This document shows positions 1-64,000 of a stretch of 64,000 nucleotides of DNA, piece by piece. Every line of letters starts with the position of its first letter. Positions within the stretch are counted from its first letter, which is position 1. The notes beneath the pieces were generated by a model. The model made no database searches, was not told the DNA's origin, and saw only the letters and a program-made list of their open reading frames with translations. The DNA is from Streptacidiphilus carbonis. Lineage in GTDB: Bacteria > Actinomycetota > Actinomycetes > Streptomycetales > Streptomycetaceae. The stretch lies in the NCBI RefSeq assembly GCF_000787775.1, contig NZ_BBPM01000044.1, positions 1 to 64,000 on the forward strand, written 5' to 3'. The translations under genes were made by a program, and so were the position numbers.

Positions 1-190
1 GGGCCAGGTCCGCGGTCGCAGTGACCAGCTCACTGTCCGCGGATACATGGATCAGCCCCAGCGCGCCGTCCCCGACCAGCGCACCGGCCAGCAGGAACAG
101 CAGCGAGGTGGACAGCAAAGTACGTGCGGCGAGACCGGAGACCAGCACAGCCACCAGCAGGGTGGCGCCGAAGACGAGGACGAGAAGCAC
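1..190 (-). CDS. Cation:proton antiporter, N-terminal fragment (runs off the window)
   Basis: Only the first 63 or so codons lie in the window; the gene continues past position 1. The peptide opens with a hydrophobic stretch (VLLVLVFGATLLVAVLVSG), then a second one (LLSTSLLFLLAGALVGDGAL), which is the usual start of CPA1/NhaP-type sodium or potassium/proton antiporters of the plasma membrane. The start is the GTG at 188-190, because an in-frame stop lies a short way upstream and AGGGG precedes it at a suitable distance. The family call rests on only two membrane helices, so the ion specificity cannot be given. Confidence 0.6.
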   Translation of the reverse strand, partial: MLLVLVFGATLLVAVLVSGLAARTLLSTSLLFLLAGALVGDGALGLIHVSADSELVTATADLA

Positions 191-320
191 GGCAGGAGCC
201 CCTACGGGTCGGTTGACGGATCGTCACAGCGATCGCCGACCAGGCTTCCCGGCACACCGGAGAAAACCCTACCGCGTTCTTAACCCCCGGGCCCGCAATT
301 GCCGCGCGCCCCGGCGCGTC

Positions 321-827
321 TCAGCTCCAGCCGGGCAGCGCTTGGCCCGTGTAGGCGGCAGGGTTGATCTGCTCCTCGCCCGCGGCCCGCGCGAACGCCT
401 CCAGTGCCTCGATCATCGCGCCGCGGTGGTCGACCGCCATCGCCGAGACGATCCTGGTGATCTCCGCCTGCCGGCGCTCGGTGACCTGGCGCACCACCTG
501 ACGCCCCGCCGCGGTGGCCGCCAGCACCACCAGCCGCCGGTCGCCGGGATCCTGGGTCCGTTCGACCATGCCGGCCGCGGAGAGCCGGTCCACCATTCGC
601 AGCGCCGTGGAGGGGTTGACCGCCAACTGCTCGGCCAGCCCGGACAGGTTCACCGGACCGCCGGTGTCCAGCACCACCAGCATCCGGAACTGAGGCACGG
701 TCAGCGCCTCCTCGATCGCCGCCAGCGAGCGGGCCGAGACGGCGACCAGCACCCGGGACGCGGTGACCACGGCGGCCACCATCTCATTGGCCGCGTCCAG
801 GTCCTGCGGCTGTTGCGAATCGTGCAT
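321..827 (-). CDS. MarR-family transcriptional regulator
   Basis: A 168-residue winged-helix regulator of MarR type. Its middle part carries the family pattern: a helix ending in a valine- and leucine-rich strand, the recognition helix region (VNPSTALRMVDRLSAAGMVERT), and the wing (DPGDRRLVVLAATAAGR). I chose the ATG at 825-827 (MHDSQQ) instead of the longer frame because the extra 48 residues are low-complexity and cross the operator region. It diverges from the gene pair at 959-1899, and a double palindrome lies between them (896-916). It most likely represses itself and that pair. The ligand is unknown. Confidence 0.85.
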   Translation of the reverse strand: MHDSQQPQDLDAANEMVAAVVTASRVLVAVSARSLAAIEEALTVPQFRMLVVLDTGGPVNLSGLAEQLAVNPSTALRMVDRLSAAGMVERTQDPGDRRLVVLAATAAGRQVVRQVTERRQAEITRIVSAMAVDHRGAMIEALEAFARAAGEEQINPAAYTGQALPGWS

Positions 828-895
828 GACAGCAGTTCTACCCGCTCCAGGCCGCGAAGACGAACCCCTTACCCGCCCCCGCTTCCAACCCCCAC

Positions 896-916
896 TGCAA
901 ATATTGCATACTGCAA
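896..916. promoter_or_regulatory. Probable MarR operator, two overlapping palindromes
   Basis: The sequence reads TGCAA-ATA-TTGCA-TAC-TGCAA. The first and second arms form a perfect inverted repeat, and the second and third arms form another, so two dyads share one half-site. It lies in the divergent region between the MarR gene (start 827) and the gene at 959, and is AT-rich against a very GC-rich background. Dyads of this size between a marR and its divergent neighbour are the usual autoregulatory operators. Binding is inferred. Confidence 0.6.
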
Positions 917-958
917 AGGAAAAGTTGTCGCTCCGCCGCCCGAACAGGAGGCACAACC

Positions 959-1408
959 GTGAAAGCCGCACCCGTCACCGCCCGCCTGCGCGCCGCCCTC
1001 AACCAGGCCGACCTGCTGCCGCTGAGCCCGCTCCTGCACCCCGACGTGCACTGGGCCGGCCGCGAAACCGGTCAGGCCGACTGCCGCGGACGCGCCGAAG
1101 TCATCACCCGCCTCGCCGCCCTGCACCAGCACGGCGGCCGGGTAGCCGTGGAGGAGACCTTCACCTACCCCGACGCCGTCGTACTCGGCATCAGCCCAAG
1201 CCCCCAGGGCCCTCCGCACGGTGATCGGGCGCAGCACCTCTACACCGTCTTCCATCTCAACGGCGGCCTGATCACCCGCATCCGCGGACACCGCGATCGC
1301 CACACCGCCCTGGACGCCGCCTACAACGCAAGCATCCACCCCCATCCAGCGTCTGCGCCGGCGGCGGGCACCGCGACCACCGGCGCTCCCAACCGAGGTG
1401 CGGCATGA
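959..1408 (+). CDS. NTF2-like / SnoaL-type small protein
   Basis: A 149-residue protein with the layout of the NTF2-like superfamily: an N-terminal helix (TARLRAALNQADL), a PDVHW segment, and alternating strands ending in YTVFHLNGGLITRIRGHRD. Such proteins form a cone-shaped pocket and may be small-molecule isomerases or binding proteins; no catalytic residue can be assigned here. The start is the GTG at 959 because AGGAGG sits 7 bases upstream. It overlaps the next gene by ATGA, so the two are translated together. It is probably controlled by the divergent MarR. The C-terminal 25 residues are low-complexity and may be a disordered tail. Confidence 0.65.
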   Translation: MKAAPVTARLRAALNQADLLPLSPLLHPDVHWAGRETGQADCRGRAEVITRLAALHQHGGRVAVEETFTYPDAVVLGISPSPQGPPHGDRAQHLYTVFHLNGGLITRIRGHRDRHTALDAAYNASIHPHPASAPAAGTATTGAPNRGAA

Positions 1409-1899
1409 CCGCCCGCACGCCCGCACAGCCACCCACCACCGGCTGGCGACGGATGATCGCCCGCGCACCCGTCCAGCTCTACCGCTGGCACCTGGGCCCT
1501 CTGCTGGGACGACGGATCTGCCTGCTCACCCACACCGGGCGCACCAGCGGCCTGCCCCGCCAAACCGCACTGGAGGTCACCGGCACCGACCCGGCCACCG
1601 GCGCCATCCACCTGGCCTCCGGCTTCGGCCCCGCCTCCCAGTGGTACCGCAACATCCAAAACACCCCCAAGGTCACCGTGCAGTCCGGTCGCCGCCACTG
1701 GACCGGCACCGCCCGCCCGATGACCCCGGACGAGTCCGGCCGCGCCATGGCCGCCTACGCCCCGCTCCACCCCCGCACCGCCCGCACCCTCATGCGGATC
1801 TGCGGCCTCACCACCGACGGCAGCACCCAGGACTGGTACCGCATCGGCCACGACCACATCCCCTTCGTCGAAATCACCCCCGACCCGCGAACCCAGTAG
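1405..1899 (+). CDS. Deazaflavin-dependent nitroreductase-family (Ddn/DUF385) oxidoreductase
   Basis: A 164-residue protein matching the F420-dependent Ddn/DUF385 split-barrel family: the core LLTHTGRTSGLPRQTALEV, then ASGFGPASQWYRNIQNTP, are the typical cofactor-binding segments. Members use reduced F420, which actinomycetes make, to reduce quinones, nitro compounds or other electrophiles; the substrate is unknown. It is cotranslated with the NTF2-like gene through an ATGA overlap. Under the putative MarR operator the pair resembles a detoxification operon. It is close to the family's usual length and shows no damage. Confidence 0.8.
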   Translation: MTARTPAQPPTTGWRRMIARAPVQLYRWHLGPLLGRRICLLTHTGRTSGLPRQTALEVTGTDPATGAIHLASGFGPASQWYRNIQNTPKVTVQSGRRHWTGTARPMTPDESGRAMAAYAPLHPRTARTLMRICGLTTDGSTQDWYRIGHDHIPFVEITPDPRTQ

Positions 1900-2036
1900 C
1901 ACCGACCCGAGCAGATCAGCCGCCGGCCATATGCCGCGTCCGAGAGGTCCCATGTCCACATCCCCGGGCAGCCCGACGCCCCACGCCCTCGCCGCACCCT
2001 CCTGCGCGCGCCCCGCAGCCCCGGACGGCCCGCGCG

Positions 2037-2144
2037 CCCGGGCTCACCGAGGGCGCGCTGCCCACGCCGGCGCTGTACCTGTACGCGGCCGCCGTCGCGA
2101 GGGCGGTGCTCACTGGACACCACAACGTCATCGCGGCCTCCTGA
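2037..2144 (+). other. Coding-like stretch without a clear start (possible small gene remnant)
   Basis: In the frame ending at the TGA 2142-2144 about 35 codons have nearly perfect GC third positions and encode a hydrophobic end (PALYLYAAAVARAVLTG). The overlapping frame used by any long version of the next gene has poor third positions here. No start codon is evident in this frame, but an ATG with a good GAGAGG site at 1952 lies in the neighbouring frame and would join it after a one-base shift. It may be a frameshifted small membrane protein or a decayed gene end. Function unknown. Confidence 0.3.
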
Positions 2145-2152
2145 CCGGTCCG

Positions 2153-3727
2153 GTGGGCCAGGCGGACACCCGCCTCACGCGCCGCCCAACCCTGCTGACG
2201 GCCGGGCTGCTGGCCGTCCTTGTCGCGCTGCTGATCTGCAGCAGTCCGAGCAGCGCCGTGGCCGCGACTTCGTCCGCCGCAGCCACGACCGGCACCCCGG
2301 CGCTGGGGCGCGCAACAGCAGGTGACATCACCGTCTCCGGGGCCTTCGTCCCCGCGCCCGCCTCGCCGGACGTGGCGGTGGCGTACTTCACCGTCGCGGA
2401 CTCGGGCGCTGCGGACACCCTGACCACCGTTTCGTGCACGCAGGCCGGCTCCGCGATTCTGCACCGCACCGTCACCACCGGCGCGGGGGCCCAGGAGATG
2501 GTGCCGCTCAAGGGCGGCCTGGCCATACCGGCACACGGCAGCGTCACCCTGGCCCCGGCCGGAGGTGTGCATGTGATGATCGATCAGCCGCGGACGCAGT
2601 GGCACGCGGGTGACCAGGTGGCGCTGCAGTTGACCTTCGCCCGCGCCGGCACGGTCCGGCTGAAGGTGCCGGTGCTGCCGGCCACGGCCGCAGCCGCACT
2701 GGGGGCCACGCCCTCCTCGCCGCCCTCAGCGATGGCCGGAATGCCCGCCATGGACGGGAACGGCTCCATGTCGGGCACCATGTCCGGGCCGATGTGGATG
2801 CCCTCCGCTCGCCCGACCGCGGCCCGCTTGCTGGCCTGGCATCCGCAGCCGGTCCCGGTCGAGCTGTACGTCTGCGTGCTGCTGGCCCTGGGCTACGGCT
2901 GGGGCGTGGCGCGGCTGCGCCGGCGCGGCGACCGCTGGCCGATCGGCCGGACCCTGGGCTTCGCCGCCGGGCTGCTCTCCGTCCTGGCGGTGACCTGCAC
3001 CGGGATCGGCGGGTACGCCATGGAACTGTTCAGCGTGCACATGGTGCAGCACATGGTACTGGCCATGGTCTCCCCGGTCCTGCTCCTGCTCGGCGCCCCG
3101 GTCACGCTGGCCCTCCGGGCGCTGCCGGTGGCCAGGCGTGGCCGCACCGGACCGCGCGAACTGCTGGTGCGCCTGCTGCACAGCCGGCTCGCGAAGGTGG
3201 TCTGCTCGCCGCTGTTCACGCTGCCGGTCTTCATCGCCAGCCTCTACGGGCTCTACTTCACCGGCATCTTCGACTGGCTGATGGACGGCTGGTGGGGCCA
3301 CGAGTTCATGCTGGCCCACTTCGTCGCGGTGGGGCTGCTGTTCTTCTGGCCGATCATGGGCGTGGACCCCAGCCCCCGCCGCTCCTCGCACGTGCTGAAG
3401 ATGCTGGAGCTGTTCATGGGCATGCCGTTCCACGCGTTCTTCGGCATCGCGGTGATGATGTCCAGCGGACTGATCACCACCTACTACGCGCACGTCCCGG
3501 CCGGCTGGGGCTCCACCGCACTGGCCGACCAGCACGCCGGCGGCGCGATCGCCTGGGGCTTCAGCGAGATCCCGACCGTGATCGTGCTCCTGGCACTGCT
3601 GGCGCAGTGGCGGGCCTTCGAACAGCGGGCCGCGCGCCGCTCGGACCGCCGCGCCGAACGCGACCAGGACGCCGAACTGACGGCATACAACGCACACCTG
3701 GCCGCGCTCGCCCGCCGACCAGGTTGA
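2153..3727 (+). CDS. PCu(A)C copper-chaperone domain fused to CtaG-type cytochrome c oxidase assembly membrane protein
   Basis: From the GTG at 2153 the 524-residue product starts with a signal-like segment (LLTAGLLAVLVALLI, then AVA). A PCu(A)C-type domain of about 140 residues follows, with typical phrases (TVSGAFVPAP, VAVAYFTV, GGVHVMIDQPR). A Met-rich linker (MAGMPAMDGNGSMSGTMSGP) leads to a polytopic CtaG/Caa3 domain of about seven helices with HMVQHMVLAMVSP and HEFMLAHFVAVG. PCu(A)C and CtaG proteins deliver copper to the oxidase Cu centres, so the fusion suggests one copper-delivery protein at the membrane. The long frame begins at 1931, with a better ribosome site at 1952, but codon use before 2150 favours another frame, so the start is uncertain. 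Confidence 0.8.
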   Translation: MGQADTRLTRRPTLLTAGLLAVLVALLICSSPSSAVAATSSAAATTGTPALGRATAGDITVSGAFVPAPASPDVAVAYFTVADSGAADTLTTVSCTQAGSAILHRTVTTGAGAQEMVPLKGGLAIPAHGSVTLAPAGGVHVMIDQPRTQWHAGDQVALQLTFARAGTVRLKVPVLPATAAAALGATPSSPPSAMAGMPAMDGNGSMSGTMSGPMWMPSARPTAARLLAWHPQPVPVELYVCVLLALGYGWGVARLRRRGDRWPIGRTLGFAAGLLSVLAVTCTGIGGYAMELFSVHMVQHMVLAMVSPVLLLLGAPVTLALRALPVARRGRTGPRELLVRLLHSRLAKVVCSPLFTLPVFIASLYGLYFTGIFDWLMDGWWGHEFMLAHFVAVGLLFFWPIMGVDPSPRRSSHVLKMLELFMGMPFHAFFGIAVMMSSGLITTYYAHVPAGWGSTALADQHAGGAIAWGFSEIPTVIVLLALLAQWRAFEQRAARRSDRRAERDQDAELTAYNAHLAALARRPG

Positions 3728-3763
3728 GTCGGGGCTGTCCCGGTCCCGGCCGGCTTGCACAGG

Positions 3764-4369
3764 TCACATCGCCAACAGCATCACGGCCATGCTCACGGCA
3801 AGGACCACATGGCGGGCGTCCGGAAGCGGTCTGGCCCAGACGGACGGAAGGGGCACCGCATGCGCGTGGCGCCCCGAGCCCGCCGCAGCCGGCCCCGCCG
3901 GGACGGTCCGCAACAGCCGGGTGCCGCCCAAGACGGCCGAAACGCAGAAGACCAGCGCCAGGGCCAGCGTCAATCCCGGCAGCCCGGCAGGCGGCCCGCC
4001 CATACCCGCCATGCCCCGCATCCCCGCCCGCGCCGCGGCCATCGCCACTGCCATGTAGACCATGGCCAGGTACCCCACCCCATGCTCCAGGCAGTGCCGT
4101 CGGTGCGCGGTGGGCGCCCACGCGCCACCGAAGGACACGGCCGCCACAGGCAGCAGAACCGCCGGCCACACCGCCTCGGGAACCCTCGCGCCCCAGCCGT
4201 ACGGCAGCGCCATCACAGCCATGGCCAGGCCCTTGACCACGCCCGAGGCGTCCAGGGTGCGCTCGATCCGGCCCAGGCCGGGAGCGCGCAGACACCGCAG
4301 CAGGCAGTACCCACCCGCGCCGGTGCACCACACGACCATCGTCCAGGCCACCAGCGGCGCCAGGTCCAC
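3764..4369 (-). CDS. DUF5134 family membrane protein
   Basis: A 201-residue integral membrane protein of the actinobacterial DUF5134 family. Features seen are several hydrophobic helices, the central histidine cluster (APTAHRRHCLEHGVGYLAMVYMAVAM) and a terminal helix ending VVLAVSMAVMLLAM. The histidine and methionine content suggests a metal or heme role, but this is not established. I chose GTG 4367-4369 because GGGAGG lies 6 bases upstream. It converges on the CtaG gene with a gap of 36 bases. A damaged paralogue lies at 25970-26674 and lacks exactly this last helix. Confidence 0.7.
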   Translation of the reverse strand: MDLAPLVAWTMVVWCTGAGGYCLLRCLRAPGLGRIERTLDASGVVKGLAMAVMALPYGWGARVPEAVWPAVLLPVAAVSFGGAWAPTAHRRHCLEHGVGYLAMVYMAVAMAAARAGMRGMAGMGGPPAGLPGLTLALALVFCVSAVLGGTRLLRTVPAGPAAAGSGRHAHAVPLPSVWARPLPDARHVVLAVSMAVMLLAM

Positions 4370-4696
4370 CACACGCCTCCCGTCCGGACGGTCCCCGCCC
4401 AAGCCGCCATAACCCACCCGCTATAACGGCAGGTCACTTCCCCAGGCGGCGGTCCGCTGCACCCGCCCCGGGCCGCAAGCAGATGCGTCTACCGGCGCAC
4501 AGAAGCACACCGGACCGGCACCGCATGCTCCCGGCGGCCCGGGGCGGCACCCTCCAGCCGGCCCGCGCCGGGTACCAGCCGCCCGCGCCCTCCCCGACCC
4601 GTGGACTCCTCCCCCTGCCGGTCACCGCTCCCGAGCACGTAAGAACTGCCTTACACGGTGGTCCGCCGTCCGGTGCCGCATGCCATACTCCCGAGC

Positions 4697-5362
4697 GTGG
4701 ACGACGGCGGACTGGCAATACGGATACTGCGGGCGGGCGTGTTCAGCGCCCTGCTGGTGGTCCTGTCCGCCACCGCCCACATCCTGCTCACCGGCGCACC
4801 GTTGTCCGGCGACGTGGTGGGAACCGCGACCGCGCTCGTCTTTGCCGCAGCGATGCTGCTGGCCGCACGCGAGCGCACCTTCGCGCAGATAACGCTGCTG
4901 CTGGTCCCGGTCGAACTGGCCCTCAACGCCTTCTTCAACGTCAGCCAGGAGACCTGTGCACCGGGCACCGGTGCGGCCCCGGCGGGACTGTGGTCGACCG
5001 TGGTGTGCGGCGGCGGGACGGTGAGCCCTCAACTGTCCGGTCCGTCGCTGGCCGGCCCGCATTCCGTGGTGCTGGTGACCGCACCGCTGCTGCTGGCCGT
5101 GGCCTGCGCCCACCTGCTGCTGTCCGTCCTGGCGGCAGCCTGGCTGCGGCGCGGGGAGAAGGCGCTGTTCGCCGTACTGGCGGCGGCAGCGGCCGTACTG
5201 GCAGTGCCGCTGCGTCTGCTGATGCTGGTCGTCCTGCCGGCCCCCGAGCCGCCGACCTGGACGCCCGCCCCGCGCAGCCCCGACCGCCCCGGGCCGCAGG
5301 ACCTGCTCCTGCGCGGTCTGCGGCGCCGCGGGCCGCCCGCTCCTGCCTTCGTCAACGGCTGA
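4697..5362 (+). CDS. Unrecognised four- or five-helix membrane protein next to DsbA/VKOR
   Basis: A 221-residue protein with about five hydrophobic segments (for example VFSALLVVLSATAHILL, VGTATALVFAAAMLLAA, AVVLTAPLLLAVACAHLLLSVLAAAWL-like stretches) and a basic, proline-rich cytoplasmic tail. Two cysteines (ETCAPG, VVCGGG) lie in the loop between helices, probably outside, and could form a disulfide. The GTG at 4697 is preferred. A CATACT -10 box at 4684-4689 would put the transcript start at or next to this codon, so the mRNA may be leaderless. It precedes the DsbA and VKOR genes on the same strand. I do not recognise the family. Confidence 0.6.
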   Translation: MDDGGLAIRILRAGVFSALLVVLSATAHILLTGAPLSGDVVGTATALVFAAAMLLAARERTFAQITLLLVPVELALNAFFNVSQETCAPGTGAAPAGLWSTVVCGGGTVSPQLSGPSLAGPHSVVLVTAPLLLAVACAHLLLSVLAAAWLRRGEKALFAVLAAAAAVLAVPLRLLMLVVLPAPEPPTWTPAPRSPDRPGPQDLLLRGLRRRGPPAPAFVNG

Positions 5363-5487
5363 CCAGCCGCACGACCGCGCTTCCCGTCACACCCGCGCCA
5401 GTTCCACCGCCAGCGTCCCGCTGCGCCGGTGACGTCTGCGCGCGACCATCTCCCCCTTTCTTCAGCGCACCGCAGGAGCGTTCTCCC

Positions 5488-6300
5488 ATGGCCCAGAACA
5501 AGAGCCGGCCCACCAATCAGCAGCGCCGCGACGCCGCGCGCGAGCGCATGCGCGCCGAGCGCGAGCGCCAGACCCGACGCGCCTCGCGCCGCAAGGCCGC
5601 AGCCATCGGTGCCGCCATCGTGGTGGTCATAGCCGCGGCCGCCGGCATCAGCATCGCCCTGGCCGACCACCACCCGAAGAGCAGCAGCACGGCGCTGGTC
5701 CTTCCGGCCCACTCCACCGGCAGCAACGGCACCACCGTCGTCTACGGCAAGGCCACCAGCCCCGAGGTCCTGGACGTGTACGAGGACTTCCGCTGCCCGG
5801 TCTGCGACAAGTTCGAGAAGGCCGACGCCGCGATCGTCCAGCAACTGGCCGACAACGGCACCTACGTCATCCACTACCACATGGGCACCTTCCTGGACAG
5901 CAACCTCGGCGGCAACGGCTCGCACCGGGCCCTGGCCGCGGCCGGTGCCGCACTCAACGAGAGCACCGCCATGTTCAAGGCCTGGCACGACGAGATCTAC
6001 GCCAACCAGCCCGCCAGCGAGGACACCGACTCCTTCTCCAGCACCAGCTTCCTGCTGTCCCTGGCCAAGAAGGTCCCCGGCCTGTCCACCCCGGCCTTCG
6101 TCAAAGCCGTCCAGGACGGCACCTACCTGCCCTGGGCCAACAAGGTCAGCGACGCCTTCAACGCCAGCGGCGTCACCGGCACCCCCACCTTCAAGCTCAA
6201 CGGCAAAGCGCTGACGCTCTTCGACAGCACAGGCAACCCGGTCAGCGCCACCCAGTACACCCAGGCCGTCCAGCAGGCCATCGCGGCCACCAAGAAGTGA
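5488..6300 (+). CDS. DsbA-like thioredoxin-domain protein, membrane-anchored
   Basis: A 270-residue protein with a basic, Arg-rich N-terminus, one membrane helix (AAAIGAAIVVVIAAAAGISIAL) and an extracytoplasmic DsbA/thioredoxin_4 domain. The active site is CPVC at about residues 102-105 after the strand EVLDVYEDFR, and the cis-proline loop is GVTGTPTF. It should oxidise or isomerise disulfides in secreted proteins. The ATG at 5488 has CAGGAG upstream. The next gene, a VKOR-family protein, begins within 12 bases and is the expected partner that re-oxidises it with quinone. All active-site residues are present. Confidence 0.9.
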   Translation: MAQNKSRPTNQQRRDAARERMRAERERQTRRASRRKAAAIGAAIVVVIAAAAGISIALADHHPKSSSTALVLPAHSTGSNGTTVVYGKATSPEVLDVYEDFRCPVCDKFEKADAAIVQQLADNGTYVIHYHMGTFLDSNLGGNGSHRALAAAGAALNESTAMFKAWHDEIYANQPASEDTDSFSSTSFLLSLAKKVPGLSTPAFVKAVQDGTYLPWANKVSDAFNASGVTGTPTFKLNGKALTLFDSTGNPVSATQYTQAVQQAIAATKK

Positions 6301-6311
6301 GACCCCCACAG

Positions 6312-6983
6312 ATGACCACCCAGGACACCCCCACCCCCCACGCCACCGACACCCCCGGTGACGACGACAACGCCGCGCCCCCGTCGCCGCTGCTGTCCCC
6401 GGTCGGCACCGGGCTCGCCTACCGCTGGCTGCTCCTGGTCACCGGCATCATCGGGCTGATCGGCTCGATCGAGCTGACCCTGGACGACATCGCCATCCTC
6501 AAGAACCCGAACTACGTCCCCAGTTGCAGCATCAACCCGATCATCAGCTGCGGCTCGGTGATCCGCAGCGACCAGGCCCACGTCTTCGGGTTCCCCAACC
6601 CGCTGATCGGCCTCGGCGCGTTCTCGGTGGTCATCACCATCGCCGTCGCGGCACTGGCCGGAGCCCGGCTACCCGGCTGGTTCTGGCTCGGCCTACAGGC
6701 TGGCACCGTGTTCGGCGTCGGCTTCATCACCTGGCTGCAGTACCAGACCCTGTACGTCATCGGCGCCCTGTGCCCCTACTGCATGGCCGTCTGGGCAGCC
6801 GTCATCGCCCTGTTCTGGTACACCCTGCTGCACAACCTGGGACACCGCATCATCCCCGCCCCCGACACGCTACGGCGGGCAGCAGCCTCCTCCTACCACT
6901 GGACCGTGCCCTTCCTGTGGTACCTGCTCATCGCCATGCTCATCCTCAACCGCTTCTGGTACTACTGGCGCACCCTGCTCTGA
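6312..6983 (+). CDS. Vitamin K epoxide reductase (VKOR) family protein
   Basis: A 223-residue polytopic membrane protein with the VKOR signature. A first-loop cysteine pair (PSCSINPIISCGSV) and FGFPNPLIGLGAFSVV precede the redox motif CPYC in GALCPYCMAVWAAV. These proteins pass electrons from a DsbA-type oxidase to menaquinone, so with the preceding gene this forms a complete disulfide-generating pair. Start choice: the ATG at 6312 gives MTTQD; a GTG at 6297 overlapping the dsbA stop (GTGA) would add five residues and would couple translation. A GC-rich hairpin follows the gene. Confidence 0.9.
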   Translation: MTTQDTPTPHATDTPGDDDNAAPPSPLLSPVGTGLAYRWLLLVTGIIGLIGSIELTLDDIAILKNPNYVPSCSINPIISCGSVIRSDQAHVFGFPNPLIGLGAFSVVITIAVAALAGARLPGWFWLGLQAGTVFGVGFITWLQYQTLYVIGALCPYCMAVWAAVIALFWYTLLHNLGHRIIPAPDTLRRAAASSYHWTVPFLWYLLIAMLILNRFWYYWRTLL

Positions 6984-7008
6984 GCCGGTACGCACACACG
7001 TCCGGGCG

Positions 7009-7027
7009 GCCCGCCAACGGCGGGCCC
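7009..7027 (+). terminator. Hairpin downstream of the DsbA-VKOR operon
   Basis: The arms GGCCCGCC and GGCGGGCC are a perfect 8-bp inverted repeat with an AAC loop, 25 bases after the VKOR stop codon. There is no T-run, which is common for actinomycete terminators. Confidence 0.5.
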
Positions 7028-7254
7028 TCGGTGTTGTGCATCGCGTGCGAGGCTTCCGCCAAAGGCGTGTGGGCAACGGTAGAGCCGACCTCGCGTATGA
7101 GGCGGCAGGTGGCGCTTTCACCACGATGAACCCCGGCCGGAGTGGGCCGTGCTGACCCCGCGGCGCCTTCTCAAACACTCACACCAGGAACCTGCGACAT
7201 GTTGCCGCTGAGCGTCAGTCCGCCGCCGGCCCCACCGACATGACCCTCGACTGC

Positions 7255-7608
7255 TCAGCGTCGCGATTTCACGATGAGCGCCCGCCGTACCTGGTCCGAG
7301 GTGGGGAATCCCTGATGCCCGAGCTCGGCGAGGATTTCCGCAGCCGTGGTCCTGGTGGCCCAGAAGTAGAACTCCTTGCCGTCGTGAAGCCTGATGCCCA
7401 GGCCCGGGCTGAAGGGTAGCCGCGCATGGCATGGAAAGACCTGCTCGACGGCGGATCGATCGGCAGCACGCAGTGGCACGGCCGCGAAGCGGCCGATCCC
7501 GATCCTGAGCGAGAGCCCCTCCTCGTCGAGTGTCAGCGCTCCCAGCGGCCACGTCGCATTGCCGCGGCCGAACATCGTGGGGTAGTTGACCCCACCGACA
7601 TATCTCAT
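7255..7608 (-). CDS. Conserved hypothetical protein, PH-domain-like
   Basis: A 117-residue cytoplasmic protein. It starts with MRYVGGVNYPTMFGRGNAT, continues as alternating beta strands with LTLDEEGLSLRIG and GIRLHDGKEFYFWAT, and ends in a helical segment (AEILAELGHQGFP) that often caps small PH-like barrels. There is no signal peptide or cysteine motif. The ATG at 7606-7608 is preferred because AGGAG lies about 8 bases upstream. It is a single gene facing away from the VKOR operon and downstream of a frameshifted deacetylase. No function can be assigned; the PH-like label rests on the strand pattern only. Confidence 0.55.
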   Translation of the reverse strand: MRYVGGVNYPTMFGRGNATWPLGALTLDEEGLSLRIGIGRFAAVPLRAADRSAVEQVFPCHARLPFSPGLGIRLHDGKEFYFWATRTTAAEILAELGHQGFPTSDQVRRALIVKSRR

Positions 7609-7683
7609 CCCTCGACTCCTTGACATCGATTCTCCGCCGTCAGTCAGAAGTCCCTGCCAGGGGATGGCGGCGGCGTTCGGGCG

Positions 7684-8641
7684 TTACACGTAGTTGGTGA
7701 TGTCTGCGACGGTGAAGCCCTGGTCCTGGATGTGGCGGTAGAGGTTGGTCATCATCTGCACCATGGTCTCGCCTTTGAGCTGGGCCGGGCCGCGGAAGTG
7801 ACACAGGATGATGTCGCCGGGGCGCAGCCTGTGCGCGGCGGTCTGGTACTGCATGTCGTGGATCTCCATCGACTCCCTCCACAGCATCATGCCCTTCAGG
7901 TCGGCCTGTTGGACCGCGGCCACCGTCCTCTTGTCGTAGTTGCCGCCCGGGGGCCGGAAGATGTAGGGGGTGGCGCCGTACTCGCGGTGCAGCTTGACCT
8001 GCTGACCGGCGATCTCTTCCAACTGCCGTTGGGCCGACAGACTCGGCATGTCCAGGGGATGGGTGAGCGTGTGGTTCTGGATGGACACGTGCCCGGTGGC
8101 GTGGAGCTGCTCGAAGTAGCGGTAGTCGTCCTTGATGAGCGTGTCGGCGAGGCTGAGGGTGAGCGGGACCTGGAAGTCCTTGACCATCTGGATGAAGGCC
8201 GGATCCTTCTCTATACCATCGTCGATGGTCACGAACACGACCTTGTCGGTGATCGGGATCCGGGAGAACACCAGCGGATGCGTCGAAGTCAGCTTGATCG
8301 GTTTGACGGCGGGCGGCGGGCACAGGAGTGAAGGGCCGAAGCCCCGGATAACGTCGACTGATCAACTCGGCGTCGACAGTGTCGACGGTTGCCGTACCGG
8401 ATCCGGTCGCGGACAGGACCGCTGACGGTGCGCTGCTCGGCCCGCCCGGCTCGGGCGAGGAACCGCCCGCACCATCCGCGCAAGCCGTCGCGAACGTGCC
8501 CAAGGAGGCCAGGACGGCAGCGCCGCTCAAGAAGCGCCGACGCGACCAGGGGGGTACACGGGTCTCTGCCACAACGACAGACGATGACACGCCCGCCGGG
8601 ACCGGTTCAACGGCACTCCCCCGCGCTGCCTGCCTCGTCAT
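7684..8641 (-). pseudogene. Polysaccharide deacetylase with Tat signal, broken by a frameshift
   Basis: The N-terminal part, in the frame starting near 8641, has a twin-arginine signal (SRRRFLSGAAVLASLGTF) ending in a possible lipobox (ATAC). The catalytic NodB domain lies in another frame from about 8310 to 7684: VVFVTIDDGI supplies the DD motif, NHTLTHP the metal-binding histidines, and FRPPGGNYD motif 3. The frames join in a GC repeat near 8310, where the expected reading VKPIKLTST needs a one-base change. Intact, it would be an exported metal-dependent deacetylase acting on cell-wall sugars. A real mutation and a sequence error in the GCC repeat cannot be told apart. Confidence 0.75.
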
Positions 8642-8818
8642 CGCCGAGGCAACCGGCAGCCAGGGGTGATGGTGCCGAGGCTGGCGCAAGCCAAGGTGGC
8701 GAAGGCGAATCCGAAGCCGATGAACCGAAGTCGTCCTCGCCCTCACCGGCGGTTTCGGCCCGCCGAGACCACAGCGCACTTACCGGAAAGCCGGCCTGCA
8801 GAACCGTTCATGGACCGT

Positions 8819-10006
8819 TCACCGTACAAACCTCGTGTCGGGGCTCGGTGTATCGGGTGGGGTGTGCAGGTGGTGGGCGGTCCAGGGTAGTGCGGTGGGG
8901 GTCTCCCGGTTCCAGGTATGGAAGTTGTGGCCTCCGCTGGGAAGGATGAGTGAGGCGACGTCCATGGGGGGCTTCGCCGCGGCGATGAAGGCGAGTGTGG
9001 CCCGGTAGTCGGCCTCGCCCTGGCGGCTGGTGGCGACCAGGACCGAGACGCGGGGTGGCGGCAGGTTCCGCAGACGCCACATCAGGTCGTTCTCCTCCCG
9101 CAGTCTCTGGCTGCCTGCGAACAGGTTGCCGGTGGTGCTGTCCTGGGCCGCGGTGTAGTAGCCCGAAAGGGAGGCCGCCGCGCTGAACGCCTGCGGATCG
9201 CGCACCGCCAGCTTCAGTGCGCAGTAGCCGCCGGTGGAGTCCCCGATCACCGCCCAGCTACGGCCCGAAACGCCGACCCGGTAGTGCGCGGCCATCGCCT
9301 GGTGCAGGTCGACGTCGAAGAAGGTCTCGGCCTGCGGGCCGGCGGGCACGTCCTGGCACTCGGTGTCGCGGGGCATGGCCACCGAGGGGCGCATCATCAC
9401 CAGCACCGTGGGCTGCATGGCGCCGCGCACGATGGCCTGGGCCGCGAGCGTGGGGTACTTCATCCGGGAGATCAAGTTGTGCGCGGTGCCCGGGTAGCCG
9501 GTCAGAACCAGAATCACCGGGAACCTGCGGCGGGCTGCGGACGCCTGGAAGTACTGCGGCGGCAGGTAGACGTAAGCCTGCTCGGTCAACCCGGTGCCAC
9601 TGCCGCGGATGCTCACCCGCTGCACCATGCCGGCCGCCGTATGCGGCCCGGCGCCGGGCAGCATCAGCGGCACCGGCTTGCTGCCCTTCACCTTCACCGG
9701 ATCCCCGGGATGCACCGGGGCCCGCGCAGGGCCGGACCGGTTGGCGTGCGCCGTGAACACCCCCGCGCCGCCCTGGCCGGTACCCAGCAGGTCATCGAAG
9801 GAGCTGTAGAAGCCGCCCCAGTCGTTTGCCGCCAGGCCGATCGCGGCAAGCGCCAGGACCTGGCCCGCCAGCAGGACCAGGGCCCGACCGGCCAGGGCCC
9901 GCCAGCCGCGCCCGCCCAACCGCGGCCACAACCACACGGTCCCCGCATAGGCCACCACCGCGCCCAGGGCAACCACAAGCTCCAGCTTCCGGCTGGTCAG
10001 TCCCAC
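8819..10006 (-). CDS. Membrane-anchored alpha/beta-hydrolase esterase
   Basis: A 395-residue protein. The first 65 residues hold two hydrophobic helices (LVVALGAVVAYAGTVWLW and LAGRALVLLAGQVLALAAIGLA) that anchor a large external domain. That domain is of the esterase D/antigen 85 type: strand FPVILVLTGYPG, nucleophile elbow GDSTGG with Ser, and a late GGHNFHTW histidine. The family hydrolyses esters or transfers acyl groups in the envelope; the substrate is unknown. The GTG at 10006 has AAGGGG upstream. It lies 39 bases after a paralogue (10046-11188), so the two probably form an operon. Confidence 0.85.
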   Translation of the reverse strand: MGLTSRKLELVVALGAVVAYAGTVWLWPRLGGRGWRALAGRALVLLAGQVLALAAIGLAANDWGGFYSSFDDLLGTGQGGAGVFTAHANRSGPARAPVHPGDPVKVKGSKPVPLMLPGAGPHTAAGMVQRVSIRGSGTGLTEQAYVYLPPQYFQASAARRRFPVILVLTGYPGTAHNLISRMKYPTLAAQAIVRGAMQPTVLVMMRPSVAMPRDTECQDVPAGPQAETFFDVDLHQAMAAHYRVGVSGRSWAVIGDSTGGYCALKLAVRDPQAFSAAASLSGYYTAAQDSTTGNLFAGSQRLREENDLMWRLRNLPPPRVSVLVATSRQGEADYRATLAFIAAAKPPMDVASLILPSGGHNFHTWNRETPTALPWTAHHLHTPPDTPSPDTRFVR

Positions 10007-10045
10007 AAGTCCCCTTCAATGGCAGATGCTGGGGTCAAGGCGCGG

Positions 10046-11188
10046 TCACGACGAAGGCGTGGGCCCGGCCAGGTGGGCGCTGATCCACTGGATCAGCCCG
10101 TGGCCCATCCCCGGAACGTAGGTGTAGGCGTCGTGCTTGCCGCCCTGGATCACGTTCAGCTCGGTATGGACCGGACCCCTGCCGTAGGTGGCGATGAACT
10201 GCTTGACGTCCGCGATCGTCGAGGAGTTCTCCCGGGTGCCCACCTGAAAGCCGAGGTAGACGTCCGGACCCTTGCGGGCGATCAGTCGGCCGGCCAGGAC
10301 CTGCGGGTTGTTCTCCCGCTCCTGTGCCGCATGGCCGTGCCACAACGGGGAGTCCGGGACGATGTCCGGTCCTGAGATCAGGGCGGCCTTGAACCGGTCC
10401 GGGTACTTCAGCACGGCCTTCAGGCTCGCGAAGCCGCCACTGGAGGAGCCCATGAAGGCCCAGCCGTCGCGGGATTTCAGAGTGCGGAAGTTCGCCCGCA
10501 TCAGGTCCGGGACGTCCTCGGTCAGCCAGGTGCCCATCTTGGGCTGGCCGGGGATGTCGCTGCCGTCCCAGTACAGGCCGCCTGCGTCGGTGGCGGGGTT
10601 GAGCACCGGCATGGCCAGCAGGAACGGCTTGCTCTTGCCGGCCCGGTACCACTTGGTGATGGACTGCTCCAGCTTGAGACTCGGGTCCATCCAGTAGTTG
10701 TACGGATAACCCGGCCCCCCGGGCAGCGCGATCATCACCGGGAAGCCGCTGCGCGCGTACTGCGGGTCAAAGTAGGCCTTCGGCGCCCAGACCCAGACCC
10801 TGCCGGTGTACCCGGACTGCTTCCCGTGCAGGGTGACCACACCGATGTGGGTGCCGTCGTCCAACGTATGCGCAACCCGGAACGCCGCCCGCGGCCCGGT
10901 CGGCAGCACCGTACCCGCAGACACCGCCCCCGCACCGTCCCCGCTGCGGCCCGCACCCAGCGCCGAACCCGGCTTCGCCGCGGCTGCGGGAACCAAGCCG
11001 TAGCTGACCGGGTCGCCCTTCTGGCTGAACGGCGGGATCTCGTAGTGCCGCATCACCGGAACAGCAGCAGCAACCAGTCCGGCTGCACACCCCGCCACCA
11101 CCGCCCACACCGCTGTCCGCCGCCAACCACGCCACCGCGCACAGCGACCGTCCTGCGGTGGGAGGGACGGCGTCACTTCAACGGGCAT
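10046..11188 (-). CDS. Membrane-anchored alpha/beta-hydrolase esterase (paralogue)
   Basis: A 380-residue protein with one N-terminal helix (TAVWAVVAGCAAGLVAAAVPV) after an Arg-rich stretch, then an esterase domain. It has the strand FPVMIALPGGPG, the elbow GSSSGG containing the nucleophile Ser, the acid region DVYLGFQVG and the catalytic His in GGKHDAYTY. ATG 11186-11188 is chosen because GGAG precedes it at a good distance; the longer frame adds an unlikely Cys-rich leader. It resembles the downstream gene at 8819 in fold and anchoring, so the pair looks like a tandem duplication that diverged. The substrate is unknown but acts outside the membrane. Confidence 0.85.
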   Translation of the reverse strand: MPVEVTPSLPPQDGRCARWRGWRRTAVWAVVAGCAAGLVAAAVPVMRHYEIPPFSQKGDPVSYGLVPAAAAKPGSALGAGRSGDGAGAVSAGTVLPTGPRAAFRVAHTLDDGTHIGVVTLHGKQSGYTGRVWVWAPKAYFDPQYARSGFPVMIALPGGPGYPYNYWMDPSLKLEQSITKWYRAGKSKPFLLAMPVLNPATDAGGLYWDGSDIPGQPKMGTWLTEDVPDLMRANFRTLKSRDGWAFMGSSSGGFASLKAVLKYPDRFKAALISGPDIVPDSPLWHGHAAQERENNPQVLAGRLIARKGPDVYLGFQVGTRENSSTIADVKQFIATYGRGPVHTELNVIQGGKHDAYTYVPGMGHGLIQWISAHLAGPTPSS

Positions 11189-11494
11189 CGCACAAACTCC
11201 GGCTGACGAATCGACAATCAAGAAGGCTCTGCACGGGACACAGACCTGATCGTCACCCAGGCCATCCGCCACTGCCACTGTGCACATCCGAGCGGGGCAG
11301 GACCGCTCCGCGCCGGCCGGACTGCCACGCTACCGCCCGTGCCAGACCGCACCGGCGTGTCGCAGCGCGGTCGGCCCGCGTGTCGCCCACGGGCCGGGGC
11401 TTGTGCGCGAGGCGCAGCCACGGGGCACCCCCCGGATCCCGTCCCCGTCCCACGACCGTGATCCGCATGCGGCGTTGGCCTGGACCGGGAGTCG
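11189..11494. other. Gene-free interval upstream of the esterase operon
   Basis: About 300 bases between the esterase start and a decayed glycosyltransferase piece. No frame shows convincing codon bias together with a start. It presumably holds the esterase promoter, which I cannot place. Confidence 0.4.
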
Positions 11495-11671
11495 TGCCTG
11501 CTGGGGTAGGGCCAGACCGGCCTGCCGATGCCGCTGCCCCGCCGAGCCGCCCGCCAGGTCGCGCAGTACGGGGCCGAGGTCGGCCGCCTCGCGGATCCAG
11601 GGGGCGAGCCCGGCCTGCTGGGGCGGCGGCCTTGGTCCGCCGTGGCCGGGTAGCAGCGCTACCGCTACCCG
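11495..11671 (-). pseudogene. Decayed fragment of a glycosyltransferase C-terminus
   Basis: About 59 codons closely match the MGDG-synthase-type glycosyltransferase at 33481-35313. Shared features are PGHG near the start, then QQAGLAPWIRE, LRDLAGG, AGQR and RQAGLAL, with the same spacing. The flanks do not continue the similarity, and no start codon or N-terminal sugar-binding domain is present. It is the remnant of a second copy or of a recombination event. It has no independent function. Confidence 0.75.
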
Positions 11672-11787
11672 CGCACCGGGATGCGGAAGGTGCTGCCCTC
11701 CGGCGGCGCGACCCTGGTTGAGAGAGCATGCGGGACACAAACGTCGCAACGGTCGGCCAACCATGGCAGCCGGCGCGGTCTCGGTTT

Positions 11788-12117
11788 TCAGGTCACTGTC
11801 GTGGAGCTTGACGGTGTGGGCCGGCCGGTGGCGCAGTGGCGGAGCCGGTGCCGCTCCTGCTGGAGGGTGCGTTCGCCGAGGTCGGTGAGGTGGTAGCGGT
11901 GCCAGGTGCGGCGGGTGTTGCCGCCCAGCAGGTCACGTTGGATCAGTTCGGTGTGCACCATGCGGTCCAGGACGCTGTAGAAGCGGCCGGAGGGCGGGTG
12001 GAGACGTCCTTGGGACAGTGCGGTGACCTGTTCGGCGAGGCGGTCCGCGGTCAGCGGGCCCGGCACCAGGGCGAGGAGCACGAGCAGGGCCGACTCGGGT
12101 GCGGGAGTGCCGTTCAC
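11788..12117 (-). CDS. PadR-family transcriptional regulator
   Basis: A 109-residue regulator with the PadR-type winged helix: N-terminal ALLVLLALVPGPLTADRLAEQV, recognition helix region (SGRFYSVLDRMVHTELIQRD) and a wing ending YHLTDLGERTLQQERHRL. The usual extended C-terminal dimer helix is short, so it belongs to the small class. The start is the GTG at 12115-12117, preceded by GAGGGGG. It lies downstream of pstS on the same strand, but a strong hairpin separates the two, so it is probably transcribed on its own. Its target is not evident. Confidence 0.75.
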   Translation of the reverse strand: MNGTPAPESALLVLLALVPGPLTADRLAEQVTALSQGRLHPPSGRFYSVLDRMVHTELIQRDLLGGNTRRTWHRYHLTDLGERTLQQERHRLRHCATGRPTPSSSTTVT

Positions 12118-12188
12118 GCGATTCCCCCTCGCGATGGTGCGGCTCGACCGGAGCACCTGCCCGGGCGTGGCGGGTGCCAGGTGCAGCT

Positions 12189-12218
12189 GCCCCGCGCCGC
12201 GGTGCCGCGGCGCGGGGC
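12189..12218 (-). terminator. 14-bp GC-rich hairpin after pstS
   Basis: A perfect inverted repeat with 14-bp arms (starting GCCCCGCGCC) and a two-base loop lies 14 bases beyond the pstS stop and before the PadR gene. This is the expected place for the pstS terminator. Confidence 0.65.
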
Positions 12219-12231
12219 CGGCTGCCTGGGG

Positions 12232-13380
12232 TCAGGACAGGGTGGCGATGACGGTCTTGAGCTTGTCGGTGATGGCGGAGGGCAGTTGCATGTAGCCGGC
12301 GGAGGTGATGGCCTGCTGGCCGGCGTCGCTGGCGGTGTAGGTCAGGAACGCCTTCAGGGCGGGCAGGGTGGCGGGGTTGTTGCCCTTGTCGCAGGCGATC
12401 TCGTAGGTGACCAGGGAGATGGGGTAGTCGCCGGGGGTCTTGTCGGCGTAGTCCAGTTGCAGCGCCAGGTTGCTGCCGGTGCCGATGACCTGGGCGTTGG
12501 CCAGGGCCTTGGCGGCGGCGTCGGTGGAGACCGCGACCGGGGTGCCGGAGCCGGTGTCGATGGCGGCTGTGGTGATGTTGCCGCTCTTGGCGAACGACAG
12601 CTCGAAGTAGGAGATGGCGCCCTTGACGGCCTTGACCTGGGCGGCGAGCCCGGAGGAGCCGGTGGCGCCCTGGCCGCCGGGGGCGGGCCAGGTGGAGTTG
12701 GTGCCGTAGGTCCAGCTGGCGGCGGCGGAGGCTTTGAGGTAGGCGGTGAAGTTGGCGCTGGTGCCCGAGCCGTCGGAGCGGTGGAAGGTCTGGATCGCCA
12801 GGTCGGGCAGCGACGCGCCGGCGTTGAGGGCCTTGATCGCCGGGTCGTTCCACTTGGTGATCTTGCCAGTGAAGATCTTGGCGAGGAGGTCGGCGTTCAG
12901 GACCAGGTTGCTCACGCCCGGCACGTTGTAGCCGATGGCAATGGGGCCGCCGGCCATGGGCAGGTTGATGGCCCGGCCGCCGCCGGTGCACACGCTGCCG
13001 GACTTGGCGATCTCATCGGCGGCCATGGCGGCGTCCGAGCCGGCGAAGGCGACCTTGCCGGCCAGGAAGGTGGTGCGGCCGGCCGAGGAGCCGACCCCCT
13101 GATAGTTGACGTTCGCGCCGGGGCACTGCTGCTGGAAGTCCTTGGCCCAGATCGTCATGGCGTTCTGCTGGGCCGTGGAGCCCGAGCCCAGGACGGTGCC
13201 GCTGCCGCAAGCGCCCGCCGTCGAGGACGCCGCCGCGGTGGCCGCAGCGGTCGCGGCCGTCGAGGCGGCTGCGGTGGGGCTGTTGTTGTCGCTTCCGCAG
13301 GCGGTGAGCGTCAGGGCGCCGAGCGCCGCGGCGGCACCGAGGGCGAGGATTCTGGAGCGGCTGCCGAGCTGGGGGTTCAC
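12232..13380 (-). CDS. pstS: Phosphate ABC transporter, periplasmic-type phosphate-binding lipoprotein
   Basis: A 382-residue PstS. The signal peptide ends in the lipobox LTAC, so it is lipid-anchored on the outer face of the membrane. The phosphate-binding loops are visible: GSGSTAQQNA, GVGSSAGRTTFLAG, FHRSDGSGTSANF and the late GDYPISLVTYEI. It captures phosphate for the PstCAB transporter. No pstC, pstA or pstB lies beside it; a MarR gene and a PadR gene do, so this is an orphan copy that probably feeds a transporter elsewhere. A PHO box at 13494-13512 suggests induction by PhoP under phosphate starvation. The start is a GTG at 13380. Confidence 0.92.
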   Translation of the reverse strand: MNPQLGSRSRILALGAAAALGALTLTACGSDNNSPTAAASTAATAAATAAASSTAGACGSGTVLGSGSTAQQNAMTIWAKDFQQQCPGANVNYQGVGSSAGRTTFLAGKVAFAGSDAAMAADEIAKSGSVCTGGGRAINLPMAGGPIAIGYNVPGVSNLVLNADLLAKIFTGKITKWNDPAIKALNAGASLPDLAIQTFHRSDGSGTSANFTAYLKASAAASWTYGTNSTWPAPGGQGATGSSGLAAQVKAVKGAISYFELSFAKSGNITTAAIDTGSGTPVAVSTDAAAKALANAQVIGTGSNLALQLDYADKTPGDYPISLVTYEIACDKGNNPATLPALKAFLTYTASDAGQQAITSAGYMQLPSAITDKLKTVIATLS

Positions 13381-13422
13381 CTGGTGTCCTCATATTCCGG
13401 GAAGTCCCTGCGCACAGGGTAT

Positions 13423-13454
13423 ATCTGAGTCAGATGTTTTCTGTCGCCGACAGA
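13423..13454. promoter_or_regulatory. Two adjacent palindromes in the pstS promoter region
   Basis: ATCTGA-G-TCAGAT (13423-13435) and TCTGTCG-C-CGACAGA (13440-13454) are perfect dyads only five bases apart, 43-74 bases upstream of the pstS start. They do not look like PHO boxes and may bind another regulator such as the nearby MarR. A related ATCTG-N3-CAGA dyad precedes the exporter at 16118. Confidence 0.4.
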
Positions 13455-13493
13455 CACGTTAGATTCCCCGAGGGAAACGCCCAGGCTGCCGCG

Positions 13494-13512
13494 GATGAAC
13501 GAATGGTGAATC
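13494..13512 (-). promoter_or_regulatory. PHO box (PhoP direct repeats)
   Basis: On the minus strand the units TTCACC and TTCATC are spaced 11 bases apart, the second read as GTTCATC. This is the GTTCAC-type direct repeat that PhoP binds in streptomycetes. It lies about 115-130 bases upstream of the pstS start codon. Confidence 0.6.
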
Positions 13513-13580
13513 TCACCGGTCCGCGCGATGGCGTGCGAACCCGTCCGGCGGCACTGCCGGGAGAAGGGGGTGATGCGGTG

Positions 13581-14105
13581 TCAGGAGCTGGGCTCGCGGC
13601 CGTGGGCGGCCAGCTCGCCGTGCAGGTGTCGGACCAGGGAGGCCATGGCGGGCAGGGCGGCGCCCAGGGCGCGCCGTTGTTCGGGGTCCAGGGCGTCCAG
13701 GGCCGCGCCGATGCGGCGCTCGTGGGCCTGCTGCCAGGAGTCGAGGCGCTCGCGCCCGGCGGTGGTGAGCTGGACCGACGCCTTGCGACGGTCGCCGGCG
13801 TCGGTGCCGCGGTCCACCAGTCCTGCGGCGATCAGGCGGCTGATCAGGCCCGAGACGGTGTTCGGGGCCAGTCGCAGCCGCGTCGCGAGTTCGCCTGCGC
13901 GCGCGGGCTCGGATTCCGCGAGTGACTGCAGGATCTCCACCTGGGCGATCGGCAGCGTCTCCCAGGGGTAGTCGGTGCGGATCGAGGCCCGCAGCGCCCG
14001 GCGCAGTCCGGTGACCGCCTCGGTCAGCAGGCGGGTGTCCAGCGCGGGTTCGGCCGCGCTCGGGCTCGCCGCAACGGCGGGGGTCGGGGTGGTCGGGGCG
14101 GCCAT
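13581..14105 (-). CDS. MarR-family transcriptional regulator
   Basis: A 174-residue MarR protein. After a Pro/Ala-rich leader come the helix TLPIAQVEILQSLAES, the DNA-recognition part (LATRLRLAPNTVSGLISRLIAAGLVDR), the wing (GTDAGDRRKASVQLTTAGRERL) and C-terminal dimer helices. The start is ATG 14103-14105. It diverges from lgt at 14258, with an AT-rich region of about 100 bases between them. It may control itself, lgt or the DHA2 exporter at 16118, whose promoter contains a dyad. No ligand can be inferred. Confidence 0.85.
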   Translation of the reverse strand: MAAPTTPTPAVAASPSAAEPALDTRLLTEAVTGLRRALRASIRTDYPWETLPIAQVEILQSLAESEPARAGELATRLRLAPNTVSGLISRLIAAGLVDRGTDAGDRRKASVQLTTAGRERLDSWQQAHERRIGAALDALDPEQRRALGAALPAMASLVRHLHGELAAHGREPSS

Positions 14106-14257
14106 GGGATCACCCTAGCGCCGCGTCCACCGGCCCGGGATCCGGTACACGCCTCGCCCGATTACTGCTGTGTGCGACATAATCGTTGGCCGATGTAATG
14201 TGGTGCCCCTCGCAGGGCGGGATGTCCGCCGTGCCGGTCGCAAGGGGAGCGCCCCGG

Positions 14258-15112
14258 ATGCAGCTCGCGTACCTGCCCAGCCCCTCGCAGGGCGTATGGC
14301 ACCTGGGGCCGGTCCCGATCCGCGCGTACGCGCTGTGCATCATCGCGGGCATCGCCGCCGCCCTGTGGCTGACCCGGCGCCGCTGGACCAGGCTCGGCGG
14401 CAATCCGGACGACGTCGTGGACATCACCCTGTGGGCGGTGCCCTTCGGCGTCGTCGGCGGCCGGCTCTACCACCTGGCCACCGACCCGGAGCTGTACTTC
14501 AAGCCGGGCGAGCAACCGATCCGTGCCCTGTACATCTGGGACGGGGGTCTGGGCATCTGGGGCGCGGTCGCACTCGGGGCGCTCGGCGCCTGGATCGGGT
14601 GCCGCCGCCGCGGGGTGCGCCTGTCGGCCTTCGCCGACGCGCTGGCGCCGGGACTGGTGCTGGCCCAGGCCATCGGCCGCTGGGGCAACTACTTCAACCA
14701 GGAGCTCTACGGCAAGCCCACCACCCTGCCCTGGGGCCTTCTGATCGACCCCGCGCACCGCCCCGCCACCACACCCGGCCAGGGCGTCTACCAGCCGACC
14801 TTCCTGTACGAGTCGCTGTGGGACCTGGGCGTGGTGGTCCTGCTGCTGTGGGCCGACCGGCGCTGGACGCTGCACTCGGGCCGGCTGTTCGCCCTGTACG
14901 TCCTCGCCTACACCGCCGGCCGCGCCTGGGTGGAAGCACTGCGCGATGACCACGCCAACCATCTCGCCGGCCTGCGCCTGAACGACTGGACCTCCCTGCT
15001 CGTCCTCGCAGCCGCCGCTTCCTACCTGGTCGCCACCCGCCAACGGCCCGCACCCCCTGACCCCCTCGGAACGGGAGCGGTCGCGCCAGACCAGTCCAAG
15101 GAGCACGCATGA
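14258..15112 (+). CDS. lgt: Prolipoprotein diacylglyceryl transferase
   Basis: A 284-residue polytopic enzyme that transfers diacylglycerol from phosphatidylglycerol to the lipobox cysteine of exported lipoproteins. Hallmarks are present: VPIRAYALCIIAG, VGGRLYHLATD, the signature region WGGLGIWG-like (WDGGLGIWGAVA), and the diagnostic GRWGNYFNQELYG with conserved Arg, Asn and Glu, followed by QPTFLYES. The ATG at 14258 has AAGGGG upstream. It overlaps the PAP2 gene by ATGA. Streptomycetes often have two lgt genes; this short one, away from trp genes, is probably the accessory copy. Confidence 0.93.
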   Translation: MQLAYLPSPSQGVWHLGPVPIRAYALCIIAGIAAALWLTRRRWTRLGGNPDDVVDITLWAVPFGVVGGRLYHLATDPELYFKPGEQPIRALYIWDGGLGIWGAVALGALGAWIGCRRRGVRLSAFADALAPGLVLAQAIGRWGNYFNQELYGKPTTLPWGLLIDPAHRPATTPGQGVYQPTFLYESLWDLGVVVLLLWADRRWTLHSGRLFALYVLAYTAGRAWVEALRDDHANHLAGLRLNDWTSLLVLAAAASYLVATRQRPAPPDPLGTGAVAPDQSKEHA

Positions 15113-15930
15113 ACACCGCCACCGCGCCGGGGCCGCTGCGCCAACGGGCCGCCCTGCTGCCCCGGCGGCTGCGGCGCACCAGCCGCCCCGCGTGGTGGGC
15201 CGAACTGCTGCTGACCGCGATCGGCTACGCGCTCTACTCGGTGATCCGCAACGCCGTCCCCGACCACCGCATCGCAGCCCTGCACCGCGCCCAGCAGATC
15301 CTGGACGCCGAGCGCACGCTGCACCTCAGCTTCGAACTGCCCTTGAACCACGCGGTCAACCACATCACCTGGCTGGTGGTGGGCATGGACTACTACTACG
15401 CCACCCTGCACTTCATCGTGGTCATCGGCTGCCTGCTGTGGCTGTACTTCCGGCGCCCCGAGGCCTACCGGGCGGCCCGCACCGCCCTGTACTCGGCCAC
15501 GGCCCTGGGCCTGGTCGGCTTCTACGCCTACGCGCTGGCCCCACCGCGCTTCCTGACCGGCGAGGGCTTCATCGACACCGTCGTGGTCCACCACACCTGG
15601 GGCTCGTGGGCCTCGGGGCCGGTCGCCGATGTCTCCAACCAGTACGCCGCCATGCCCTCCATCCACATCGCCTGGTCCACCTGGTGCGCCGTGGTCCTGT
15701 ACAAGCTCGCCCGAACGCGCCTGGTGCGCTGCGTTGCAGTGGTCTACCCGGTGGCGACCTGCATCGTGATCCTGTCCACCGCCAACCACTTCGAGGTCGA
15801 TGCTCTGGCCGGACTGCTGACCATCGCTGCCGGCTTCGCCTTCCAGCGCCTGCTCACCGGGGCCCCAGCACTGGACCGGTCGGTGGTGGTCCCATCACGC
15901 TGGGGCCGCGGCCGGGCAACGGTCGTCTGA
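15109..15930 (+). CDS. PAP2-superfamily membrane phosphatase/phosphotransferase
   Basis: A 273-residue membrane protein of the PAP2-like/inositolphosphotransferase group. It has a leader, about six helices and the catalytic motifs near the C-terminus: the SNQYAAMPSIHIAWS segment (PSIHI with catalytic His) and TANHFEVDALAGLL (H-x-x-x-D). The first motif (K-x6-RP) is weak, as in this actinobacterial subgroup. It should act on phospholipid or prenyl-phosphate head groups at the membrane. It is cotranslated with lgt, whose by-product is a lipid head group, which suggests linked lipid turnover. That link is inference. Confidence 0.8.
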   Translation: MNTATAPGPLRQRAALLPRRLRRTSRPAWWAELLLTAIGYALYSVIRNAVPDHRIAALHRAQQILDAERTLHLSFELPLNHAVNHITWLVVGMDYYYATLHFIVVIGCLLWLYFRRPEAYRAARTALYSATALGLVGFYAYALAPPRFLTGEGFIDTVVVHHTWGSWASGPVADVSNQYAAMPSIHIAWSTWCAVVLYKLARTRLVRCVAVVYPVATCIVILSTANHFEVDALAGLLTIAAGFAFQRLLTGAPALDRSVVVPSRWGRGRATVV

Positions 15931-16055
15931 GGAAGCCGATGGCCACAGGGCCTTAACCGGGCCGTCCCCGCTCGTGCCCCCAGCTGCGGCTCCGCCGTGC
16001 TGCTGTGGTCCAGCAGGTGCTGTCCGCCGCCGCGACAAATACATCTCCTTCCGAC

Positions 16056-16078
16056 TATGTCTGTTGCAGATATATAAT
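16056..16078 (+). promoter_or_regulatory. Consensus -10 box with overlapping dyad
   Basis: TATAAT (16073-16078) is a perfect -10 hexamer, with TTCCGA about 18 bases upstream as a weak -35. The dyad TATGTCTG-TTG-CAGATATA (one mismatch) covers the spacer, so a repressor bound here would block RNA polymerase. It drives the exporter at 16118. Confidence 0.55.
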
Positions 16079-16117
16079 GGGTCTCGTCGAGCCGTCCACC
16101 CTCGGGGAGAGGCAACC

Positions 16118-17566
16118 GTGTCCGTACCCCACCAGCCCCTGCATCGGCCCCACGGCCTGGCCCTGCTCACCTGGGAACGCCCGCGGCCCGACCGCATCCG
16201 CAGCCGGCCCTGGGCCTGGCGCCTGGCCGTGGCCACGGTGTGCTTCGGCGCCTTCATGGGCCAACTCGACGCCAGTATCGTCACCTTGACCTACGGCTCA
16301 CTGCGCACCCAGTTCCACAGCCAATACGCCGCCGTGCAATGGGTCTCCCTGGCCTACATGCTCGCTCTGGTCGCCCTGCTCATCCCCGTCGGCCGACTGT
16401 CCGACGCCCACGGCCGCAAACTGCTCTACCTCTACGGCTTCGCCCTGTTCACTGCGGCCTCGGCCGCCTGCGGCCTGGCCCCCACCCTCGGCCTGCTCAT
16501 CGTCTTCCGCATCCTGCAGGCCGCCGGCGCCGCCATGCTCCAGGCCAACAGCGTCGCCCTGGTCACCACCAGCGCCCCACCGGGAAAAATGCGCACCGCC
16601 CTGGGAATGCAGGCAGCCGGCCAGGCCATCGGCCTGGCCCTGGGACCCACCATCGGCGGCGCCCTGGTGGCCACCATCGGCTGGCGCTGGGTCTTCGGCA
16701 TCAACGTGCCCGTCGGCATCATCGCCCTGATCGCCGGCCACTACCTGCTCCCACGCACCCGCCAGCGCAGCGCCCCCCGACACCCCGACCTGCTCAGCGT
16801 GCTGCTCCTGGCCCTGACCACCACCAGCACCCTGCTCGCCCTGTCCGTCCTGTCCGGGCTGGGCCCGCCCGCCTGGACCGCCCCCCTGCTGCTGGCCACC
16901 GCCGCAGGCAGCGGCACGGCCTTCGCCCGCCGCCAGACCCGCTGCCCGCGCCCACTGGTCGACCTGGCCCTGCTGCGCACCGACGCGATCGCCCCCGGCC
17001 TCCTGGCCGGGATGTGCGGATACCTGGTGCTCTTCGGCCCCCTGGTCCTGGTCCCTCTCGCACTCGCACGCCTAGGCGTCGGAGCACTGCTGTCCGGCAT
17101 CGTCCTGACCGCGCTGCCGCTCGGGTTCGCGCTGGCGGCAACCCTGGCCGACCGCCTCCTGCCGCGCGCCTGGAGCGACCGCACCCGCAGCCGCGCCGGA
17201 CTTGCCGGCTGCATAGCAGCCCTCGCCCTGATGGCGCTGCTCCCCTTCCACCCAGCCGTTCTGCCCGCCCCGCTGGCACTACTGGGACTGGCCCTGGGCG
17301 TCTTCCTGCCCGCCAACAACACCCAGGTCATGCGGGCCATCCCGGCCGCAGCCTCCGGAGCCGGCGGCGGAATGGTCAACATGACCCGCGGACTGGGCAC
17401 CGCCCTCGGTGTCGCCACCATCACTCTGAGCCTGCACACCGTCCCGGGAACCACCGGCGTCCGGACCGCAGTCGCCACGCTGCTCGCTTTCGCCACCCTC
17501 GCCCTCGCCACGACCGCTTGGAGGCGGGCCGCTGATCGTGGGACTCCAACGGGGCACGCGAGCTGA
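16118..17566 (+). CDS. MFS drug exporter, DHA2 (EmrB/QacA-type) family
   Basis: A 482-residue transporter with 12-14 membrane helices. Family motifs are visible: GAFMGQLDASIVTLTY (motif D1-like, with conserved Asp), GRLSDAHGRKLLYLYG (motif A) and GPTIGGALVATIGWRWVFGINVPVG (motif C region). It probably exports drugs or natural products by proton antiport. The GTG at 16118 is preferred because GGGGAGAGG precedes it; the longer frame would begin inside the promoter. The promoter carries a dyad, so a repressor probably controls it, perhaps the MarR at 13581. Confidence 0.88.
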   Translation: MSVPHQPLHRPHGLALLTWERPRPDRIRSRPWAWRLAVATVCFGAFMGQLDASIVTLTYGSLRTQFHSQYAAVQWVSLAYMLALVALLIPVGRLSDAHGRKLLYLYGFALFTAASAACGLAPTLGLLIVFRILQAAGAAMLQANSVALVTTSAPPGKMRTALGMQAAGQAIGLALGPTIGGALVATIGWRWVFGINVPVGIIALIAGHYLLPRTRQRSAPRHPDLLSVLLLALTTTSTLLALSVLSGLGPPAWTAPLLLATAAGSGTAFARRQTRCPRPLVDLALLRTDAIAPGLLAGMCGYLVLFGPLVLVPLALARLGVGALLSGIVLTALPLGFALAATLADRLLPRAWSDRTRSRAGLAGCIAALALMALLPFHPAVLPAPLALLGLALGVFLPANNTQVMRAIPAAASGAGGGMVNMTRGLGTALGVATITLSLHTVPGTTGVRTAVATLLAFATLALATTAWRRAADRGTPTGHAS

Positions 17567-17666
17567 GCTCGATGCCGTGCCGATGGACGTCGTGTGCACT
17601 GTCGTGACCATGTACCTCAGCCTGACTCATCTCCGACAGAGTCAAGCTAAGATCTCAGCCCCGCGC

Positions 17667-17692
17667 GGGGACGCTCGCTTCCATGCGTCCCC
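17667..17692 (+). terminator. Hairpin downstream of the exporter
   Basis: GGGGACGC and GCGTCCCC form a perfect 8-bp stem with a 10-base loop, 100 bases after the exporter stop and before a decayed gene. It may be a terminator or a relic of the lost gene's leader. Confidence 0.35.
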
Positions 17693-17762
17693 GCAAGACC
17701 TGGTTCAAAGTGCTTGCCACGCAAGCGCGAGCGCGCTGTCCTTCTTCCTGGGAGCCGGATGC

Positions 17763-17978
17763 GGACGCATCACCCGCAGCACGCAGCCCAACCGGATCTC
17801 CCTGACCCTGGCCACCGCTATGAACAACAGCAGTGCCGCCGCGGTCCTCGCCTCGACCTGGTTCCCCCGACTGCCCGGCGTGCTGCTGCCCATCCTGTGC
17901 TACAGCCTGCTGCAGAAGACCGCAGCCAGCGCCGTGGCCACCCGTGGCCCGGCACCCCGCCAAGCCCCTGCCCGCTGA
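17763..17978 (+). pseudogene. C-terminal remnant of a bile acid:sodium symporter (BASS/SBF) family protein
   Basis: About 70 codons with excellent codon bias encode the end of an SBF-type transporter: PNRISLTLATAMNNSSAAAVLA, then FPRLPGVLLPILCYSLLQKTAAS. The ATxMNNSSAA segment is characteristic of this fold's last helices. The upstream 250 residues are absent, and no start codon suits a 70-residue protein. The gene was cut, probably by deletion, leaving a non-functional end. Confidence 0.65.
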
Positions 17979-18128
17979 CCGCCGGGCCGAGCGGGCCGTC
18001 CATCGGTCGGCGGGCCGAGTCGGCCGCGACGACCGCGCGAGCGGTGTCGCACCGCCTGGCAGCGGACCGAAACCCGTGCCTACGATCGTCGAGCAGGGAG
18101 ACCTCGAACAGTTGGGAGGAGTGCACCC

Positions 18129-19352
18129 GTGCGTCGGAACCGCGTGCCGCTGCTGGGCGGCCTCATGCTGGCCACCGGGGCGGTGACCGCCACCCTGGCC
18201 GGCCACCCAGGTACGGCAGCGCGCGGCGCGGCGCCACCCGCCCGTCCCCTGGCAACCGCGCAGCGTGGCCCCGGTGCCCTCGGCGCGGGCAGCCAGGACC
18301 AGGGCGGGAGCCCGCCGGCTGGCGTCTACGCGGCGACCGGGTCCGGGATGCTCAGTCCCGCCGTCACCGGCGACCCGCAACTGGTGTATGTGCCCAACAG
18401 CGGCGAGACGGGGATGCACGGGGTGCACACCTCCCCCAGCAGCGACCGCAACACCGTGACCGTGATCGACCCGCGCACCTTCAAGGTCGTCGGGCACCTT
18501 CCGGCTGGAACTCTGCCCCAACACGTCACCCCTTCCTGGGACCTGAGGACCTTGTGGGTGGACGCTAGCGGCAGCAACCAACTGATCCCCGTCGACCCGC
18601 GCACCGCCCGCCCGGGCGCACCGGTCCCCGTCGAAGCGCCCTACAACCTCTACTTCACCCCCGACGGCCAGAGCGCACTGGTGATGGCCGAGCGCCTGAA
18701 CCGCATCGACGTACGCGATCCCCACACCATGGCGCTGCGGCGCTCGGTGCCGGTCCCGTGCGAGGGCATCAACCACGCCGACTTCTCCGCCGATGGCGGC
18801 TACTTCATCGCCTCCTGCGAGTTCTCCGGCCAACTGCTCAAGTTCGACAGCCACACCCTGGCCCTGCTGGGAACCCTGGACCTGGGACAGGGCACCGTGC
18901 CCCAGGACGTGCGCCTGGGCCCCGACGGGCGAACCTTCTTCATCGCCTCCCTCAACGAGGGAGGACTGATCACCGTCGACGGCGCCACCCTGCACCGCAC
19001 CGGCACCATCCCCACGGCCGCGGGCGCCCACGGGGTCTACCCCAGCCGCGACGGCAAACTCCTGTACGTCTCCAACCGCGACGCCGGATCAGTCACCGTC
19101 GTTGACCCCGCCACCCGCAAGGCCGTCGCCACCTGGCCCATCCCCGGCGGCGGCTCCCCGGACATGGGCTCCGTCAGCGCCGACGGCACCCAACTGTGGC
19201 TGTCCGGACGCGACAACGACGAGGTCTACGTCTTCTCCACCACCGACGGGCACCTACTGGCCCGCATCCCGGTCGGAGCCAACCCGCACGGGCTCACGTT
19301 CTTCCCCCAACCAGGCCGCTACAGCCTGGGTCACACCGGCAACTACCGCTGA
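18129..19352 (+). CDS. Exported YVTN/YncE-type beta-propeller protein
   Basis: A 407-residue protein with a signal peptide (PLLGGLMLATGAVTATLAG), a low-complexity linker and then seven or so repeats of a YVTN beta-propeller, for example LVYVPNSGE, TVTVIDPRTFKVVGHLPAG and LLYVSNRDAGSVTVVDPATRKAVATWPIPGG. Such propellers act as binding scaffolds outside the membrane, and some are surface antigens or copper-related proteins; the ligand is unknown. The start is GTG 18129, with GGGAGGAG upstream. No enzyme domain is attached. It stands alone, following the BASS remnant. Confidence 0.8.
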   Translation: MRRNRVPLLGGLMLATGAVTATLAGHPGTAARGAAPPARPLATAQRGPGALGAGSQDQGGSPPAGVYAATGSGMLSPAVTGDPQLVYVPNSGETGMHGVHTSPSSDRNTVTVIDPRTFKVVGHLPAGTLPQHVTPSWDLRTLWVDASGSNQLIPVDPRTARPGAPVPVEAPYNLYFTPDGQSALVMAERLNRIDVRDPHTMALRRSVPVPCEGINHADFSADGGYFIASCEFSGQLLKFDSHTLALLGTLDLGQGTVPQDVRLGPDGRTFFIASLNEGGLITVDGATLHRTGTIPTAAGAHGVYPSRDGKLLYVSNRDAGSVTVVDPATRKAVATWPIPGGGSPDMGSVSADGTQLWLSGRDNDEVYVFSTTDGHLLARIPVGANPHGLTFFPQPGRYSLGHTGNYR

Positions 19353-19727
19353 CAGGGCAATTCCACGTTGCCGAAGGTGCACGCGTTGGCGGTGTGCCGG
19401 GGTGTGGTTGGCCCGGATGGCGGCTGCAGGACAGGCCGACACGGGCAGGCCGGCGGTGCCGGGTCCGGTCCAGATCGTGAAACGGATCGGGGTGTTGCTC
19501 GCTTGCAGGGACCGGCACCGTGCAGGCCGCTGTCGGCTCCGCCTCCGCGGCAAGATCGCAGGTCTACACCTACTCGGTCGGGCACCTTTCTGCCCGTGCG
19601 CGTGGACGGCCGCCGGTTTCTTTTCGCCGCTCGTTCATGGGGGCGACACATCGATACATCCCTTCCGTTTCAGTTGAAGCTCCACGGTTCTAACCGTCGT
19701 TACACTTCAGACGTGATGGAGCTTGGA
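19353..19727 (+). promoter_or_regulatory. Non-coding region with palindrome upstream of the metal-uptake operon
   Basis: No gene is supported in these 375 bases. At 19684-19697 ACGGTT-CT-AACCGT is a perfect dyad, followed by a TACACT -10-like box at 19701-19706, just ahead of the binding-protein gene at 19728. The dyad could be the operator of a metal-responsive repressor, but it does not match a Fur or DtxR/IdeR box that I can name. Confidence 0.45.
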
Positions 19728-20807
19728 ATGTCGATTCAGACAGCGGTTTCCGCCCACAGACGCGCCGGCACGGCCCTGGCGGCTGCGGTCGCGGTGGCCG
19801 GCCTCGCCACCGGCTGCGGCGGCTCGGCCAAGGCATCGACCGGCGGCAGCACCACCGCCTCGTCCGCACCGGTGCCGCTGGTGGTCTACTCGGCGCAGGG
19901 CTACGACAAGGCGATGGTCACCGCGTTCCAGAAGGCGACCGGTATCCCCACCAAGCTCGTCGACGACAGCACAGGGCCGCTGCTGGCCCGGGTGCAGGCC
20001 GAGCGCGGCAACCCGCAGTGGGGCGTGCTGTGGGTCGACGGCGACGAGGCGTTCGCCTCGATGGACCAGGCCGGGATGCTGGTCAAGGGCTTCGAGCCGA
20101 ATGTGCGGTTGAACGCCGCCGGGCAGGCCGTCGTGCCCGCCGACAAGAGCTACGTCCCGACCGGGCTCACCGTCACCGCCGCGCTGGTCTATGACGCGAG
20201 CAAGACCCCGAATCCGCCCACGAGTTGGCAGGAGCTGCTGACCCCGGCCTGGAAGGGCCAGGTCGGAATGAACGACCCGTCCGTGTCCGGCCCGACCTAT
20301 CCCTTCGTCGCAGGCATGTTCGCCCAACTGGGCGGTACCAGCCAGGGCGAGGCGTTCTACAGCGGCCTGAAGAGCAACGGTCTGCATGTGTTCCAGACCA
20401 ACGGTGACACCCTCCACGCGCTGCAGACCGGTCAGATCAAGGTCGCCCTGATCCAGAGCTCCGCCGGGCTCGCCACCGGGACCAAGAACCACAACATCAA
20501 GACCGCCTACCTGCCGAAGGTCACCTCACTCCCCAGTGTCATCGGCATCGACGCCAAGGCGTCCGCCAAGGAGCAGTCCGAGGCCGAGCAGTTCGCCTCG
20601 TTCGTGCTCAGCGCCCAGGGCCAGCAGGTGATGCTGACCGGGGATCAGAACGGCGACTCGCTCTACTGGCCGATCGTGCAGGGCGTCTCCCCGCAGGCCG
20701 CTCTGCCCGCGCTGTCCTCGGTCCCGGCCCAGGCGATCGACCCGAAGACCTGGGGCCCGCAAGAGGGAACCATCAACACCTGGTTCACCGACACGATCGT
20801 GCACTGA
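19728..20807 (+). CDS. Iron(III)-type ABC transporter substrate-binding lipoprotein
   Basis: A 359-residue extracellular binding protein of the FbpA/FutA (periplasmic binding class II) type. The signal peptide ends in the lipobox ATGC. The domain starts VPLVVYSAQGYDKAMVTAFQKATGI and contains WGVLWVDGDEAFASMDQAGML, TSWQELLTPAWKGQVGMNDP and AEQFASFVLSAQGQQVM, all usual for ferric-iron or related binding proteins. The start is ATG 19728, with GGAG upstream; an ATG at 19716 is also possible. It is the first gene of a five-gene operon. The tyrosine ligands of true Fbp proteins cannot be assigned, so the metal could differ. Confidence 0.8.
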   Translation: MSIQTAVSAHRRAGTALAAAVAVAGLATGCGGSAKASTGGSTTASSAPVPLVVYSAQGYDKAMVTAFQKATGIPTKLVDDSTGPLLARVQAERGNPQWGVLWVDGDEAFASMDQAGMLVKGFEPNVRLNAAGQAVVPADKSYVPTGLTVTAALVYDASKTPNPPTSWQELLTPAWKGQVGMNDPSVSGPTYPFVAGMFAQLGGTSQGEAFYSGLKSNGLHVFQTNGDTLHALQTGQIKVALIQSSAGLATGTKNHNIKTAYLPKVTSLPSVIGIDAKASAKEQSEAEQFASFVLSAQGQQVMLTGDQNGDSLYWPIVQGVSPQAALPALSSVPAQAIDPKTWGPQEGTINTWFTDTIVH

Positions 20808-20810
20808 TCC

Positions 20811-22604
20811 ATGACTGACACCACTACCGGCTCCCGGCCGCGCGTCGTCCCGGACACGGCCGGGACGACGGGCGCCGCGCCCGCACGCCCGCTCGGACGG
20901 GCCGCGGACCGGCTGCACGGCACGGCGCGGGCACTGCCGTGGATCCTGTTCGCGGCCGTGCTGCTGCTGCCGGTCGTCAGCTTCCTGCTGGTCGCCGTCA
21001 CCCCGCGGCTGTTCGGACAGGGCGGCGCCTGGTTCACGCTGAGCGCGTTCGGACAGGTGATGTCGGGCTGGACCGCTCGCGCGATGCTGGACACCTGCAT
21101 GGTCGGGCTGGGTGCGGCCCTGGTCGCCACCGTCGTCGCCACCGCGCTTGCCTGGATCACCGAACGCACCGACCTGGTGGGGCGCGGCCTGTGGAGGCTG
21201 CTGCTGTGGGCCCTGCTGCTCGCCCCCTCCTACCTGGAGTCGCTCGGCTGGACCTGGCTGGTGGAACCCCAGGGTGTGCTGTCCCGGCTGCTCGGCCACG
21301 ACCCGGCCGCCCTGCGCTCGGCCGTCTTCGGCCCGGCCGGAGTGATCTGGGTGCTCGCCTCCCGCGGCGTGCCGTTCGCCTATCTGGCCGTCTCCGCGCT
21401 GATCCGGGGCATGGGCCGGGAGTTCGAGGACGCAGCCCGCACCCACGGCGCGAACCGCTTGGCCACCGCACGGCTGCTGCTGCCGATCCTCGCGCCCGGC
21501 CTCTGGGCGGGCTTCGCCATCGTCTTCGCCGAGTCCATCAGCGACTACGGAGTGGCCGCGACGCTCGCCACCCAGGCGAACTTCCCACTGGTCACCGGTG
21601 CCATGGAGCAGTCGATCTCGACCTTCCCTGCGCAGTTCCCACTGGCCTCGGCCATGGGCTGGCTGCTGCTCGGCCTGGTCGGTCTGGCGCTGCTCGCACA
21701 GCGCCGCTCGATGCGCGGACGCAGCTTCACCGTGCTGTCGGGGCGGACCCGGCCGGCCGGCCGTACCCGGCTCTCCGCCCGGGCACAGGCCACCGCGCTC
21801 GGCGCCGTCGGCAGCTTCTTCGTACTCGCCCTGGGCATCCCCGCCTTCGGCGCGGCCGCCGCCGCCCTGCTGCCCTCCGCAGGCAAGGTCACCCTCACCG
21901 GGCTGACCCTCGCCAACTTCCGCCAGGTGCTGCACAGCGGCGAGCTGCTCTCGGCCCTGGGATTCTCGGCCCGGCTGTCGGTGATCACCGCCAGTGCGGC
22001 CCTGGTCCTCGGCGCCTTCGCCGGCCGGGCCCTGGCCCGGCGCGGCAACGGCGCCGCCGGACGGATCCTGGACCTGCTGCTGCTCGCCGCCATCGCGCTG
22101 CCCTCGGTCCTGCTCGCCAGCGGCTACATCTTCACCTACAACCTGCCGCTGGCCTCGCACCTCCGGATCGACCTGTACGGCACCAGCACGCTGCTGGTCC
22201 TCGGTTACCTGGCGGGCGCCCTTCCCTCGGCGGCACGGCTGCTGTCCGGTTCGCTGGGGCAGGTCAGCGACTCGCTGCTGTGGGCCGCCCGGGTGCACGG
22301 CCGCCCGGCCGCGCCCGCCTGGTCAGGCGCAGTGCTGCCGCTCGTCGCCGGCTCACTGGTGTGGACGTGGCTGATCGCCTTCTGCGGAACCCTGCTGGAA
22401 CTACCGGTCTCGCAACTCCTCGCCCCACCGGGCAGCGAACCCCTGTCCGTCGCCATCACCCGACAGCTCCAGGGCTACAACGTCGGCGCGGGCGCGGCCA
22501 TGACCGTCCTGGTCGTCGCCGCCGCCCTCGCGTTGATCGCCGTGGCCCTCGGCGTCCTGCGCCTGTTGCTCCCCGCAGCCCACCGCCTGGAGGCCGTGGC
22601 ATGA
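20811..22604 (+). CDS. Fused ABC transporter permease (two BPD_transp domains), Fbp/AfuB-type
   Basis: A 597-residue protein with about 12 helices and two copies of the permease domain. Each copy contains the EAA loop that contacts the ATPase: ALIRGMGREFEDAARTHGANRL in the first half, and LGQVSDSLLWAARVHG in the second. This layout is typical of iron(III) and thiamine importers. It begins three bases after the binding-protein gene and overlaps the ATPase gene by ATGA, so the three subunits are made together. It forms the membrane channel. Confidence 0.87.
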   Translation: MTDTTTGSRPRVVPDTAGTTGAAPARPLGRAADRLHGTARALPWILFAAVLLLPVVSFLLVAVTPRLFGQGGAWFTLSAFGQVMSGWTARAMLDTCMVGLGAALVATVVATALAWITERTDLVGRGLWRLLLWALLLAPSYLESLGWTWLVEPQGVLSRLLGHDPAALRSAVFGPAGVIWVLASRGVPFAYLAVSALIRGMGREFEDAARTHGANRLATARLLLPILAPGLWAGFAIVFAESISDYGVAATLATQANFPLVTGAMEQSISTFPAQFPLASAMGWLLLGLVGLALLAQRRSMRGRSFTVLSGRTRPAGRTRLSARAQATALGAVGSFFVLALGIPAFGAAAAALLPSAGKVTLTGLTLANFRQVLHSGELLSALGFSARLSVITASAALVLGAFAGRALARRGNGAAGRILDLLLLAAIALPSVLLASGYIFTYNLPLASHLRIDLYGTSTLLVLGYLAGALPSAARLLSGSLGQVSDSLLWAARVHGRPAAPAWSGAVLPLVAGSLVWTWLIAFCGTLLELPVSQLLAPPGSEPLSVAITRQLQGYNVGAGAAMTVLVVAAALALIAVALGVLRLLLPAAHRLEAVA

Positions 22605-23872
22605 CCGCCCATCTGCGTGTCGAGAACCTCAGCAAGAGCTTCGGCCCGACCCGCGTCCTCGACCGGGTCACCTTCACCGTCCCGCCGGGGCGCTTCACTG
22701 TACTCCTCGGCCCCTCCGGCTCCGGCAAGACCACCCTGCTCCGCTGCCTGGCCGGAATCGAGCGCGCCGACTCCGGCTCCGTCCACCTGGGCGGGTTGAC
22801 CCTGGCTCAGGATCGCTCCCATCTCGCGCCGGACCGCCGCGACCTGGCAATGGTCTTCCAGGACTACGCGCTGTGGCCGCACATGACCGCAGCCGCCAAC
22901 GTCGGCTACGCGCTGCGCCGCCGACGCCTGGACCGCGAGCAGTCCCGGCGGCGGGTCGAGCAGGTGCTGACCCGGGTCGGCCTCAGCGACCACGCGGAGC
23001 AGTTCCCGCACCAGCTCTCCGGCGGCCAGCAGCAGCGGGTCGCCCTGGCCCGCGCCCTGGTGGCCGAACCCGGGCTGCTGCTGTTCGACGAACCGCTGTC
23101 CAACCTGGACGCCGACCTGCGCGAACGGCTGCGAGTGGAAATCGCCACGCTCACCCGCGAGTCCGGCGCGACCGTGGTCTACATCACCCACGACCAGGCC
23201 GAGGCATTTGCGCTGGCCGACGAGATCGGGGTACTGGAGGGCGGCCGACTGGTCCAACTCGGTTCCCCCGAGGACGTCTACCACCGCCCTGCCTCGCCGT
23301 TCGTGGCCCGGTTCACCGGCTTGGCCGGTGAATTGGAGGGAAGCACCGGCTTGGCCGGTGAATTGGAGGGAAGCACCGGCTTGGCCGGTGAGTTGGGGGG
23401 ATCGCCGGCGGGGCCTCCCATTGACGCCGTCGGCGCCGTCACCGTGCGCACTGCCGCCGGACCGGTCACCGCGATGACCGGCGGCGCAGTCCCCGCAGCG
23501 GGCGGCCGGGTCCGGGTACTGATCCGCCCCGCCGCCGTCACCCTGGCCCCTGACACCGGATCCGAGCCGGCTGGCGCCCGGACCCTCACCGGCACCGTGG
23601 TGGACACCGCCTACCGGGGCCGCGGCTACGACCATGTGGTCCAACTGCCCGGCGGCGTACGGCTCACCGGAATCTTCGACCGCAGTGCGCACTCGCGCGG
23701 CGCCATCGTCCGGCTGCTGCTGGATCCCGAAGGCTGCTTCGCCTTCCCCGACCCGGGCCCGGTCCGGCGGCAGGGCTCGGAAGCCGGAACTGCCCCGGCT
23801 TCCGCCTCCACCGAGACTCCCGCCACCCATACGGCGGACCCTGAACCCATCCGCACCACCCTGGAGGTCTGA
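22601..23872 (+). CDS. ABC transporter ATP-binding protein, Fbp/PotA-type, with an internal tandem repeat
   Basis: A 423-residue ATPase with a complete nucleotide-binding domain: Walker A GPSGSGKT, Q-loop FQDYALWPH, signature LSGGQQQR, Walker B LLLFDEPLSNLD and H-loop ITHDQ. The C-terminal TOBE domain binds ligand or regulates. Between the two, after FVARFTG, three copies of a ten-residue repeat (TGLAGELEGS, TGLAGELEGS, TGLAGELGGS) have been inserted in frame. A Pro/Thr-rich tail follows the TOBE region. It powers import of the metal chelate. The repeat is unusual for this family and is described separately. Confidence 0.88.
   Translation: MTAHLRVENLSKSFGPTRVLDRVTFTVPPGRFTVLLGPSGSGKTTLLRCLAGIERADSGSVHLGGLTLAQDRSHLAPDRRDLAMVFQDYALWPHMTAAANVGYALRRRRLDREQSRRRVEQVLTRVGLSDHAEQFPHQLSGGQQQRVALARALVAEPGLLLFDEPLSNLDADLRERLRVEIATLTRESGATVVYITHDQAEAFALADEIGVLEGGRLVQLGSPEDVYHRPASPFVARFTGLAGELEGSTGLAGELEGSTGLAGELGGSPAGPPIDAVGAVTVRTAAGPVTAMTGGAVPAAGGRVRVLIRPAAVTLAPDTGSEPAGARTLTGTVVDTAYRGRGYDHVVQLPGGVRLTGIFDRSAHSRGAIVRLLLDPEGCFAFPDPGPVRRQGSEAGTAPASASTETPATHTADPEPIRTTLEV
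23315..23404 (+). repeat. Three 30-bp tandem repeats inside the ABC ATPase gene
   Basis: The unit ACCGGCTTGGCCGGTGAATT plus ten bases is repeated exactly twice and then a third time with a few changes. Thirty bases keeps the frame. Each unit contains the dyad ACCGGC-TTG-GCCGGT, so three small hairpins can form in a row in the mRNA. Confidence 0.9.
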
Positions 23873-23916
23873 TGACCACCCCACCGCCCGTCCCCGCCCC
23901 TGGAGCCGCCGCGTGA
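23872..23916 (+). other. 14-codon mini-ORF bridging two operon genes
   Basis: ATG at 23872 overlaps the ATPase stop (ATGA) and reads MTTPPPVPAPGAAA, ending at a TGA that overlaps the GTG start of the next gene (GTGA). Both junctions are perfect coupling overlaps, so ribosomes could be handed through this Pro-rich mini-ORF. It may be a translation-coupling or attenuating leader. Confidence 0.35.
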
Positions 23917-24698
23917 GCTCCTGGGTTCTCTTCCTCACAGTCTTCCTCGCCTGCTCGGTGGAAGCTGTCGAGGCCCTGACCATCATCCTGGCCGCCGGAA
24001 CCAGCCGGCACTGGGGCTCCGCCCTCCAGGGCACCGGCGCCGCGCTGCTCGCCCTCGCCGCCACCGTGGCGGTCCTGGGCCCGGCCGTCTCGCTGATCCC
24101 GATCAACGGGCTGCGCCTGGTCGTCGGCGCGCTGCTGCTGGTCTTCGGCCTGCAGTGGCTGCGCAAGGCCGTGATGCGCGGTTCCGGCTACAAGGCCCTG
24201 CACGACGAGACAGCGGCCTACGCCGACGAGGTGGAGGCCGCCCGTGCGGCAGCGGCCGGCGGACGCGGCGCCGTGCGTGACTGGTACGCCTTCACGCTGT
24301 CCTTCAAGGGCACCTTCCTGGAGGGGCTGGAGGTGGCCTTCATCATGGTCACCTTCGGCAACAACCAGAAGGACGTTCCGGTCGCCGTCCTGGGCGCGTT
24401 GGCCGCGGTGGTGCTGGTCGCCGCCGTCGGCATCGCGGTCCGCGCGCCGCTGGCGCGGGTCCCCGAGAACACCATGAAGTTCGTGGTGGGCACCATGCTC
24501 ACCTCCTTCGGCGTGTTCTGGGCCACCGAGGGCATCGGTGCCCGCTGGCCCGGCTCGGACACCTCGCTGCTGGTACTGGTCCCAGTGGTGGCGCTGATCG
24601 CGCTCGGCTACACCGCAGCCCTCCGCCGCGGTAACCCCGCCGCCAAGAACTCCGTGGCCGCCGCGTCCGGTGTCCCGGTGGAAGGAAGCCTGACATGA
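23913..24698 (+). CDS. COG4280-type integral membrane protein with ExxE motifs
   Basis: A 261-residue protein with about seven helices. The first helix carries SVEAVEALTIIL and a later one carries TFLEGLEVAFIMVTFGN. These acidic ExxE pairs in membrane helices recall the REGLE motifs of Ftr1 iron permeases and of GDT1/TMEM165 cation transporters. A metal-transport role fits the operon, but the family is uncharacterised. The start is GTG 23913, with GGAG upstream. It ends in an ATGA overlap with a small membrane protein gene. Confidence 0.7.
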   Translation: MSSWVLFLTVFLACSVEAVEALTIILAAGTSRHWGSALQGTGAALLALAATVAVLGPAVSLIPINGLRLVVGALLLVFGLQWLRKAVMRGSGYKALHDETAAYADEVEAARAAAAGGRGAVRDWYAFTLSFKGTFLEGLEVAFIMVTFGNNQKDVPVAVLGALAAVVLVAAVGIAVRAPLARVPENTMKFVVGTMLTSFGVFWATEGIGARWPGSDTSLLVLVPVVALIALGYTAALRRGNPAAKNSVAAASGVPVEGSLT

Positions 24699-24904
24699 CG
24701 CTGCTGCGCAACTTCGCGATGTTCTGGTACGACTTCATCGTCGGCGACGACTGGCGCGTCGCACTGGGCGTGGTGCTGGCCCTGGCCGCGACCTACGGCC
24801 TGGTCAAGAGCGGCGTCGACGCCTGGTGGCTGCCGCCGGTCGCGGTGGTACTCCTGCTCGGCCTGTCGCTGCGCCGGGTCGTGCGGTCCGCCCACCAGGG
24901 GTGA
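24695..24904 (+). CDS. Small two-helix membrane protein
   Basis: A 69-residue protein starting MTLLRNFAMFWYDFIVGDDW, with two membrane helices (VALGVVLALAATYGLV and LPPVAVVLLLGLSL) and a basic end. It overlaps the COG4280-type gene by ATGA, so they are translated together, and it is the last gene of the uptake operon. The FWYDFIVGDDW segment is a plausible conserved motif facing the outside. It is probably a subunit or accessory of its membrane neighbour. I do not recognise a named family. Confidence 0.65.
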   Translation: MTLLRNFAMFWYDFIVGDDWRVALGVVLALAATYGLVKSGVDAWWLPPVAVVLLLGLSLRRVVRSAHQG

Positions 24905-24953
24905 ACCGCACGGTGGCCCCCGCGCGGTGAGCAAGGGGAAAGGGGAGGGCCCG

Positions 24954-25559
24954 TCAACGGCCCTCCCCCTCCTCGGCGTAGACCCGGCCCGCGTACTCGT
25001 CCAGGACCTGCTCACACTTGGCCAGCGCCGCCGTCGCCTCGGCCTTGCCGGACGCCGCCAGCACATCCCGGTTCTCCACCTTGGCGAACCAGTTGCGCAG
25101 CTTCACCAGGTCCTCGTCGTTCTCCTCCAACTCGGCATAGGTGAAGTGCTCGGCCCGGTACTCCTTGTCGATCTGCCCCAGGAAGTCCTGGCAGCGGTCG
25201 ACGATCTCCTCGTACTCGTCGTTGCGAGCCGCGTTGAATGCCTGCTCCACCTCCGAGCTGCCCGACAGCACCTCGGAGCCCAGCAGCAGCGCGCTGCCGC
25301 CCATCTCCACGATCTCGTTGCGCAGCACCCTGAAGGACCGCTCCGCGCCCGGGCCCTGCGGCAGGGCCGCCACCGAGTTCTGCAGGTAGATGGCGCCCAG
25401 GCCCTTGATCTTGCGCCACACCCCGGCCCGCAACCGGGTCGGCTCGGCCGGGACCTTGTAGACCAGGACCAGCCAGCGCACCCCGGAACCCTCCACCGGG
25501 TGCCCGTCCGCCCGCCCGGCGTCGCCCTTCGGACCCGGCTGCCCCACTGCCTCCGCCAC
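24954..25559 (-). CDS. ChrB N-terminal-domain protein (chromate-resistance regulator type)
   Basis: A 201-residue protein that matches the ChrB N-terminal domain: WLVLVYKVPAEPTRLRAGVWRKIKGLGAIYLQNSVAALPQG, followed by helical parts (EQAFNAARNDEYEEIVDRCQDFL). In Proteobacteria ChrB senses chromate and controls chrA. No chrA is seen here, so it may serve another regulator role or be a stand-alone copy. I prefer the GTG at 25559, because GGAGGA lies six bases upstream; the frame opens at 25565. It converges on the metal-uptake operon. Confidence 0.7.
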   Translation of the reverse strand: MAEAVGQPGPKGDAGRADGHPVEGSGVRWLVLVYKVPAEPTRLRAGVWRKIKGLGAIYLQNSVAALPQGPGAERSFRVLRNEIVEMGGSALLLGSEVLSGSSEVEQAFNAARNDEYEEIVDRCQDFLGQIDKEYRAEHFTYAELEENDEDLVKLRNWFAKVENRDVLAASGKAEATAALAKCEQVLDEYAGRVYAEEGEGR

Positions 25560-25589
25560 CTGCACTCCTCCGCCGACCAGTCCCGCGAC

Positions 25590-25787
25590 CTACCTGATCA
25601 GAGTAGCCATGCGGCCCGGACGCAGACGCACGACGACCGGTCCGCCGCCCGCACGCCCGCAGGTGTTCACCTTGCCGCAACGGGCACGGGCACAGGCCGC
25701 CGGCCGGGCCCACGGCAGGCTGGTGGCAGGGTTGTCGCCGGTGAGGTAGCCGGCGGCGGCCGGGTCGTGGGTGAACTCAGCGGGCAC
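25590..25787 (-). CDS. Small hypothetical protein with CxxxxxC-type cysteines
   Basis: A 65-residue reading frame with uniformly GC-rich third positions. It starts at GTG 25785-25787, overlapping the end of the damaged membrane-protein remnant by 11 bases. The middle has three cysteines (ACARARCGKVNTCG) and the end is basic. No family is recognised. It lies between ChrB and the remnant, and may be the genuine last gene of the lost operon, or a fragment. Confidence is modest because it has no obvious ribosome site. Confidence 0.35.
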   Translation of the reverse strand: MPAEFTHDPAAAGYLTGDNPATSLPWARPAACARARCGKVNTCGRAGGGPVVVRLRPGRMATLIR

Positions 25788-26110
25788 CGATCACCTTGAA
25801 GCGGTCGGGGAGCCTGTGCACCTCGCCGGCGACCGGGACCGGGTCGGCGATCGCGTCGGTCGCCGACCCCGGGAGCGCCTCCTGCGCGCAGCACCGCTGC
25901 GGCAGGAGCAGGGCACCGGCGGTGAGCAGCAGCACGGTCCACAGCCGCAGGTCCCCGAGCAGTGCCGCGTCACCGATGACCGCCGGCGCCAGGTGCAGGG
26001 ATGCGAAGGCGGTCAGTGACCACAGGGGGACCGGGCGTCGCAGGCCGAGCAGTTCCCAGCACAGCGCGCCGAGGAGCAGCCCGGCGGTGTAGTAGTCGTA
26101 GACGCCGGGG
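25777..26110 (-). pseudogene. C-terminal remnant of a polytopic membrane protein (glycosyltransferase-like)
   Basis: In a frame different from the DUF5134 gene there is a well-biased stretch: GVYDYYTAGLLLGALCWELLG, then PLWSLTAFASLHLAPAVI and LRLWTVLLLTAGALLLP. It looks like the last three helices and cytoplasmic tail of a large membrane enzyme, possibly a GT87-type mannosyltransferase. The upstream part is replaced by the DUF5134 gene, and the two fragments meet at about 26112. It is not expected to function. The family assignment is tentative. Confidence 0.5.
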
Positions 26111-26674
26111 CAGCCCCAGGACGATGTGGCACGCTTCGGGCAACTGTGGGGCCCACAGCGGTTCGGGAAGCGGTGCACGGGCGCCTGCCGCGAGCGGTGC
26201 GCCGGCCCCGAGCAGGCGGGTGCCGCTGACGACGGCGCTGGCCGCGAAGAACACCAGCAGCGCGCCGGTCAGCCACGGCAGTCCGGCTGGGGTGCGCATG
26301 GTGGCCATGCCCGGCATGCTGCCGGCCCGCGGCATCGGTCCGGCCATGGCCACCGCCATGTAGGCCATGGCGAGGTGTCCGACCGCGTGGTCGAGGTGAT
26401 GCCGGCGGTGGATGGAGCCGCGCAGGGCAGCGCCCAGTGACCACAGGCCAGCCGGCAGGAAGACAAGCAGCCACAGGACTTCGGGAACGGCCGGGCCCAC
26501 CCCCAGGGGGAACACCATGACGGCCATGGCCATGCCCTTGAGCCCGGCGGAGGCGTCGAGACGCCGCTCCTCGGAGCTGAGCCGGGGCGCGTGGCGACAG
26601 CGGGCCAGGCAGTACAGGCCGGTGGCCGCCATGAGCGCGACCATCAGCCATGCCACCGGTGCGGGTGGTTGCAT
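25970..26674 (-). CDS. DUF5134 family membrane protein with a replaced C-terminus
   Basis: A 234-residue frame, a paralogue of the gene at 3764. Matching features are the N-terminal helix (PVAWLMVALMAATGLYCLARC), GLKGMAMAVMVFP, and HRRHHLDHAVGHLAMAYMAVAM. The similarity stops at CHIVLG, where the intact paralogue has its last helix. From there the frame runs as an Arg-rich tail over sequence that in another frame codes for a different membrane protein. The last helix has been lost by a recombination joint. ATG 26672-26674 has AGGAGGGG upstream. The protein is probably unstable or inactive. Confidence 0.65.
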   Translation of the reverse strand: MQPPAPVAWLMVALMAATGLYCLARCRHAPRLSSEERRLDASAGLKGMAMAVMVFPLGVGPAVPEVLWLLVFLPAGLWSLGAALRGSIHRRHHLDHAVGHLAMAYMAVAMAGPMPRAGSMPGMATMRTPAGLPWLTGALLVFFAASAVVSGTRLLGAGAPLAAGARAPLPEPLWAPQLPEACHIVLGLPRRLRLLHRRAAPRRAVLGTARPATPGPPVVTDRLRIPAPGAGGHR

Positions 26675-26828
26675 CCGCGTACCCCTCCTGCCGCGCTTGC
26701 CGACCCCATCGTCCGTGCATCGTCCGGGGCGGGAACAGGGCGCGCGCCCGGCGCACAGGGGGCTCCGCTGGACCGCTCCTCGCCAGCGGGTATGCCGAGG
26801 AACTGATGCGACCGGTGCGATCCGCACA

Positions 26829-27551
26829 TCAACGCGGATCGGCGACGTATCCGAAGCCCGCCGCTGAACCAGCGCTCAGATCGATCCTCCGCAGTCGGGG
26901 TACCAGCGGGTCGTCCGGAGCGAGCACGGGTCGGGGGTCGGATTCGAGGGAGACCTCAACGGCGCAGAACAGGCGCCTGCCCCGGTTCCACTCGTTGAGC
27001 TCGGCCAGCGCCGCCAGGTGTTCGTGTAGGAACGGGGGGTCTCCGGCTTCGACGCGCTGCCGGCTCCCGGGGCGGTCGCGGCCGCCGGCCGCGACCCACA
27101 CCACGACGTCGGCGGTCGTCTCGCATCCGTACGCCACCACCTGGCCCAGGTGCTGGTGGTCGCTGTCGCCGAGTTGAGCCTCGATAACCACGGTCCGCCC
27201 GTGCTCATCACGGGCGACGATGTCCAGCCGCAGGCCGCCCGCCCAGGACCGGCGGCCGAACACGTCGACGTTCTCGTACAGCTGGCCGACACGGACCTCG
27301 CTTCCAGCGGGCTCCAGAGACCGCATCCCCAGACACCGCGCGAGCAGGTCCAGATTCTCGATGAGCCACGGGTGGAAGTCGCCCACCTCCCTCGGCCACA
27401 GGTCGGTGGGCCTGCCGACGACCTGAAAACTGGGCGGTGGGCCGAAGGTTGTTCGGTAGGCGCGCTCCATCTCAGCATCGTCCCGGACGCCACTGACATA
27501 CGCGCCGTCGCGGACCCGCCGGTCCCTGCCGCTGGTCCCGTTGAACCGCAA
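26829..27551 (-). CDS. PD-(D/E)xK nuclease-like protein (DUF4268-type N-terminal domain)
   Basis: A 240-residue protein. Around residues 85-130 it has the core GLRLDIVARDEHGRTVVIEAQLGDSDHQHLGQVVAYGC: an Asp in a strand, then E-x-Q in the next strand, as in PD-(D/E)xK nuclease folds at the start of DUF4268 proteins. These occur in defence and mobile contexts. No second domain follows. The frame opens at a TTG (27549-27551); an ATG at MERAYRT (27470) is a plausible later start. It lies between DUF5134 and the exported-protein operon, a likely acquired region. Whether it cuts DNA is unknown. Confidence 0.6.
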   Translation of the reverse strand: MRFNGTSGRDRRVRDGAYVSGVRDDAEMERAYRTTFGPPPSFQVVGRPTDLWPREVGDFHPWLIENLDLLARCLGMRSLEPAGSEVRVGQLYENVDVFGRRSWAGGLRLDIVARDEHGRTVVIEAQLGDSDHQHLGQVVAYGCETTADVVVWVAAGGRDRPGSRQRVEAGDPPFLHEHLAALAELNEWNRGRRLFCAVEVSLESDPRPVLAPDDPLVPRLRRIDLSAGSAAGFGYVADPR

Positions 27552-27672
27552 GCTCCAGGCACAGCAATGGTCCTGACCAGGGCTTCAGCTGTTCGGGGTC
27601 AGGACATGGCCCCTTTTGGGCTTACCGACCCCCCCGGTAGCCGCATGCTTACCTGGCCGCCCGTCCGGGTGT

Positions 27673-27702
27673 GGGGGGAGGGCCGGACCCGGCCCTCCCC
27701 CC
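27673..27702 (-). terminator. Strong GC-rich hairpin after the exported-protein operon
   Basis: GGGGGGAGGGCCG and CGGCCCTCCCCCC are a perfect inverted repeat with a four-base loop, 17 bases beyond the stop at 27720. It ends the three-gene operon that runs leftward from 29866. Confidence 0.7.
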
Positions 27703-27719
27703 CGACGCGGGGCTTGTGG

Positions 27720-28526
27720 TCAGGACGGCACTTGAATCGGCTGTGGCTGCTGCGTGTAGTTGAACTGCAAGGCAACCTGGATGGTCATCGCTTGTGGCGC
27801 GGGGAGCGCGCCTTTGGATGCGGCCGCCTTGGTCGCCGCCTGCGGGGTTGCTATCGGGAGGTGTGCGGAGAGGGTTTGGATACGCCCCTGCGAGAGGGTG
27901 GCATCCACGGTTATCTCCGCGCCGCCTGGCTGCGTCGATAGTGTGGTCAGCCAGGTCTGGTCGGCTACTGGTTCGTGTTTGGCCAACTTGGCAGTGGATA
28001 CGGTCAGCTGGTATTCGGTGTGCTGTCCCGTCGCGTCCTCGGTGACGACTGGTTCCATGTTGAGGATGCTGTCGTTCCAGTCGATCGCTCCCATGAGCGT
28101 GGTGAGTTGGAATGGGTCGAGTCCTGGGGCTTGAACCTGCGGCATTGCTTGGGGACTTTGTCGCCCCACCTGGATGAGGTTCTGGCCTGTACCGTTCAGC
28201 CCCGACTGGGTTTTGGCCTCGAAGAAGATGTCTCCTGCCCGCAGGACGACGACCTTGTCCGTGTTGTTTATGGTGAGTTGGGTCTCTCCCCGTTTCCGAG
28301 AGAATTCGAGGGTGACTGCCCCCTGGGCCGTTTCCACGGGGTCGGTCCCTGACTCGACGGTCTCGTTGACGCTGGCCGTTGTCGCTGACAGCGCCGTCGT
28401 TCGATGGTAGGCGCTGAGCAGTGTGCTGTGGACTTGCTGCGTTGCGGTGGGCATCGTGGGGCTGCTCGCGCAGCCGGCGGCGAGGAACACGGCCAAGCCG
28501 CTGACTGCTACTCGGATGACTCTCAC
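27720..28526 (-). CDS. Lipoprotein of unknown function (LolA/LppX-like architecture)
   Basis: A 268-residue lipoprotein: signal peptide VIRVAVSGLAVFLAAGC with the lipobox LAAGC, then a beta-rich body with repeated strand pairs (VTLEFSRKRGETQLTINN, KVVVLRAGDIFFEAKT, EITVDATLSQGRIQTLSAHLPI). This resembles the LppX/LolA-type lipid-binding scaffold but has no clear family motif. It starts at GTG 28524-28526, overlapping the previous stop (GTGA), so it is cotranslated with the gene at 28523. It is the last of three exported products; third-position GC is lower than in most of the window. Confidence 0.6.
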   Translation of the reverse strand: MRVIRVAVSGLAVFLAAGCASSPTMPTATQQVHSTLLSAYHRTTALSATTASVNETVESGTDPVETAQGAVTLEFSRKRGETQLTINNTDKVVVLRAGDIFFEAKTQSGLNGTGQNLIQVGRQSPQAMPQVQAPGLDPFQLTTLMGAIDWNDSILNMEPVVTEDATGQHTEYQLTVSTAKLAKHEPVADQTWLTTLSTQPGGAEITVDATLSQGRIQTLSAHLPIATPQAATKAAASKGALPAPQAMTIQVALQFNYTQQPQPIQVPS

Positions 28527-29173
28527 GGACCCTCGCCGGGCGCGAAATCTCCGCGCAGGGAGCTGACGATCCAATGCCCGGCGCTGTTCTTCACCAGGGT
28601 GGCCGTGTAGTCCATGACGTTCGCCGGGTTCGCTGTGGTCCACTTGCCGTCGGGCTGCTGCTGCTGGAACTTGGCCCAGACGGTCACTTGCGCCTGAACG
28701 GTTGCGGTTGCTCCCGCAACGCCGACCTGTGTGAACGTCACCTTGGACGTGCCGCTTCCGAGGTTTCGGAACTTCGGATCGGCTTCGTTGGACACGGCGT
28801 TATGCAGCGCAACGGCTTCGTGCTTGGCCTGGTCTGGGGTGAAGTGCTGGGCGAGAACCGCCGCGCCGTCGGTCAACTGCCGCGCTCGTACGGATGAGCC
28901 GACCTGTGGAGCCACCTGGCCGTTGGCGAGGGCTGCGAGGGGGCCGAGGGCGGAGGCGGGCGGTGCATCGACGCTCCGGGTCGCCTGGATGGCTGCGGTG
29001 AACCCGGCCTTCACCGCGCTCAGCTGTGCCGCGTCGTTCTGGACGGTGCTGGCTACGGACTGCTGGGTTCCTGATGCGGAGTCGGTCCAGCTGACTCCGA
29101 TCAGAGTGCCGGCGGCTGCTACCGCCAGGGTGCCAAGGATGACGGTGCGTGGGCGATGAGTGGTTGCAGGCAT
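28523..29173 (-). CDS. Secreted or membrane-anchored protein of unknown function
   Basis: A 216-residue protein with a basic N-terminus and one hydrophobic helix (VILGTLAVAAAGTLIGVSW), then a helical region and a C-terminal NTF2-like, Mce-associated type domain: VTFTQVGVAGATATVQAQVTVWAKF, then DYTATLVKNSAGHWIVSSLRGDF. Such domains are found in actinobacterial exported proteins that sit next to conjugation or export systems. It overlaps the lipoprotein gene by GTGA. It lies between the amidase-like gene and the lipoprotein, forming one operon. The function is unknown. Confidence 0.6.
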   Translation of the reverse strand: MPATTHRPRTVILGTLAVAAAGTLIGVSWTDSASGTQQSVASTVQNDAAQLSAVKAGFTAAIQATRSVDAPPASALGPLAALANGQVAPQVGSSVRARQLTDGAAVLAQHFTPDQAKHEAVALHNAVSNEADPKFRNLGSGTSKVTFTQVGVAGATATVQAQVTVWAKFQQQQPDGKWTTANPANVMDYTATLVKNSAGHWIVSSLRGDFAPGEGP

Positions 29174-29206
29174 CTTCGTCTCTCCTGTTGCTCGCTGCGG
29201 GCAGTC

Positions 29207-29866
29207 TCAGTTCGCGGCGTCGATGTGCATGAAATAGATCGTCGTTGTCGCGTAGTAGGCGTTGTACGGCTTGAGAGACCAGAATGCGTGGTATCGGTTC
29301 GACGTGTGCTCGTCGACGTAGTTCCCGTCCCAGACCTGGTTGGGGTACAAGTTGGGGTCGGTGCCGTAGCCGACCTGGATGGCGGCGTGGCTGATCCCCT
29401 CGCCCTGGCCCCAGTCGTAGAACAGGACGTCGCCCTCGGTCACCGCGTTGGGGTCCCAGTAGGCGGTGGAGCTACCCGATGCGGTCCCTTCCGGAATGCC
29501 GCCGGGGTAGTCGTCCACCAAGAAGTTGTGGTAGCTCACGGCAACCGACCATGTCTGGCTCCAGCTGAATTCCGTGTGCAGCTGATTCGAGTAGATCCAC
29601 CAGTTCGTCACGCTCGTGGTGCTCTGGTAGGGGTTTCGGAAGGGGTAGCCGCCGGCGTGGACTGCTTGGGAGACGAAGTTCGTGCAGTCCGAGCCGAAGA
29701 CCGGGTACAGAGAGCTGTTGGGGCTCGTCGCGTATTTGTCGGCATAGGCGGAAGCCGTAGTTCCGCTATAAGCAGCTGCCGGGCCGGCGGTGACACAGAC
29801 GGCCGACGCCGCCAAGCTGGCAGTGAGCAAGCCGATGAAACGGCCCTTGAGTTTGAAACCCGGCAT
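29207..29866 (-). CDS. Secreted amidase-domain (Amidase_6/CHAP-like) protein
   Basis: A 219-residue secreted protein: signal peptide FIGLLTASLAASAVCVTAGPAAA, then a putative amidase domain (PF12671 type). Catalytic features are the nucleophile region VFGSDCTNFVSQAVHAGGYPF with Cys, and the His in EGISHAAIQVGYG within GDVLFYDWGQG. The family cleaves peptide bonds in peptidoglycan or other secreted substrates. It starts at ATG 29866, with GGGAGA upstream. It heads an operon of three exported proteins that directly abuts an insertion sequence, so it may be part of an acquired unit. Confidence 0.75.
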   Translation of the reverse strand: MPGFKLKGRFIGLLTASLAASAVCVTAGPAAAYSGTTASAYADKYATSPNSSLYPVFGSDCTNFVSQAVHAGGYPFRNPYQSTTSVTNWWIYSNQLHTEFSWSQTWSVAVSYHNFLVDDYPGGIPEGTASGSSTAYWDPNAVTEGDVLFYDWGQGEGISHAAIQVGYGTDPNLYPNQVWDGNYVDEHTSNRYHAFWSLKPYNAYYATTTIYFMHIDAAN

Positions 29867-29994
29867 TTGCGGCTCTCCCATCGCACGGCATGACAAAGGA
29901 TGGTGCGCGAGCCGACCCATAATTTGACCCGAATCGGCGGCGTGAGCCTAGGTCGAAGCCTCCCCGGAGCACTAGGGCGCGTATTTGGTTGTGA

Positions 29995-30504
29995 TCAATT
30001 GGCGGCCCGGGTGAGGTCTTTGATCCAGATCATCGAGGCGCGGAGGTGGACTCCGGCGAGGTAGCTTTCGGGTGTCTTGTCGTATCGGGTTGCGATGCCT
30101 CGCCAGGCCTTGAGCTTGTTGATCAGGCGCTCGACGGTGTTCCTCTCCTTGTAGAGATCGGCGTCATGTTCCACGGGCCGACCGCCGCCGGAGCCCTTCC
30201 TCTTCCGGTTCGCGGCCTGGTCGGCCTTCTCCGGGATGACGGCCTTGATGCCGCGCTTGCGCAGGTGGGCGCGGTTGCCGCGGGAGGAGTAGGCCTTGTC
30301 CCCGGCGACCGCGTCCGGCCTGGTGCGGGGCCGACCCACCGGCCCGCAGACCCGGATCTTCCTCAGCACGGGGATGAACTGCGGACTGTCCGCGGCCTGC
30401 CCGACGGTCAGGATGAACGCCAACGGCCGGCATTTTCGGTCGGCAGCGAGGTGGACCTTGGTGGTCTGCCCGCCTCTGGACCGCCCGAGGAGGGCGGCCT
30501 TCAA
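29995..30504 (-). CDS. IS5-family transposase, C-terminal part (orfB)
   Basis: The second of two transposase frames. It begins within KAALLGRSRGGQTTKVHLAADRKCRPLAFIL, which carries the region of the second catalytic Asp, and continues through the GDKAYSSRGNRAHLRKRG block to YKERNTVERLINKLKAWRGIATRYDK, the third-residue (E) signature. Together with the frame at 30561 it makes a full transposase, probably by programmed frameshifting near an A-rich site, as in other IS427 elements. It does not have its own strong start. It is needed only for transposition. Confidence 0.8.
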   Translation of the reverse strand: MKAALLGRSRGGQTTKVHLAADRKCRPLAFILTVGQAADSPQFIPVLRKIRVCGPVGRPRTRPDAVAGDKAYSSRGNRAHLRKRGIKAVIPEKADQAANRKRKGSGGGRPVEHDADLYKERNTVERLINKLKAWRGIATRYDKTPESYLAGVHLRASMIWIKDLTRAAN

Positions 30505-30560
30505 GCGGAGTCTGCGCCGACGCCGGATGCGCCGACGTTCCTCCCGTTCGGGGTCGACTT

Positions 30561-30998
30561 CTACGTCCTGACCGTTTTGTTCTTCGGCATCGCCCCCTTT
30601 GACCTGGCCTTCTCCTCCTCTGCGGCAGCTTTCTCCAGTGCGGTGAGCACGTCCTCGCCCATGTGCATGCCTGCGGCGTCGTGGTGAGCCCGCGCGGTGG
30701 TGGAGTCAATGCTGACCAGCGACAAGTCCACCTCGCCGCGGTTCGCGGCCTCCGCGATCAGACCCTCCAGCAGAGCCTCGAACACGCCCGCGTCCCGCCA
30801 CTGCCGGAAGCGGTTGGACACCGTCGACCAGGCGCCGAACTCCTGCGGCATCTCCCGCCACTGCCCGCCGGTCTTGAACCGCCAGATCACGCCTTCGAAC
30901 TGCTGCCGCAGTTGCTCGGGGTACGGGCCGAACTCGCCGACCGGCAGGTGTGGCCGAATGAACTCCCACTCACCGTCAGTCAGTTGCGCTCTCGTCAC
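30561..30998 (-). CDS. IS5-family transposase, N-terminal part (orfA)
   Basis: A 145-residue frame with the DUF4096-type DNA-binding start (LTDGEWEFIRPHLPVGEFGPYP), FEGVIWRFKTGGQWREMPQEFGAWSTVSNRFRQW and the first catalytic Asp in LSLVSIDSTTARAHHDAAG. It ends in a Lys-rich stretch near an AACAAAAC sequence, where frame change to orfB is expected. Both frames have good codon bias. The start is at 30998, inside the right inverted repeat region, as usual for this family. Confidence 0.8.
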   Translation of the reverse strand: MTRAQLTDGEWEFIRPHLPVGEFGPYPEQLRQQFEGVIWRFKTGGQWREMPQEFGAWSTVSNRFRQWRDAGVFEALLEGLIAEAANRGEVDLSLVSIDSTTARAHHDAAGMHMGEDVLTALEKAAAEEEKARSKGAMPKNKTVRT

Positions 30999-31082
30999 CC
31001 ACGTAGATCTACCAGTCCAAGCCCCGTGAGGCAGGCCAATCCCACAGAATGATCACAACCAAATACGCGCCCTAGTCCCGGC

Positions 31083-32222
31083 CTAGTGCCCGTGGTCACG
31101 CGGCAACCGGGGAGCGGCCTGGGCCAGCGCCGCACGCAGCCGCTCCATCCCGATGGTGCCGCGCAGCAGCGCGCCGACCTCCTCGTCCTCCACCGAGGTG
31201 TCCACCAAAACAGGGAGGATCACGTCCAGTAGCGCCTGCCGGTTCTCGCCGGCCGACGCCCGCGCCGCCAGGGCCTCCTTCATCTTGTTCCTCGCCCGGC
31301 TCTCGCGCGCCGAGACCGCCTGGTCGAACAGGGAGACCACGTCGTCCAGGACGTCGGCCGCGGACTGCGCCAGGACGGTCAGCAGGATCGGGTGGCGGCG
31401 CTGCGGCTCGCGCCGGTCCAACGACTGCGGGGTCAGCCGGCGCCCCACCATGGCCAGGAAGCGGCGCCGCTCGGCGGGGAGCTGGGACAGGTCCAGGGTA
31501 TGCGCGTCCAGTCTGCGCAGATAGGCGAGCTTGTCCAGCTCGTCCTTCACCGCCGACGCCGAGTCGTGGGTGGCACCCGTGCCCAGCCAGTGCAGCCGCG
31601 AGGACCCGATCACCGGATCGTGGTCCAGCAGCGAGTCCAGGTCGGCCGTCCGCTGCCCGTTCAGCAGATGGGCCACCCGCTGGTAGGTCTCCCGACCCGC
31701 CGCCGCGCGGGCCCAGGCGACCCGCTCCAGCAGCTTGACCACGCCCGGGCGGATCACCCGCGAAGAGATCAGGTGTTCGCAGCCCAGCCGGAACAGCAGG
31801 GAAGGGGAGTCGTGCTCCATCGCCCGCGCGAGCAGGAACTCGACGAGTTGCTTCAGCTCCAGCGCCTTGGCCGACTTCCACCGCAGGTAGCGGGCCACCT
31901 CCTGCAGATGATCGGTGCGGGTCCGGCGGCGCGCACCGTAGGACGCCAACTCCTCCGCGGATATCCGCAGGCGCTCGGCGAGCCGGTCCACCGCCGCGCG
32001 CGGCGCGCAGGCGACGTCATCGGGCACGAACCCGATCCACGGCAAGGTACAGAGCTGGACAGCCAGTCCCATCCGGTCCTTGGCACTACGGCCCCGGCCC
32101 GGGTCGATGAACCCCTCATCCGCCGGCGTCAACGTGAAGAACCGGATCAACTCCTCCCGGTTGATCTCCGGGAACCCCCGCAACCGCTCCAGCTCAACAT
32201 CCGAGAACACACGGGTCGCCAC
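31083..32222 (-). pseudogene. Tn3-family transposase, N-terminal 379 residues only
   Basis: The product starts FSDVELERLRGFPEINREELIRFF and has the DUF4158 N-terminal domain of Tn3-type TnpA (LCTLPWIGFVPDDV, AEELASYGARRRTRTDHLQEVARYLRW). A full TnpA is about 1000 residues, so the catalytic C-terminal domain is missing. It stops at a TAG 12 bases from the IS5-type element, suggesting the element or an earlier deletion cut it. No second half is seen in the window. A probable terminal repeat of the transposon lies upstream at 32346. It cannot transpose by itself. Confidence 0.8.
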
Positions 32223-32345
32223 CCCGAACCTCCACCCAGCTGCACATCAGCACCCGCGGGCACAGAGCCGCCCGCCCGGGGCAACCGTAGAACCACCCAC
32301 CACGAGCCGTCAGCCGAATCACCAACATCACCGCAGGTCAGGGAT

Positions 32346-32383
32346 ATCCGGTATTTTTGCGGCCGTTACTACTGGGACCCCCC
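32346..32383. repeat. Probable Tn3-family terminal inverted repeat (one end)
   Basis: Read inward from 32383 on the minus strand the end begins GGGGGGTCCCAGTAGTAACG and continues AT-rich, the usual form of Tn3-family ends (38 bp beginning GGGG). It lies 124 bases before the truncated tnpA, in the right orientation. The other end was not found. Confidence 0.5.
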
Positions 32384-32508
32384 TCCCGGTCGCCCTGACC
32401 GGCGCGGCCGCGGTGGGCCCTGGTCGCGTTCTCGCGCCCGTACAGCGGCGGCGCGCTACCCCGCCAACGTCCCCGGCTCCCTGATCGTGTCCCGCCTCCG
32501 CGATCATC

Positions 32509-32694
32509 TTGCTGGCCAGGCTGTGGCGCACCTGGCTGCTGCCGTGCCTGCACACCATCCCGGTGGCCTCCCCGCTCCTGGCCCGCTTCGGCCCTCTGGA
32601 CGTGGAGCCCGCCGCGCAGGCACCCGGGACGAGGGTGTTCGCCGGCCACTACCGGATCGAATCGAGTCGGCATCACCGCTATGCGGCGCACTGA
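32509..32694 (+). pseudogene. Coding-like remnant just outside the Tn3 end
   Basis: About 60 codons with excellent third-position bias read LARLWRTWLLPCLHTIPVASPLLARFG and end HHRYAAH at the TGA 32692-32694. The upstream part is non-coding and the likely true start is lost, so this looks like the end of a gene broken at the transposon edge. The helical start could be a membrane or amphipathic segment. The family is not recognised. Confidence 0.35.
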
Positions 32695-32918
32695 CCGAAC
32701 GGAACGCCGGGCAAAGTACCTCTGTGGCTGCCACCTCTGCGCCGCGCGCTGTACTCGTCGTCGCTGCCGAGCCGTCAGTGTTCGCCAGCCGGCTGCGGGC
32801 GTGGTGCGCACCGGGCGCCCGGCTGGCTGGTTGACGCGGGCCGCCGTCCAGGGTGCCTCAGCGCATCCGTATCGAGTTCGGCCGTGGGCCCGGCCGCCGC
32901 CGACACGCACCGGATCGG

Positions 32919-33227
32919 CTATCGGTCCCGCGCCTGGTGGACCGAGGATTCGAGCCCGTCGCGAACCGCCTGCCGCCGGCCCGTTGTCCACGACCCCGCC
33001 GCGGCGAGCACGAGGGCGGCTACCAGCACGCCCCGCTCTGGATCCTGCGCGAGCAGTACCGACGCCAACGCGGTCATGGCCAACGCGCAGGCCAGCGTGT
33101 GCGCGCGCCTCAGGGCCCGCTGCGAGCGGGCTGACCAGCAGGCGATGCGGGCGTCGCAGTAGACGAGCGCGGCGGCGCTGCGGCCCAGCACGCGCTCGGC
33201 CCGGGACGGGTATACGGCAGCGGGCAC
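32919..33227 (-). CDS. Small membrane protein, divergent from the glycosyltransferase operon
   Basis: A 102-residue protein with a basic N-terminal half (CWSARSQRALRRAHTL) and two hydrophobic segments (ACALAMTALASVLLAQD and GVLVAALVLAAAGSW), ending in an Arg-rich tail. GTG 33225-33227 is chosen because GGAG lies 5 bases upstream. The start is 33 bases from a BlaI-type operator dyad (33260-33275), so it is probably repressed with the divergent glycosyltransferase operon. No family is recognised; it may be a membrane-stress partner. Confidence 0.45.
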   Translation of the reverse strand: MPAAVYPSRAERVLGRSAAALVYCDARIACWSARSQRALRRAHTLACALAMTALASVLLAQDPERGVLVAALVLAAAGSWTTGRRQAVRDGLESSVHQARDR

Positions 33228-33259
33228 GGGAACTCCAGTCGCAAAGGTCAACTCCAAGC

Positions 33260-33275
33260 TACTACACGATGTAGA
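33260..33275. promoter_or_regulatory. BlaI/CopY-type operator 1
   Basis: TACTACA-CGA-TGTAGA. The core dyad CTACA-N3-TGTAG is perfect. The same 16-base pattern is repeated at 33320 and 38845. It lies 33 bases from the small membrane gene and about 200 from the glycosyltransferase gene. Confidence 0.7.
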
Positions 33276-33319
33276 CATCCAGTACGCGGCAGGGGGCACG
33301 GCGGGCGGGACGCCCCGTC

Positions 33320-33335
33320 TACTACAGCATGTAGA
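33320..33335. promoter_or_regulatory. BlaI/CopY-type operator 2
   Basis: TACTACA-GCA-TGTAGA, 60 bases after operator 1 and in the divergent region 33227-33481. Paired dyads 60 bases apart would allow cooperative or looping repression of both divergent promoters. Confidence 0.7.
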
Positions 33336-33480
33336 GTGTCGGGTGCCGCGCCTGCCCTGCAGCCGCTGCGTGCGACCACCACGACCGGAGACCTCCGGGC
33401 GCTCCCGCCGAGCCGCGGCGCCCGGGTCGGCGGCGGGGGTCGCCCGCGGTCTGCTTCCCCACTAGTTCGGAGTCTGGTCG

Positions 33481-35313
33481 ATGGCACCACGCGCCAGCCT
33501 GCTCGACACCGTGTCCGCCGTGCCCGCGCCGCGGCCCGCGCGCGAGGAACGGGGGCGGATCACGGTCATCTCCGCGAGCGTGGGCGCGGGCCACGACGGA
33601 GCCGCCGACCAGCTCGCCCGCCGTCTGCTGGAGCAGGGCTGGGCGGTGGACCGGCTCGACTTCCTGGACCTGCTCCCGGCCCGCTTGGGCCGTCTGGTCA
33701 GCGGCGCCTACCACCGCCTGCTGACGGTGGCCCCGTGGTCCTACCAGCGCATCTACGCCAGCACCGACCGCGCCCGGCGCCCGGGGCGCCTGGCCCGGGC
33801 CTTCCTGCGGACCGCCGAGCGCCGCACCCTGCGGGCCCTGCCCGCGGGCACCCGCGCGGTGGTGTCGACCTACCCCGGTGCCAGTCAGGTCCTGGGTCGG
33901 CTGCGCCGCACCGGCCGTCTCGCCGTCCCGGCCCTGACCTACCTGACCGACCTGTCGGTCCACCCGCTGTGGGTGGCCCCCGGCATCGACCTGCACCTGG
34001 CCGCCCACGACATCCCCGCCGCCCAGGCCCGCGCCCTGGGCGCGGAACACGTCGCGGTATGCGGCCCGGTCGTGGACCCGCGCTTCAACCCCGCCACCAC
34101 CCAGCAGCGCCACGAGGCACGGAGCCGCTTCGGCCTGCCCGACCGGGCGACCCTGGCACTGCTGGTGGCCGGGTCCTGGGGGGTGGGCGAGGTCGCGCGG
34201 GTGGCCGCCGAGGTCCGCGACAGCGGTGCTGCGGTGCCGGTGGTGGTCTGCGGACGCAACCAGGCCCTGGCCGACCGGCTGCGGGACCAGGGGATCGAGC
34301 ACGCCTTCGGGTGGGTGTCCGACATGCCCGGCCTGATGCACGCCTGCGACGTGCTGGTGCAGAACGCGGGCGGCCTGACCTCCCTGGAGGCGCTGGCCTG
34401 CGGACTGCCGGTGGCCAGCTACCGCTGCATACCCGGCCACGGGCAGACCAACGCCGCAGCGCTCCAGCAGGCCGGACTCGCCCCCTGGATCCGCGAACCC
34501 GCCCGCCTTGGCGCCGTCCTGCGTGACCTCGCAGGAGGACCGGCGGGGCAGCGGAACCGGCAGGCCGGCCTGGCCCTGCACCAGCAGGCCAACGGCCCGA
34601 CCCGGGCCATCGAGCACGCGGCAGCGGCGGGGCTTGCGGCTGCTTCACCCGCTGCCGCGTCAGTGTCCCGCCGACCGCGCCGCAAGCTCGCGTTCACGGC
34701 GGCCGCCCTGGCCGCAGCGACCTGGCTGTCCACCGGCGGCACCGAACTCGCGGTCGCCTACGGCGGATTCGACACCCTGAGCACCAGCCGGGCCGACCGG
34801 TCCTTCCTGGTGGTGCACCCGCCGCGGGGTCACCGGCTGGACGATGCGACGATCCGGGACCTGGTGGCCGCCCACGCGGCGGTGGCCATCGACGCCACGC
34901 AGGCCGCCGCCGACCCCGCCGAGATCCGCCACCTGGCCTCGGCCGGACTGACACTGGTCAACGCCGGCTACGGCACCCCCTACGCCACCGGCATCCTCAC
35001 CCGCCGCGGCAGCCTCGCCGCCGGAGCCGACGCCCTGCACGCGGCCACCGGGAAGGTCCCCGGCTACTTCCTGTCCAGCACCGATGTGGACGCCGTCGAT
35101 CTCGCACTCGCCGCCTACCACCGCGAGCACCTGGTCGTCCCCACAACCCGACTCGCCTGCACCACCGCTCCTGGAAGTACCGCACTGGGGCAGGTGATCC
35201 TCCTGGAATGCGGCACCGGCCAGCCGGCCGCTCTCGACGCCGCCCTGCGCCGACTCCTGCACACGCTGTCCCCCGGCACACTCACCGCTCTCGCCCAGGG
35301 CAAGGACCGGTGA
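33481..35313 (+). CDS. MGDG-synthase-type glycosyltransferase with an extra C-terminal domain
   Basis: A 610-residue protein. Residues 1-385 are a GT28-like glycosyltransferase of the MGDG synthase/MurG kind: ITVISASVGAGHDGAADQLARRLLEQG at the start, the sugar-nucleotide part VSDMPGLMHACDVLVQNAGGLTSLEALACGLPV, and PGHGQTNAAALQQAG. It should transfer a sugar to a lipid at the inner face. A hydrophobic segment (AFTAAALAAATWL) then leads into an external domain of 220 residues that resembles a degenerate deacetylase (FLVVHPPRGHRLDDATIRDLVAAHAAVAIDATQA), lacking the usual Asp/His metal ligands. It overlaps the next deacetylase gene by GTGA. Two BlaI-type dyads precede it. Confidence 0.75.
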   Translation: MAPRASLLDTVSAVPAPRPAREERGRITVISASVGAGHDGAADQLARRLLEQGWAVDRLDFLDLLPARLGRLVSGAYHRLLTVAPWSYQRIYASTDRARRPGRLARAFLRTAERRTLRALPAGTRAVVSTYPGASQVLGRLRRTGRLAVPALTYLTDLSVHPLWVAPGIDLHLAAHDIPAAQARALGAEHVAVCGPVVDPRFNPATTQQRHEARSRFGLPDRATLALLVAGSWGVGEVARVAAEVRDSGAAVPVVVCGRNQALADRLRDQGIEHAFGWVSDMPGLMHACDVLVQNAGGLTSLEALACGLPVASYRCIPGHGQTNAAALQQAGLAPWIREPARLGAVLRDLAGGPAGQRNRQAGLALHQQANGPTRAIEHAAAAGLAAASPAAASVSRRPRRKLAFTAAALAAATWLSTGGTELAVAYGGFDTLSTSRADRSFLVVHPPRGHRLDDATIRDLVAAHAAVAIDATQAAADPAEIRHLASAGLTLVNAGYGTPYATGILTRRGSLAAGADALHAATGKVPGYFLSSTDVDAVDLALAAYHREHLVVPTTRLACTTAPGSTALGQVILLECGTGQPAALDAALRRLLHTLSPGTLTALAQGKDR

Positions 35314-36064
35314 CCCCGGCCCGAGCGCGCCGCACCGGTTTCGGTATCGCGGCCACCGCGGCTACGGCACTCGCCGTCGTACACGCCGCCCCGGCGCTGT
35401 CCGCCTGCCGGCCCCTGCGCACCAGAGCCATGCCGCGCCTGGCCGGCATCGGCGAACCCCACCGCGTAGCCCTCACCTTCGACGACGGCCCGGACCACTG
35501 TCCACCCCACGCTTCCTGGACCTGCTCCAGGACCGCGGCGTGCACGCCACCTTCTTCGTCCTGGGCTCGCGGGCCGCCGCCGCCCCCGCGCTGGTGCGCG
35601 AGATCGCCGACGCCGGCCACGAGATCGCCGTCCACGGCTGGACCCACCGACCTCTGCCGCTGCGCGGCCCCCGTGCCACCTACGAGGACCTCACCCGAGC
35701 CATCGGCACCATCGCCGACCTGGCCGGCCAGGCGCCGCGCCTCTTCCGCCCCCCGTACGGTGTCATGAGCGCCGCCGCCCACCTGGCCTGCCGCAGGCTC
35801 GGGCTGACCCCGGTGCTGTGGACCGCCTGGGGCCGGGACTGGAGCTGCCACGCCGCCCCCGGCCAGGTCCACGACACCGTCATGTCCGACCTGCACGGGG
35901 ACGGCACGATCCTGCTCCACGACTCCGACTGCACCTCCGCCCCTGCCTCCTGGCGCTCTGCCCTGGGCGCACTGCCCGCCCTGCTGGACACCTGCCAGGT
36001 CCAGGGCTGGAAGGTCGGCCCCCTACGCGACCACGGCATCCGGCCATACGCCCCGACGAGGTGA
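35310..36064 (+). pseudogene. Polysaccharide deacetylase, broken by a frameshift after the first motif
   Basis: The start GTG 35310 overlaps the glycosyltransferase stop. The first frame has a membrane leader (TGFGIAATAATALAVVHAAPAL) and motif 1 RVALTFDDGPD. After the following His-Cys the frame goes wrong at about 35503. The real continuation STPRFLDLLQDRGVHATFFVLG, with HGWTHRPL (metal His), PRLFRPPYGV (motif 3), WGRDW and ILLHDSD, is in the next frame. One base appears to be missing near CACTGTCC. An intact copy would be a cell-envelope deacetylase acting with the glycosyltransferase. The fault could be an assembly error. Confidence 0.75.
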
Positions 36065-36272
36065 TCGAAGCGCTCGGACCAACCCACTGAGCAGCCCGGC
36101 CATTTCCCGCAGGTGAGCCCCGAATGGGCCAGACGAGCGCGCCTGCGGCAACTGACGCGGTGGTACCAGCGCCAGCAAAACGTGCCCGGGGGAGGTAGCC
36201 GCGGGCTTGGCCTGCGACGTGGCACAGCCGGGCACGCCCCCGGTCCGCCAGCCGTGTGGTCGGTCCTGTTCA

Positions 36273-37115
36273 CTACGCGATCCCGGGGAGCGACCCCTCT
36301 CCCACGGCGGGGGCCGACCGACGCTGGACGTCCACCTTGCTGGCCGCGAGGTACGCGACCAGCAGCACGATCAGGGCACCGAGGGCCAGTACCACCGGTC
36401 CGTCACCAAGGCCGACACCGCCGACAGAGCGGGGCTTGCCCAGGCCGTCGGCGATCGAGGCGCCGAGCGGTCGGGTCAGGACGTAGGCGGCCCAGAAACA
36501 GAACACCGGATTCCAGTCCAGCCACCGGTACCCCGCGGCCGGGACCAGGATCAGCGCGGCGAACACCGCCGCGGAGGTGAAGTAGCCCAGGTGCAGGGTG
36601 AAGGCGGTGAAGTCGCCGACCGCGGTGCCCATGGCGAAGGTGGCCACGACCGTGGCCCAGTAGAACGCCTCGCGCCGCCGGGTGTCGATGCTGTGGATCG
36701 ACAAGGTGCCCTCGGTACGCCGCCACAGCCAGAACACGGCGAGCAGCAGCACCGCGTACAGGACGCTGGAGGCGGTGTAGGGAACGCCGAGGGCCACGTG
36801 CATCACGTCGGCGGCCATGGTGCCGAAGATGCCGACCATGACGACGGCGAACCAGTACGTCCAGGCCCAGTAGCGGGCCATCCGGAACTGGAGCGCCAGA
36901 GCGATCAGGAACGCGGCGAAGCCCAGCACGACGGCGAGCTGCGGCGCCATGGCCTGGACCAGGTAGTCAGAGGCCCCCTCACCCACCGCCGTCGACAGTC
37001 CCTTGACGATCCAGAACGCGGCGACGATCCCGGGCACGCGAAGCGCGCCACCAGGAAGACCGGGGGAACCGGTGGCGGCACTGCCGGAACGGGCATGGCG
37101 AGCAATCGAAGTCAT
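36273..37115 (-). CDS. COG4705-type integral membrane protein
   Basis: A 280-residue protein with about seven helices: FWIVKGLSTAVGEGASDYLV, QLAVVLGFAAFLIALALQF, WAWTYWFAVVMVGIFGTMAADVMHVALG, SSVLYAVLLLAVFWLW, then GTAVGDFTAFTLHLGYFTSAAVF, VFCFWAAYVLTRPLGASIADGL and a last helix VVLALGALIVLLVAYLA. The repeated GEGASDYL/GASIADGL pattern marks two related halves and fits COG4705 proteins of unknown role. ATG at 37115. It separates the glycosyltransferase operon from the BlaI-M56 pair and points toward the former. Confidence 0.7.
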   Translation of the reverse strand: MTSIARHARSGSAATGSPGLPGGALRVPGIVAAFWIVKGLSTAVGEGASDYLVQAMAPQLAVVLGFAAFLIALALQFRMARYWAWTYWFAVVMVGIFGTMAADVMHVALGVPYTASSVLYAVLLLAVFWLWRRTEGTLSIHSIDTRRREAFYWATVVATFAMGTAVGDFTAFTLHLGYFTSAAVFAALILVPAAGYRWLDWNPVFCFWAAYVLTRPLGASIADGLGKPRSVGGVGLGDGPVVLALGALIVLLVAYLAASKVDVQRRSAPAVGEGSLPGIA

Positions 37116-37373
37116 GGGTCGTTGGAGGCGCGGGGCTCCGTGTGGGCCCGATTCCTCCGTCTCCTTTCAATCCGGGCCTGCGGCTGTTCCGCACTCGGCA
37201 CGACGGTTGTCCTGTGGCTGGTGCTGCGCAGTACCCCATGCATTGGACCGAGCCGGACAATCGGGTCACCCCCGTGCCGGTGGACCCACTGCACTGGCCA
37301 GCTGTTCCGGCCCCGATCCCCGCCAGCCTGTGACGTCTGAGCACTGGGAAATGGTCGCGTTCGGACCGGGGCC

Positions 37374-38336
37374 TCACCACGTGTACGGGTCGGCCGGGGC
37401 AGTGGCGGCGGTCTCGGCATGCTCGAACAGCCTGTCGGTGTCGTGGGCGGCCTCGGCCAGGCTGCCGCAGGACAGGGCCAGCAGCAGCGTGAAGGCCACC
37501 AGCGGCATCCTCCGGTGTGCGGGCGGCGGGACGAGCAGCGCTTTCACCCGGCGCGGGACCGGGCCGCCGGTCGCGGCCAGCAGCGCGGACACGCGCCCTG
37601 CGGCGGTCTTGGCCAGGGCGGCGCGGGCCACGGCGCGGGCCACGGTGGCGCGGTCGCCGACGGCGGTGGCGGCGTCCTCGTCGGCCCAGCGTTCCACGGT
37701 GTAGGCGCCCTCGGTGGCCAGGGGCCGCAGCAGCGGGCAGGCGGCGGCGGCCAGTTGCAGGGTGACCAGGAAGAAGTGGTGCTGGTGGCGCAGGTGGCTG
37801 CGCTCGTGGGCCACCAGCGCCTCGCGCTCAGCTGGCGCCAGGGTCTGCAGCATGCCGGTGGAGACCACGATCCGCCCACGGGTCCCCACCGGCACCGCCA
37901 GTCCCGGCAGCCCCGGCAGCGCAAATGCCTCCAGGCGCTCGTCGTCGATCACTGCGAGTTCCCCGTCGCCGGGCAGGCGATGGCAGTCCCGGTAGGCCCG
38001 GACCAGTGCGCGCCCGCGCAGCCAGGACGCGCGCCCCAGGGCGATGGTCATCACCGCTAGGACCAGGCCGCACCCGGCCGCGACGCTGCCCGGCAGCGGA
38101 TCGGCGGCATGCAGCACTCCGGTCGACCACTGCCCGAGGAAGGCCACCAGCGGAATCTGTCCGAACCCGATGAACGCCAGCAGGGCCAGCGCCCCGGCCC
38201 ACCCGGCAACGGCCACGACCGCAGCGGTGATCAGCACCCAGGACCCGGCGCGCGGCGGCAGCCTGCGTACCATCCGCGGGGCGAGGAACGCGAGCAGGGT
38301 ACTGACCGCGAACGGGACGTAGACGCTGATACGCAC
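37374..38336 (-). CDS. M56-family membrane zinc metalloprotease
   Basis: A 320-residue membrane protease of the BlaR1/MecR1 M56 family. About three N-terminal helices precede a cytoplasmic zinc site HERSH (motif HExxH, with Glu) in the segment LVAHERSHLRHQHHF, and a later helix pair near the C-terminus. The sensor domain of BlaR1 is absent, as in many actinobacterial members. It starts 4 bases after the blaI-type gene (GTG 38334-38336), so they are cotranscribed. In this family the protease inactivates its partner BlaI repressor when the envelope is stressed, which opens the regulon. Confidence 0.85.
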   Translation of the reverse strand: MRISVYVPFAVSTLLAFLAPRMVRRLPPRAGSWVLITAAVVAVAGWAGALALLAFIGFGQIPLVAFLGQWSTGVLHAADPLPGSVAAGCGLVLAVMTIALGRASWLRGRALVRAYRDCHRLPGDGELAVIDDERLEAFALPGLPGLAVPVGTRGRIVVSTGMLQTLAPAEREALVAHERSHLRHQHHFFLVTLQLAAAACPLLRPLATEGAYTVERWADEDAATAVGDRATVARAVARAALAKTAAGRVSALLAATGGPVPRRVKALLVPPPAHRRMPLVAFTLLLALSCGSLAEAAHDTDRLFEHAETAATAPADPYTW

Positions 38337-38340
38337 CGGA

Positions 38341-38721
38341 TTACTGCCCCTGGTCCCCGCGCAGCAGCTGCTGGAGCAACTGCTCGTCCTGCAGGGAGAG
38401 GTCCGAGACGAAGCGGGCCAGCACCGCCTGGCGGTCCGAGCCGTGCTCCAGCAGCGAGACCATGTGCTCCGCTGTGTGCTCGGCCTCGTCACGAACCGGG
38501 GTATACGCGTACCCGCGACCCAGCCGCTGACGCGTGAGCATGCCCTTGTCGTACAGCCTGGACAGAATCGTCATCACGGTGGTGTAGGCCAGCTCCCCCG
38601 GCAGCGCCTCATTGACCTGAGCCGCCGTCAAAGCGCCCGGCGCGGCCCACAGCACACCGAGCACGTCACCCTCCAATCGGCCCGCAGGCCGCCGCCCGCC
38701 ACTGCGCACCGGATCACTCAT
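38341..38721 (-). CDS. BlaI/MecI/CopY-family repressor
   Basis: A 126-residue repressor with the family's winged helix: LEGDVLGVLWAAPGALTAAQVNEALPGELAYTTVMTILSRLYDKGMLTRQRLGRGYAYTPV, followed by a helical dimer domain ending LSLQDEQLLQQLL. ATG 38719-38721 has GAGGGA upstream. It is directly followed by the M56 protease. The dyad TACTACA-N3-TGTAGA at 38845, about 125 bases upstream, indicates autoregulation. The same dyads at 33260 and 33320 indicate that it also controls the glycosyltransferase/deacetylase operon and a small membrane gene. Confidence 0.85.
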   Translation of the reverse strand: MSDPVRSGGRRPAGRLEGDVLGVLWAAPGALTAAQVNEALPGELAYTTVMTILSRLYDKGMLTRQRLGRGYAYTPVRDEAEHTAEHMVSLLEHGSDRQAVLARFVSDLSLQDEQLLQQLLRGDQGQ

Positions 38722-38844
38722 CCGTCCCTCACTCCCCTCAGTGCCGCCGTGCGGCCGCGCCGGCGATCTAGCAGCGGCCGGATCGGCTGTGGCAGCGACA
38801 CGACAGCAGGCATCGCAACTCCGGCGCAATCCTCAAACCCAAGC

Positions 38845-38860
38845 TACTACACAGTGTAGA
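38845..38860. promoter_or_regulatory. BlaI/CopY-type operator 3
   Basis: TACTACA-CAG-TGTAGA, identical to the sites at 33260 and 33320 except in the three spacer bases. It lies upstream of the BlaI-type gene at 38721, so the repressor probably controls its own operon. Confidence 0.75.
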
Positions 38861-39501
38861 CATTCTGCGCCTGCCCGGCCGGAACGCCGGGATGCCCACC
38901 AACAGCGTGGATGATCCGGACGGCAGCCTCGACGACTGCTGTCTACCGGACCGACAGCCGGGTTCACGCGCCGCACCGGGGCAGCGACGGCACCGCGGCG
39001 GTCCCTGGCCACGACCGTCCCCCACTCGGACCCGGCGCGGTTCGGCACCGGCACGGCGAACACCCCCCCCGGGGCCGGTCCCACCGGACCGGAGCCGGTG
39101 GGGTGCGAGGCCAGCGGCCGGCGCATATGAGACGCCTCCACCGCCTCCGACCAGCCCCGGCTGACCTGGCCCGTCCTAGCCTCTACCGGCGCCGCCTACC
39201 TGACTGCGTTGAGGGCGAGTCTCTCGCGGAGGCCGGTGTGCGCCCTCATACGGTGGCCAGGTCGCCGCGCGAGGCGGGGGCGGTCAGGGGTCCGGCGCGG
39301 ACGAGCAGGGCCACCGCGGCGAGGGATTGTTCACGACCCGCCGATGCAGACATTGTTCAGTACCCTGCAACGGGCGTGGAAGAGAAGAGGGGCGACACCG
39401 CCTCAGCAGCTTCGCCACCACGATGCAGAGGGTCACAGCGGCAATGCTGAACCCGCCGCGAACCCGTCCACTCACAGCTGACCCGCTCGGGCACTGAAAA
39501 A
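38861..39501. other. 640-base interval without a supported gene
   Basis: No complete gene is visible. Short coding-like patches occur on the minus strand: about 90 codons at 39130-38880 (VFAVPVPNRAGSEWGTVVA) and about 28 codons near 39320-39240 ending LTAPASRGDLATV. These may be remnants of lost genes. The BlaI-type operator lies at its left edge and the terminator of the ABC operon at its right edge. Confidence 0.4.
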
Positions 39502-39533
39502 GCCGGGCCAGGGAGCAAGCTCCCCGGCCCGGC
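39502..39533 (-). terminator. Intrinsic terminator of the GntR-ABC operon
   Basis: GCCGGGCC and GGCCCGGC pair with an inner GGAGC/GCTCC stem, and on the minus strand the hairpin is followed by a run of five T (the A-run 39497-39501). This is a textbook rho-independent terminator, 15 bases after the stop at 39548. Confidence 0.85.
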
Positions 39534-39547
39534 CACGCCTGTGCCGG

Positions 39548-40558
39548 TCAGTCGTGGTGTCGACGGATACGCCAGAAGCAGGCCCCGCTGAACAGTGCGG
39601 CCAGTGCCAGGTAGATGCCGGTTTCGTACCACTGCAGCGGCCAGTAGTTGCTGCCGGGCTGGTAGGTGAGGTCGATGTGCAGGTCGTGTGGTGCCAGGCA
39701 GTCGCCGATCGCCGCCATGCCCTGTGGCCCACCGTTCATGCAGGTGCTGACCTCGCTGAAGGAGATCTGCTGTCCCTGGCTGTTCAGGACGTTGCCTCCG
39801 GACTGGATCCAGGCACCGGCCGGCCCGGGGTTGAAGACGGTGAGAAGGTCGTTGCCGCCATCGCTTCCGATGCCGCCGGCCTGGCTGAGCAGGCTGGCGT
39901 TGACCGCCGGTTGGCTGACGGTCGACGGCAGCAGGTTGGGCCGGACCTGGGTGGCGAACAGGACCTGAAGGCCGACGAACACGGCGAGGGTGAGAGCCAT
40001 GGCCAGCAGGACGCGCCGGAAGGCGAGGCCGAGCGCTGTGGCGAGGGCGAACGCGAACGCCGCGTACCCCAGCGGCACGATGTTGCGGGTGGCGAAGGTG
40101 ACCGCGCCGAACCGGCTGTCGGCGACATGGTCAAGCGGACTGGCCCACCAGGTGACCAGGAGGCTGAATGACCCGGAGGTCGCGATGGCCGCAAGGCCAA
40201 CGGCGGTGAGTTTGACGGTGAGCCACCGCATGGGGGTGATGCTCTGGTTCCAGGTCATGCGGTGCGTGCCGCGCTCCAGCTCCGAGGCGATCAGCGGAGC
40301 GCCCCAGAAGACGCCTATCAGGGGCGGCATGGCGAGCAGGAGGAGCTGGAACAGTTGCAGGGGCCCGTTGTGCGCCTGCTGGAACTGTTGGAGGATCAGG
40401 CCGCACTGGCTGCGGGGCTGTCTGCACGCGGCCTCGGCGACCGTGTAGGCGTGGTGCATCTGCTGGCCGGTGACCAGGAGGTAGATCGCGGCTGCCGCAA
40501 GGACGGTGGCTGCCGCGAGGGCCTGGATGCGGAATTGGCGCCAGGTGAGCCAGATCAT
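39548..40558 (-). CDS. ABC-2 type transporter permease
   Basis: A 336-residue membrane protein with about six helices: ALAAATVLAAAAIYLLV, LFQLLLLAMPPLIGVFWGAPLI, then SELERGTHRMTWNQSITPMRWLTVKLTAVGLAAIATSGSF, NIVPLGYAAFAFALATALGLAF, VLLAMALTLAVFVGLQVLF and a last helix at the end. A large external loop of about 90 residues (after LPSTVSQPAV) precedes the last helix and contains a Cys pair (CMNG, CLAPHD). It is the channel for the ATPase at 40555, with which it overlaps by ATGA. The substrate is unknown, probably a lipid or antibiotic-type molecule. Confidence 0.82.
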   Translation of the reverse strand: MIWLTWRQFRIQALAAATVLAAAAIYLLVTGQQMHHAYTVAEAACRQPRSQCGLILQQFQQAHNGPLQLFQLLLLAMPPLIGVFWGAPLIASELERGTHRMTWNQSITPMRWLTVKLTAVGLAAIATSGSFSLLVTWWASPLDHVADSRFGAVTFATRNIVPLGYAAFAFALATALGLAFRRVLLAMALTLAVFVGLQVLFATQVRPNLLPSTVSQPAVNASLLSQAGGIGSDGGNDLLTVFNPGPAGAWIQSGGNVLNSQGQQISFSEVSTCMNGGPQGMAAIGDCLAPHDLHIDLTYQPGSNYWPLQWYETGIYLALAALFSGACFWRIRRHHD

Positions 40559-41454
40559 CGCGTGGTCTCCGGGTTCTGCGCGGTGGAGCGGTCACCCGAG
40601 GCGACGGCACGTTCCATATAGGTCAACACCAGGTCCTCCAGGCCGACCGGTTCCACCGCCCAGTCGCCCGCGGGTACCGGGGCCGCGCTGCGCACGAGGA
40701 ATGTGCTCTGGCGTTCGGTGTGCTCGGCGTGGACGAGGTCCAGGCCGGGGGGCAGGGTGTCGGGGTCGCGGCGCGAGCAGACGATCCGATGGTGGTCGCC
40801 AGTGAGCTCCTCGACCTCTCCGGCCAGGCGCACGCGACCCGCCGCCAGCACGATCACGTAGTCGCACACCCGTTCCAGGTCGGAGATGAGGTGGGAGGAG
40901 AGAATCACGCTGGTGCCCTGTTCGGCGACTCCTTCCATGAGGTGCCGCAGGAAGTCGCGCCGGGCCAGCGGGTCCAGGCTCGCCACTGGCTCGTCCAGAA
41001 TCAGCAGGTCCGGTCGTTTACCGGTGGCGACCGTCAGCGCGAGCTGGGCGCGTTGGCCGCCCGAGAGCCTGCCGGCCTTCTGCGCGGGATCCAGTCCCAG
41101 GCTCTCGATGCGCTGGGCGGCGAAGGCCTGGTCCCAGCGGGGGTTGAGGCGTGCACCGAGCTTGAGGTGGTCGGCGACCGACAGGCCGGGGTAGACCGGG
41201 GTGTCCTGGGCGACGAAGCCGACCCGGGCCACCTGCTCGGGGCCCGCCCCGGGGCGGGACCCGAGCACGGTGACGCTTCCGGTGGTGGGGGTGAGCATGC
41301 CGCAGGCCAGTTTCAGCAGGGTGGACTTACCCGCGCCGTTCGGGCCGACGAGGCCGACCACGTGCCCGGAGGGGATGTCCAAGGTGCATTCGGACAGTGC
41401 CTGGCGCTGTCCGTAGCGCTTGCCCAGCGCGTGGGCTTCGACGATCGCGGTCAT
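40555..41454 (-). CDS. ABC transporter ATP-binding protein
   Basis: A 299-residue ATPase: Walker A GPNGAGKS, Q-loop FVAQDTPVY, signature LSGGQRAQLAL, Walker B LLILDEPVASLD and H-loop LSSHL, plus a C-terminal extension of about 75 residues typical of ABC-2 drug exporters. ATGA overlaps join it with the permease at 39548 and the GntR gene at 41451. It energises export. Its family usually protects against lantibiotics or other envelope-active molecules, but nothing here identifies the substrate. Confidence 0.87.
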   Translation of the reverse strand: MTAIVEAHALGKRYGQRQALSECTLDIPSGHVVGLVGPNGAGKSTLLKLACGMLTPTTGSVTVLGSRPGAGPEQVARVGFVAQDTPVYPGLSVADHLKLGARLNPRWDQAFAAQRIESLGLDPAQKAGRLSGGQRAQLALTVATGKRPDLLILDEPVASLDPLARRDFLRHLMEGVAEQGTSVILSSHLISDLERVCDYVIVLAAGRVRLAGEVEELTGDHHRIVCSRRDPDTLPPGLDLVHAEHTERQSTFLVRSAAPVPAGDWAVEPVGLEDLVLTYMERAVASGDRSTAQNPETTR

Positions 41455-41855
41455 CTGTCCTCTTCGGCGGTGTTGCGGAAGGTGTTGTGGAACAGGGCCT
41501 GGATCCCCGCGTCGGTCAGGCCCGCTGCACGGGCCCGGGCCAGCCAGGCCACCAGGTCCTGGCGCAGCGGTTCCTGTTCGGCGAGCGAGGCCTGGCTCAG
41601 GGAACGGGTGATGAAGGTGCCGACACCGGGTTTTGGCGCCGCCAGGCCCTCGTGCTCGAGCTCCCGGTAGGCCTTGAGGACGGTGTTCGGGTTGATCGCG
41701 ACCTTGGCCACGACCTGTTTGACCGTGGGCAGCTGGTCGCCCTCGGTCAACAGGCCCAACAGCAGCGCCTGCCGTACCTGCTGAACGATCTGCAGGTACG
41801 GGGCGACGCCGGAGTGGGCGTCCAGCCGGAAGTCGATCACCAGTCCTCTATTCAT
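41451..41855 (-). CDS. GntR-family regulator, YtrA-type
   Basis: A 134-residue regulator with the N-terminal GntR winged helix: PYLQIVQQVRQALLLGLLTEGDQLPTVKQVVAKVAINPNTVLKAYRELEHEGLAAPKPGVGTF, and the short helical tail of the YtrA subfamily. These sit at the head of ABC-2 exporter operons and repress them. A perfect dyad (CTAGG-GT-CCTAG) directly abuts the start codon and is the likely operator. The gene overlaps the ATPase gene by ATGA. Confidence 0.87.
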   Translation of the reverse strand: MNRGLVIDFRLDAHSGVAPYLQIVQQVRQALLLGLLTEGDQLPTVKQVVAKVAINPNTVLKAYRELEHEGLAAPKPGVGTFITRSLSQASLAEQEPLRQDLVAWLARARAAGLTDAGIQALFHNTFRNTAEEDR

Positions 41856-41867
41856 CTAGGGTCCTAG
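41856..41867. promoter_or_regulatory. Dyad at the GntR-ABC operon start (probable operator)
   Basis: CTAGG-GT-CCTAG is a perfect inverted repeat starting at the base next to the initiator codon. Binding by the YtrA-type regulator would block transcription or translation. A weak AT-rich promoter (TATTGT on the minus strand) lies just upstream. Confidence 0.5.
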
Positions 41868-42035
41868 TACAATAGATGCACTGCATGGCATCGCGTCAAG
41901 GCCGCCGCCCCTAGCTGTCTGGCACGCCTCCCGGCTTCAACCACGGCAATGGGCTCCCCAACTGCAGTCCTTGCGTAGACGGCGTGCCCAGCGCGGCTTG
42001 AGACAGGGCGGAGCGGTGAGACACCCGAACTGTCC

Positions 42036-42254
42036 CTAACCGGGGCAGGCGGCGGGGAGGAGGACGTGGGTGTGTCGGCAGGTGCGGCAACGGGCTCGCT
42101 GCGGGCGGACCTGGCGGGTGCTGCCGTCGGCCTGGCGGACGGGGCACTGACGCGCGCTGCCCCAGGGCCGCAGCGGGCTGTGGCAGGTAGGGCATGGCAG
42201 CTGGCCGTGCGTCAGGTCGTGGCTGGCCTGTCCGTCGTCCAGGACCGCGATCAT
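42036..42254 (-). pseudogene. Truncated DUF6431 zinc-finger protein
   Basis: Starting at ATG 42252-42254 (with AAGGA upstream), 72 residues match the DUF6431 N-terminus: MIAVLDD, LPCPTCHSPLRPWGSARQCPVRQADGS, then RPQRARCRTCRHTHVLLPAACPG, with two CxxC zinc motifs. A TAG ends it where intact members continue for about 150 residues. DUF6431 proteins accompany Mu-like or rve-type transposases in actinomycete mobile elements. It is probably a relic of such an element, together with the rve fragment at 43408. Confidence 0.6.
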
Positions 42255-42670
42255 GGTGTGTCCTTGGCTCCATCGGACAGGACCGTCGCAGCCCACCTGT
42301 ACGCGAAACCCAGACGAACCGAGCGCACTCCGGTCCCCGAACCCGAGATCGGAATCAATGTGTACTAAATGTGTACTGGGCGGCAGAACCCAGGGCTCTC
42401 GAAGCCAACTCGCCCTGAACGAAAGGCCGTTGCACTAGCCGACATGGATGACATGCGGTCTGCGGGTGCGCAGGTCACAGCCTTGCCGTGCGCACTGTCT
42501 ACAAGCCGGTGACCTGCGAACTTGCGACTGCCCACTTCGGCGATGCCCGCAACCTACGGATTTCTGCGGCGTAGGTCCCATCACGGGGGCAAGCCTCTGA
42601 CCTGCATGTTTATGCAATCGCTAGCTGACAGATGGTCGGCAGTGGGCGCCGGAGGCCCGACGCGAGCGTC
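42255..42670. other. Interval without a supported gene
   Basis: About 415 bases, including somewhat AT-richer patches (for example around 42355-42380). No gene with a plausible start is seen. Confidence 0.4.
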
Positions 42671-42700
42671 CCGTATGTCCGATTTGAATCGGACATACGG
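42671..42700. repeat. Perfect 14-bp inverted repeat beside the attachment site
   Basis: CCGTATGTCCGATT and its exact reverse complement are separated by TG. It lies 10 bases beyond the 3' end of the tRNA-Thr half at 42711. It may be a terminator for that tRNA or a recombinase arm site of an integrated element. Confidence 0.8.
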
Positions 42701-42710
42701 GGCCAAATTG

Positions 42711-42753
42711 AGCCACCTTCGGGATTCGAACCCGAGACCTACGCATTACGAGA
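42711..42753 (-). other. 3' half of tRNA-Thr(CGT): probable attachment site (att)
   Basis: On the minus strand the sequence runs from the anticodon loop CTCGTAA (anticodon CGT) through the anticodon stem, variable loop, TCGGG-TTCGAAT-CCCGA T-arm, and the acceptor end AGGTGGCT. The 5' half is absent. This is the form left by actinomycete integrative elements that recombine within tRNA genes and copy the 3' half. No second copy was found in the window, so the element's other end lies elsewhere or is lost. Confidence 0.75.
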
Positions 42754-43153
42754 CCATGAGCGATCGTGTTGCGTGGTGACTCGTCGTGCTTTGTAGTGAC
42801 GTTTTGCCTGATCAGAGGACGCGCGACAGGTTGACCCGTGCCACCCCGTGATGCACGGTCCAAAGGCGTCTGCCCACCGGCTGTCCACCGGAGGGGCCGC
42901 CTCGGGAGTTCCGCAAGATCACAGGGGGCTCAGGGCGGAGCTCCCGATGAGGGCAGACGGCCGCGTGAGGTTGCTTGTTCGACCTCCACAGCGTCCTCGT
43001 GTCGACGGGCGCTTCTCATGTCAGCGCGCGTAGCCGAGGGTGCCCGTCCGATCTACCTGCAAGATCTCCTAATCCGGGGCCTGCCTGCATCGGCGAGGTG
43101 TGCAGCCAGTCGGACAGCACGCCTCACCGAGCAACTTCTAGTGCAGACTCAGC
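42754..43153. other. Interval without a supported gene
   Basis: About 400 bases between the att-like half and the cysteine-rich peptide gene. No convincing coding bias or motif is seen. Confidence 0.4.
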
Positions 43154-43255
43154 TCAGGAGCACTTGCCGAACGACGAGCAGGCCTTGTGGTTGCCTTCCT
43201 TGCAGTGAGCGCACTTGTTGCCCGCACCGCGGTCCTTCTCACATGCACATGCCAT
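43154..43255 (-). CDS. Small cysteine-rich peptide, 33 residues
   Basis: The 33-residue product starts MACACEKD, has KCAHCKE in the middle and ends SSFGKCS, giving six Cys (positions 3, 5, 15, 18, 26, 32) and two His. ATG 43253-43255 has TGAAGGG upstream. A second peptide (60102-60215) shares MACAC, KCAxCKE and the final GKCS with a different core. DNA is most alike at both ends and in the ribosome site. There is no signal peptide, so it is probably cytoplasmic. The pattern suggests a zinc- or metal-binding mini-protein, or a modified peptide precursor. No named family is recognised. Confidence 0.65.
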   Translation of the reverse strand: MACACEKDRGAGNKCAHCKEGNHKACSSFGKCS

Positions 43256-43407
43256 GATATTGCCCTTCAGGTCGACTCTCGCCCGGCGTTGCTGCCAGAA
43301 CCTGGTACTTCAGAGGGAACCGCGCGCAGGCTGTTCCTGTACGCGGAACTTGGAAATCCCAGTCAAGTGAGCTCCACACCCTCCCCAGAGGGGACGCCTT
43401 CGATTCG

Positions 43408-43494
43408 GTGCGGTCAGTGATCGTGCCTGAGACGGTAGTCGTGGACCAGGGCCTGGTCTTCGTCTCCGCTGGCTTCCGCGGGGCCTGCGGCACG
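43408..43494 (+). pseudogene. Short fragment of a Mu-like/rve transposase
   Basis: About 29 codons read RSVIVPETVVVDQGLVFVSAGFRGACGT. This matches the segment around the second catalytic Asp in integrase-core transposases, where PETIVVDRG-type sequences are common. Nothing before or after continues the domain. It is a relic of a mobile element whose DUF6431 partner may be the fragment at 42036. Confidence 0.5.
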
Positions 43495-43502
43495 CCGGGT
43501 TC

Positions 43503-43914
43503 TCAGCTCAATGTGGCGGCCCTCTCCTGGCAGTTCGGCAGCCCTTGGCTGAGCCAGCCCCGGTCGGCCAGGACCTGCAGGATGCGTTGGGAGTCCACCG
43601 ACAGCTCCGGCCAGGCCAGCCCCGCGCGCCACACCGGTACCTTCGACTTCGGCTTCGCCGCTGCCGTCGGCTTTTCAGGACGCACCGGCTGCGGGATCTG
43701 GATCCCGCACGCTATTGGTGGCATCCGGGACGATGACCCTATCGCCACCCAGGGTCAGTATCCCGCCGACCCACGATCGGGCAATGTCCACTCCTGTCAG
43801 GCCTGCTCGGCCATAACCAAGCTCGGCGTGGACGCGGTCGCCTCCTCGCAGCTCGTCCACGCGACGGTGAGCGGTGAGCTCCCGATGTTCCAACAGCCTG
43901 ACAACTGACGGCAT
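43503..43914 (-). pseudogene. Decayed coiled-coil protein often linked to transposons
   Basis: In one frame MPSVVRLLEHRELTAHRRVDELRG and, further on, VIVPDATNSV occur. After about 43675 the similarity moves to another frame (WRAGLAWPELSVDSQRILQVLADRGWLSQ). The helical start plus late winged-helix-like part resemble small proteins encoded beside actinomycete transposases, but the frame is broken at least once. No start codon gives an intact protein. I consider it a relic and the family link weak. Confidence 0.4.
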
Positions 43915-44074
43915 CCGCGATCTCCCCGGGGAACGACAACATGTCAGGTCGCGACCTGTTCCAAGCGCAACCAGATCATCAAGGAACGGGGCACTTGCCG
44001 CACCTGCAGGGGCGGCGCGGTGGCAAGCCCCGCGCTGGTAGACACAGCCACCCTGAAGAGCCTGCCAGTGCCCG

Positions 44075-45643
44075 TCAGTCGCGGAAGACCCAGTGGTTGG
44101 GACCGGCGTCTCCTGGACGCAGGCCCATGCGAGCCGACGGGTGGCGGGCACCGTGGAGCAGGTCGTGGATGTCCGCGAGGACGGGGCGGGCCTGCGCGAA
44201 GTAGCCGTGGCCCAGCATGGTCAGGTCCACGGTGTCGGTCTCGATGGTGTGGATGCCGTCCATCAGGGTGAGCGGAGGTGCGAATCCGGCGCGTGGGGAG
44301 CCGTGCAGGATGCCGGAGCTGCGCAGTGCCTTGTCCTTGGACGACACGTAGAGGGTGGTGCCGTCGGCCACCGGGCGGTAGGCGACGGCCTCGGCGCCAA
44401 AGAACTGGGCACCCACGTCCGGGGCGGCGAGGATGACCTGGCCCAGGGCGATCCCCTCAGTGGCAGAGGTGTGTTCGACCACGCGCATCGCCACCCGCAG
44501 CATCGCCCTGTTGCCCATGCTGTGGGCGAGCACATGCACTTTTCTGGCCCCCGAAAGGACACACAGGTCCCGCAGGAAGCGGCACAGATGCCGCTCCGCG
44601 TGTTGCACGGTGTCCTCATCGACCAGATAGCCGCCGGTGCGGCCCAGCGAGGGCCAGCTGAAGAAGGCGGTCACACCCGGCACCTTGAGGTCCGCGTGCA
44701 ACTGGGCCGCACGGAGCGCCGCTTCGGTGAAGAGGGTGCGGTAGCCGTGCAGATAGAGGAGGATGCACCCCTCTCCCGGCTCCGCGGCCGCGTGCAGTGC
44801 GTCCCGTAGCGCCTGCCAGTACGCCTCCCCGGCCATCGCCCGGTGCTCAAGGAGCCGCAGCCTGTCCTGGCCAAGGGACCGCGAGCGCCGCTGCCGGAGG
44901 CGGCCGAGCTGCATGGCCTTGGGGACAGAGACGACGCAGCAGCCTGTGTGCAGGCTGTCGTCAGGAGTCGTTCCGTAGGGCTCGGCCTCTTGGGTGTCCG
45001 GGTCCTGCGGCCGCCTGTTGGTGCCGTACCAGACGGTCACCCGGGGTTCGTCCGTCCAATTGCCCGAGGCCCGGTAGTTCTCGTTCGACAACTCCCGGCC
45101 TCCGGTCCGCGAAGGCTGGAGGGGCTCGGGGAATTCGGCCATCCCCGTCTCCGCAAAGGCCTGGTCGAAAGCCTCCGCCTCCGGGGATCCCGCAGCGATC
45201 CGCGCGTACCAGGCCAGCAGGAACGCGGTAGCGTTCGCGCGGCCCATTCGCTCGCAGACGTCGACGAGCTCGCCGTCGCCGCCATCGGGCGGGTCGGTTC
45301 GCTCGCCGGCCGGCAGCACGGTTGCGGCGCATCCGTCGAGCACGACGCGCAGCGGACTGCAACTGTGAAGAGCGTCGCGCCATGCGGCCCTTGTGCCGGG
45401 CAGGGGCACCGTGTCGTCCGGCGGACCGACCAGGTGCAGTACGTCGGCGCCGACAACCTGGGAAGCGAGGTCGTGGAGCCCCTCGCCGCCGTCCAGGCGC
45501 ACCCGCAGACCGGGCACCGAACGGAGAGCTCGGAGCAGGACTGCAGCTTCATGGGCCGCTTCCCGACCCGGTAGCGCCCGCACCACCACGTGGAGGGGCG
45601 CGATCCTGCTGTCGTCGTCACGCTGTACCGGATCGCCAGCCAT
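44075..45643 (-). CDS. CHAT-like domain fused to a DUF900-type alpha/beta hydrolase
   Basis: A 522-residue protein. The N-terminal 200 residues have a caspase/CHAT-like order: DVLHLVGPPDD (His position), LRVVLDGCAATV (Cys position) and RANATAFLLAWYARIAAGSPEAEAFDQAFAE. The C-terminal half is a DUF900-type esterase/lipase-like domain: RVTVWYGTNRRPQ, ILLYLHGYRTLF, VTAFFSWPSLG, the nucleophile VHVLAHSMGNRA, VILAAPDVGAQFF and the late LGHGYF. Such hydrolases act on lipids or esters; with a protease-like partner it may be an effector. ATG 45643 has GAGGAGAG. It follows the CHAT protease gene by 47 bases. Confidence 0.7.
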   Translation of the reverse strand: MAGDPVQRDDDSRIAPLHVVVRALPGREAAHEAAVLLRALRSVPGLRVRLDGGEGLHDLASQVVGADVLHLVGPPDDTVPLPGTRAAWRDALHSCSPLRVVLDGCAATVLPAGERTDPPDGGDGELVDVCERMGRANATAFLLAWYARIAAGSPEAEAFDQAFAETGMAEFPEPLQPSRTGGRELSNENYRASGNWTDEPRVTVWYGTNRRPQDPDTQEAEPYGTTPDDSLHTGCCVVSVPKAMQLGRLRQRRSRSLGQDRLRLLEHRAMAGEAYWQALRDALHAAAEPGEGCILLYLHGYRTLFTEAALRAAQLHADLKVPGVTAFFSWPSLGRTGGYLVDEDTVQHAERHLCRFLRDLCVLSGARKVHVLAHSMGNRAMLRVAMRVVEHTSATEGIALGQVILAAPDVGAQFFGAEAVAYRPVADGTTLYVSSKDKALRSSGILHGSPRAGFAPPLTLMDGIHTIETDTVDLTMLGHGYFAQARPVLADIHDLLHGARHPSARMGLRPGDAGPNHWVFRD

Positions 45644-45690
45644 CCGTGTCTCTCCTCTTCGTCGTTCTTCGTCTCGCGTATCCCGCACCG

Positions 45691-48600
45691 TCAGGCTCCA
45701 CTGTGCAGGTACGGCGCCCACATCAACGGCTGGTCGGGATGGTGTGCACGAGCCGCGCGGACGGCTGCGCAGAGCGCGACGGCGGGCTGCTCGCGCCAGC
45801 CGGAGTATGCCAGCCGTTGATAGAACGTCTGCGCGACCTCTTCGGCGGCGCTGTCCGCAGTGGGCCAGATGGTGGCCACGACGTGCGGATAGCCGGCGAT
45901 GTGGAATGCCGAGGCGATGTGGAGTGATTCGTCGGGCAGTGTCGGCCCGGGCCGGGCGGTGTCGCAGGCCGACAGATAGGCAAGCCAGGCGTGCGGTGGT
46001 CTCAATCGGGAGATCCTGGTGAGCCCCAGGTCCTCGTCGCCGAGTTCTACATAGCCCAGCGAAGGATTCACCGGGTTGTGCACGGCGTGGCTGATGAGGT
46101 GGACGCTCGACGCGCCGGCCAATGCGGCCAGGACACCCTCCTCACCTGCTGCGGTGCCGTCCACCAGGTGGACGTCCGGCACCAGGGTCAGTACCGCGCT
46201 GCTCTCGCCGGACGCCACATCCAAATCGGCGGCACCGCTGAGCAGCAGCATCCGCCCGTCGGGAGGTGGCTGCGCTTCCTTCGCCCGGCGGCGCGCAGCC
46301 AGCAGCGAACGGACCGTTGAGGTGTACGAACTCACGCACCGGTCCAGCACATTCGCGCCGGGACCGTTGCCGGCGGCGTGCACCGGCAGCGACGACAGCA
46401 GGCCGGTGGGCACCCACCACACACGGAGGGGCGCTGCGAACGGCCGGTCAGCTGACAAGTCGGCCAAGGCGTCGAGCACGGGGCCCGCCACCGTGTCCCA
46501 CAGCCAGCCGACTGTGTTCGAGAAGGCCGCGTCGAAGGCACGTTCGGCAGTGCGGCGGGCGGGTCCCTCAGTCTCCATGATGCGTTGCAGCGACACGTCC
46601 ATGTCCTCGGCGTACCGGGCGACATGCTCCTGACTGAGAGCGGGCAGCGGCAGCGCGGTGACGGCGCCGTCGGCGATCAGCAGGGCGGCGCAGCCGTAGC
46701 GGGAGACGTTGACCAGGACGACCGGCCCCTCGGCTGCGGCCGTCAGCAGTTCATCCTGGGTCGGAGGCAGCAGGAACCGCTCCAGGCCCGGCACCGCCCT
46801 GATCTCCGCCAGCAGTTCCTCCCATCTGGTGCCCAATTGGTGAGTCGTGTCGCGCGCCTGCCGGTCGACCGGGTCACCGGGCCCTGGTGGGCGGTCCAGG
46901 GCGCCGCGCAGCGCTGTGAAGCGTCGGGCGAGGGGCTTGGCGAGTCGTTCCAGGACGGAGGGGGCGGTCGACGGGTCGGCCATCTGGTCGACCAGGATGC
47001 CGCGCCCCCACTCCAGCAGGCTCAGGGCCTGTGTCGGGTCGCCAACCGCGAGCGCGCACGCCGCGGCCTCGGACGCCAGGCCGAGGAAGGAGACCAGGTG
47101 CCGTTCGCGATCGCGGTGGTCCAGGTGGCGCGGCGCAAGGCGCGGCAACAGGCCCACCGCAGCGGCGAAGAGCTTCAACGCCCAGGTCTCGTCGCTGTCC
47201 TCCATCGCCAGGCGCGCCGCGGCCCAAGCGGCCTCGATGCGCAGGGACACGGGTGCTTTGGCATGGTCGGAGGCTTCCGCCAGGACGAGGCGGGCCTCCG
47301 CGCGGTCCGCAGCCGCACGGGGAAGGCCGGGGAGTGCGAAGGCGCGCTCCCTGAGAGCGTCGCCGAGGTTGAAGCGGTACAGCGCATTGTCCGCGTGTCC
47401 TGCGGGCGACTCGGCGATGGCCTGCCGGAAGAGCTCCACGGCCCGGTCGAACGGCTCGGGCGTCGCGCGCTCGACTGCCCACGTCTGGAGCAGCGTTCCG
47501 AGATTCGAGAGCATACGCGGGCGTTCGACGTGGTGGACCGGAGTACGTGCTGCGGCCTCCTCGGCCACCTCCAGGGCCTCGTCGAGGTCGGCTGGTTCCC
47601 CCGAGTGCCGGTGGCGGGCGAGCAGGGCATTGGACAGGTTGGACAGATACCGGATGGTCTCCGCGTGGTCCGGCGGCGAACTGCGCGTGACCTCGCGCAG
47701 GATCCCGACGGCCTCGTCGAGCCTGCCGCGTTCACCGCGTGCTCCGCTGGTCCACAGGGCCAAGCCGAGGTTGGTCGCGTAGCGCGCGTGGTCGTGGCTG
47801 TCCTCCGAGGTCAGCGTGAGGGCCTGCCTGCTGAGTCCGATGGCTTCGTCCAGGCTTTCCAGGTCGCCGGAGATCTCGTGCCTGGTCCACAACGCCAGGG
47901 CGAGGTTGGAGGCGTAACCGGGCCGTCGGGAGTCGGTCTCGTCCGAGGCCGCTAGCGCAGCCCGGGACTCGGCGATCGCGCTCTCCAAAGCCGCGGGATC
48001 CCCCCAGCACTCGTACGAAAGGCGCAGCGCGATGCCGAGGTTGGAGCGGTATATCGCTGCCTTGGGATGCTCGGACCCAGCGAGCGCGACGGCTCCGGCG
48101 CCCGCCTCGATCGCCCGCGCCAGCAGTTCGGGGTCCCCGCCGGCCTCGTAGCGCATCCGCAGGCCCAGGCCGAGGTGGGTCAGGAAGGCGGCCCTGCTCG
48201 GGTGGTCCGCCGCCGACCTCTCCAGCGCCTCCTGGGAGCATCGAACGGCCAGGTCGAGGAGGGAGGTGTCCGAAGTCTCCTCGTACAAGTCCTGGTAGAG
48301 GGCACTGAGGTTGGACAACTGCTGTGGACTCTCCGGGTCGTCGGATGCAAGCGAGTCCACCACGTTGGTGAGCACGGCGGCGGCCTCCCGCAACACGTCG
48401 ATGTCACCCGTGAGTTCAGCCAGATCCTGCAGGGCCAGCGCGAGGTTGCCAGCGATCGCCTGGCTGTCGGGGTGCGCGGTCCTCGCATCGGCGAGCACGC
48501 CGCGCAGGACGGTGACCGATCGCCGCAGGTGCGACGCCTCCCCGGTGAGGCCGTGCAGGTCCCGCAGCGCCAGACCGAGATTGGCGGCGCACCGCACATA

Positions 48601-49281
48601 CAGTGGGTCGGTCCGCGCGGCCCGGCTGGCGCCGTCGTCCAGCACGGCGACCACGCCTTCGAGGTCGCGCACCTGAGACGAACGGTCGAAACGCGACCAG
48701 AGCGTCACCGCCAGTGCGTTGGCCGCCGCTGTCACGGCAGGCGTTCCGGGTGCCGCGGCGGCGAGCACAGAACGTGCCAGTTCTTCGGACTCCGCAAGCA
48801 AGGCCCCGTCGTCCTCCTCATCGGAGAGCTGGCGCAGCGCCGTAACCAGGACGAGCCCGGTGTCGCTCCATCCCTCGCCGATCGGGGTCAGCTCGCCGGC
48901 TGTCGCTCGGCGCAGCACGGCAACCCCCTCGGCGAGCGCTGCGACGTCCCCGTCCTTCTCGTAGCAGAGGTGCAATGCCTCCCCCAAGCGTCGCTGCGCG
49001 AGCCTGCGGCCCGCGCCCTCGGGCACCAGGGAGAGCAGTTGCCGCCCATGGGCGACTGCTTGCTCCAGGTGTTCCGGCTCTCCGGTCGCCCGGAACGCGC
49101 CGGTCAGGGCGGCGACGAACTCGCAGTGGGCCTCCAGGCCGGACCGCTCCGCGGGCCCCACCCGCAGGCAGACCCTGCGTAGCAGATTCACTGCCTCCGT
49201 GACGGCCTCGATCCCGTCGGCCTCGCCGTGGCGCGCCGACCAACCGCGAGCCGCCGCTAGGGCTTCCTCGACTTCGCTCAT
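45691..49281 (-). CDS. Large TPR-repeat protein with C-terminal CHAT protease domain
   Basis: A 1196-residue protein. Residues 1-780 are helical repeats of tetratricopeptide type, with recurrent GDxxxLxxAVxxxRxAL patterns about 45 residues apart. The C-terminal 350 residues form a caspase-like CHAT domain: VWWVPTGLLSSLPVHAAGNG, the catalytic His in SSVHLISHAVHNP and catalytic Cys in LAYLSACDTA, then SAFHIAGYPHVVATIWPTADS. The peptidase acts as a conflict-system protease that can cleave partner proteins on infection or stress; the trigger is unknown. ATG 49279-49281 has GAGGGGGAG. It is in one operon with a 90-residue upstream gene and the CHAT-like hydrolase gene. Confidence 0.85.
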   Translation of the reverse strand: MSEVEEALAAARGWSARHGEADGIEAVTEAVNLLRRVCLRVGPAERSGLEAHCEFVAALTGAFRATGEPEHLEQAVAHGRQLLSLVPEGAGRRLAQRRLGEALHLCYEKDGDVAALAEGVAVLRRATAGELTPIGEGWSDTGLVLVTALRQLSDEEDDGALLAESEELARSVLAAAAPGTPAVTAAANALAVTLWSRFDRSSQVRDLEGVVAVLDDGASRAARTDPLYVRCAANLGLALRDLHGLTGEASHLRRSVTVLRGVLADARTAHPDSQAIAGNLALALQDLAELTGDIDVLREAAAVLTNVVDSLASDDPESPQQLSNLSALYQDLYEETSDTSLLDLAVRCSQEALERSAADHPSRAAFLTHLGLGLRMRYEAGGDPELLARAIEAGAGAVALAGSEHPKAAIYRSNLGIALRLSYECWGDPAALESAIAESRAALAASDETDSRRPGYASNLALALWTRHEISGDLESLDEAIGLSRQALTLTSEDSHDHARYATNLGLALWTSGARGERGRLDEAVGILREVTRSSPPDHAETIRYLSNLSNALLARHRHSGEPADLDEALEVAEEAAARTPVHHVERPRMLSNLGTLLQTWAVERATPEPFDRAVELFRQAIAESPAGHADNALYRFNLGDALRERAFALPGLPRAAADRAEARLVLAEASDHAKAPVSLRIEAAWAAARLAMEDSDETWALKLFAAAVGLLPRLAPRHLDHRDRERHLVSFLGLASEAAACALAVGDPTQALSLLEWGRGILVDQMADPSTAPSVLERLAKPLARRFTALRGALDRPPGPGDPVDRQARDTTHQLGTRWEELLAEIRAVPGLERFLLPPTQDELLTAAAEGPVVLVNVSRYGCAALLIADGAVTALPLPALSQEHVARYAEDMDVSLQRIMETEGPARRTAERAFDAAFSNTVGWLWDTVAGPVLDALADLSADRPFAAPLRVWWVPTGLLSSLPVHAAGNGPGANVLDRCVSSYTSTVRSLLAARRRAKEAQPPPDGRMLLLSGAADLDVASGESSAVLTLVPDVHLVDGTAAGEEGVLAALAGASSVHLISHAVHNPVNPSLGYVELGDEDLGLTRISRLRPPHAWLAYLSACDTARPGPTLPDESLHIASAFHIAGYPHVVATIWPTADSAAEEVAQTFYQRLAYSGWREQPAVALCAAVRAARAHHPDQPLMWAPYLHSGA

Positions 49282-49292
49282 CTCCCCCTCTT

Positions 49293-49565
49293 TCAAAAGG
49301 CTTTGGGACCAGACCATTCGATCCGGCCCTGGTGGCCGTCGAACGAGTCGTGCGGCGTTTGGATGCCGGTGGTGTGGCAGGGCTCCGGGTGACTGCGGCG
49401 GCCACCGCTGGCAGTCCCCTCGTCGTCGTCCTCCAGCCGACGGAGTGGGATGATCCGTGCGCTGCGGCTGTCGTGCGGACCCCCAGTAGGAGGGATGCCG
49501 GCCGGTGAACAGTCAGAAGACCGGGACTGCCTCCCGGACCGCCCGATAGCGGTGCCGAAATCCAT
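49293..49565 (-). CDS. Small hypothetical protein (90 residues) heading the CHAT operon
   Basis: The 90-residue product starts MDFGTAIGRSG, is rich in Arg, Ser, Asp and Pro, and ends WSGPKAF; it looks mostly disordered. ATG 49563-49565 has AAGGGAG upstream at the usual spacing. Codon third positions are well biased. The stop lies 11 bases before the CHAT start, and the two are transcribed together. A short unstructured protein at this position could be a substrate or activator cleaved by the protease. No family is recognised. Confidence 0.55.
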   Translation of the reverse strand: MDFGTAIGRSGRQSRSSDCSPAGIPPTGGPHDSRSARIIPLRRLEDDDEGTASGGRRSHPEPCHTTGIQTPHDSFDGHQGRIEWSGPKAF

Positions 49566-49926
49566 GGCGCTCCCTTTTCCCTTGCCTGAATTCGCTGGAT
49601 GCCAGGCGGACCTGGCGATCGAGGGGCGAGAGCGCGCTCACGTGCGGGACGGCGAGCCCCGGTGGGCGGTGGACCAGGGCGGCTCGCCTCGGAAGGAGGC
49701 AGTCCAGCGTCTTACCGGGTGGGGGTGTGCTTGACCCGCCGCGGCGAGGTACCCGGCGGTGATGCGGTTCCTCGCGGTCGTACGACTCGCTGACATAGGC
49801 AGTGTCCTCGATACGTTCGACCCATGGCCACGGCTGGACGTCGTCGATCGCTGCCATCGGCAGCCCGTGAGAGCTGTTCGCCGCCAGCGTCTCCCATAGC
49901 CGGAAGAGCGTAGGCCGGGGTTCCAG
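49513..49926 (-). other. Coding-like stretch with no clear start (possible gene end)
   Basis: Between 49926 and 49566 no intact gene is placed, but one minus-strand frame has good codon bias and reads LTLEPRPTLFRLWETLAANSSHG, then PWPWVERIEDTAYVSESYDREEPHH, continuing to 49513. It lies just after the gene at 49929 in another frame and could be the end of a gene whose start was lost, or that gene's continuation after a shift. The family is not recognised. Confidence 0.35.
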
Positions 49927-49928
49927 CG

Positions 49929-50291
49929 TCAGCCGCCGCTGTACCGGGCGAACACGGCGCGTTGCTCGTCTCTCCAGGTCCACTCGCCCGACCGGGAGAA
50001 GGGCAGGCTTCGGGCGAGAACCGAGAATTGCTCCGAGGGTTCCTTGCTGGCCTTGTTGACCACGATGGCCGAGAGCATCGGGGCACAGCCGTCCTCGTTC
50101 TCGTGGTGGCAGACGTCCCGCAGCAGGTAAGTCATGATCCCCCGATGGGGAGGAACCCGGTCGAAGTCCCGTTCGGCGAGCTTCGCGCTCAACTCTCCGT
50201 AGGTTATCGATCGACCCGTACCGGCCCGCTCCCGAAGTATCTCGACAGCAGTGACCAGGACGGAGGGGTATTCCGGGTCGTTGAGCTTCAT
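49929..50291 (-). CDS. Hypothetical protein (120 residues)
   Basis: A 120-residue cytoplasmic protein starting MKLNDPEYPSVLVTAVEILRERA, with SITYGELSAKLAERDF, then HRGIMTYLLRDVCHHENEDGCAPMLSAIVVNKASKEPSEQF. The ITYGEL segment followed by an amphipathic helix recalls the winged-helix start of DNA-binding (alkyltransferase-like) proteins, but the catalytic PCHR motif is absent. ATG 50289-50291 is chosen for the AGGAGAA site upstream. Its neighbours are a coding-like stretch and, divergently, a hypothetical gene. The function is unknown. Confidence 0.55.
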   Translation of the reverse strand: MKLNDPEYPSVLVTAVEILRERAGTGRSITYGELSAKLAERDFDRVPPHRGIMTYLLRDVCHHENEDGCAPMLSAIVVNKASKEPSEQFSVLARSLPFSRSGEWTWRDEQRAVFARYSGG

Positions 50292-50468
50292 ACGATTCTC
50301 CTGACGGGTCATCGGCTAGAAAGCGTAGCGCGCACCGTCGGCGCACGTCCTGATCTTTCGGGTGTCCGGCCGGTCATCCTGCTGCTCGGCTTCAGCAGCC
50401 TTGTGCGACCGTCTTGGGGGTCGATAGCCTTGCTGCCTTGCTCGACGCTTAATGCGAAGGGACTCGGG

Positions 50469-50999
50469 GTGGGGTTTTTCGGCTGGCGGAGCGGTAGTGC
50501 GAGGGCTGGGCAGGGCAAGTCGCCGATGGGGCCACGGGGACAGGTGGACTTGTCGCTGCCCGACGGGGAATGGTTCGCCGCCTCACAATACGTCTACAGC
50601 GAGACCTGGCGGGGGTACGCGGGCTCGCCTGAGACGTTCGCTGACGCGGGTCGTGATCACCTCGGCAATCAGAACTTCGCCGTCGCGATGCTGTTCTTCG
50701 GCAAGTCGATCGACCTGCTGCACACGCTGTATACAGACGGGGGCGGGGGTACGAGGACGCGCCAACCATCGGCCGTGGACCTCGCTATCACGTCGGGCTT
50801 CACCGAGAGCTTGGCAGTCGCTCTCGAGACGCATCCGACTGCACCGGTGGCGGAGCCGGTCCGCGAAGCCACCCACCGCCTCCGAACGATCAGTTCTGCC
50901 TGCCGGCGTGCCGGCGTCTCTGCCGATCTGTACCTGAATGCGCTGGGGGACATCGCCACCGCCAGCCCGTCCGTGAACGTTGACGACATTCTCTGGTGA
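50469..50999 (+). CDS. Hypothetical protein (176 residues)
   Basis: The 176-residue product starts with the short hydrophobic element MGFFGW, then GQVDLSLPDGEWFAASQYVYSETWRGYAGSPETFADAGRDHLGNQNFAVAMLFFGKSIDLLHTLYT, and ends in a helical part with two nearby Cys-poor helices (VREATHRLRTISSACRRAG). I chose the GTG 50469, as the usual form of this type begins with a GFF motif and AAGGGA lies upstream; ATG 50526 is an alternative. The central aromatic, helical segment looks conserved. The function is unknown. It lies next to several other orphan hypotheticals in the accessory block. Confidence 0.55.
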   Translation: MGFFGWRSGSARAGQGKSPMGPRGQVDLSLPDGEWFAASQYVYSETWRGYAGSPETFADAGRDHLGNQNFAVAMLFFGKSIDLLHTLYTDGGGGTRTRQPSAVDLAITSGFTESLAVALETHPTAPVAEPVREATHRLRTISSACRRAGVSADLYLNALGDIATASPSVNVDDILW

Positions 51000-51266
51000 G
51001 CTTCCCGTGTCGTCCTTGGGTGAGCGGGGGTTCCTCGCTCGCCGCGGCACGGGGTGCCGCCCCCTTTCGCAGACGTGGCCGGGCTGGTGACGGCTTTGGC
51101 TCGGGAACCACAGACTCGGGCTGACTTGCGGTTCAGCGACATATCCGTTCTGTCTGGTGACCCAAGGGTGAGATCCGCTTGGGCCACCCAACACTGCTCA
51201 TTGCGCCGTCCTGGCCCGCGCTAGGCCCTCGGCACGCTGACAAGACTCCGAAAGGTTGGTCGACTG

Positions 51267-51851
51267 GTGACTGGGCCCAACGCCAAGGCATACGAACAGA
51301 GCCAACTGAACTGGGCAAAACTGCGCCAGTACGCGGTGCGCGTCGCGCGCGAGACCCATGCACCCCGCGGGACGACCAATTTCGTCGTCCAGGAGACCAG
51401 GACCCGCGAGGTCCAGACCGGGCTTTTCGGGCTGTCCAGGAAGCAGGAGTCCTTCACAGTCGACGTGACGAAGGAGCGCCAGAACGAGTATTGGGAACTC
51501 GCCCAGCGATTCTGGCGGAAGGGCGAGAAGGGCCGCGGCTCCCAGGCGGACGAAACGACGTCGAGCACCATCAGATACTGTCTGGGCACCGGCGGTGCAT
51601 TATTCGTCCTCATCGAAAGCGCAACGGATGTGTACCTGAAGCGGGGTGGCTTCTTCACGACCCATGACTCCTCACAGCACCCCATGACCGAATCAGACGT
51701 GCTGCTGTTCGACTTCGCGTCGAAGTACTACACCTCGCCGGGACGAGTCTCCATCGAGACCAACCGTGATCCCGACCTGTCGAAGCTGAAGTACCGAGCT
51801 AAAGGGATTGGCCTCTCGCTCGCCTTGAAGCAGTTGCTCGAATCCCGCTGA
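51267..51851 (+). CDS. Hypothetical protein (194 residues)
   Basis: A 194-residue, probably cytoplasmic protein. It begins with a helix (AKAYEQSQLNWAKLRQYAVRVARETHAPRG), then TTNFVVQETRTREVQTGLFGLSRKQESFTVDV, and a beta-rich part (GGALFVLIESATDVYLKRGGFFTTHDSS), ending DVLLFDFASKYYTSPG. No signal, membrane helix or recognised active site is visible. It has less extreme third-position GC than core genes, fitting acquired DNA. The start is GTG 51267. It is alone on its strand between two gene-free intervals. Confidence 0.5.
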   Translation: MTGPNAKAYEQSQLNWAKLRQYAVRVARETHAPRGTTNFVVQETRTREVQTGLFGLSRKQESFTVDVTKERQNEYWELAQRFWRKGEKGRGSQADETTSSTIRYCLGTGGALFVLIESATDVYLKRGGFFTTHDSSQHPMTESDVLLFDFASKYYTSPGRVSIETNRDPDLSKLKYRAKGIGLSLALKQLLESR

Positions 51852-52452
51852 ACCATCCGCCTGCCGCGAATCCTTCACCCGGTTCCCGTGGGGTCACACC
51901 TTCAGAGGTCCAGAAGCCGGTTTCCGATCTCACGGCCTATCGGCGCCGCCAAGTGGACTCCCAATCCAGCCGCACAGTCCTGCGGGATCAACTTCCACAG
52001 AGTAGACGTGCCTGTCCCGGTTCAGCGATTGGACCGAAGACTTGGAACAGTGTGCCGTCATGGCCACCCTCGGCGACAATCGTCCGCAGCCCCCTGCTCA
52101 CGTCCGGTTGGGCCAACACCGCCAGCGCCAGCGGTGCCCAACCCGACCCTGCCACCATCCTCCGACTCCACGGCATTACATGATCAAATCGGACATCCGT
52201 GTTCCTGAGGCTTGTCCGACACAGTGGTCGGCACAACGATCGAAACTGAGTTCCAATTCGAGTTTCAGCGGCACGAGATTCTGGATTCTACGGCGCACCA
52301 CCATCTAGTGGTGCCACCCTGTAATGGAGCCAAGCACACCACGATCGATTGGCGCCTCTCGGAAAACGGACGCGGTTGCTCGCGCGGCCATCGCTGAGCA
52401 GGATCCCAGATCAACGTGATCAAGGCTGCCTGCCGGTATATGAGGAGGGGTA
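51852..52452. other. 600-base interval without a supported gene
   Basis: Lower in GC than its surroundings. Short frames are present (for example at 52212-52397) but none has a ribosome site with consistent bias. A short dyad CACCAC-N6-GTGGTG lies near 52298-52315. It may hold debris of an acquired segment. Confidence 0.4.
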
Positions 52453-52884
52453 GTGGGACTTCTTGACCACCGCAAGAGCTGGCGGTTCACGCTGGCGGCG
52501 CCACCGGATCGGTGTCTTCGCGGATTCACATCCGTCTTCGACGGCACGCGCAGGGGCGGGCCCATCTTCACCAGAGCGAAGTGGGCGTTGAAGCAAACGC
52601 CGAGCGGCGCCGTCGCGGCCTACCAGGGTCGCAGTGGGGTGGTGGGCTTTCTGACGATGATGACGGAGAAGGGAAGTCATGAGCAGGCGGGAGCCGTCGG
52701 CTCGCAGGTCACCTTTGAGATGGACGCCGACGCGAACGGCACGACGGTATGCAACATGTGGCTGAACCTCTCCTCCACGACCCTCGGGTTCACCAATGAC
52801 GCTCGCTTCATTCGTCCTTACATGCGACGCGTCCAGCTGAGTCTGAAGGAGATCGACCCACAACTCATTGTCCAGAGGGGCTGA
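52453..52884 (+). CDS. Small protein, possibly SRPBCC-like
   Basis: A 143-residue protein starting MGLLDHRKSWRFTLAAPPDRC, with a curved-sheet pattern: FTSVFDGTRRGGPIFTRAKWALKQTPSGAVAAYQGRSG, GSQVTFEMDADANGTTVCNMWLNL, and a terminal helix (RPYMRRVQLSLKEID). The order strand-helix-strands-long helix resembles SRPBCC/polyketide-cyclase-like folds, but the match is weak. The start is GTG 52453, with GAGGAGGGG upstream. It converges on the MATCAP-like gene at 52907. The function is unknown. Confidence 0.5.
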   Translation: MGLLDHRKSWRFTLAAPPDRCLRGFTSVFDGTRRGGPIFTRAKWALKQTPSGAVAAYQGRSGVVGFLTMMTEKGSHEQAGAVGSQVTFEMDADANGTTVCNMWLNLSSTTLGFTNDARFIRPYMRRVQLSLKEIDPQLIVQRG

Positions 52885-52906
52885 CCGCCGCGGACAGCGT
52901 TCGTTG

Positions 52907-54070
52907 CTAGGCCTCCACCGTTGCGAGGGTCCGGGCACGTTGGGCCAGGGCCTTGTCGGGCAGCCGGAGCGGTCCCGGTAGGGCAGTGGCCATATCGAGG
53001 CCGTCCAGCAGCGCGAGCCGGTGCAGCGGCCACTTGACCGTCATAAGCGTGCGGTGGTCACCGGGGCGATCGCGCAGGTGCCGTTCGACCGCGCGCAGGC
53101 CGCCGAGGTAGACGTGGTCCTTGAGGAAGCCGCCTGGAGCGCCGGTGTCGGGGAGGCCGCGCTTTACGCGCACGGTGATGTCGAAGGCGGAACGCACGTC
53201 GGTGTGCGGCACGAGGGCCCGGACCACGTCGGTGAAGCCGCTGCGGAGCGCGGCGTGCACGGCGACCACCCGCAGTGCGAAGCGCCGGTCGGGCGGGAAC
53301 GCTGCCGCGAAATGCTGTTCGTGCCAGGCCCCGAGCCCTTCCTCGGTGCCGGTGTTCCCGCTCAGCCGCAGGCCCAGAACGAGCGGCCCTCGTTCGGCGT
53401 TGGCCCAACGGAACACATGTGTACCGATTTCATGCACGGTGAGGCGTACGAGCTGCTGCACGGTGAAGTGCGCGTCGGCGCGGATGCTGATCAGCCGCCT
53501 GCTTCCGTTCACGCTCATCAGGGCTGCGCTGCCGTCGACGAGTCGGGTGCTCCAGCCGTCCAGTCCCTCCGCCGCCAGGACCGCGGTCATTACGGCGGAG
53601 GCCCGAGCAGCATCCAGGCTGCGGCGCAGTTCATCGGGCACAACGGGCGCAGGCGCGGCGAGCAGCGCCAGCGCATCACCGAGCAGTGCGGCGTCGGGTG
53701 TCCCGTACTCGGCCGCGCTGATGCGGGTGATGTGCTCGGCGTCATGTCGGATGTGGGCGAGGTGGGCCTCCAGCGAACGCTCCGCCTCATCGGCCACCAG
53801 CCGGTGCCAGGGGCCGCCGGCGGTGGCTGCCTCGCAACGGATCGCCTCCAGTTCGTCGTTGGCCTTCTCCGGCTCGGCGTAGCGGAACTGCGGATCGAAC
53901 GGTTCCCCCTCCTCCCATGCCTGGAGAAACCGCTCCCGGTGGATGGCAACGTCGAGCGGCGCGATCAACCGGTTCGACCGCAGCGCCGCCCGGGCGGCGA
54001 GCAGCCGACCGACCAAACCGTCCACCGCGCGCAGCTCGGACAGGACGGCGTCGGACGGGAGCGGGCTCAT
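52907..54070 (-). CDS. MATCAP/DUF1704-type metallopeptidase
   Basis: A 387-residue protein of the DUF1704 (tyrosine carboxypeptidase, MATCAP-like) family. The signature is VRLTVHEIGTHVFRWAN (zinc HExxxH motif) followed by GNTGTEEGLGAWHE, the EEGL motif that supplies the third ligand. The first half is helical (SELRAVDGLVGRLLAARAALRSN). Eukaryotic relatives remove C-terminal tyrosine from tubulin; bacterial ones are uncharacterised. ATG 54068-54070 overlaps the stop of the 688-residue gene (ATGA), so they are translated together. A cytoplasmic C-terminal trimming peptidase is the likely role; the substrate is unknown. Confidence 0.75.
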   Translation of the reverse strand: MSPLPSDAVLSELRAVDGLVGRLLAARAALRSNRLIAPLDVAIHRERFLQAWEEGEPFDPQFRYAEPEKANDELEAIRCEAATAGGPWHRLVADEAERSLEAHLAHIRHDAEHITRISAAEYGTPDAALLGDALALLAAPAPVVPDELRRSLDAARASAVMTAVLAAEGLDGWSTRLVDGSAALMSVNGSRRLISIRADAHFTVQQLVRLTVHEIGTHVFRWANAERGPLVLGLRLSGNTGTEEGLGAWHEQHFAAAFPPDRRFALRVVAVHAALRSGFTDVVRALVPHTDVRSAFDITVRVKRGLPDTGAPGGFLKDHVYLGGLRAVERHLRDRPGDHRTLMTVKWPLHRLALLDGLDMATALPGPLRLPDKALAQRARTLATVEA

Positions 54071-56133
54071 GACGGGTTCCCGGCACGGACTCCGCTGCCG
54101 GTGAGACGGCCCAGCCGTTCGCTCATCTGGGCGAAGTCCAGTACCCGGTACCTCAGGCTGGGCTCGTCGCCACGGACGAAAGGCTCGCAGGCGTCGAGGA
54201 ACTCCGCGGCTCTGGCTGTCCACTGCGAGCGCTCGGCCGAACTGGCCGCCCCGGCTGCCTCGGCGGAGGTGAGATAGCAGTCGGCCAGGCAGAGCGTCAT
54301 GATGTAGCCCGAGGATGAGGTGCCGGCATTCGCCCGCAGTTCGGCAACATCGTCCCCTCCGGCCAGGAGTTCCTCGGCGAGCGCGCGGGCCGTGCGCAGA
54401 TGCTCGGCCTTGGCGTCGGGGTCCTCGATATCCCGGGCCAGGCGTGTGTAGCCGCGCACGCTGACTTGCAGGCTGACGCGCAGGATTCCGAATCGTCCGT
54501 TGGCTCGGTATGACTCCCGTCGGCTCGGCAGCACCTCGTCGCGGAGCAGGGCGAGCCCCCGCTCGCGCATCTCCAGGGTTGATGCAGCCTGCACCAGGAA
54601 GCCGGCGTAGTTGTGCAGTCGACCCTGGTATCCGCTGGTCCCGGCAGCGAAGAAGCTTTCCAGGACCGGGAGGTAGGCCTTCCATAGGTCCTCCAGGATC
54701 CGGGTGAGTTCCGCCGCGCTTGGCAGTTCGGGGACCGGGGCTGCATGCTGGCGTGCGCGGACCTGGTTGAGGCCGACCAGGAGATTGTCCACACGGTTGC
54801 AGATGTAGCCGCTGGAGAACTCCCCATGGGCGGCAGCACGCAGTAGTTCGGCGGCGAGAGGAACCGCCTCTTGGATACGTGCGGCCCGCAGCGAGGCGGT
54901 CTGCGGGCTCGTGGGGTCCTCGCCCTGCCCCGCAGGGTGGTCGATGAGTTCGGCGAGGGCGTACAGCCGCTCCAGAGGGGACTCTGTGGAGCGGCTGCTG
55001 AATGTCTCTTCGACGGCATCCGCGTAGCGCAGCATGAGCAGCGCACGCCGGTGCCGCGCGGGTTCCCCGCTATTTCCCATGGTCGCCATCATCGAGCTGA
55101 GCAGTCCCCGGTGGACGGTGAGTGCGGCGCGCTGGGCCAGCGGGGTTCCGCCCGCTGACACAGGGCTGCTTGCGGTGATCGCATCCAGCCTCACTCGAGA
55201 GAGTTCCACAGGGTCGGACTGGTCGCCGGGGTCCAGGACGTGGGGGCTGACTCCCTGGATGAACCGTTTGATCCTGCTGATCGTCATCAGGAAGAGGTCG
55301 GCCCGGCGCCCGTCCGGGCCGTCGAGGATGCGCAGGGCGGCATCGTCGGCCCCGGCGGACGCGTCGAGCAGGGTGCCCTTGGCGAAGGTCGAGACCAGTC
55401 GGCAGAGGCGGTCGTGCGCATTTCCGACCATGGCCTGCTCCGTGCTCGGGTCCGCTCCGGGCTCGTTCGACTCCGCCGGGGTCAGCCGTCGGCACAGGGT
55501 GTCGCTGAGGCGCACCACAAGGTCGAGCGACAGCGGTGAGTTGGCGGGGCTGTGGCTGGTGTCCTCCCGGCCGAACTCGTGCAGGGCCAGGGCGGTCACG
55601 CCTGCGACCCTGAACGGCGCCCCGACCGCGCTCAGCGCCCGCTGCACTCCTTCTGCCTGCATGGCGGAGAGGATCAGCAGCGGTTCGGAACGGAACACCT
55701 CCAGCAGGCACGAGGCATAGGTGCCGATGAGCAGGATCGGATCGTCGACCGGTACCTCTGCCAGGGCGTTGCACAGGGCATCGGTGACCGGTTCGAGCAG
55801 GACGTTCGCGGCGGTCAGGACGAACGCGGCCTTGGTGTCAGGCCCGAAGCGGGCAGCTGTGGCGTTGGCGATGGGCGAGGAGCCCTTCAGCTCGTCGTCG
55901 GACACTCCCCGGTCCGCGTAGCCGCCGGGTTCTGAATCCTTCGCGGGACGCGGCGCGCCGCGCATCACCTCGGCGAGCGTGAGACGGGAGTAGTCGCAGC
56001 ACCAGGACTGCCAGCCTCCCGGGGCTTCTGGCCAGGGAACGCCGAAGAGGGGGCCGACCTTTCTGGCGAGCCTGGCCGGGGTCTGCTTGGCACGGCTCTC
56101 CGGGATGGGCGGAATCTGGGCATTCATGATCAC
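54067..56133 (-). CDS. Large helical protein of unknown function (688 residues)
   Basis: A 688-residue cytoplasmic protein, mostly amphipathic helices. Notable parts are WPEAPGGWQSWCCDYSRLTLAEVMRG near the start, KAAFVLTAANVLLEPVTDALC, LLSSMMATMGNSGEPARHRRALLMLRYADAVEE, and helical repeats such as ERGLALLRDEVLPSRRESYRANGRF, with LCLADCYLTSAEAAG near the end. No enzyme motif or membrane helix is visible; it resembles a repeat scaffold. GTG 56131-56133 is preferred, since AGGAGG lies 8 bases upstream. It is cotranslated with the MATCAP-like peptidase and diverges from the coiled-coil gene at 56307. Confidence 0.6.
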   Translation of the reverse strand: MIMNAQIPPIPESRAKQTPARLARKVGPLFGVPWPEAPGGWQSWCCDYSRLTLAEVMRGAPRPAKDSEPGGYADRGVSDDELKGSSPIANATAARFGPDTKAAFVLTAANVLLEPVTDALCNALAEVPVDDPILLIGTYASCLLEVFRSEPLLILSAMQAEGVQRALSAVGAPFRVAGVTALALHEFGREDTSHSPANSPLSLDLVVRLSDTLCRRLTPAESNEPGADPSTEQAMVGNAHDRLCRLVSTFAKGTLLDASAGADDAALRILDGPDGRRADLFLMTISRIKRFIQGVSPHVLDPGDQSDPVELSRVRLDAITASSPVSAGGTPLAQRAALTVHRGLLSSMMATMGNSGEPARHRRALLMLRYADAVEETFSSRSTESPLERLYALAELIDHPAGQGEDPTSPQTASLRAARIQEAVPLAAELLRAAAHGEFSSGYICNRVDNLLVGLNQVRARQHAAPVPELPSAAELTRILEDLWKAYLPVLESFFAAGTSGYQGRLHNYAGFLVQAASTLEMRERGLALLRDEVLPSRRESYRANGRFGILRVSLQVSVRGYTRLARDIEDPDAKAEHLRTARALAEELLAGGDDVAELRANAGTSSSGYIMTLCLADCYLTSAEAAGAASSAERSQWTARAAEFLDACEPFVRGDEPSLRYRVLDFAQMSERLGRLTGSGVRAGNPS

Positions 56134-56306
56134 TGGACTGACCTCCTGAGTACAGGATAGTCCCACTCAGGCGTAGCACAACCCCCCAAGAGCGCTTGCC
56201 ACCTGTGCGTCAGATTCTCTGTTGATAGAGAAAACTACTCCAAAGCACTTGACGTCTCATGGGACGCCTCCCATCTTGGATACATATCCATCACCGGGAG
56301 GGAACC

Positions 56307-57014
56307 ATGGCTCGGAAGTCCTCAGGACCCGACAAGCCCGCCGTCCGCAAGGCCCACCACGGCCGCTACGGCGCTGTCGCACGCGTCTCGGACCACTTCA
56401 ACGGCGGCCGCGACGGTAAGAAGACCCTCCCGGACATCGAGCTGGACGGGTCGGTGTCCACTCCCACACTTGAGTTCCACGCCCACCGGGCGGCCTCGGC
56501 CCAGCACGTCGAGCGCATCCGGTACCTGATGGAGTGCGAGGAACTCGCCGTCTCCGTCTCCGTCCTGCGGCAGCGGCTCGCCACCGCCGGCAAGGAGCTC
56601 GACCAGCGGCAGCAGGCAGTCACCGACCTGTCCGGGCCCTTGAGCGACGAGCAGCTCGGGCAGCGCAGGGCGGGAGAGCACCGGACGGCCGAGGCCATCG
56701 TCCGCTCCCGTCGGGCCGCCGAGCGCGCCCGGCCGCTCGCGGCTGCCCGTCTCGCCCGCACCGAAGCTGCGGACCGGGTCAGCGCGTTGGAGCTGGAGCT
56801 GAGCAGCTTGGAGGCACTGCTCTCGGTCCGGCAGGAGATCGCCGCCTCGCGGGCCGCCTTCATCCACGAGAACGCGCTGCGCCGGGTGGCCTCCTACTTC
56901 CGACGCCTCGTGCGGCGCCACCCCCAGGGCCAGCGGATCAATGCCGCGCTCAAGCCCGGCGGCCCCGAGCTTCCCTCCTGGGCGAACGGGTCCGACGGAG
57001 CCCTTCCGCGCTAG
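56307..57014 (+). CDS. Coiled-coil protein of unknown function
   Basis: A 235-residue protein: a basic, Gly-rich start (MARKSSGPDKPAVRKAHHGRYGAVARVSDHFNGGRDGKK), then a long coiled coil of heptad-type Leu/Ala repeats from about residue 70 to 200 (EELAVSVSVLRQRLATAGKELDQRQQ, RVSALELELSSLEALLSVRQEIAASR), and a basic end (FRRLVRRHPQGQR). ATG 56307 has GGGAGGG. It heads a run of five same-strand genes (to 59978) and diverges from the peptidase operon. The shape suits a scaffold that dimerises and binds a charged partner. No family is recognised. Confidence 0.6.
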   Translation: MARKSSGPDKPAVRKAHHGRYGAVARVSDHFNGGRDGKKTLPDIELDGSVSTPTLEFHAHRAASAQHVERIRYLMECEELAVSVSVLRQRLATAGKELDQRQQAVTDLSGPLSDEQLGQRRAGEHRTAEAIVRSRRAAERARPLAAARLARTEAADRVSALELELSSLEALLSVRQEIAASRAAFIHENALRRVASYFRRLVRRHPQGQRINAALKPGGPELPSWANGSDGALPR

Positions 57015-57102
57015 CCGCCCGGGACCCCACCAGCCCGCACCATCGACAGTCCTTCGCCCCACCGACCGTCCGTACCGCCATCGCCGGCACAAAGGAGCAG
57101 AG

Positions 57103-57552
57103 ATGCGATTTCCACCGAAGCGCAAGTCCCAGCCGCAGGCTGGACCGGCCGACCCGCCCTCCTACGTGGTGACCTCAGCGGGGGAGGACGACTCCTGGTC
57201 GATCCCGGCCCTGTACGGGATGGCCCCGGCCGCCGACCTCGGTACGGCGCGGCAGACCGTCAGGCAGCTCGTCGACGGCTTGGCCCCCGACGCCATCGAC
57301 GCCGGGACGGGCGCAGTCCTGGACAACACGGTCAACGCCTGGGCCGACCAGTGGCTCGCCCGGCTGGACACCGACCACACGCTGCGCGAGAACGTGGTCG
57401 CCCACCTGGTCGGCCAGGCGGCCGAGAAGCTTGCCGCCGCCAGAGCCGCCCACCAGGACGCCCTGGCCGAACTCGGCCGCACTGAGCGGACCCTGACCGA
57501 GGTTCACACCCGCCTGACCTCGGACGTCCCCGCCCCCGGCAACAAGTCCTGA
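57103..57552 (+). CDS. Hypothetical protein (149 residues)
   Basis: A 149-residue protein with a basic N-terminus (MRFPPKRKSQ), a DDSWSIPALYGMAPAADLGTA segment, and helices (RQLVDGLAPDAIDAGTG, LDNTVNAWADQWLARLDTDHTLRENVVAHL, AAEKLAAARAAHQDALAELGR). The last helix has heptads and may pair with the coiled coil of the upstream gene. ATG 57103 has AAAGGAG. It follows the coiled-coil gene by 88 bases. It looks cytoplasmic. The function is unknown. Confidence 0.55.
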   Translation: MRFPPKRKSQPQAGPADPPSYVVTSAGEDDSWSIPALYGMAPAADLGTARQTVRQLVDGLAPDAIDAGTGAVLDNTVNAWADQWLARLDTDHTLRENVVAHLVGQAAEKLAAARAAHQDALAELGRTERTLTEVHTRLTSDVPAPGNKS

Positions 57553-57656
57553 CACCGCCTCCCGGGCGCCAGCCACGCGAGCGGCGGGCCCGGCAGCGAC
57601 CCGCCCGCAGGAATCCCCGGCGGGCCCCCTCCGCACCAGTACTCAAGGAGCGCGAC

Positions 57657-58538
57657 ATGGCACTGCCCTCCGACGGCGTCCACGAACGCCGATCCCCCTT
57701 CGCCGACTCGGATCTGATCACCGGATCCCCCCGCATCTGGCCGTACGTGATGATCCTGGTCGTCACGGCCGGTGCCGACGTCGCCGCCTTCTACCAGGTG
57801 GTGGCGCTGATCATGCCCGTCTCCCCCTGGCTGGTCTACCTGCTCGTCGTGGGCCTCACCGGCACGGCTCTGTCGCTGGCGCACTTCGCCGGCATCGCGA
57901 TGCGCACGGCCGAGGAGCGAGCCCGGCCCACGCACAGCGCCCGGCATGCCGGCGTCCTGATCGCGATCTGGATGCTGCTCGGCGCGGCGGCCTTCATCAT
58001 TCGCCTCCTCGGGAGCGGTGCGGACGCCGGCTCCGGATCATCGACCGGGTTCCGGACCGGTGGATCAGCGTCTGATTCGACCGGGACGCCACACCAGGCG
58101 CTGCTGACGGCAGGGCTGTTCCTGGCGCTCTACCTCGGCACGGGAGCCATCGCCTGCCTCAGCTCCCACCGCGCGCACAACCCGGTGGCCCTCGCCCACC
58201 GCAGGGCCCGGCAGGCCCAGCAGGTAGCCGCCCAGGCTGCGCGCCACACGGGTTCAGCACTGGTCCGCGCGGAGTTGGAGCACCAGCAGCAGCTCGACGA
58301 GCGCGAGCGGGACGAGCGGCGCTGGCAGCACGCTCGTGCCGAGCGGCTCGCCTGGGCCGAAGAACTCAAGCGCTACGCCCGTGTGCTGATGGCCACCCAT
58401 CTGGCCGACCCCGCGGCCACCGACGGTCTCACCGACCCCGACCTGCGCCCCTCGCAGCCCTCCGGCCGTGAGGTCATCCACCTCGTGCGGCCCGACGACG
58501 GGACCGCCGAGCCCGGCAGTGAGGACGCGGCCGGATGA
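57657..58538 (+). CDS. Membrane protein with C-terminal cytoplasmic helix
   Basis: A 293-residue protein with about four membrane helices (WPYVMILVVTAGADVAAFYQVVALIM, WLVYLLVVGLTGTALSLAHFAGIA, HAGVLIAIWMLLGAAAFIIRLLG, ALLTAGLFLALYLGTGAIACLSS). A charged coiled-coil region (VAAQAARHTGSALVRAELEHQQQLDERERDERRWQHARAERLAWAEELKRYARVLM) follows, and the end is disordered. ATG 57657 has AAGGAG. It overlaps the small zinc-ribbon gene by ATGA. It could anchor a complex to the membrane with the OmpA-like lipoprotein outside and the coiled-coil proteins inside. It has no known family. Confidence 0.55.
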   Translation: MALPSDGVHERRSPFADSDLITGSPRIWPYVMILVVTAGADVAAFYQVVALIMPVSPWLVYLLVVGLTGTALSLAHFAGIAMRTAEERARPTHSARHAGVLIAIWMLLGAAAFIIRLLGSGADAGSGSSTGFRTGGSASDSTGTPHQALLTAGLFLALYLGTGAIACLSSHRAHNPVALAHRRARQAQQVAAQAARHTGSALVRAELEHQQQLDERERDERRWQHARAERLAWAEELKRYARVLMATHLADPAATDGLTDPDLRPSQPSGREVIHLVRPDDGTAEPGSEDAAG

Positions 58539-58714
58539 GCGCGCCCGACGGGGCGCAGCAGCGACCCACCGGACCGCTCCTGCCCTGCCCCCACTGCGGT
58601 CGGCCCCTGCAGCCTTGCCCCGCCTGCGCCGACAGTGGCTCCGTGACCGTCTGTCAGACCTGCCGGTCCGGCCTGGTCTGTCCCGCATGCGGACGGCACT
58701 GGACCTCCCCCTGA
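58535..58714 (+). CDS. Zinc-ribbon mini-protein with four CxxC motifs (59 residues)
   Basis: A 59-residue protein with the Cys pattern CPHC, CPAC, CQTC, CPAC, which should bind two zinc ions in a double zinc ribbon. ATG 58535 overlaps the membrane-protein stop by ATGA, so it is translated with it. Almost every codon ends in G or C, so it is coding even though it is short. It may be a small cytoplasmic adaptor of the complex. No family is recognised. Confidence 0.65.
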   Translation: MSAPDGAQQRPTGPLLPCPHCGRPLQPCPACADSGSVTVCQTCRSGLVCPACGRHWTSP

Positions 58715-58754
58715 CCGCTTGACCCCAAGAGAGCCCACGTAGAGGAGCTACACC

Positions 58755-59978
58755 ATGAAGACCAAGCAGGCCGCGCGGCCCCGCCGACGGATCGCCGGCA
58801 CCCTGGTGGCCATCGGCCTCCTGGCGGTGACCGGCTGCGGGAGCAGCCGCCCGGCACCCGACCCCGGCCCCGGCCCCGTCGGCGGCACCGCAATCGCTGG
58901 GGTGGACTCCCCCTGCCCCAGCGGCGCGGCAGGAGCAGTGACACTCGTCCTCGGGGCCCGGGCCAACAGTCCCGCCCCGCAGTTGGACCCTGCCGTCGAC
59001 GCACTCCTCGACCACGCCGCCGCGGCCGGCCGGCCGATCACCGTGATCCGATCGGACGGTAGCCCGGAGAAGGTGATCAGTGAGACCTTCAGCAGCCGAG
59101 CCGGGAACACGGTGGCCCTGAGGGGGGACCGGATCCAATTCGAGCGGAACCTCCAGACAACGATCGACGGTGTTCGGGCGAAGTCCGCCCAGGCCGACCC
59201 GTTGACGGCACTGGGGCTCGCGGGCCGCTCCACCCAGCAGGGCGGCACGGTCGTCATGATCGACTCAGGCCTGCAGACGGTCGCGCCGCTGAACTTCCGC
59301 AGCGGGGGCCTGCTCGACGCTGCCCCCGAGGACGTCACGTCCTTCCTCAGCCGCGGACGGGACCTCCCCGCACTGCAGGGGCTGAGCGTCGTGCTCATGG
59401 GGATCGGTGACACCGCAGCCCCGCAGCCCCGGTTGCCCAGCCGGGAGCACGCCAACCTGGTGGCCCTGTGGAAGGCCGTCGCACAGAAGGCCGGGGCTGC
59501 GTGCGTGGACGTGGTCAGCGACCCCGCTACCGGCCCGGCCGTCAGTGGTGTTCCCTCTGTCTCGACGGTCCCGGTACCGGCCCAGGCCTCGTACTCCGCC
59601 GTGTGCGGCACGCAGGTGCTGTACGACAGCGGCAGCGTGGGATTCCTCCCCGACAGTGCGGTCCTGCGGGACCCCGCAGCTGCCCGCAGCGTTCTCGGCC
59701 GGCTCGCCGGCTGGATCGCCGACAAGGGATTCAATGTCGCGCTGACCGGCACGACGGCCGACTGGGGAACCGAACAGGGCCGTCACCAGCTCTCGGTCGC
59801 CCGTGCCACCAGTGTCCAGAACCTCCTTTTGCGCCTCGGCGTCCCGGCCGACCGGATCACGGTCACGGGCGTGGGCAGCGACTGGCCCGGATACATCCCC
59901 GACCGGGCTCCGAACGGTGCCTTGCTGCCCGGCCCGGCGGAGCACAACCGGTCCGTCCTCCTCAACGTTCGCTGCTGA
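58755..59978 (+). CDS. Lipoprotein with an OmpA-type C-terminal domain
   Basis: A 407-residue protein: signal peptide ending in the lipobox VTGC, then a vWA-like domain (VTLVLGARANSPAPQLDPAVDAL, TVVMIDSGLQTVAPLNF, LQGLSVVLMGIGD), and a C-terminal OmpA-type peptidoglycan-binding domain (QVLYDSGSVGFLPDSA, GWIADKGFNVALTGTTADWGTEQGRHQLSVARATSVQNLLLRLGVPADRITVTGVG, EHNRSVLLNV). It is unusual for a Gram-positive organism. ATG 58755 is preceded by GAGGAG. It is the last gene in the run from 56307, before a strong hairpin at 60056. It probably anchors the complex to the cell wall. Confidence 0.75.
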   Translation: MKTKQAARPRRRIAGTLVAIGLLAVTGCGSSRPAPDPGPGPVGGTAIAGVDSPCPSGAAGAVTLVLGARANSPAPQLDPAVDALLDHAAAAGRPITVIRSDGSPEKVISETFSSRAGNTVALRGDRIQFERNLQTTIDGVRAKSAQADPLTALGLAGRSTQQGGTVVMIDSGLQTVAPLNFRSGGLLDAAPEDVTSFLSRGRDLPALQGLSVVLMGIGDTAAPQPRLPSREHANLVALWKAVAQKAGAACVDVVSDPATGPAVSGVPSVSTVPVPAQASYSAVCGTQVLYDSGSVGFLPDSAVLRDPAAARSVLGRLAGWIADKGFNVALTGTTADWGTEQGRHQLSVARATSVQNLLLRLGVPADRITVTGVGSDWPGYIPDRAPNGALLPGPAEHNRSVLLNVRC

Positions 59979-60055
59979 ACGGCTGATGCTCCCGCAGGGC
60001 AGGACCGGATACGAGACCGGCTCGACGCAGCGGATCCCCGGCCTCTCCACGAAGC

Positions 60056-60091
60056 GGGCCACTCGCCTCCCAACTGGGAGGCGAGTGGCCC
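60056..60091. terminator. 16-bp perfect hairpin between convergent genes
   Basis: GGGCCACTCGCCTCCC pairs perfectly with GGGAGGCGAGTGGCCC over an AACT loop. It lies between the OmpA-like gene (+, ending 59978) and the cysteine-rich peptide gene (-, ending 60102), so it can serve both strands. Confidence 0.75.
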
Positions 60092-60101
60092 GGGTCGGTG
60101 C

Positions 60102-60215
60102 TCAGGAGCACTTGCCCCACTGGCACTTGTGTCGCGACAGCGGAATGCGGTGAGCCTCCGCCTCCTTGCACCACGCGCACTTCGGCCGACGCGCGTTTAT
60201 ACATGCACACGCCAC
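60102..60215 (-). CDS. Small cysteine-rich peptide, 37 residues
   Basis: The 37-residue product starts MACACINAR, has PKCAWCKEAEAH in the middle and ends KCQWGKCS, with six Cys (3, 5, 13, 16, 31, 36) and two His. GTG 60213-60215 has AAGGGGGAG upstream. It is related to the peptide at 43154: N-terminal MACAC, KCAxCKE and C-terminal GKCS are shared, while the spacer differs in length and sequence. Coding bias is strong in the conserved parts. No signal peptide is present. A metal-binding mini-protein or peptide precursor is likely. It lies just beyond the end of the OmpA-like gene. Confidence 0.65.
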   Translation of the reverse strand: MACACINARRPKCAWCKEAEAHRIPLSRHKCQWGKCS

Positions 60216-60523
60216 GATGACTCCCCCTTCAACCGGCGGTCGCCCGAGCAAACGGGCGGTTGGCAACATTTCACAGTCGTCCTGCCTCATCGGTCCCGTC
60301 AAGCGTTAGGGAGCCGATGTGCCGGGGGTGGCTGCGCGAGCGAGCACCGCGGTCCTGATGCCCATCGGAACGGAGACGTCCGCCCATGCAAACATTTTTC
60401 AGAGCGTCTTGCGGTATGCCGCCGCTCCCCGTCCCGCAGCCGCCGAATGCCGCGAGACCCGATCCCGAGGACCCGGACGATCCGTTCCTTCCAGGTCGGC
60501 GCCCCGCCGCCCGAACCCTTTGG
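60216..60523. other. Interval without a supported gene
   Basis: About 300 bases upstream of the cysteine-rich peptide and downstream of the XRE-type gene. No frame is convincing. An AT-rich patch (60390-60405) could be a promoter but has no clear boxes. Confidence 0.4.
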
Positions 60524-62059
60524 TCACCATGAGCTCACCACCCCGTCGGACACCTGCGTCCGCTGCAGGCAGGTGCGCAGGCTTGACGGCCGAATGTCGC
60601 GCAGCAGCGACACCCGCCCATTGTTCGCGACCTGGTCCAGCCACGCCAGGCACCGTGCGGCGCAGTCAAACTGACTGTCACTCAGCTGGTCGGGGAAGGA
60701 AGGGTCGTCGGCGTCCGGGGCCGGCGACAGAGGTGCGAGCCGCAGCCGCAGGTCGTGCTCTGGCCCCAAGGCGGCACTCCGCTCCTCCAGCACCTCCTCG
60801 ACACACGCCAGCGCACGATCCATGTCCGCCTTCCACGCATCGGCCGGGCGGGCGTCGAGCGCGGTGAGCTGCCGGCGCCGGGCCCACCAGCCGAGGTGGG
60901 CGGCCGAAGGCCTGGCGTACACGACATGGGCACGGACGTCCCGCAACAGGAGACGCGTCGCCTCGTCGTAGACGTCCTGGTCGCCGAAGATGTACGGCTT
61001 GACGAGCATCACCACCGGCCACGGGTCCGCCGGGTCGGTGAGCGTGCCCGCCCGCCGGACGGCCGCGCTCCAGCCCTGTCGGCGACGGTTCGCCGGAGCC
61101 AACGCCTGCGCCCTGACCAGCCGGCCGGAGTCGAACGCGGTGGCCGAGGTCACCGGCACATAGCGCCAGCCCAGTGCTCTGGCGAGGAGCGCCGCGGTGG
61201 CGCCGATCGAGTAGTCCGCGCCGATCACCACGACCGGCAGGCCATCGGTCGAGGCCCAGGGTCGGCGCTCGTTGAAGGGCTGGCCGGTCAGAACGTGCTG
61301 GACGAGCAGATGGGTCGGCCATCGCTGGGAAACGGGCTTCCACAGCGTCGTTCCCGGTTCGCCCTGCCAGCTGAAGTCACCGGCCCTGGACAGGGCTTCG
61401 GCCGTGACCACTTCCAACTCCATCCGGTAGAGCCGGTGGCCGACGGACCCGGAATCGCTCCCGTCGGCATCGCACCTGGCTCTCCGTGCCGGGCGCAATC
61501 CCACTGCCAGGGCACGGGCCGTCAACTCCGCGTCCTCCAGCGGTGTTGCGGTGCCACAGGGCGTGAACTCCGCCAGCAGCGTTGTCACCACTGGACACCG
61601 CTCACCCGCTTCAAGTGCCCGCAGCTGTACCTGGAAGCGTGTGGCGGCCTGCTGGTCACCAAGTACCGCCGCGGCTGCCAGCAGTGCGGCCCCGCCGGCG
61701 TCCTCGGACGGCAGTCCGTCCAGGCTCTCGCTCAGCTTTGCCACGGCCGCTTTCGTAGTCTCCAACTGGGTCGTCAGATCTGGTTGCCGGACCGCCGAAA
61801 CCTCATGGGCGGGCAACCAGCCCATCTCCGCGTAGACCCGGGAGACCCGTACGCCGGCGAGTTCGGCCAGGGCCCGCAGTACAGACGGCTTGGGCATCGT
61901 CCTGCCACACATATAACTGCGGAGCGCCCCGACGCTGACCCCCAACTGGATGGAGAGCGCCTCGTCGGTGATGGGGCCGCGTCTCGTCTCCGCCTGTTTC
62001 CGCAGCTCGCGCAGCGTATTCGCGGCATTCTTGAGTTCGCCGTCCTTGTACGTCAACAC
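60524..62059 (-). CDS. XRE-type helix-turn-helix protein with a large unknown C-terminal domain
   Basis: A 511-residue protein. Near its start it has a helix-turn-helix of XRE type: ITDEALSIQLGVSVGALRSYMCGRTMPKPSVLRALAELAGVRVSRVYAEMGWLP. Then follow a helical linker (TTQLETTKAAVAKLSESLDGL) and a 380-residue domain of unknown kind, with SYSIGATAALLARALGWRYVPV-type strands (DYSIGATAALLARALGWRY) and PVVMLVKPYIFGDQDVYDEATRLLLRDVRAHVVYARPSA. It looks like a sugar-nucleotide or Rossmann-type layer, but no family is recognised. The GTG 62057-62059 is my choice; the frame opens at a TTG, 62089. It may regulate the neighbouring loci. Confidence 0.6.
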   Translation of the reverse strand: MLTYKDGELKNAANTLRELRKQAETRRGPITDEALSIQLGVSVGALRSYMCGRTMPKPSVLRALAELAGVRVSRVYAEMGWLPAHEVSAVRQPDLTTQLETTKAAVAKLSESLDGLPSEDAGGAALLAAAAVLGDQQAATRFQVQLRALEAGERCPVVTTLLAEFTPCGTATPLEDAELTARALAVGLRPARRARCDADGSDSGSVGHRLYRMELEVVTAEALSRAGDFSWQGEPGTTLWKPVSQRWPTHLLVQHVLTGQPFNERRPWASTDGLPVVVIGADYSIGATAALLARALGWRYVPVTSATAFDSGRLVRAQALAPANRRRQGWSAAVRRAGTLTDPADPWPVVMLVKPYIFGDQDVYDEATRLLLRDVRAHVVYARPSAAHLGWWARRRQLTALDARPADAWKADMDRALACVEEVLEERSAALGPEHDLRLRLAPLSPAPDADDPSFPDQLSDSQFDCAARCLAWLDQVANNGRVSLLRDIRPSSLRTCLQRTQVSDGVVSSW

Positions 62060-62205
62060 GCCCCCCCGGCCGAACAGATCTGGTGACAAAAGCGTACAGA
62101 AATGGCGACTGACGAGATGCCTCTTCCCTCATGCTGGATAGCACTCGCGATCTCCGTATCTGGTGGAGGACAGGCGAGTTCGGGTCAAGGGGAGGGAGCG
62201 GCGCC

Positions 62206-62502
62206 ATGGGTCTCGGCACTCTGATCGGGTTGATGCACGTCCTCGGATTCATCGTCTCGTTGTGGGTTTTCACCAGCAGGACGGGGTATTCGGGGTTCCA
62301 CGGGCTGCCGTTGAGGGTCATGCTCATCAGCCCCGAGTGGTTCGTCGTCACCGTGGCGAAGGCTTTGGTCTGGGAGGCGGTCCTGATCTACTGGCTGGGG
62401 ACCGGCAAGCAGCCCTCCCGCTGGGGTGTCCCGCGTGACAGCCGCAGTGGACGGATTGTCCGGGGACGGCAGTTGGCGGACGATGAGGAGATCGGGCGGT
62501 AG
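62206..62502 (+). CDS. Small membrane protein of unknown function
   Basis: A 98-residue protein: a helix (MGLGTLIGLMHVLGFIVSLWVF), then a second hydrophobic region (WFVVTVAKALVWEAVLIYWLG), and a charged, cytoplasmic end (SRSGRIVRGRQLADDEEIGR). ATG 62206 has GGAGGGAG upstream, better than the longer frame opening at 62131. It points away from the XRE-type gene and precedes the zinc-ribbon protein at 62599. The function is unknown. Confidence 0.5.
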   Translation: MGLGTLIGLMHVLGFIVSLWVFTSRTGYSGFHGLPLRVMLISPEWFVVTVAKALVWEAVLIYWLGTGKQPSRWGVPRDSRSGRIVRGRQLADDEEIGR

Positions 62503-62598
62503 CCGCCGTAGTCCGAGTCTGCACCAGTCGACCAGCAGGCAGGACACTCGAAAACAGACAGTCCGCGGGGCGGGCGCCGATGGCAGGGGGAGGAACTG

Positions 62599-63735
62599 AT
62601 GGGACTGTTCTCACGTTCGGGGGACCTTCCGCCGACACGCTACGGGTATCGGCCGCCGAAGGGCGCTGTGGGGCTCGGCTGGGTCTGCCCCTCGGACGAG
62701 TGCGGCCAGGGCGGTCCCGAACGCCCGTCCGACCGCTGGCCGCGCCGCTGCCCTGAGTGCGGCACTGAAGTCGTCACGTTCTCATTGGCGGAGCCATGGC
62801 AGCACACAGCCAAGCGGGTGGAAATCGACGCCCGGTTGAACGGGTCGCCGACATACGGCGACCCGTACCGGGCCCACGCGGAGGACCTGCTGTGGACGGC
62901 CGACGAAGCCTTCCGGGCAGGGCGCGCGGACCAGGTGCCGGACATCGCGGCGGCGATGGGCAGCCTGCTCGACGCACATCGGGCAGCGGGTGGCAGCTAC
63001 GGGTTCGACCAACTCTTTCACCTGGTACGCCTTCTGGCGGCCCAAGGGGAGTGGGCGGTCGCCACCGACGCGCTGCGCCGGTGGCGACATTCCGTCCGCC
63101 ATGACAATTTGGAGGACAACGAGCAGCGCACCGAAGCGCGCATGTTGGCCGCCTCCATGATCCATTGCCTTGAGGCGGTGCCTACGCCACCGCCTGCGGA
63201 CCAGCAGGTCGTCTGGGAGATGCTGCGGGAGTTCATTCCTGTCATCAGCAGCGTCACCACTGCGGACATCGACCGGTCCTGGAACCGACTCCAGTTCACG
63301 ATGGCCGGCCGGAAGGACCCGGAGGAAGCCTTGGGGCGCGAACTGGACCGCCTCGCCGCAGCGGACGCGGCACAGCCTCCACAGGGGCTGCCCTCGGAAA
63401 CGCCGCTGCGCATGGAGATCCTGGGCCGCTACACCGCCAAGGGGCCCGATAGCAGCCTTGACGCCTCGCGGATCTCGGAGGTCTGTCTCCAGCCGTACCT
63501 GACCGTCTCCCCGGAGGAACTCGCCCCCGTGGTCCTCCCGGTGGGCGGCTGGACGGTGTACGGGGCATCCCGCTGCCTGCGGGACTGCGGCACCCAGGAC
63601 GAGAACGGGCTGGCGTACGGCGCCATCTGGGACGCCGGCCTGCAGTTTTACCGCACCACCGGCGTCGGAACCCAGCACCTCTCGTTCCACGACCACCAGC
63701 GCTGGATCGCGCGGCACGGGTCCGGCTCCTGGTGA
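62599..63735 (+). CDS. Hypothetical protein with N-terminal zinc-ribbon (378 residues)
   Basis: A 378-residue protein. The first 60 residues contain a zinc-ribbon-like cysteine group (WVCPSDECGQGG, RRCPECGTEVV). A mostly helical part follows (YRAHAEDLLWTADEAFRAGRADQVPDIAAAMGSLLDAHRAAGGSYGFDQLFHLVRLLAAQGEWAVATDALRRWRHSV), and then a beta-rich C-terminal part (EELAPVVLPVGGWTVYGASRCLRDCG). ATG 62599 has GGGGAGGAA. No family is recognised. It is next to the XRE-type gene and close to the window's end. Confidence 0.55.
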   Translation: MGLFSRSGDLPPTRYGYRPPKGAVGLGWVCPSDECGQGGPERPSDRWPRRCPECGTEVVTFSLAEPWQHTAKRVEIDARLNGSPTYGDPYRAHAEDLLWTADEAFRAGRADQVPDIAAAMGSLLDAHRAAGGSYGFDQLFHLVRLLAAQGEWAVATDALRRWRHSVRHDNLEDNEQRTEARMLAASMIHCLEAVPTPPPADQQVVWEMLREFIPVISSVTTADIDRSWNRLQFTMAGRKDPEEALGRELDRLAAADAAQPPQGLPSETPLRMEILGRYTAKGPDSSLDASRISEVCLQPYLTVSPEELAPVVLPVGGWTVYGASRCLRDCGTQDENGLAYGAIWDAGLQFYRTTGVGTQHLSFHDHQRWIARHGSGSW

Positions 63736-63742
63736 AGGAGGT

Positions 63743-63802
63743 TCATAGGCCCTGGATGACATGAATCTTGAAGGTGATGTGGCAGCGGCAGCAGCCGTTC
63801 AT
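63743..63802 (-). other. 19-codon Cys-containing mini-ORF (uncertain)
   Basis: ATG 63800-63802 follows the stop of the gene at 63817 by 14 bases and reads MNGCCRCHITFKIHVIQGL. It has three Cys in a CCRC cluster but no obvious ribosome site. It may be chance; it is recorded because of the other small Cys-rich peptides nearby. Confidence 0.2.
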
Positions 63803-63816
63803 TCGGCAGGGTGCGG

Positions 63817-64000
63817 TCAGCCGTCCCGGGTCAGGCGGTTGCGCAGGTCCCTGGCCCGGGTCTTCCAGCCGACGTCGTGGGTCTCCTCTAGACACCGGGC
63901 CAGCAGCGTGAGCGCGTCGTCGACGAGTCCGCGGGCAACGATTTCTGCTTCGCGGGCGAGGAGTTGCTCCACCGTCCTACGGCGTAGCCCGATCTCTGTC
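63817..64000 (-). CDS. C-terminal fragment of a gene continuing beyond the window
   Basis: The last 60 codons of a minus-strand gene: TEIGLRRRTVEQLLAREAEIVARGLVDDALTLLARCLEETHDVGWKTRARDLRNRLTRDG, then TGA. It is helical with an Arg-rich N-terminal part and excellent codon bias. It could be the end of a larger protein, perhaps a tetratricopeptide type. The start is outside the window, so the function cannot be given. Confidence 0.5.
   Translation of the reverse strand, partial: TEIGLRRRTVEQLLAREAEIVARGLVDDALTLLARCLEETHDVGWKTRARDLRNRLTRDG

Follow-up and report, generated by a model that had tools for sequence, protein, structure and literature searches.

A conserved actinobacterial envelope module encoded head-to-head with a divergent MATCAP-type metallopeptidase in Streptacidiphilus carbonis

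Two operons diverge from a short intergenic region of the Streptacidiphilus carbonis genome (8.46 Mb, 139 contigs): on the minus strand a gene for a metallopeptidase of the MATCAP type, preceded by that of a large helical protein, and on the plus strand five genes that end with an OmpA-type lipoprotein. This arrangement raises the question of whether the two operons form a single system, in which events at the envelope lead to the peptidase, as the original prediction proposed, or two units that merely lie side by side. Here, we approach it from the 64,000-nt stretch of DNA that was analysed as a whole (the window) and from searches of related genomes, plasmids and viral sequences.

Layout and genome setting of the locus

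All seven genes of the two operons were recovered as open reading frames where the original prediction had placed them (Table 1). The tight spacing that it described holds for the ATGA overlaps between the P0002 and P0001 genes and between the P0005 and zinc-ribbon genes, which suggest translational coupling of the MATCAP and zinc-ribbon genes to those upstream of them, but not for the flanks of the P0004 gene, where gaps of 88 and 104 bp are found. Shine-Dalgarno-like sequences lie upstream of P0002, P0003, P0004, P0005 and P0006. A consensus scan of the divergent region gave no sigma-70 promoter and a palindrome scan no strong palindrome, neither Rfam models nor a tRNA search had hits in the window, and PADLOC, run without the zinc-ribbon and CHAT proteins, gave no match up to an E-value of 0.1.

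Table 1. Features of the locus and of the neighbouring CHAT region, in window coordinates
Feature	Position	Strand	Basis and remarks
MATCAP-type metallopeptidase P0001, 387 aa	52907..54070	-	ATG at 54070, stop at 52907; PF08014, 7z5g alignment
P0002, 688-residue all-helical orphan	54067..56133	-	GTG start; alternative ATG at 56127
Divergent intergenic region between both operons	56134..56306		about 173 bp
P0003, cytoplasmic coiled-coil protein, 236 aa	56307..57014	+	homologs in G387 and pPE-7, same order
P0004, helical protein, 149 aa	57103..57552	+	homologs in pPE-7 and G387
P0005, 4-TM membrane protein, 293 aa, C-terminal cytoplasmic helix	57657..58538	+	homologs in G387, pPE-7, L013, L014, L034, L037 and G517
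Zinc-ribbon mini-protein, 59 aa, four CxxC pairs	58535..58714	+	homolog at same position in G517, L035/L050
P0006 lipoprotein, 407 aa; vWA-like ectodomain (MIDAS degenerate), C-terminal OmpA	58755..59978	+	PF00691; family alignments
CHAT-TPR peptidase, 1208 aa; possible partner	45691..49317	-	PF12770, E=2.8e-35
DUF900 alpha/beta hydrolase, overlapping the CHAT gene; possible part	44075..45721	-	PF05990, E=2.5e-30

The original prediction overlooked the CHAT-TPR and DUF900 hydrolase genes at 44075-49317. The former is the only CHAT gene in a genome-wide count, lies 12 kb from P0006, and encodes a dyad that looks intact, with its His (HLISH) and Cys (LSACDT) present; about 3.6 kb, seemingly with plus-strand genes, separates it from MATCAP. 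At 51267-51851 (plus strand), a 194-aa open reading frame has a sub-threshold MepB-like match. Beyond the lipoprotein, at 60524-62089 (minus strand), lies a gene whose 521-aa product has a sub-threshold HTH match at its N terminus, is otherwise without known domains, and is missing from the other members of the genus. None of the 13 other genus members has this flanking HTH gene, P0002, MATCAP or the module lipoprotein, and the region looks like accessory DNA specific to the strain.

Conservation and topology of the plus-strand module

The five plus-strand genes are a real, conserved module that recurs in distant soil bacteria, as the original prediction of one unit had implied. The order P0003, P0004, P0005, OmpA lipoprotein is kept on the Nocardia plasmid pPE-7, where each of the four has significant similarity to its counterpart, and in the actinomycete genome G387. 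For P0003 the G387 homolog reaches a phmmer E-value of 5.5e-8, and profile matches occur in L013, L014 and L034; P0003 being a coiled coil, the weaker of these are to be read with care. Homologs of P0004 are those of pPE-7 (5.7e-13) and G387, and homologs of P0005 were found in G387 (7e-27), pPE-7 (2e-15) and the other loci of Table 1, that of G517 through hhalign (3.9e-5). The succession from P0005 to P0006 is repeated in G517, with a P0005 relative, then a zinc-ribbon gene, then the lipoprotein gene, and the zinc-ribbon protein has the CxxC pairs, the CGRHW ending and the ATGA overlap seen in the window; this independent homolog at the corresponding position confirms the short reading frame as a gene. 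Looser versions are carried by the Rhodococcus plasmids pNSL1 and DN22 p4 and by the genomes G344 and G395, in all of which a P0005 relative lies near the lipoprotein; the first three also have P0003-like genes. Homology of P0004 to small proteins of Rhodococcus and G344 was not established; the weak matches of P0003 to MerR and conjugation proteins, and that of P0004 to a phage structural protein, probably reflect coiled-coil character or sequence composition. On pPE-7, the TM and OmpA genes flank a gene (L015:28462-28953) for a 163-aa metzincin-like protein (HELGHAVGLGH, HExxHxxGxxH).

Relatives of P0006 itself occur on four actinobacterial plasmids and in 12 other genomes of the class, and a single-sequence search found them in three genomes of the family, of which one is shared; no further lipoprotein locus emerged when 239 family genomes were searched with a profile, and viral contigs and phage records held no relatives. 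The predicted topology, with the lipoprotein outside, a 4-TM linker and cytoplasmic coiled coils, is supported. P0006 has a lipobox (VTGC) at C28 whose cysteine is kept in nearly all relatives, and P0005 has four hydrophobic segments, identified by eye, and a helical tail.

The suggestion that the lipoprotein is anchored to the wall fared less well. Its lipobox and OmpA domain (PF00691, E=1.4e-10) speak for it; in canonical OmpA domains, however, an Asp has a direct role in contacting diaminopimelate, and in P0006 that column holds A335, the Arg (R350) being kept. The same Asp is replaced across the module-associated relatives and kept in L017, L039 and L041. Since it is replaced throughout the P0006 clade, wall binding cannot be assumed. 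In the ectodomain, L017, L018 and L041 have a DxSxS MIDAS motif in the columns where P0006 reads ARANS, and this alignment indicates that the ectodomain is vWA-like with its metal site lost. The structure model of P0006 was unusable (pLDDT 37). L017, L039 and L041 represent a second conserved setting of the OmpA lipoprotein family, with Crp-like (L017, L039) and cyclase-like genes, a 740-850 aa protein, a 300-370 aa protein (in two of the three), the OmpA lipoprotein and a 3-4 TM protein; the vWA MIDAS is intact in L017 and L041.

The MATCAP-type peptidase and its helical neighbour

The assignment of P0001 to the DUF1704 metallopeptidases is confirmed by its match to PF08014 (E=4e-27, 95.5 bits), which is above the curated cut-off of 27, and by its alignment with the structure of human MATCAP1 (7z5g, E=8.8e-14), in which the HEIGTH (HExxxH) and TEEGL motifs coincide; the active-site motifs are intact in alignment with 7z5g and with bacterial and archaeal relatives. 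The family is rare, with matches in eight of 395 genomes of the class, and six other matches score 264-294 bits against 95.7 here. For the bacterial QEGLA family (TIGR02421), P0001 scores 110.5 bits, below the equivalog cut-off of 338.65. A segment of the form KRGxxDTxxPGxFLKDxVYLxG aligns with its counterpart in human MATCAP1 (KRGxxDTxxPGxFxKDxVYL) and is also found in an archaeal relative from a Woesearchaeota MAG (L008:9986-11071), and it is absent from the six ordinary actinobacterial QEGLA proteins compared. Judged by these alignments, P0001 does belong to the MATCAP metallopeptidases, as a divergent member whose motifs are nearer to those of human MATCAP1 than to those of ordinary actinobacterial QEGLA proteins. 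We note that P0001, the Woesearchaeota protein and human MATCAP1 have the KRG-DT-PG segment in common as a MATCAP subgroup.

Human members of the family trim C-terminal residues (PMC10499314), which would allow P0001 to be a maturation or house-keeping hydrolase that removes C-terminal amino acids from one of the module's proteins or from some small peptide rather than an effector; the module proteins have no obvious conserved acidic or tyrosine C-terminal tail, and we regard such a role as very improbable.

P0002, by comparison with the module, is an orphan, with no homologs in 298 family genomes, a GTDB contig scan or plasmids. Structure prediction from the single sequence agreed with its described helical nature, giving an all-helical model of poor quality (pLDDT 53) in which only residues 384-683 are usable; in this low-confidence model the C-terminal half appears TPR-like through weak matches, and Foldseek found no match below E=0.001. 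A CATRA-type trio consists of a CHAT protein and two characteristic partner proteins. P0002 does not resemble such partners: CATRA-type ones are present in L013, L014 and L050, and none of them matches it.

Coupling to peptidases and relation to known systems

CHAT peptidase genes recur in the vicinity of the module. A pair of CHAT-type genes in G387, of which one seems to lack the catalytic dyad, leads directly into it, and kinase, ClpB-like AAA+, FHA and radical-SAM-like genes lie downstream on the same strand. On pNSL1, on DN22 p4 and in G517, CHAT orthologs (E-values of 1e-64 or better) are encoded about 6-12 kb from the module (10 kb in G517), and genes for helical proteins and for TPR or kinase-TPR proteins lie near the lipoprotein. 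With a cut-off of 12.5 kb, chosen after the data had been inspected, CHAT lies within reach of the lipoprotein in 3 of 15 genomes (chance about 3e-4) and, excluding the present genome, in 2 of 14 (chance about 0.008). No peptidase lies close to several of the lipoprotein relatives, a CHAT trio without the lipoprotein is found on R. ruber pYYL1.1, and CHAT-TPR relatives are encoded by six of the 13 remaining members of the genus, which are without the module; the CHAT-DUF900 pair was not refound in the loci tested, some of which have short flanks. In G344 (L034), the genes adjoining the module are, by names assigned from reading the sequences, membrane histidine-kinase-like, receiver-like, alpha/beta hydrolase and LuxR-type genes.

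These neighbourhoods bear on the possibility that the module serves envelope structure, or has a plasmid or conjugation role such as surface exclusion or wall maintenance, instead of peptidase signalling. Homologs on four actinobacterial plasmids, some adjoining relaxase or transfer genes, and the OmpA-type domain itself would suit such a role, but chromosomal copies adjoin CHAT, kinase, FHA, AAA+ or two-component-like genes and the canonical wall-binding Asp is lost, and we think this explanation unlikely.

Whether the MATCAP half belongs with the module is harder to judge. The gene-order comparison in other genomes bore out the original prediction for the module but never for the MATCAP half: among the genomes searched, no second one has MATCAP beside the module, all 14 other lipoprotein-bearing genomes checked are without it, and, of the eight PF08014 genomes, only the present one has it at an OmpA locus; since P0002 has no homolog and the MATCAP-P0002 pair no second case, this co-occurrence test has little power. 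The same absences, those within the genus and the lack of a shared regulatory element in our scans would be expected if MATCAP and P0002 formed an independent cassette in a strain-specific island, brought head-to-head with the module by chance. Set against this are divergent start codons only 173 bp apart and a module that adjoins peptidases elsewhere too, and we consider the chance arrangement a serious possibility, though well short of an even one. The argument for unity draws on adjacency, divergent transcription and the analogy that module neighbours are often peptidases; on this basis, both halves may form one system with about an even chance, or a little less. The proposal that the envelope leads to the peptidase likewise gains from the peptidase genes beside the module elsewhere and loses from the lack of another genome with MATCAP, and a coupled envelope-peptidase system is plausible.

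Our working model treats the plus-strand genes as a horizontally spread actinobacterial envelope module with an exchangeable cytoplasmic output, here probably MATCAP, a reading whose probability we place somewhat under even. The lipoprotein, with its vWA-like ectodomain and OmpA domain, would stand outside the membrane as part of a putative physical complex, and P0005, with its four TM segments, would pass a signal inward, perhaps with the zinc-ribbon protein as adaptor, to two coiled-coil proteins that take it up in the cytoplasm. The outputs would most often be CHAT (caspase-like) peptidases, and elsewhere a Ser/Thr kinase with FHA and AAA+ proteins or histidine-kinase-like and LuxR gene products; in the present locus, the likely output would be the divergent MATCAP, held by its helical partner P0002, possibly joined by the CHAT-TPR protein. 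Upon damage to the envelope, or upon invasion, the peptidase would be released or activated and would trim C-terminal residues from, or cleave, a host or invader protein, and the outcome might be immunity or a stress response. That the locus represents a new system of immunity or stress response in actinobacteria, with a lipoprotein, membrane and coiled-coil relay controlling interchangeable peptidases and a eukaryote-like MATCAP replacing or joining CHAT, is a more doubtful proposition.

The envelope module itself is real, conserved and little described; the literature searched contains no description of it, nor of MATCAP in a bacterial defence setting. If the coupling is true, it would tie envelope sensing in actinobacteria modularly to intracellular proteases, provide a first functional setting for bacterial MATCAP-type enzymes and give a bacterial context to the family of peptidases whose animal members trim tubulin tails; with MATCAP left aside, a recurring TM, zinc-ribbon and OmpA set beside CHAT peptidases is a testable system.

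Among known proteins, the MATCAP/TMCP tubulin carboxypeptidases (PF08014; human KIAA0895L), for which the HExxxH and EEG metal-binding motifs have been described (PMC10499314), share with P0001 the HExxxH and EEGL metal site, the KRGxxDTxxPGxFxKDxVYL segment and 36% identity over the core, whereas P0001 is bacterial, is linked to a helical orphan and is not expected to act on tubulin. The bacterial QEGLA proteins share its fold family and metal motifs, from which P0001 departs by having EEGL for QEGL and the extra KRG-DT-PG segment, which those compared from actinobacteria do not have. P0006 has a C-terminal OmpA-like domain in common with mycobacterial Rv0899 (ArfA/OmpATb), its best match among solved structures, and with Pal-type lipoproteins, but differs from both in its vWA-like N-terminal domain and its gene neighbourhood. 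CHAT or caspase-dependent conflict systems, including the CATRA systems named in PMC8195603, resemble the loci of pNSL1, DN22 p4 and G517, where CHAT and helical partners co-occur with the module; the window, unlike these, encodes a TPR-CHAT protein without such partners, to which P0002 is dissimilar, and no trio of the CATRA type. Lastly, although no MoxR, vWA or iSTAND NTPase genes were found among the proteins scanned at the module locus, the iSTAND ternary conflict systems, which carry membrane-anchored OmpA, PEGA or PASTA domains (PMC7159879), have in common with the module the idea of a wall-facing OmpA domain coupled to cytoplasmic conflict proteins.
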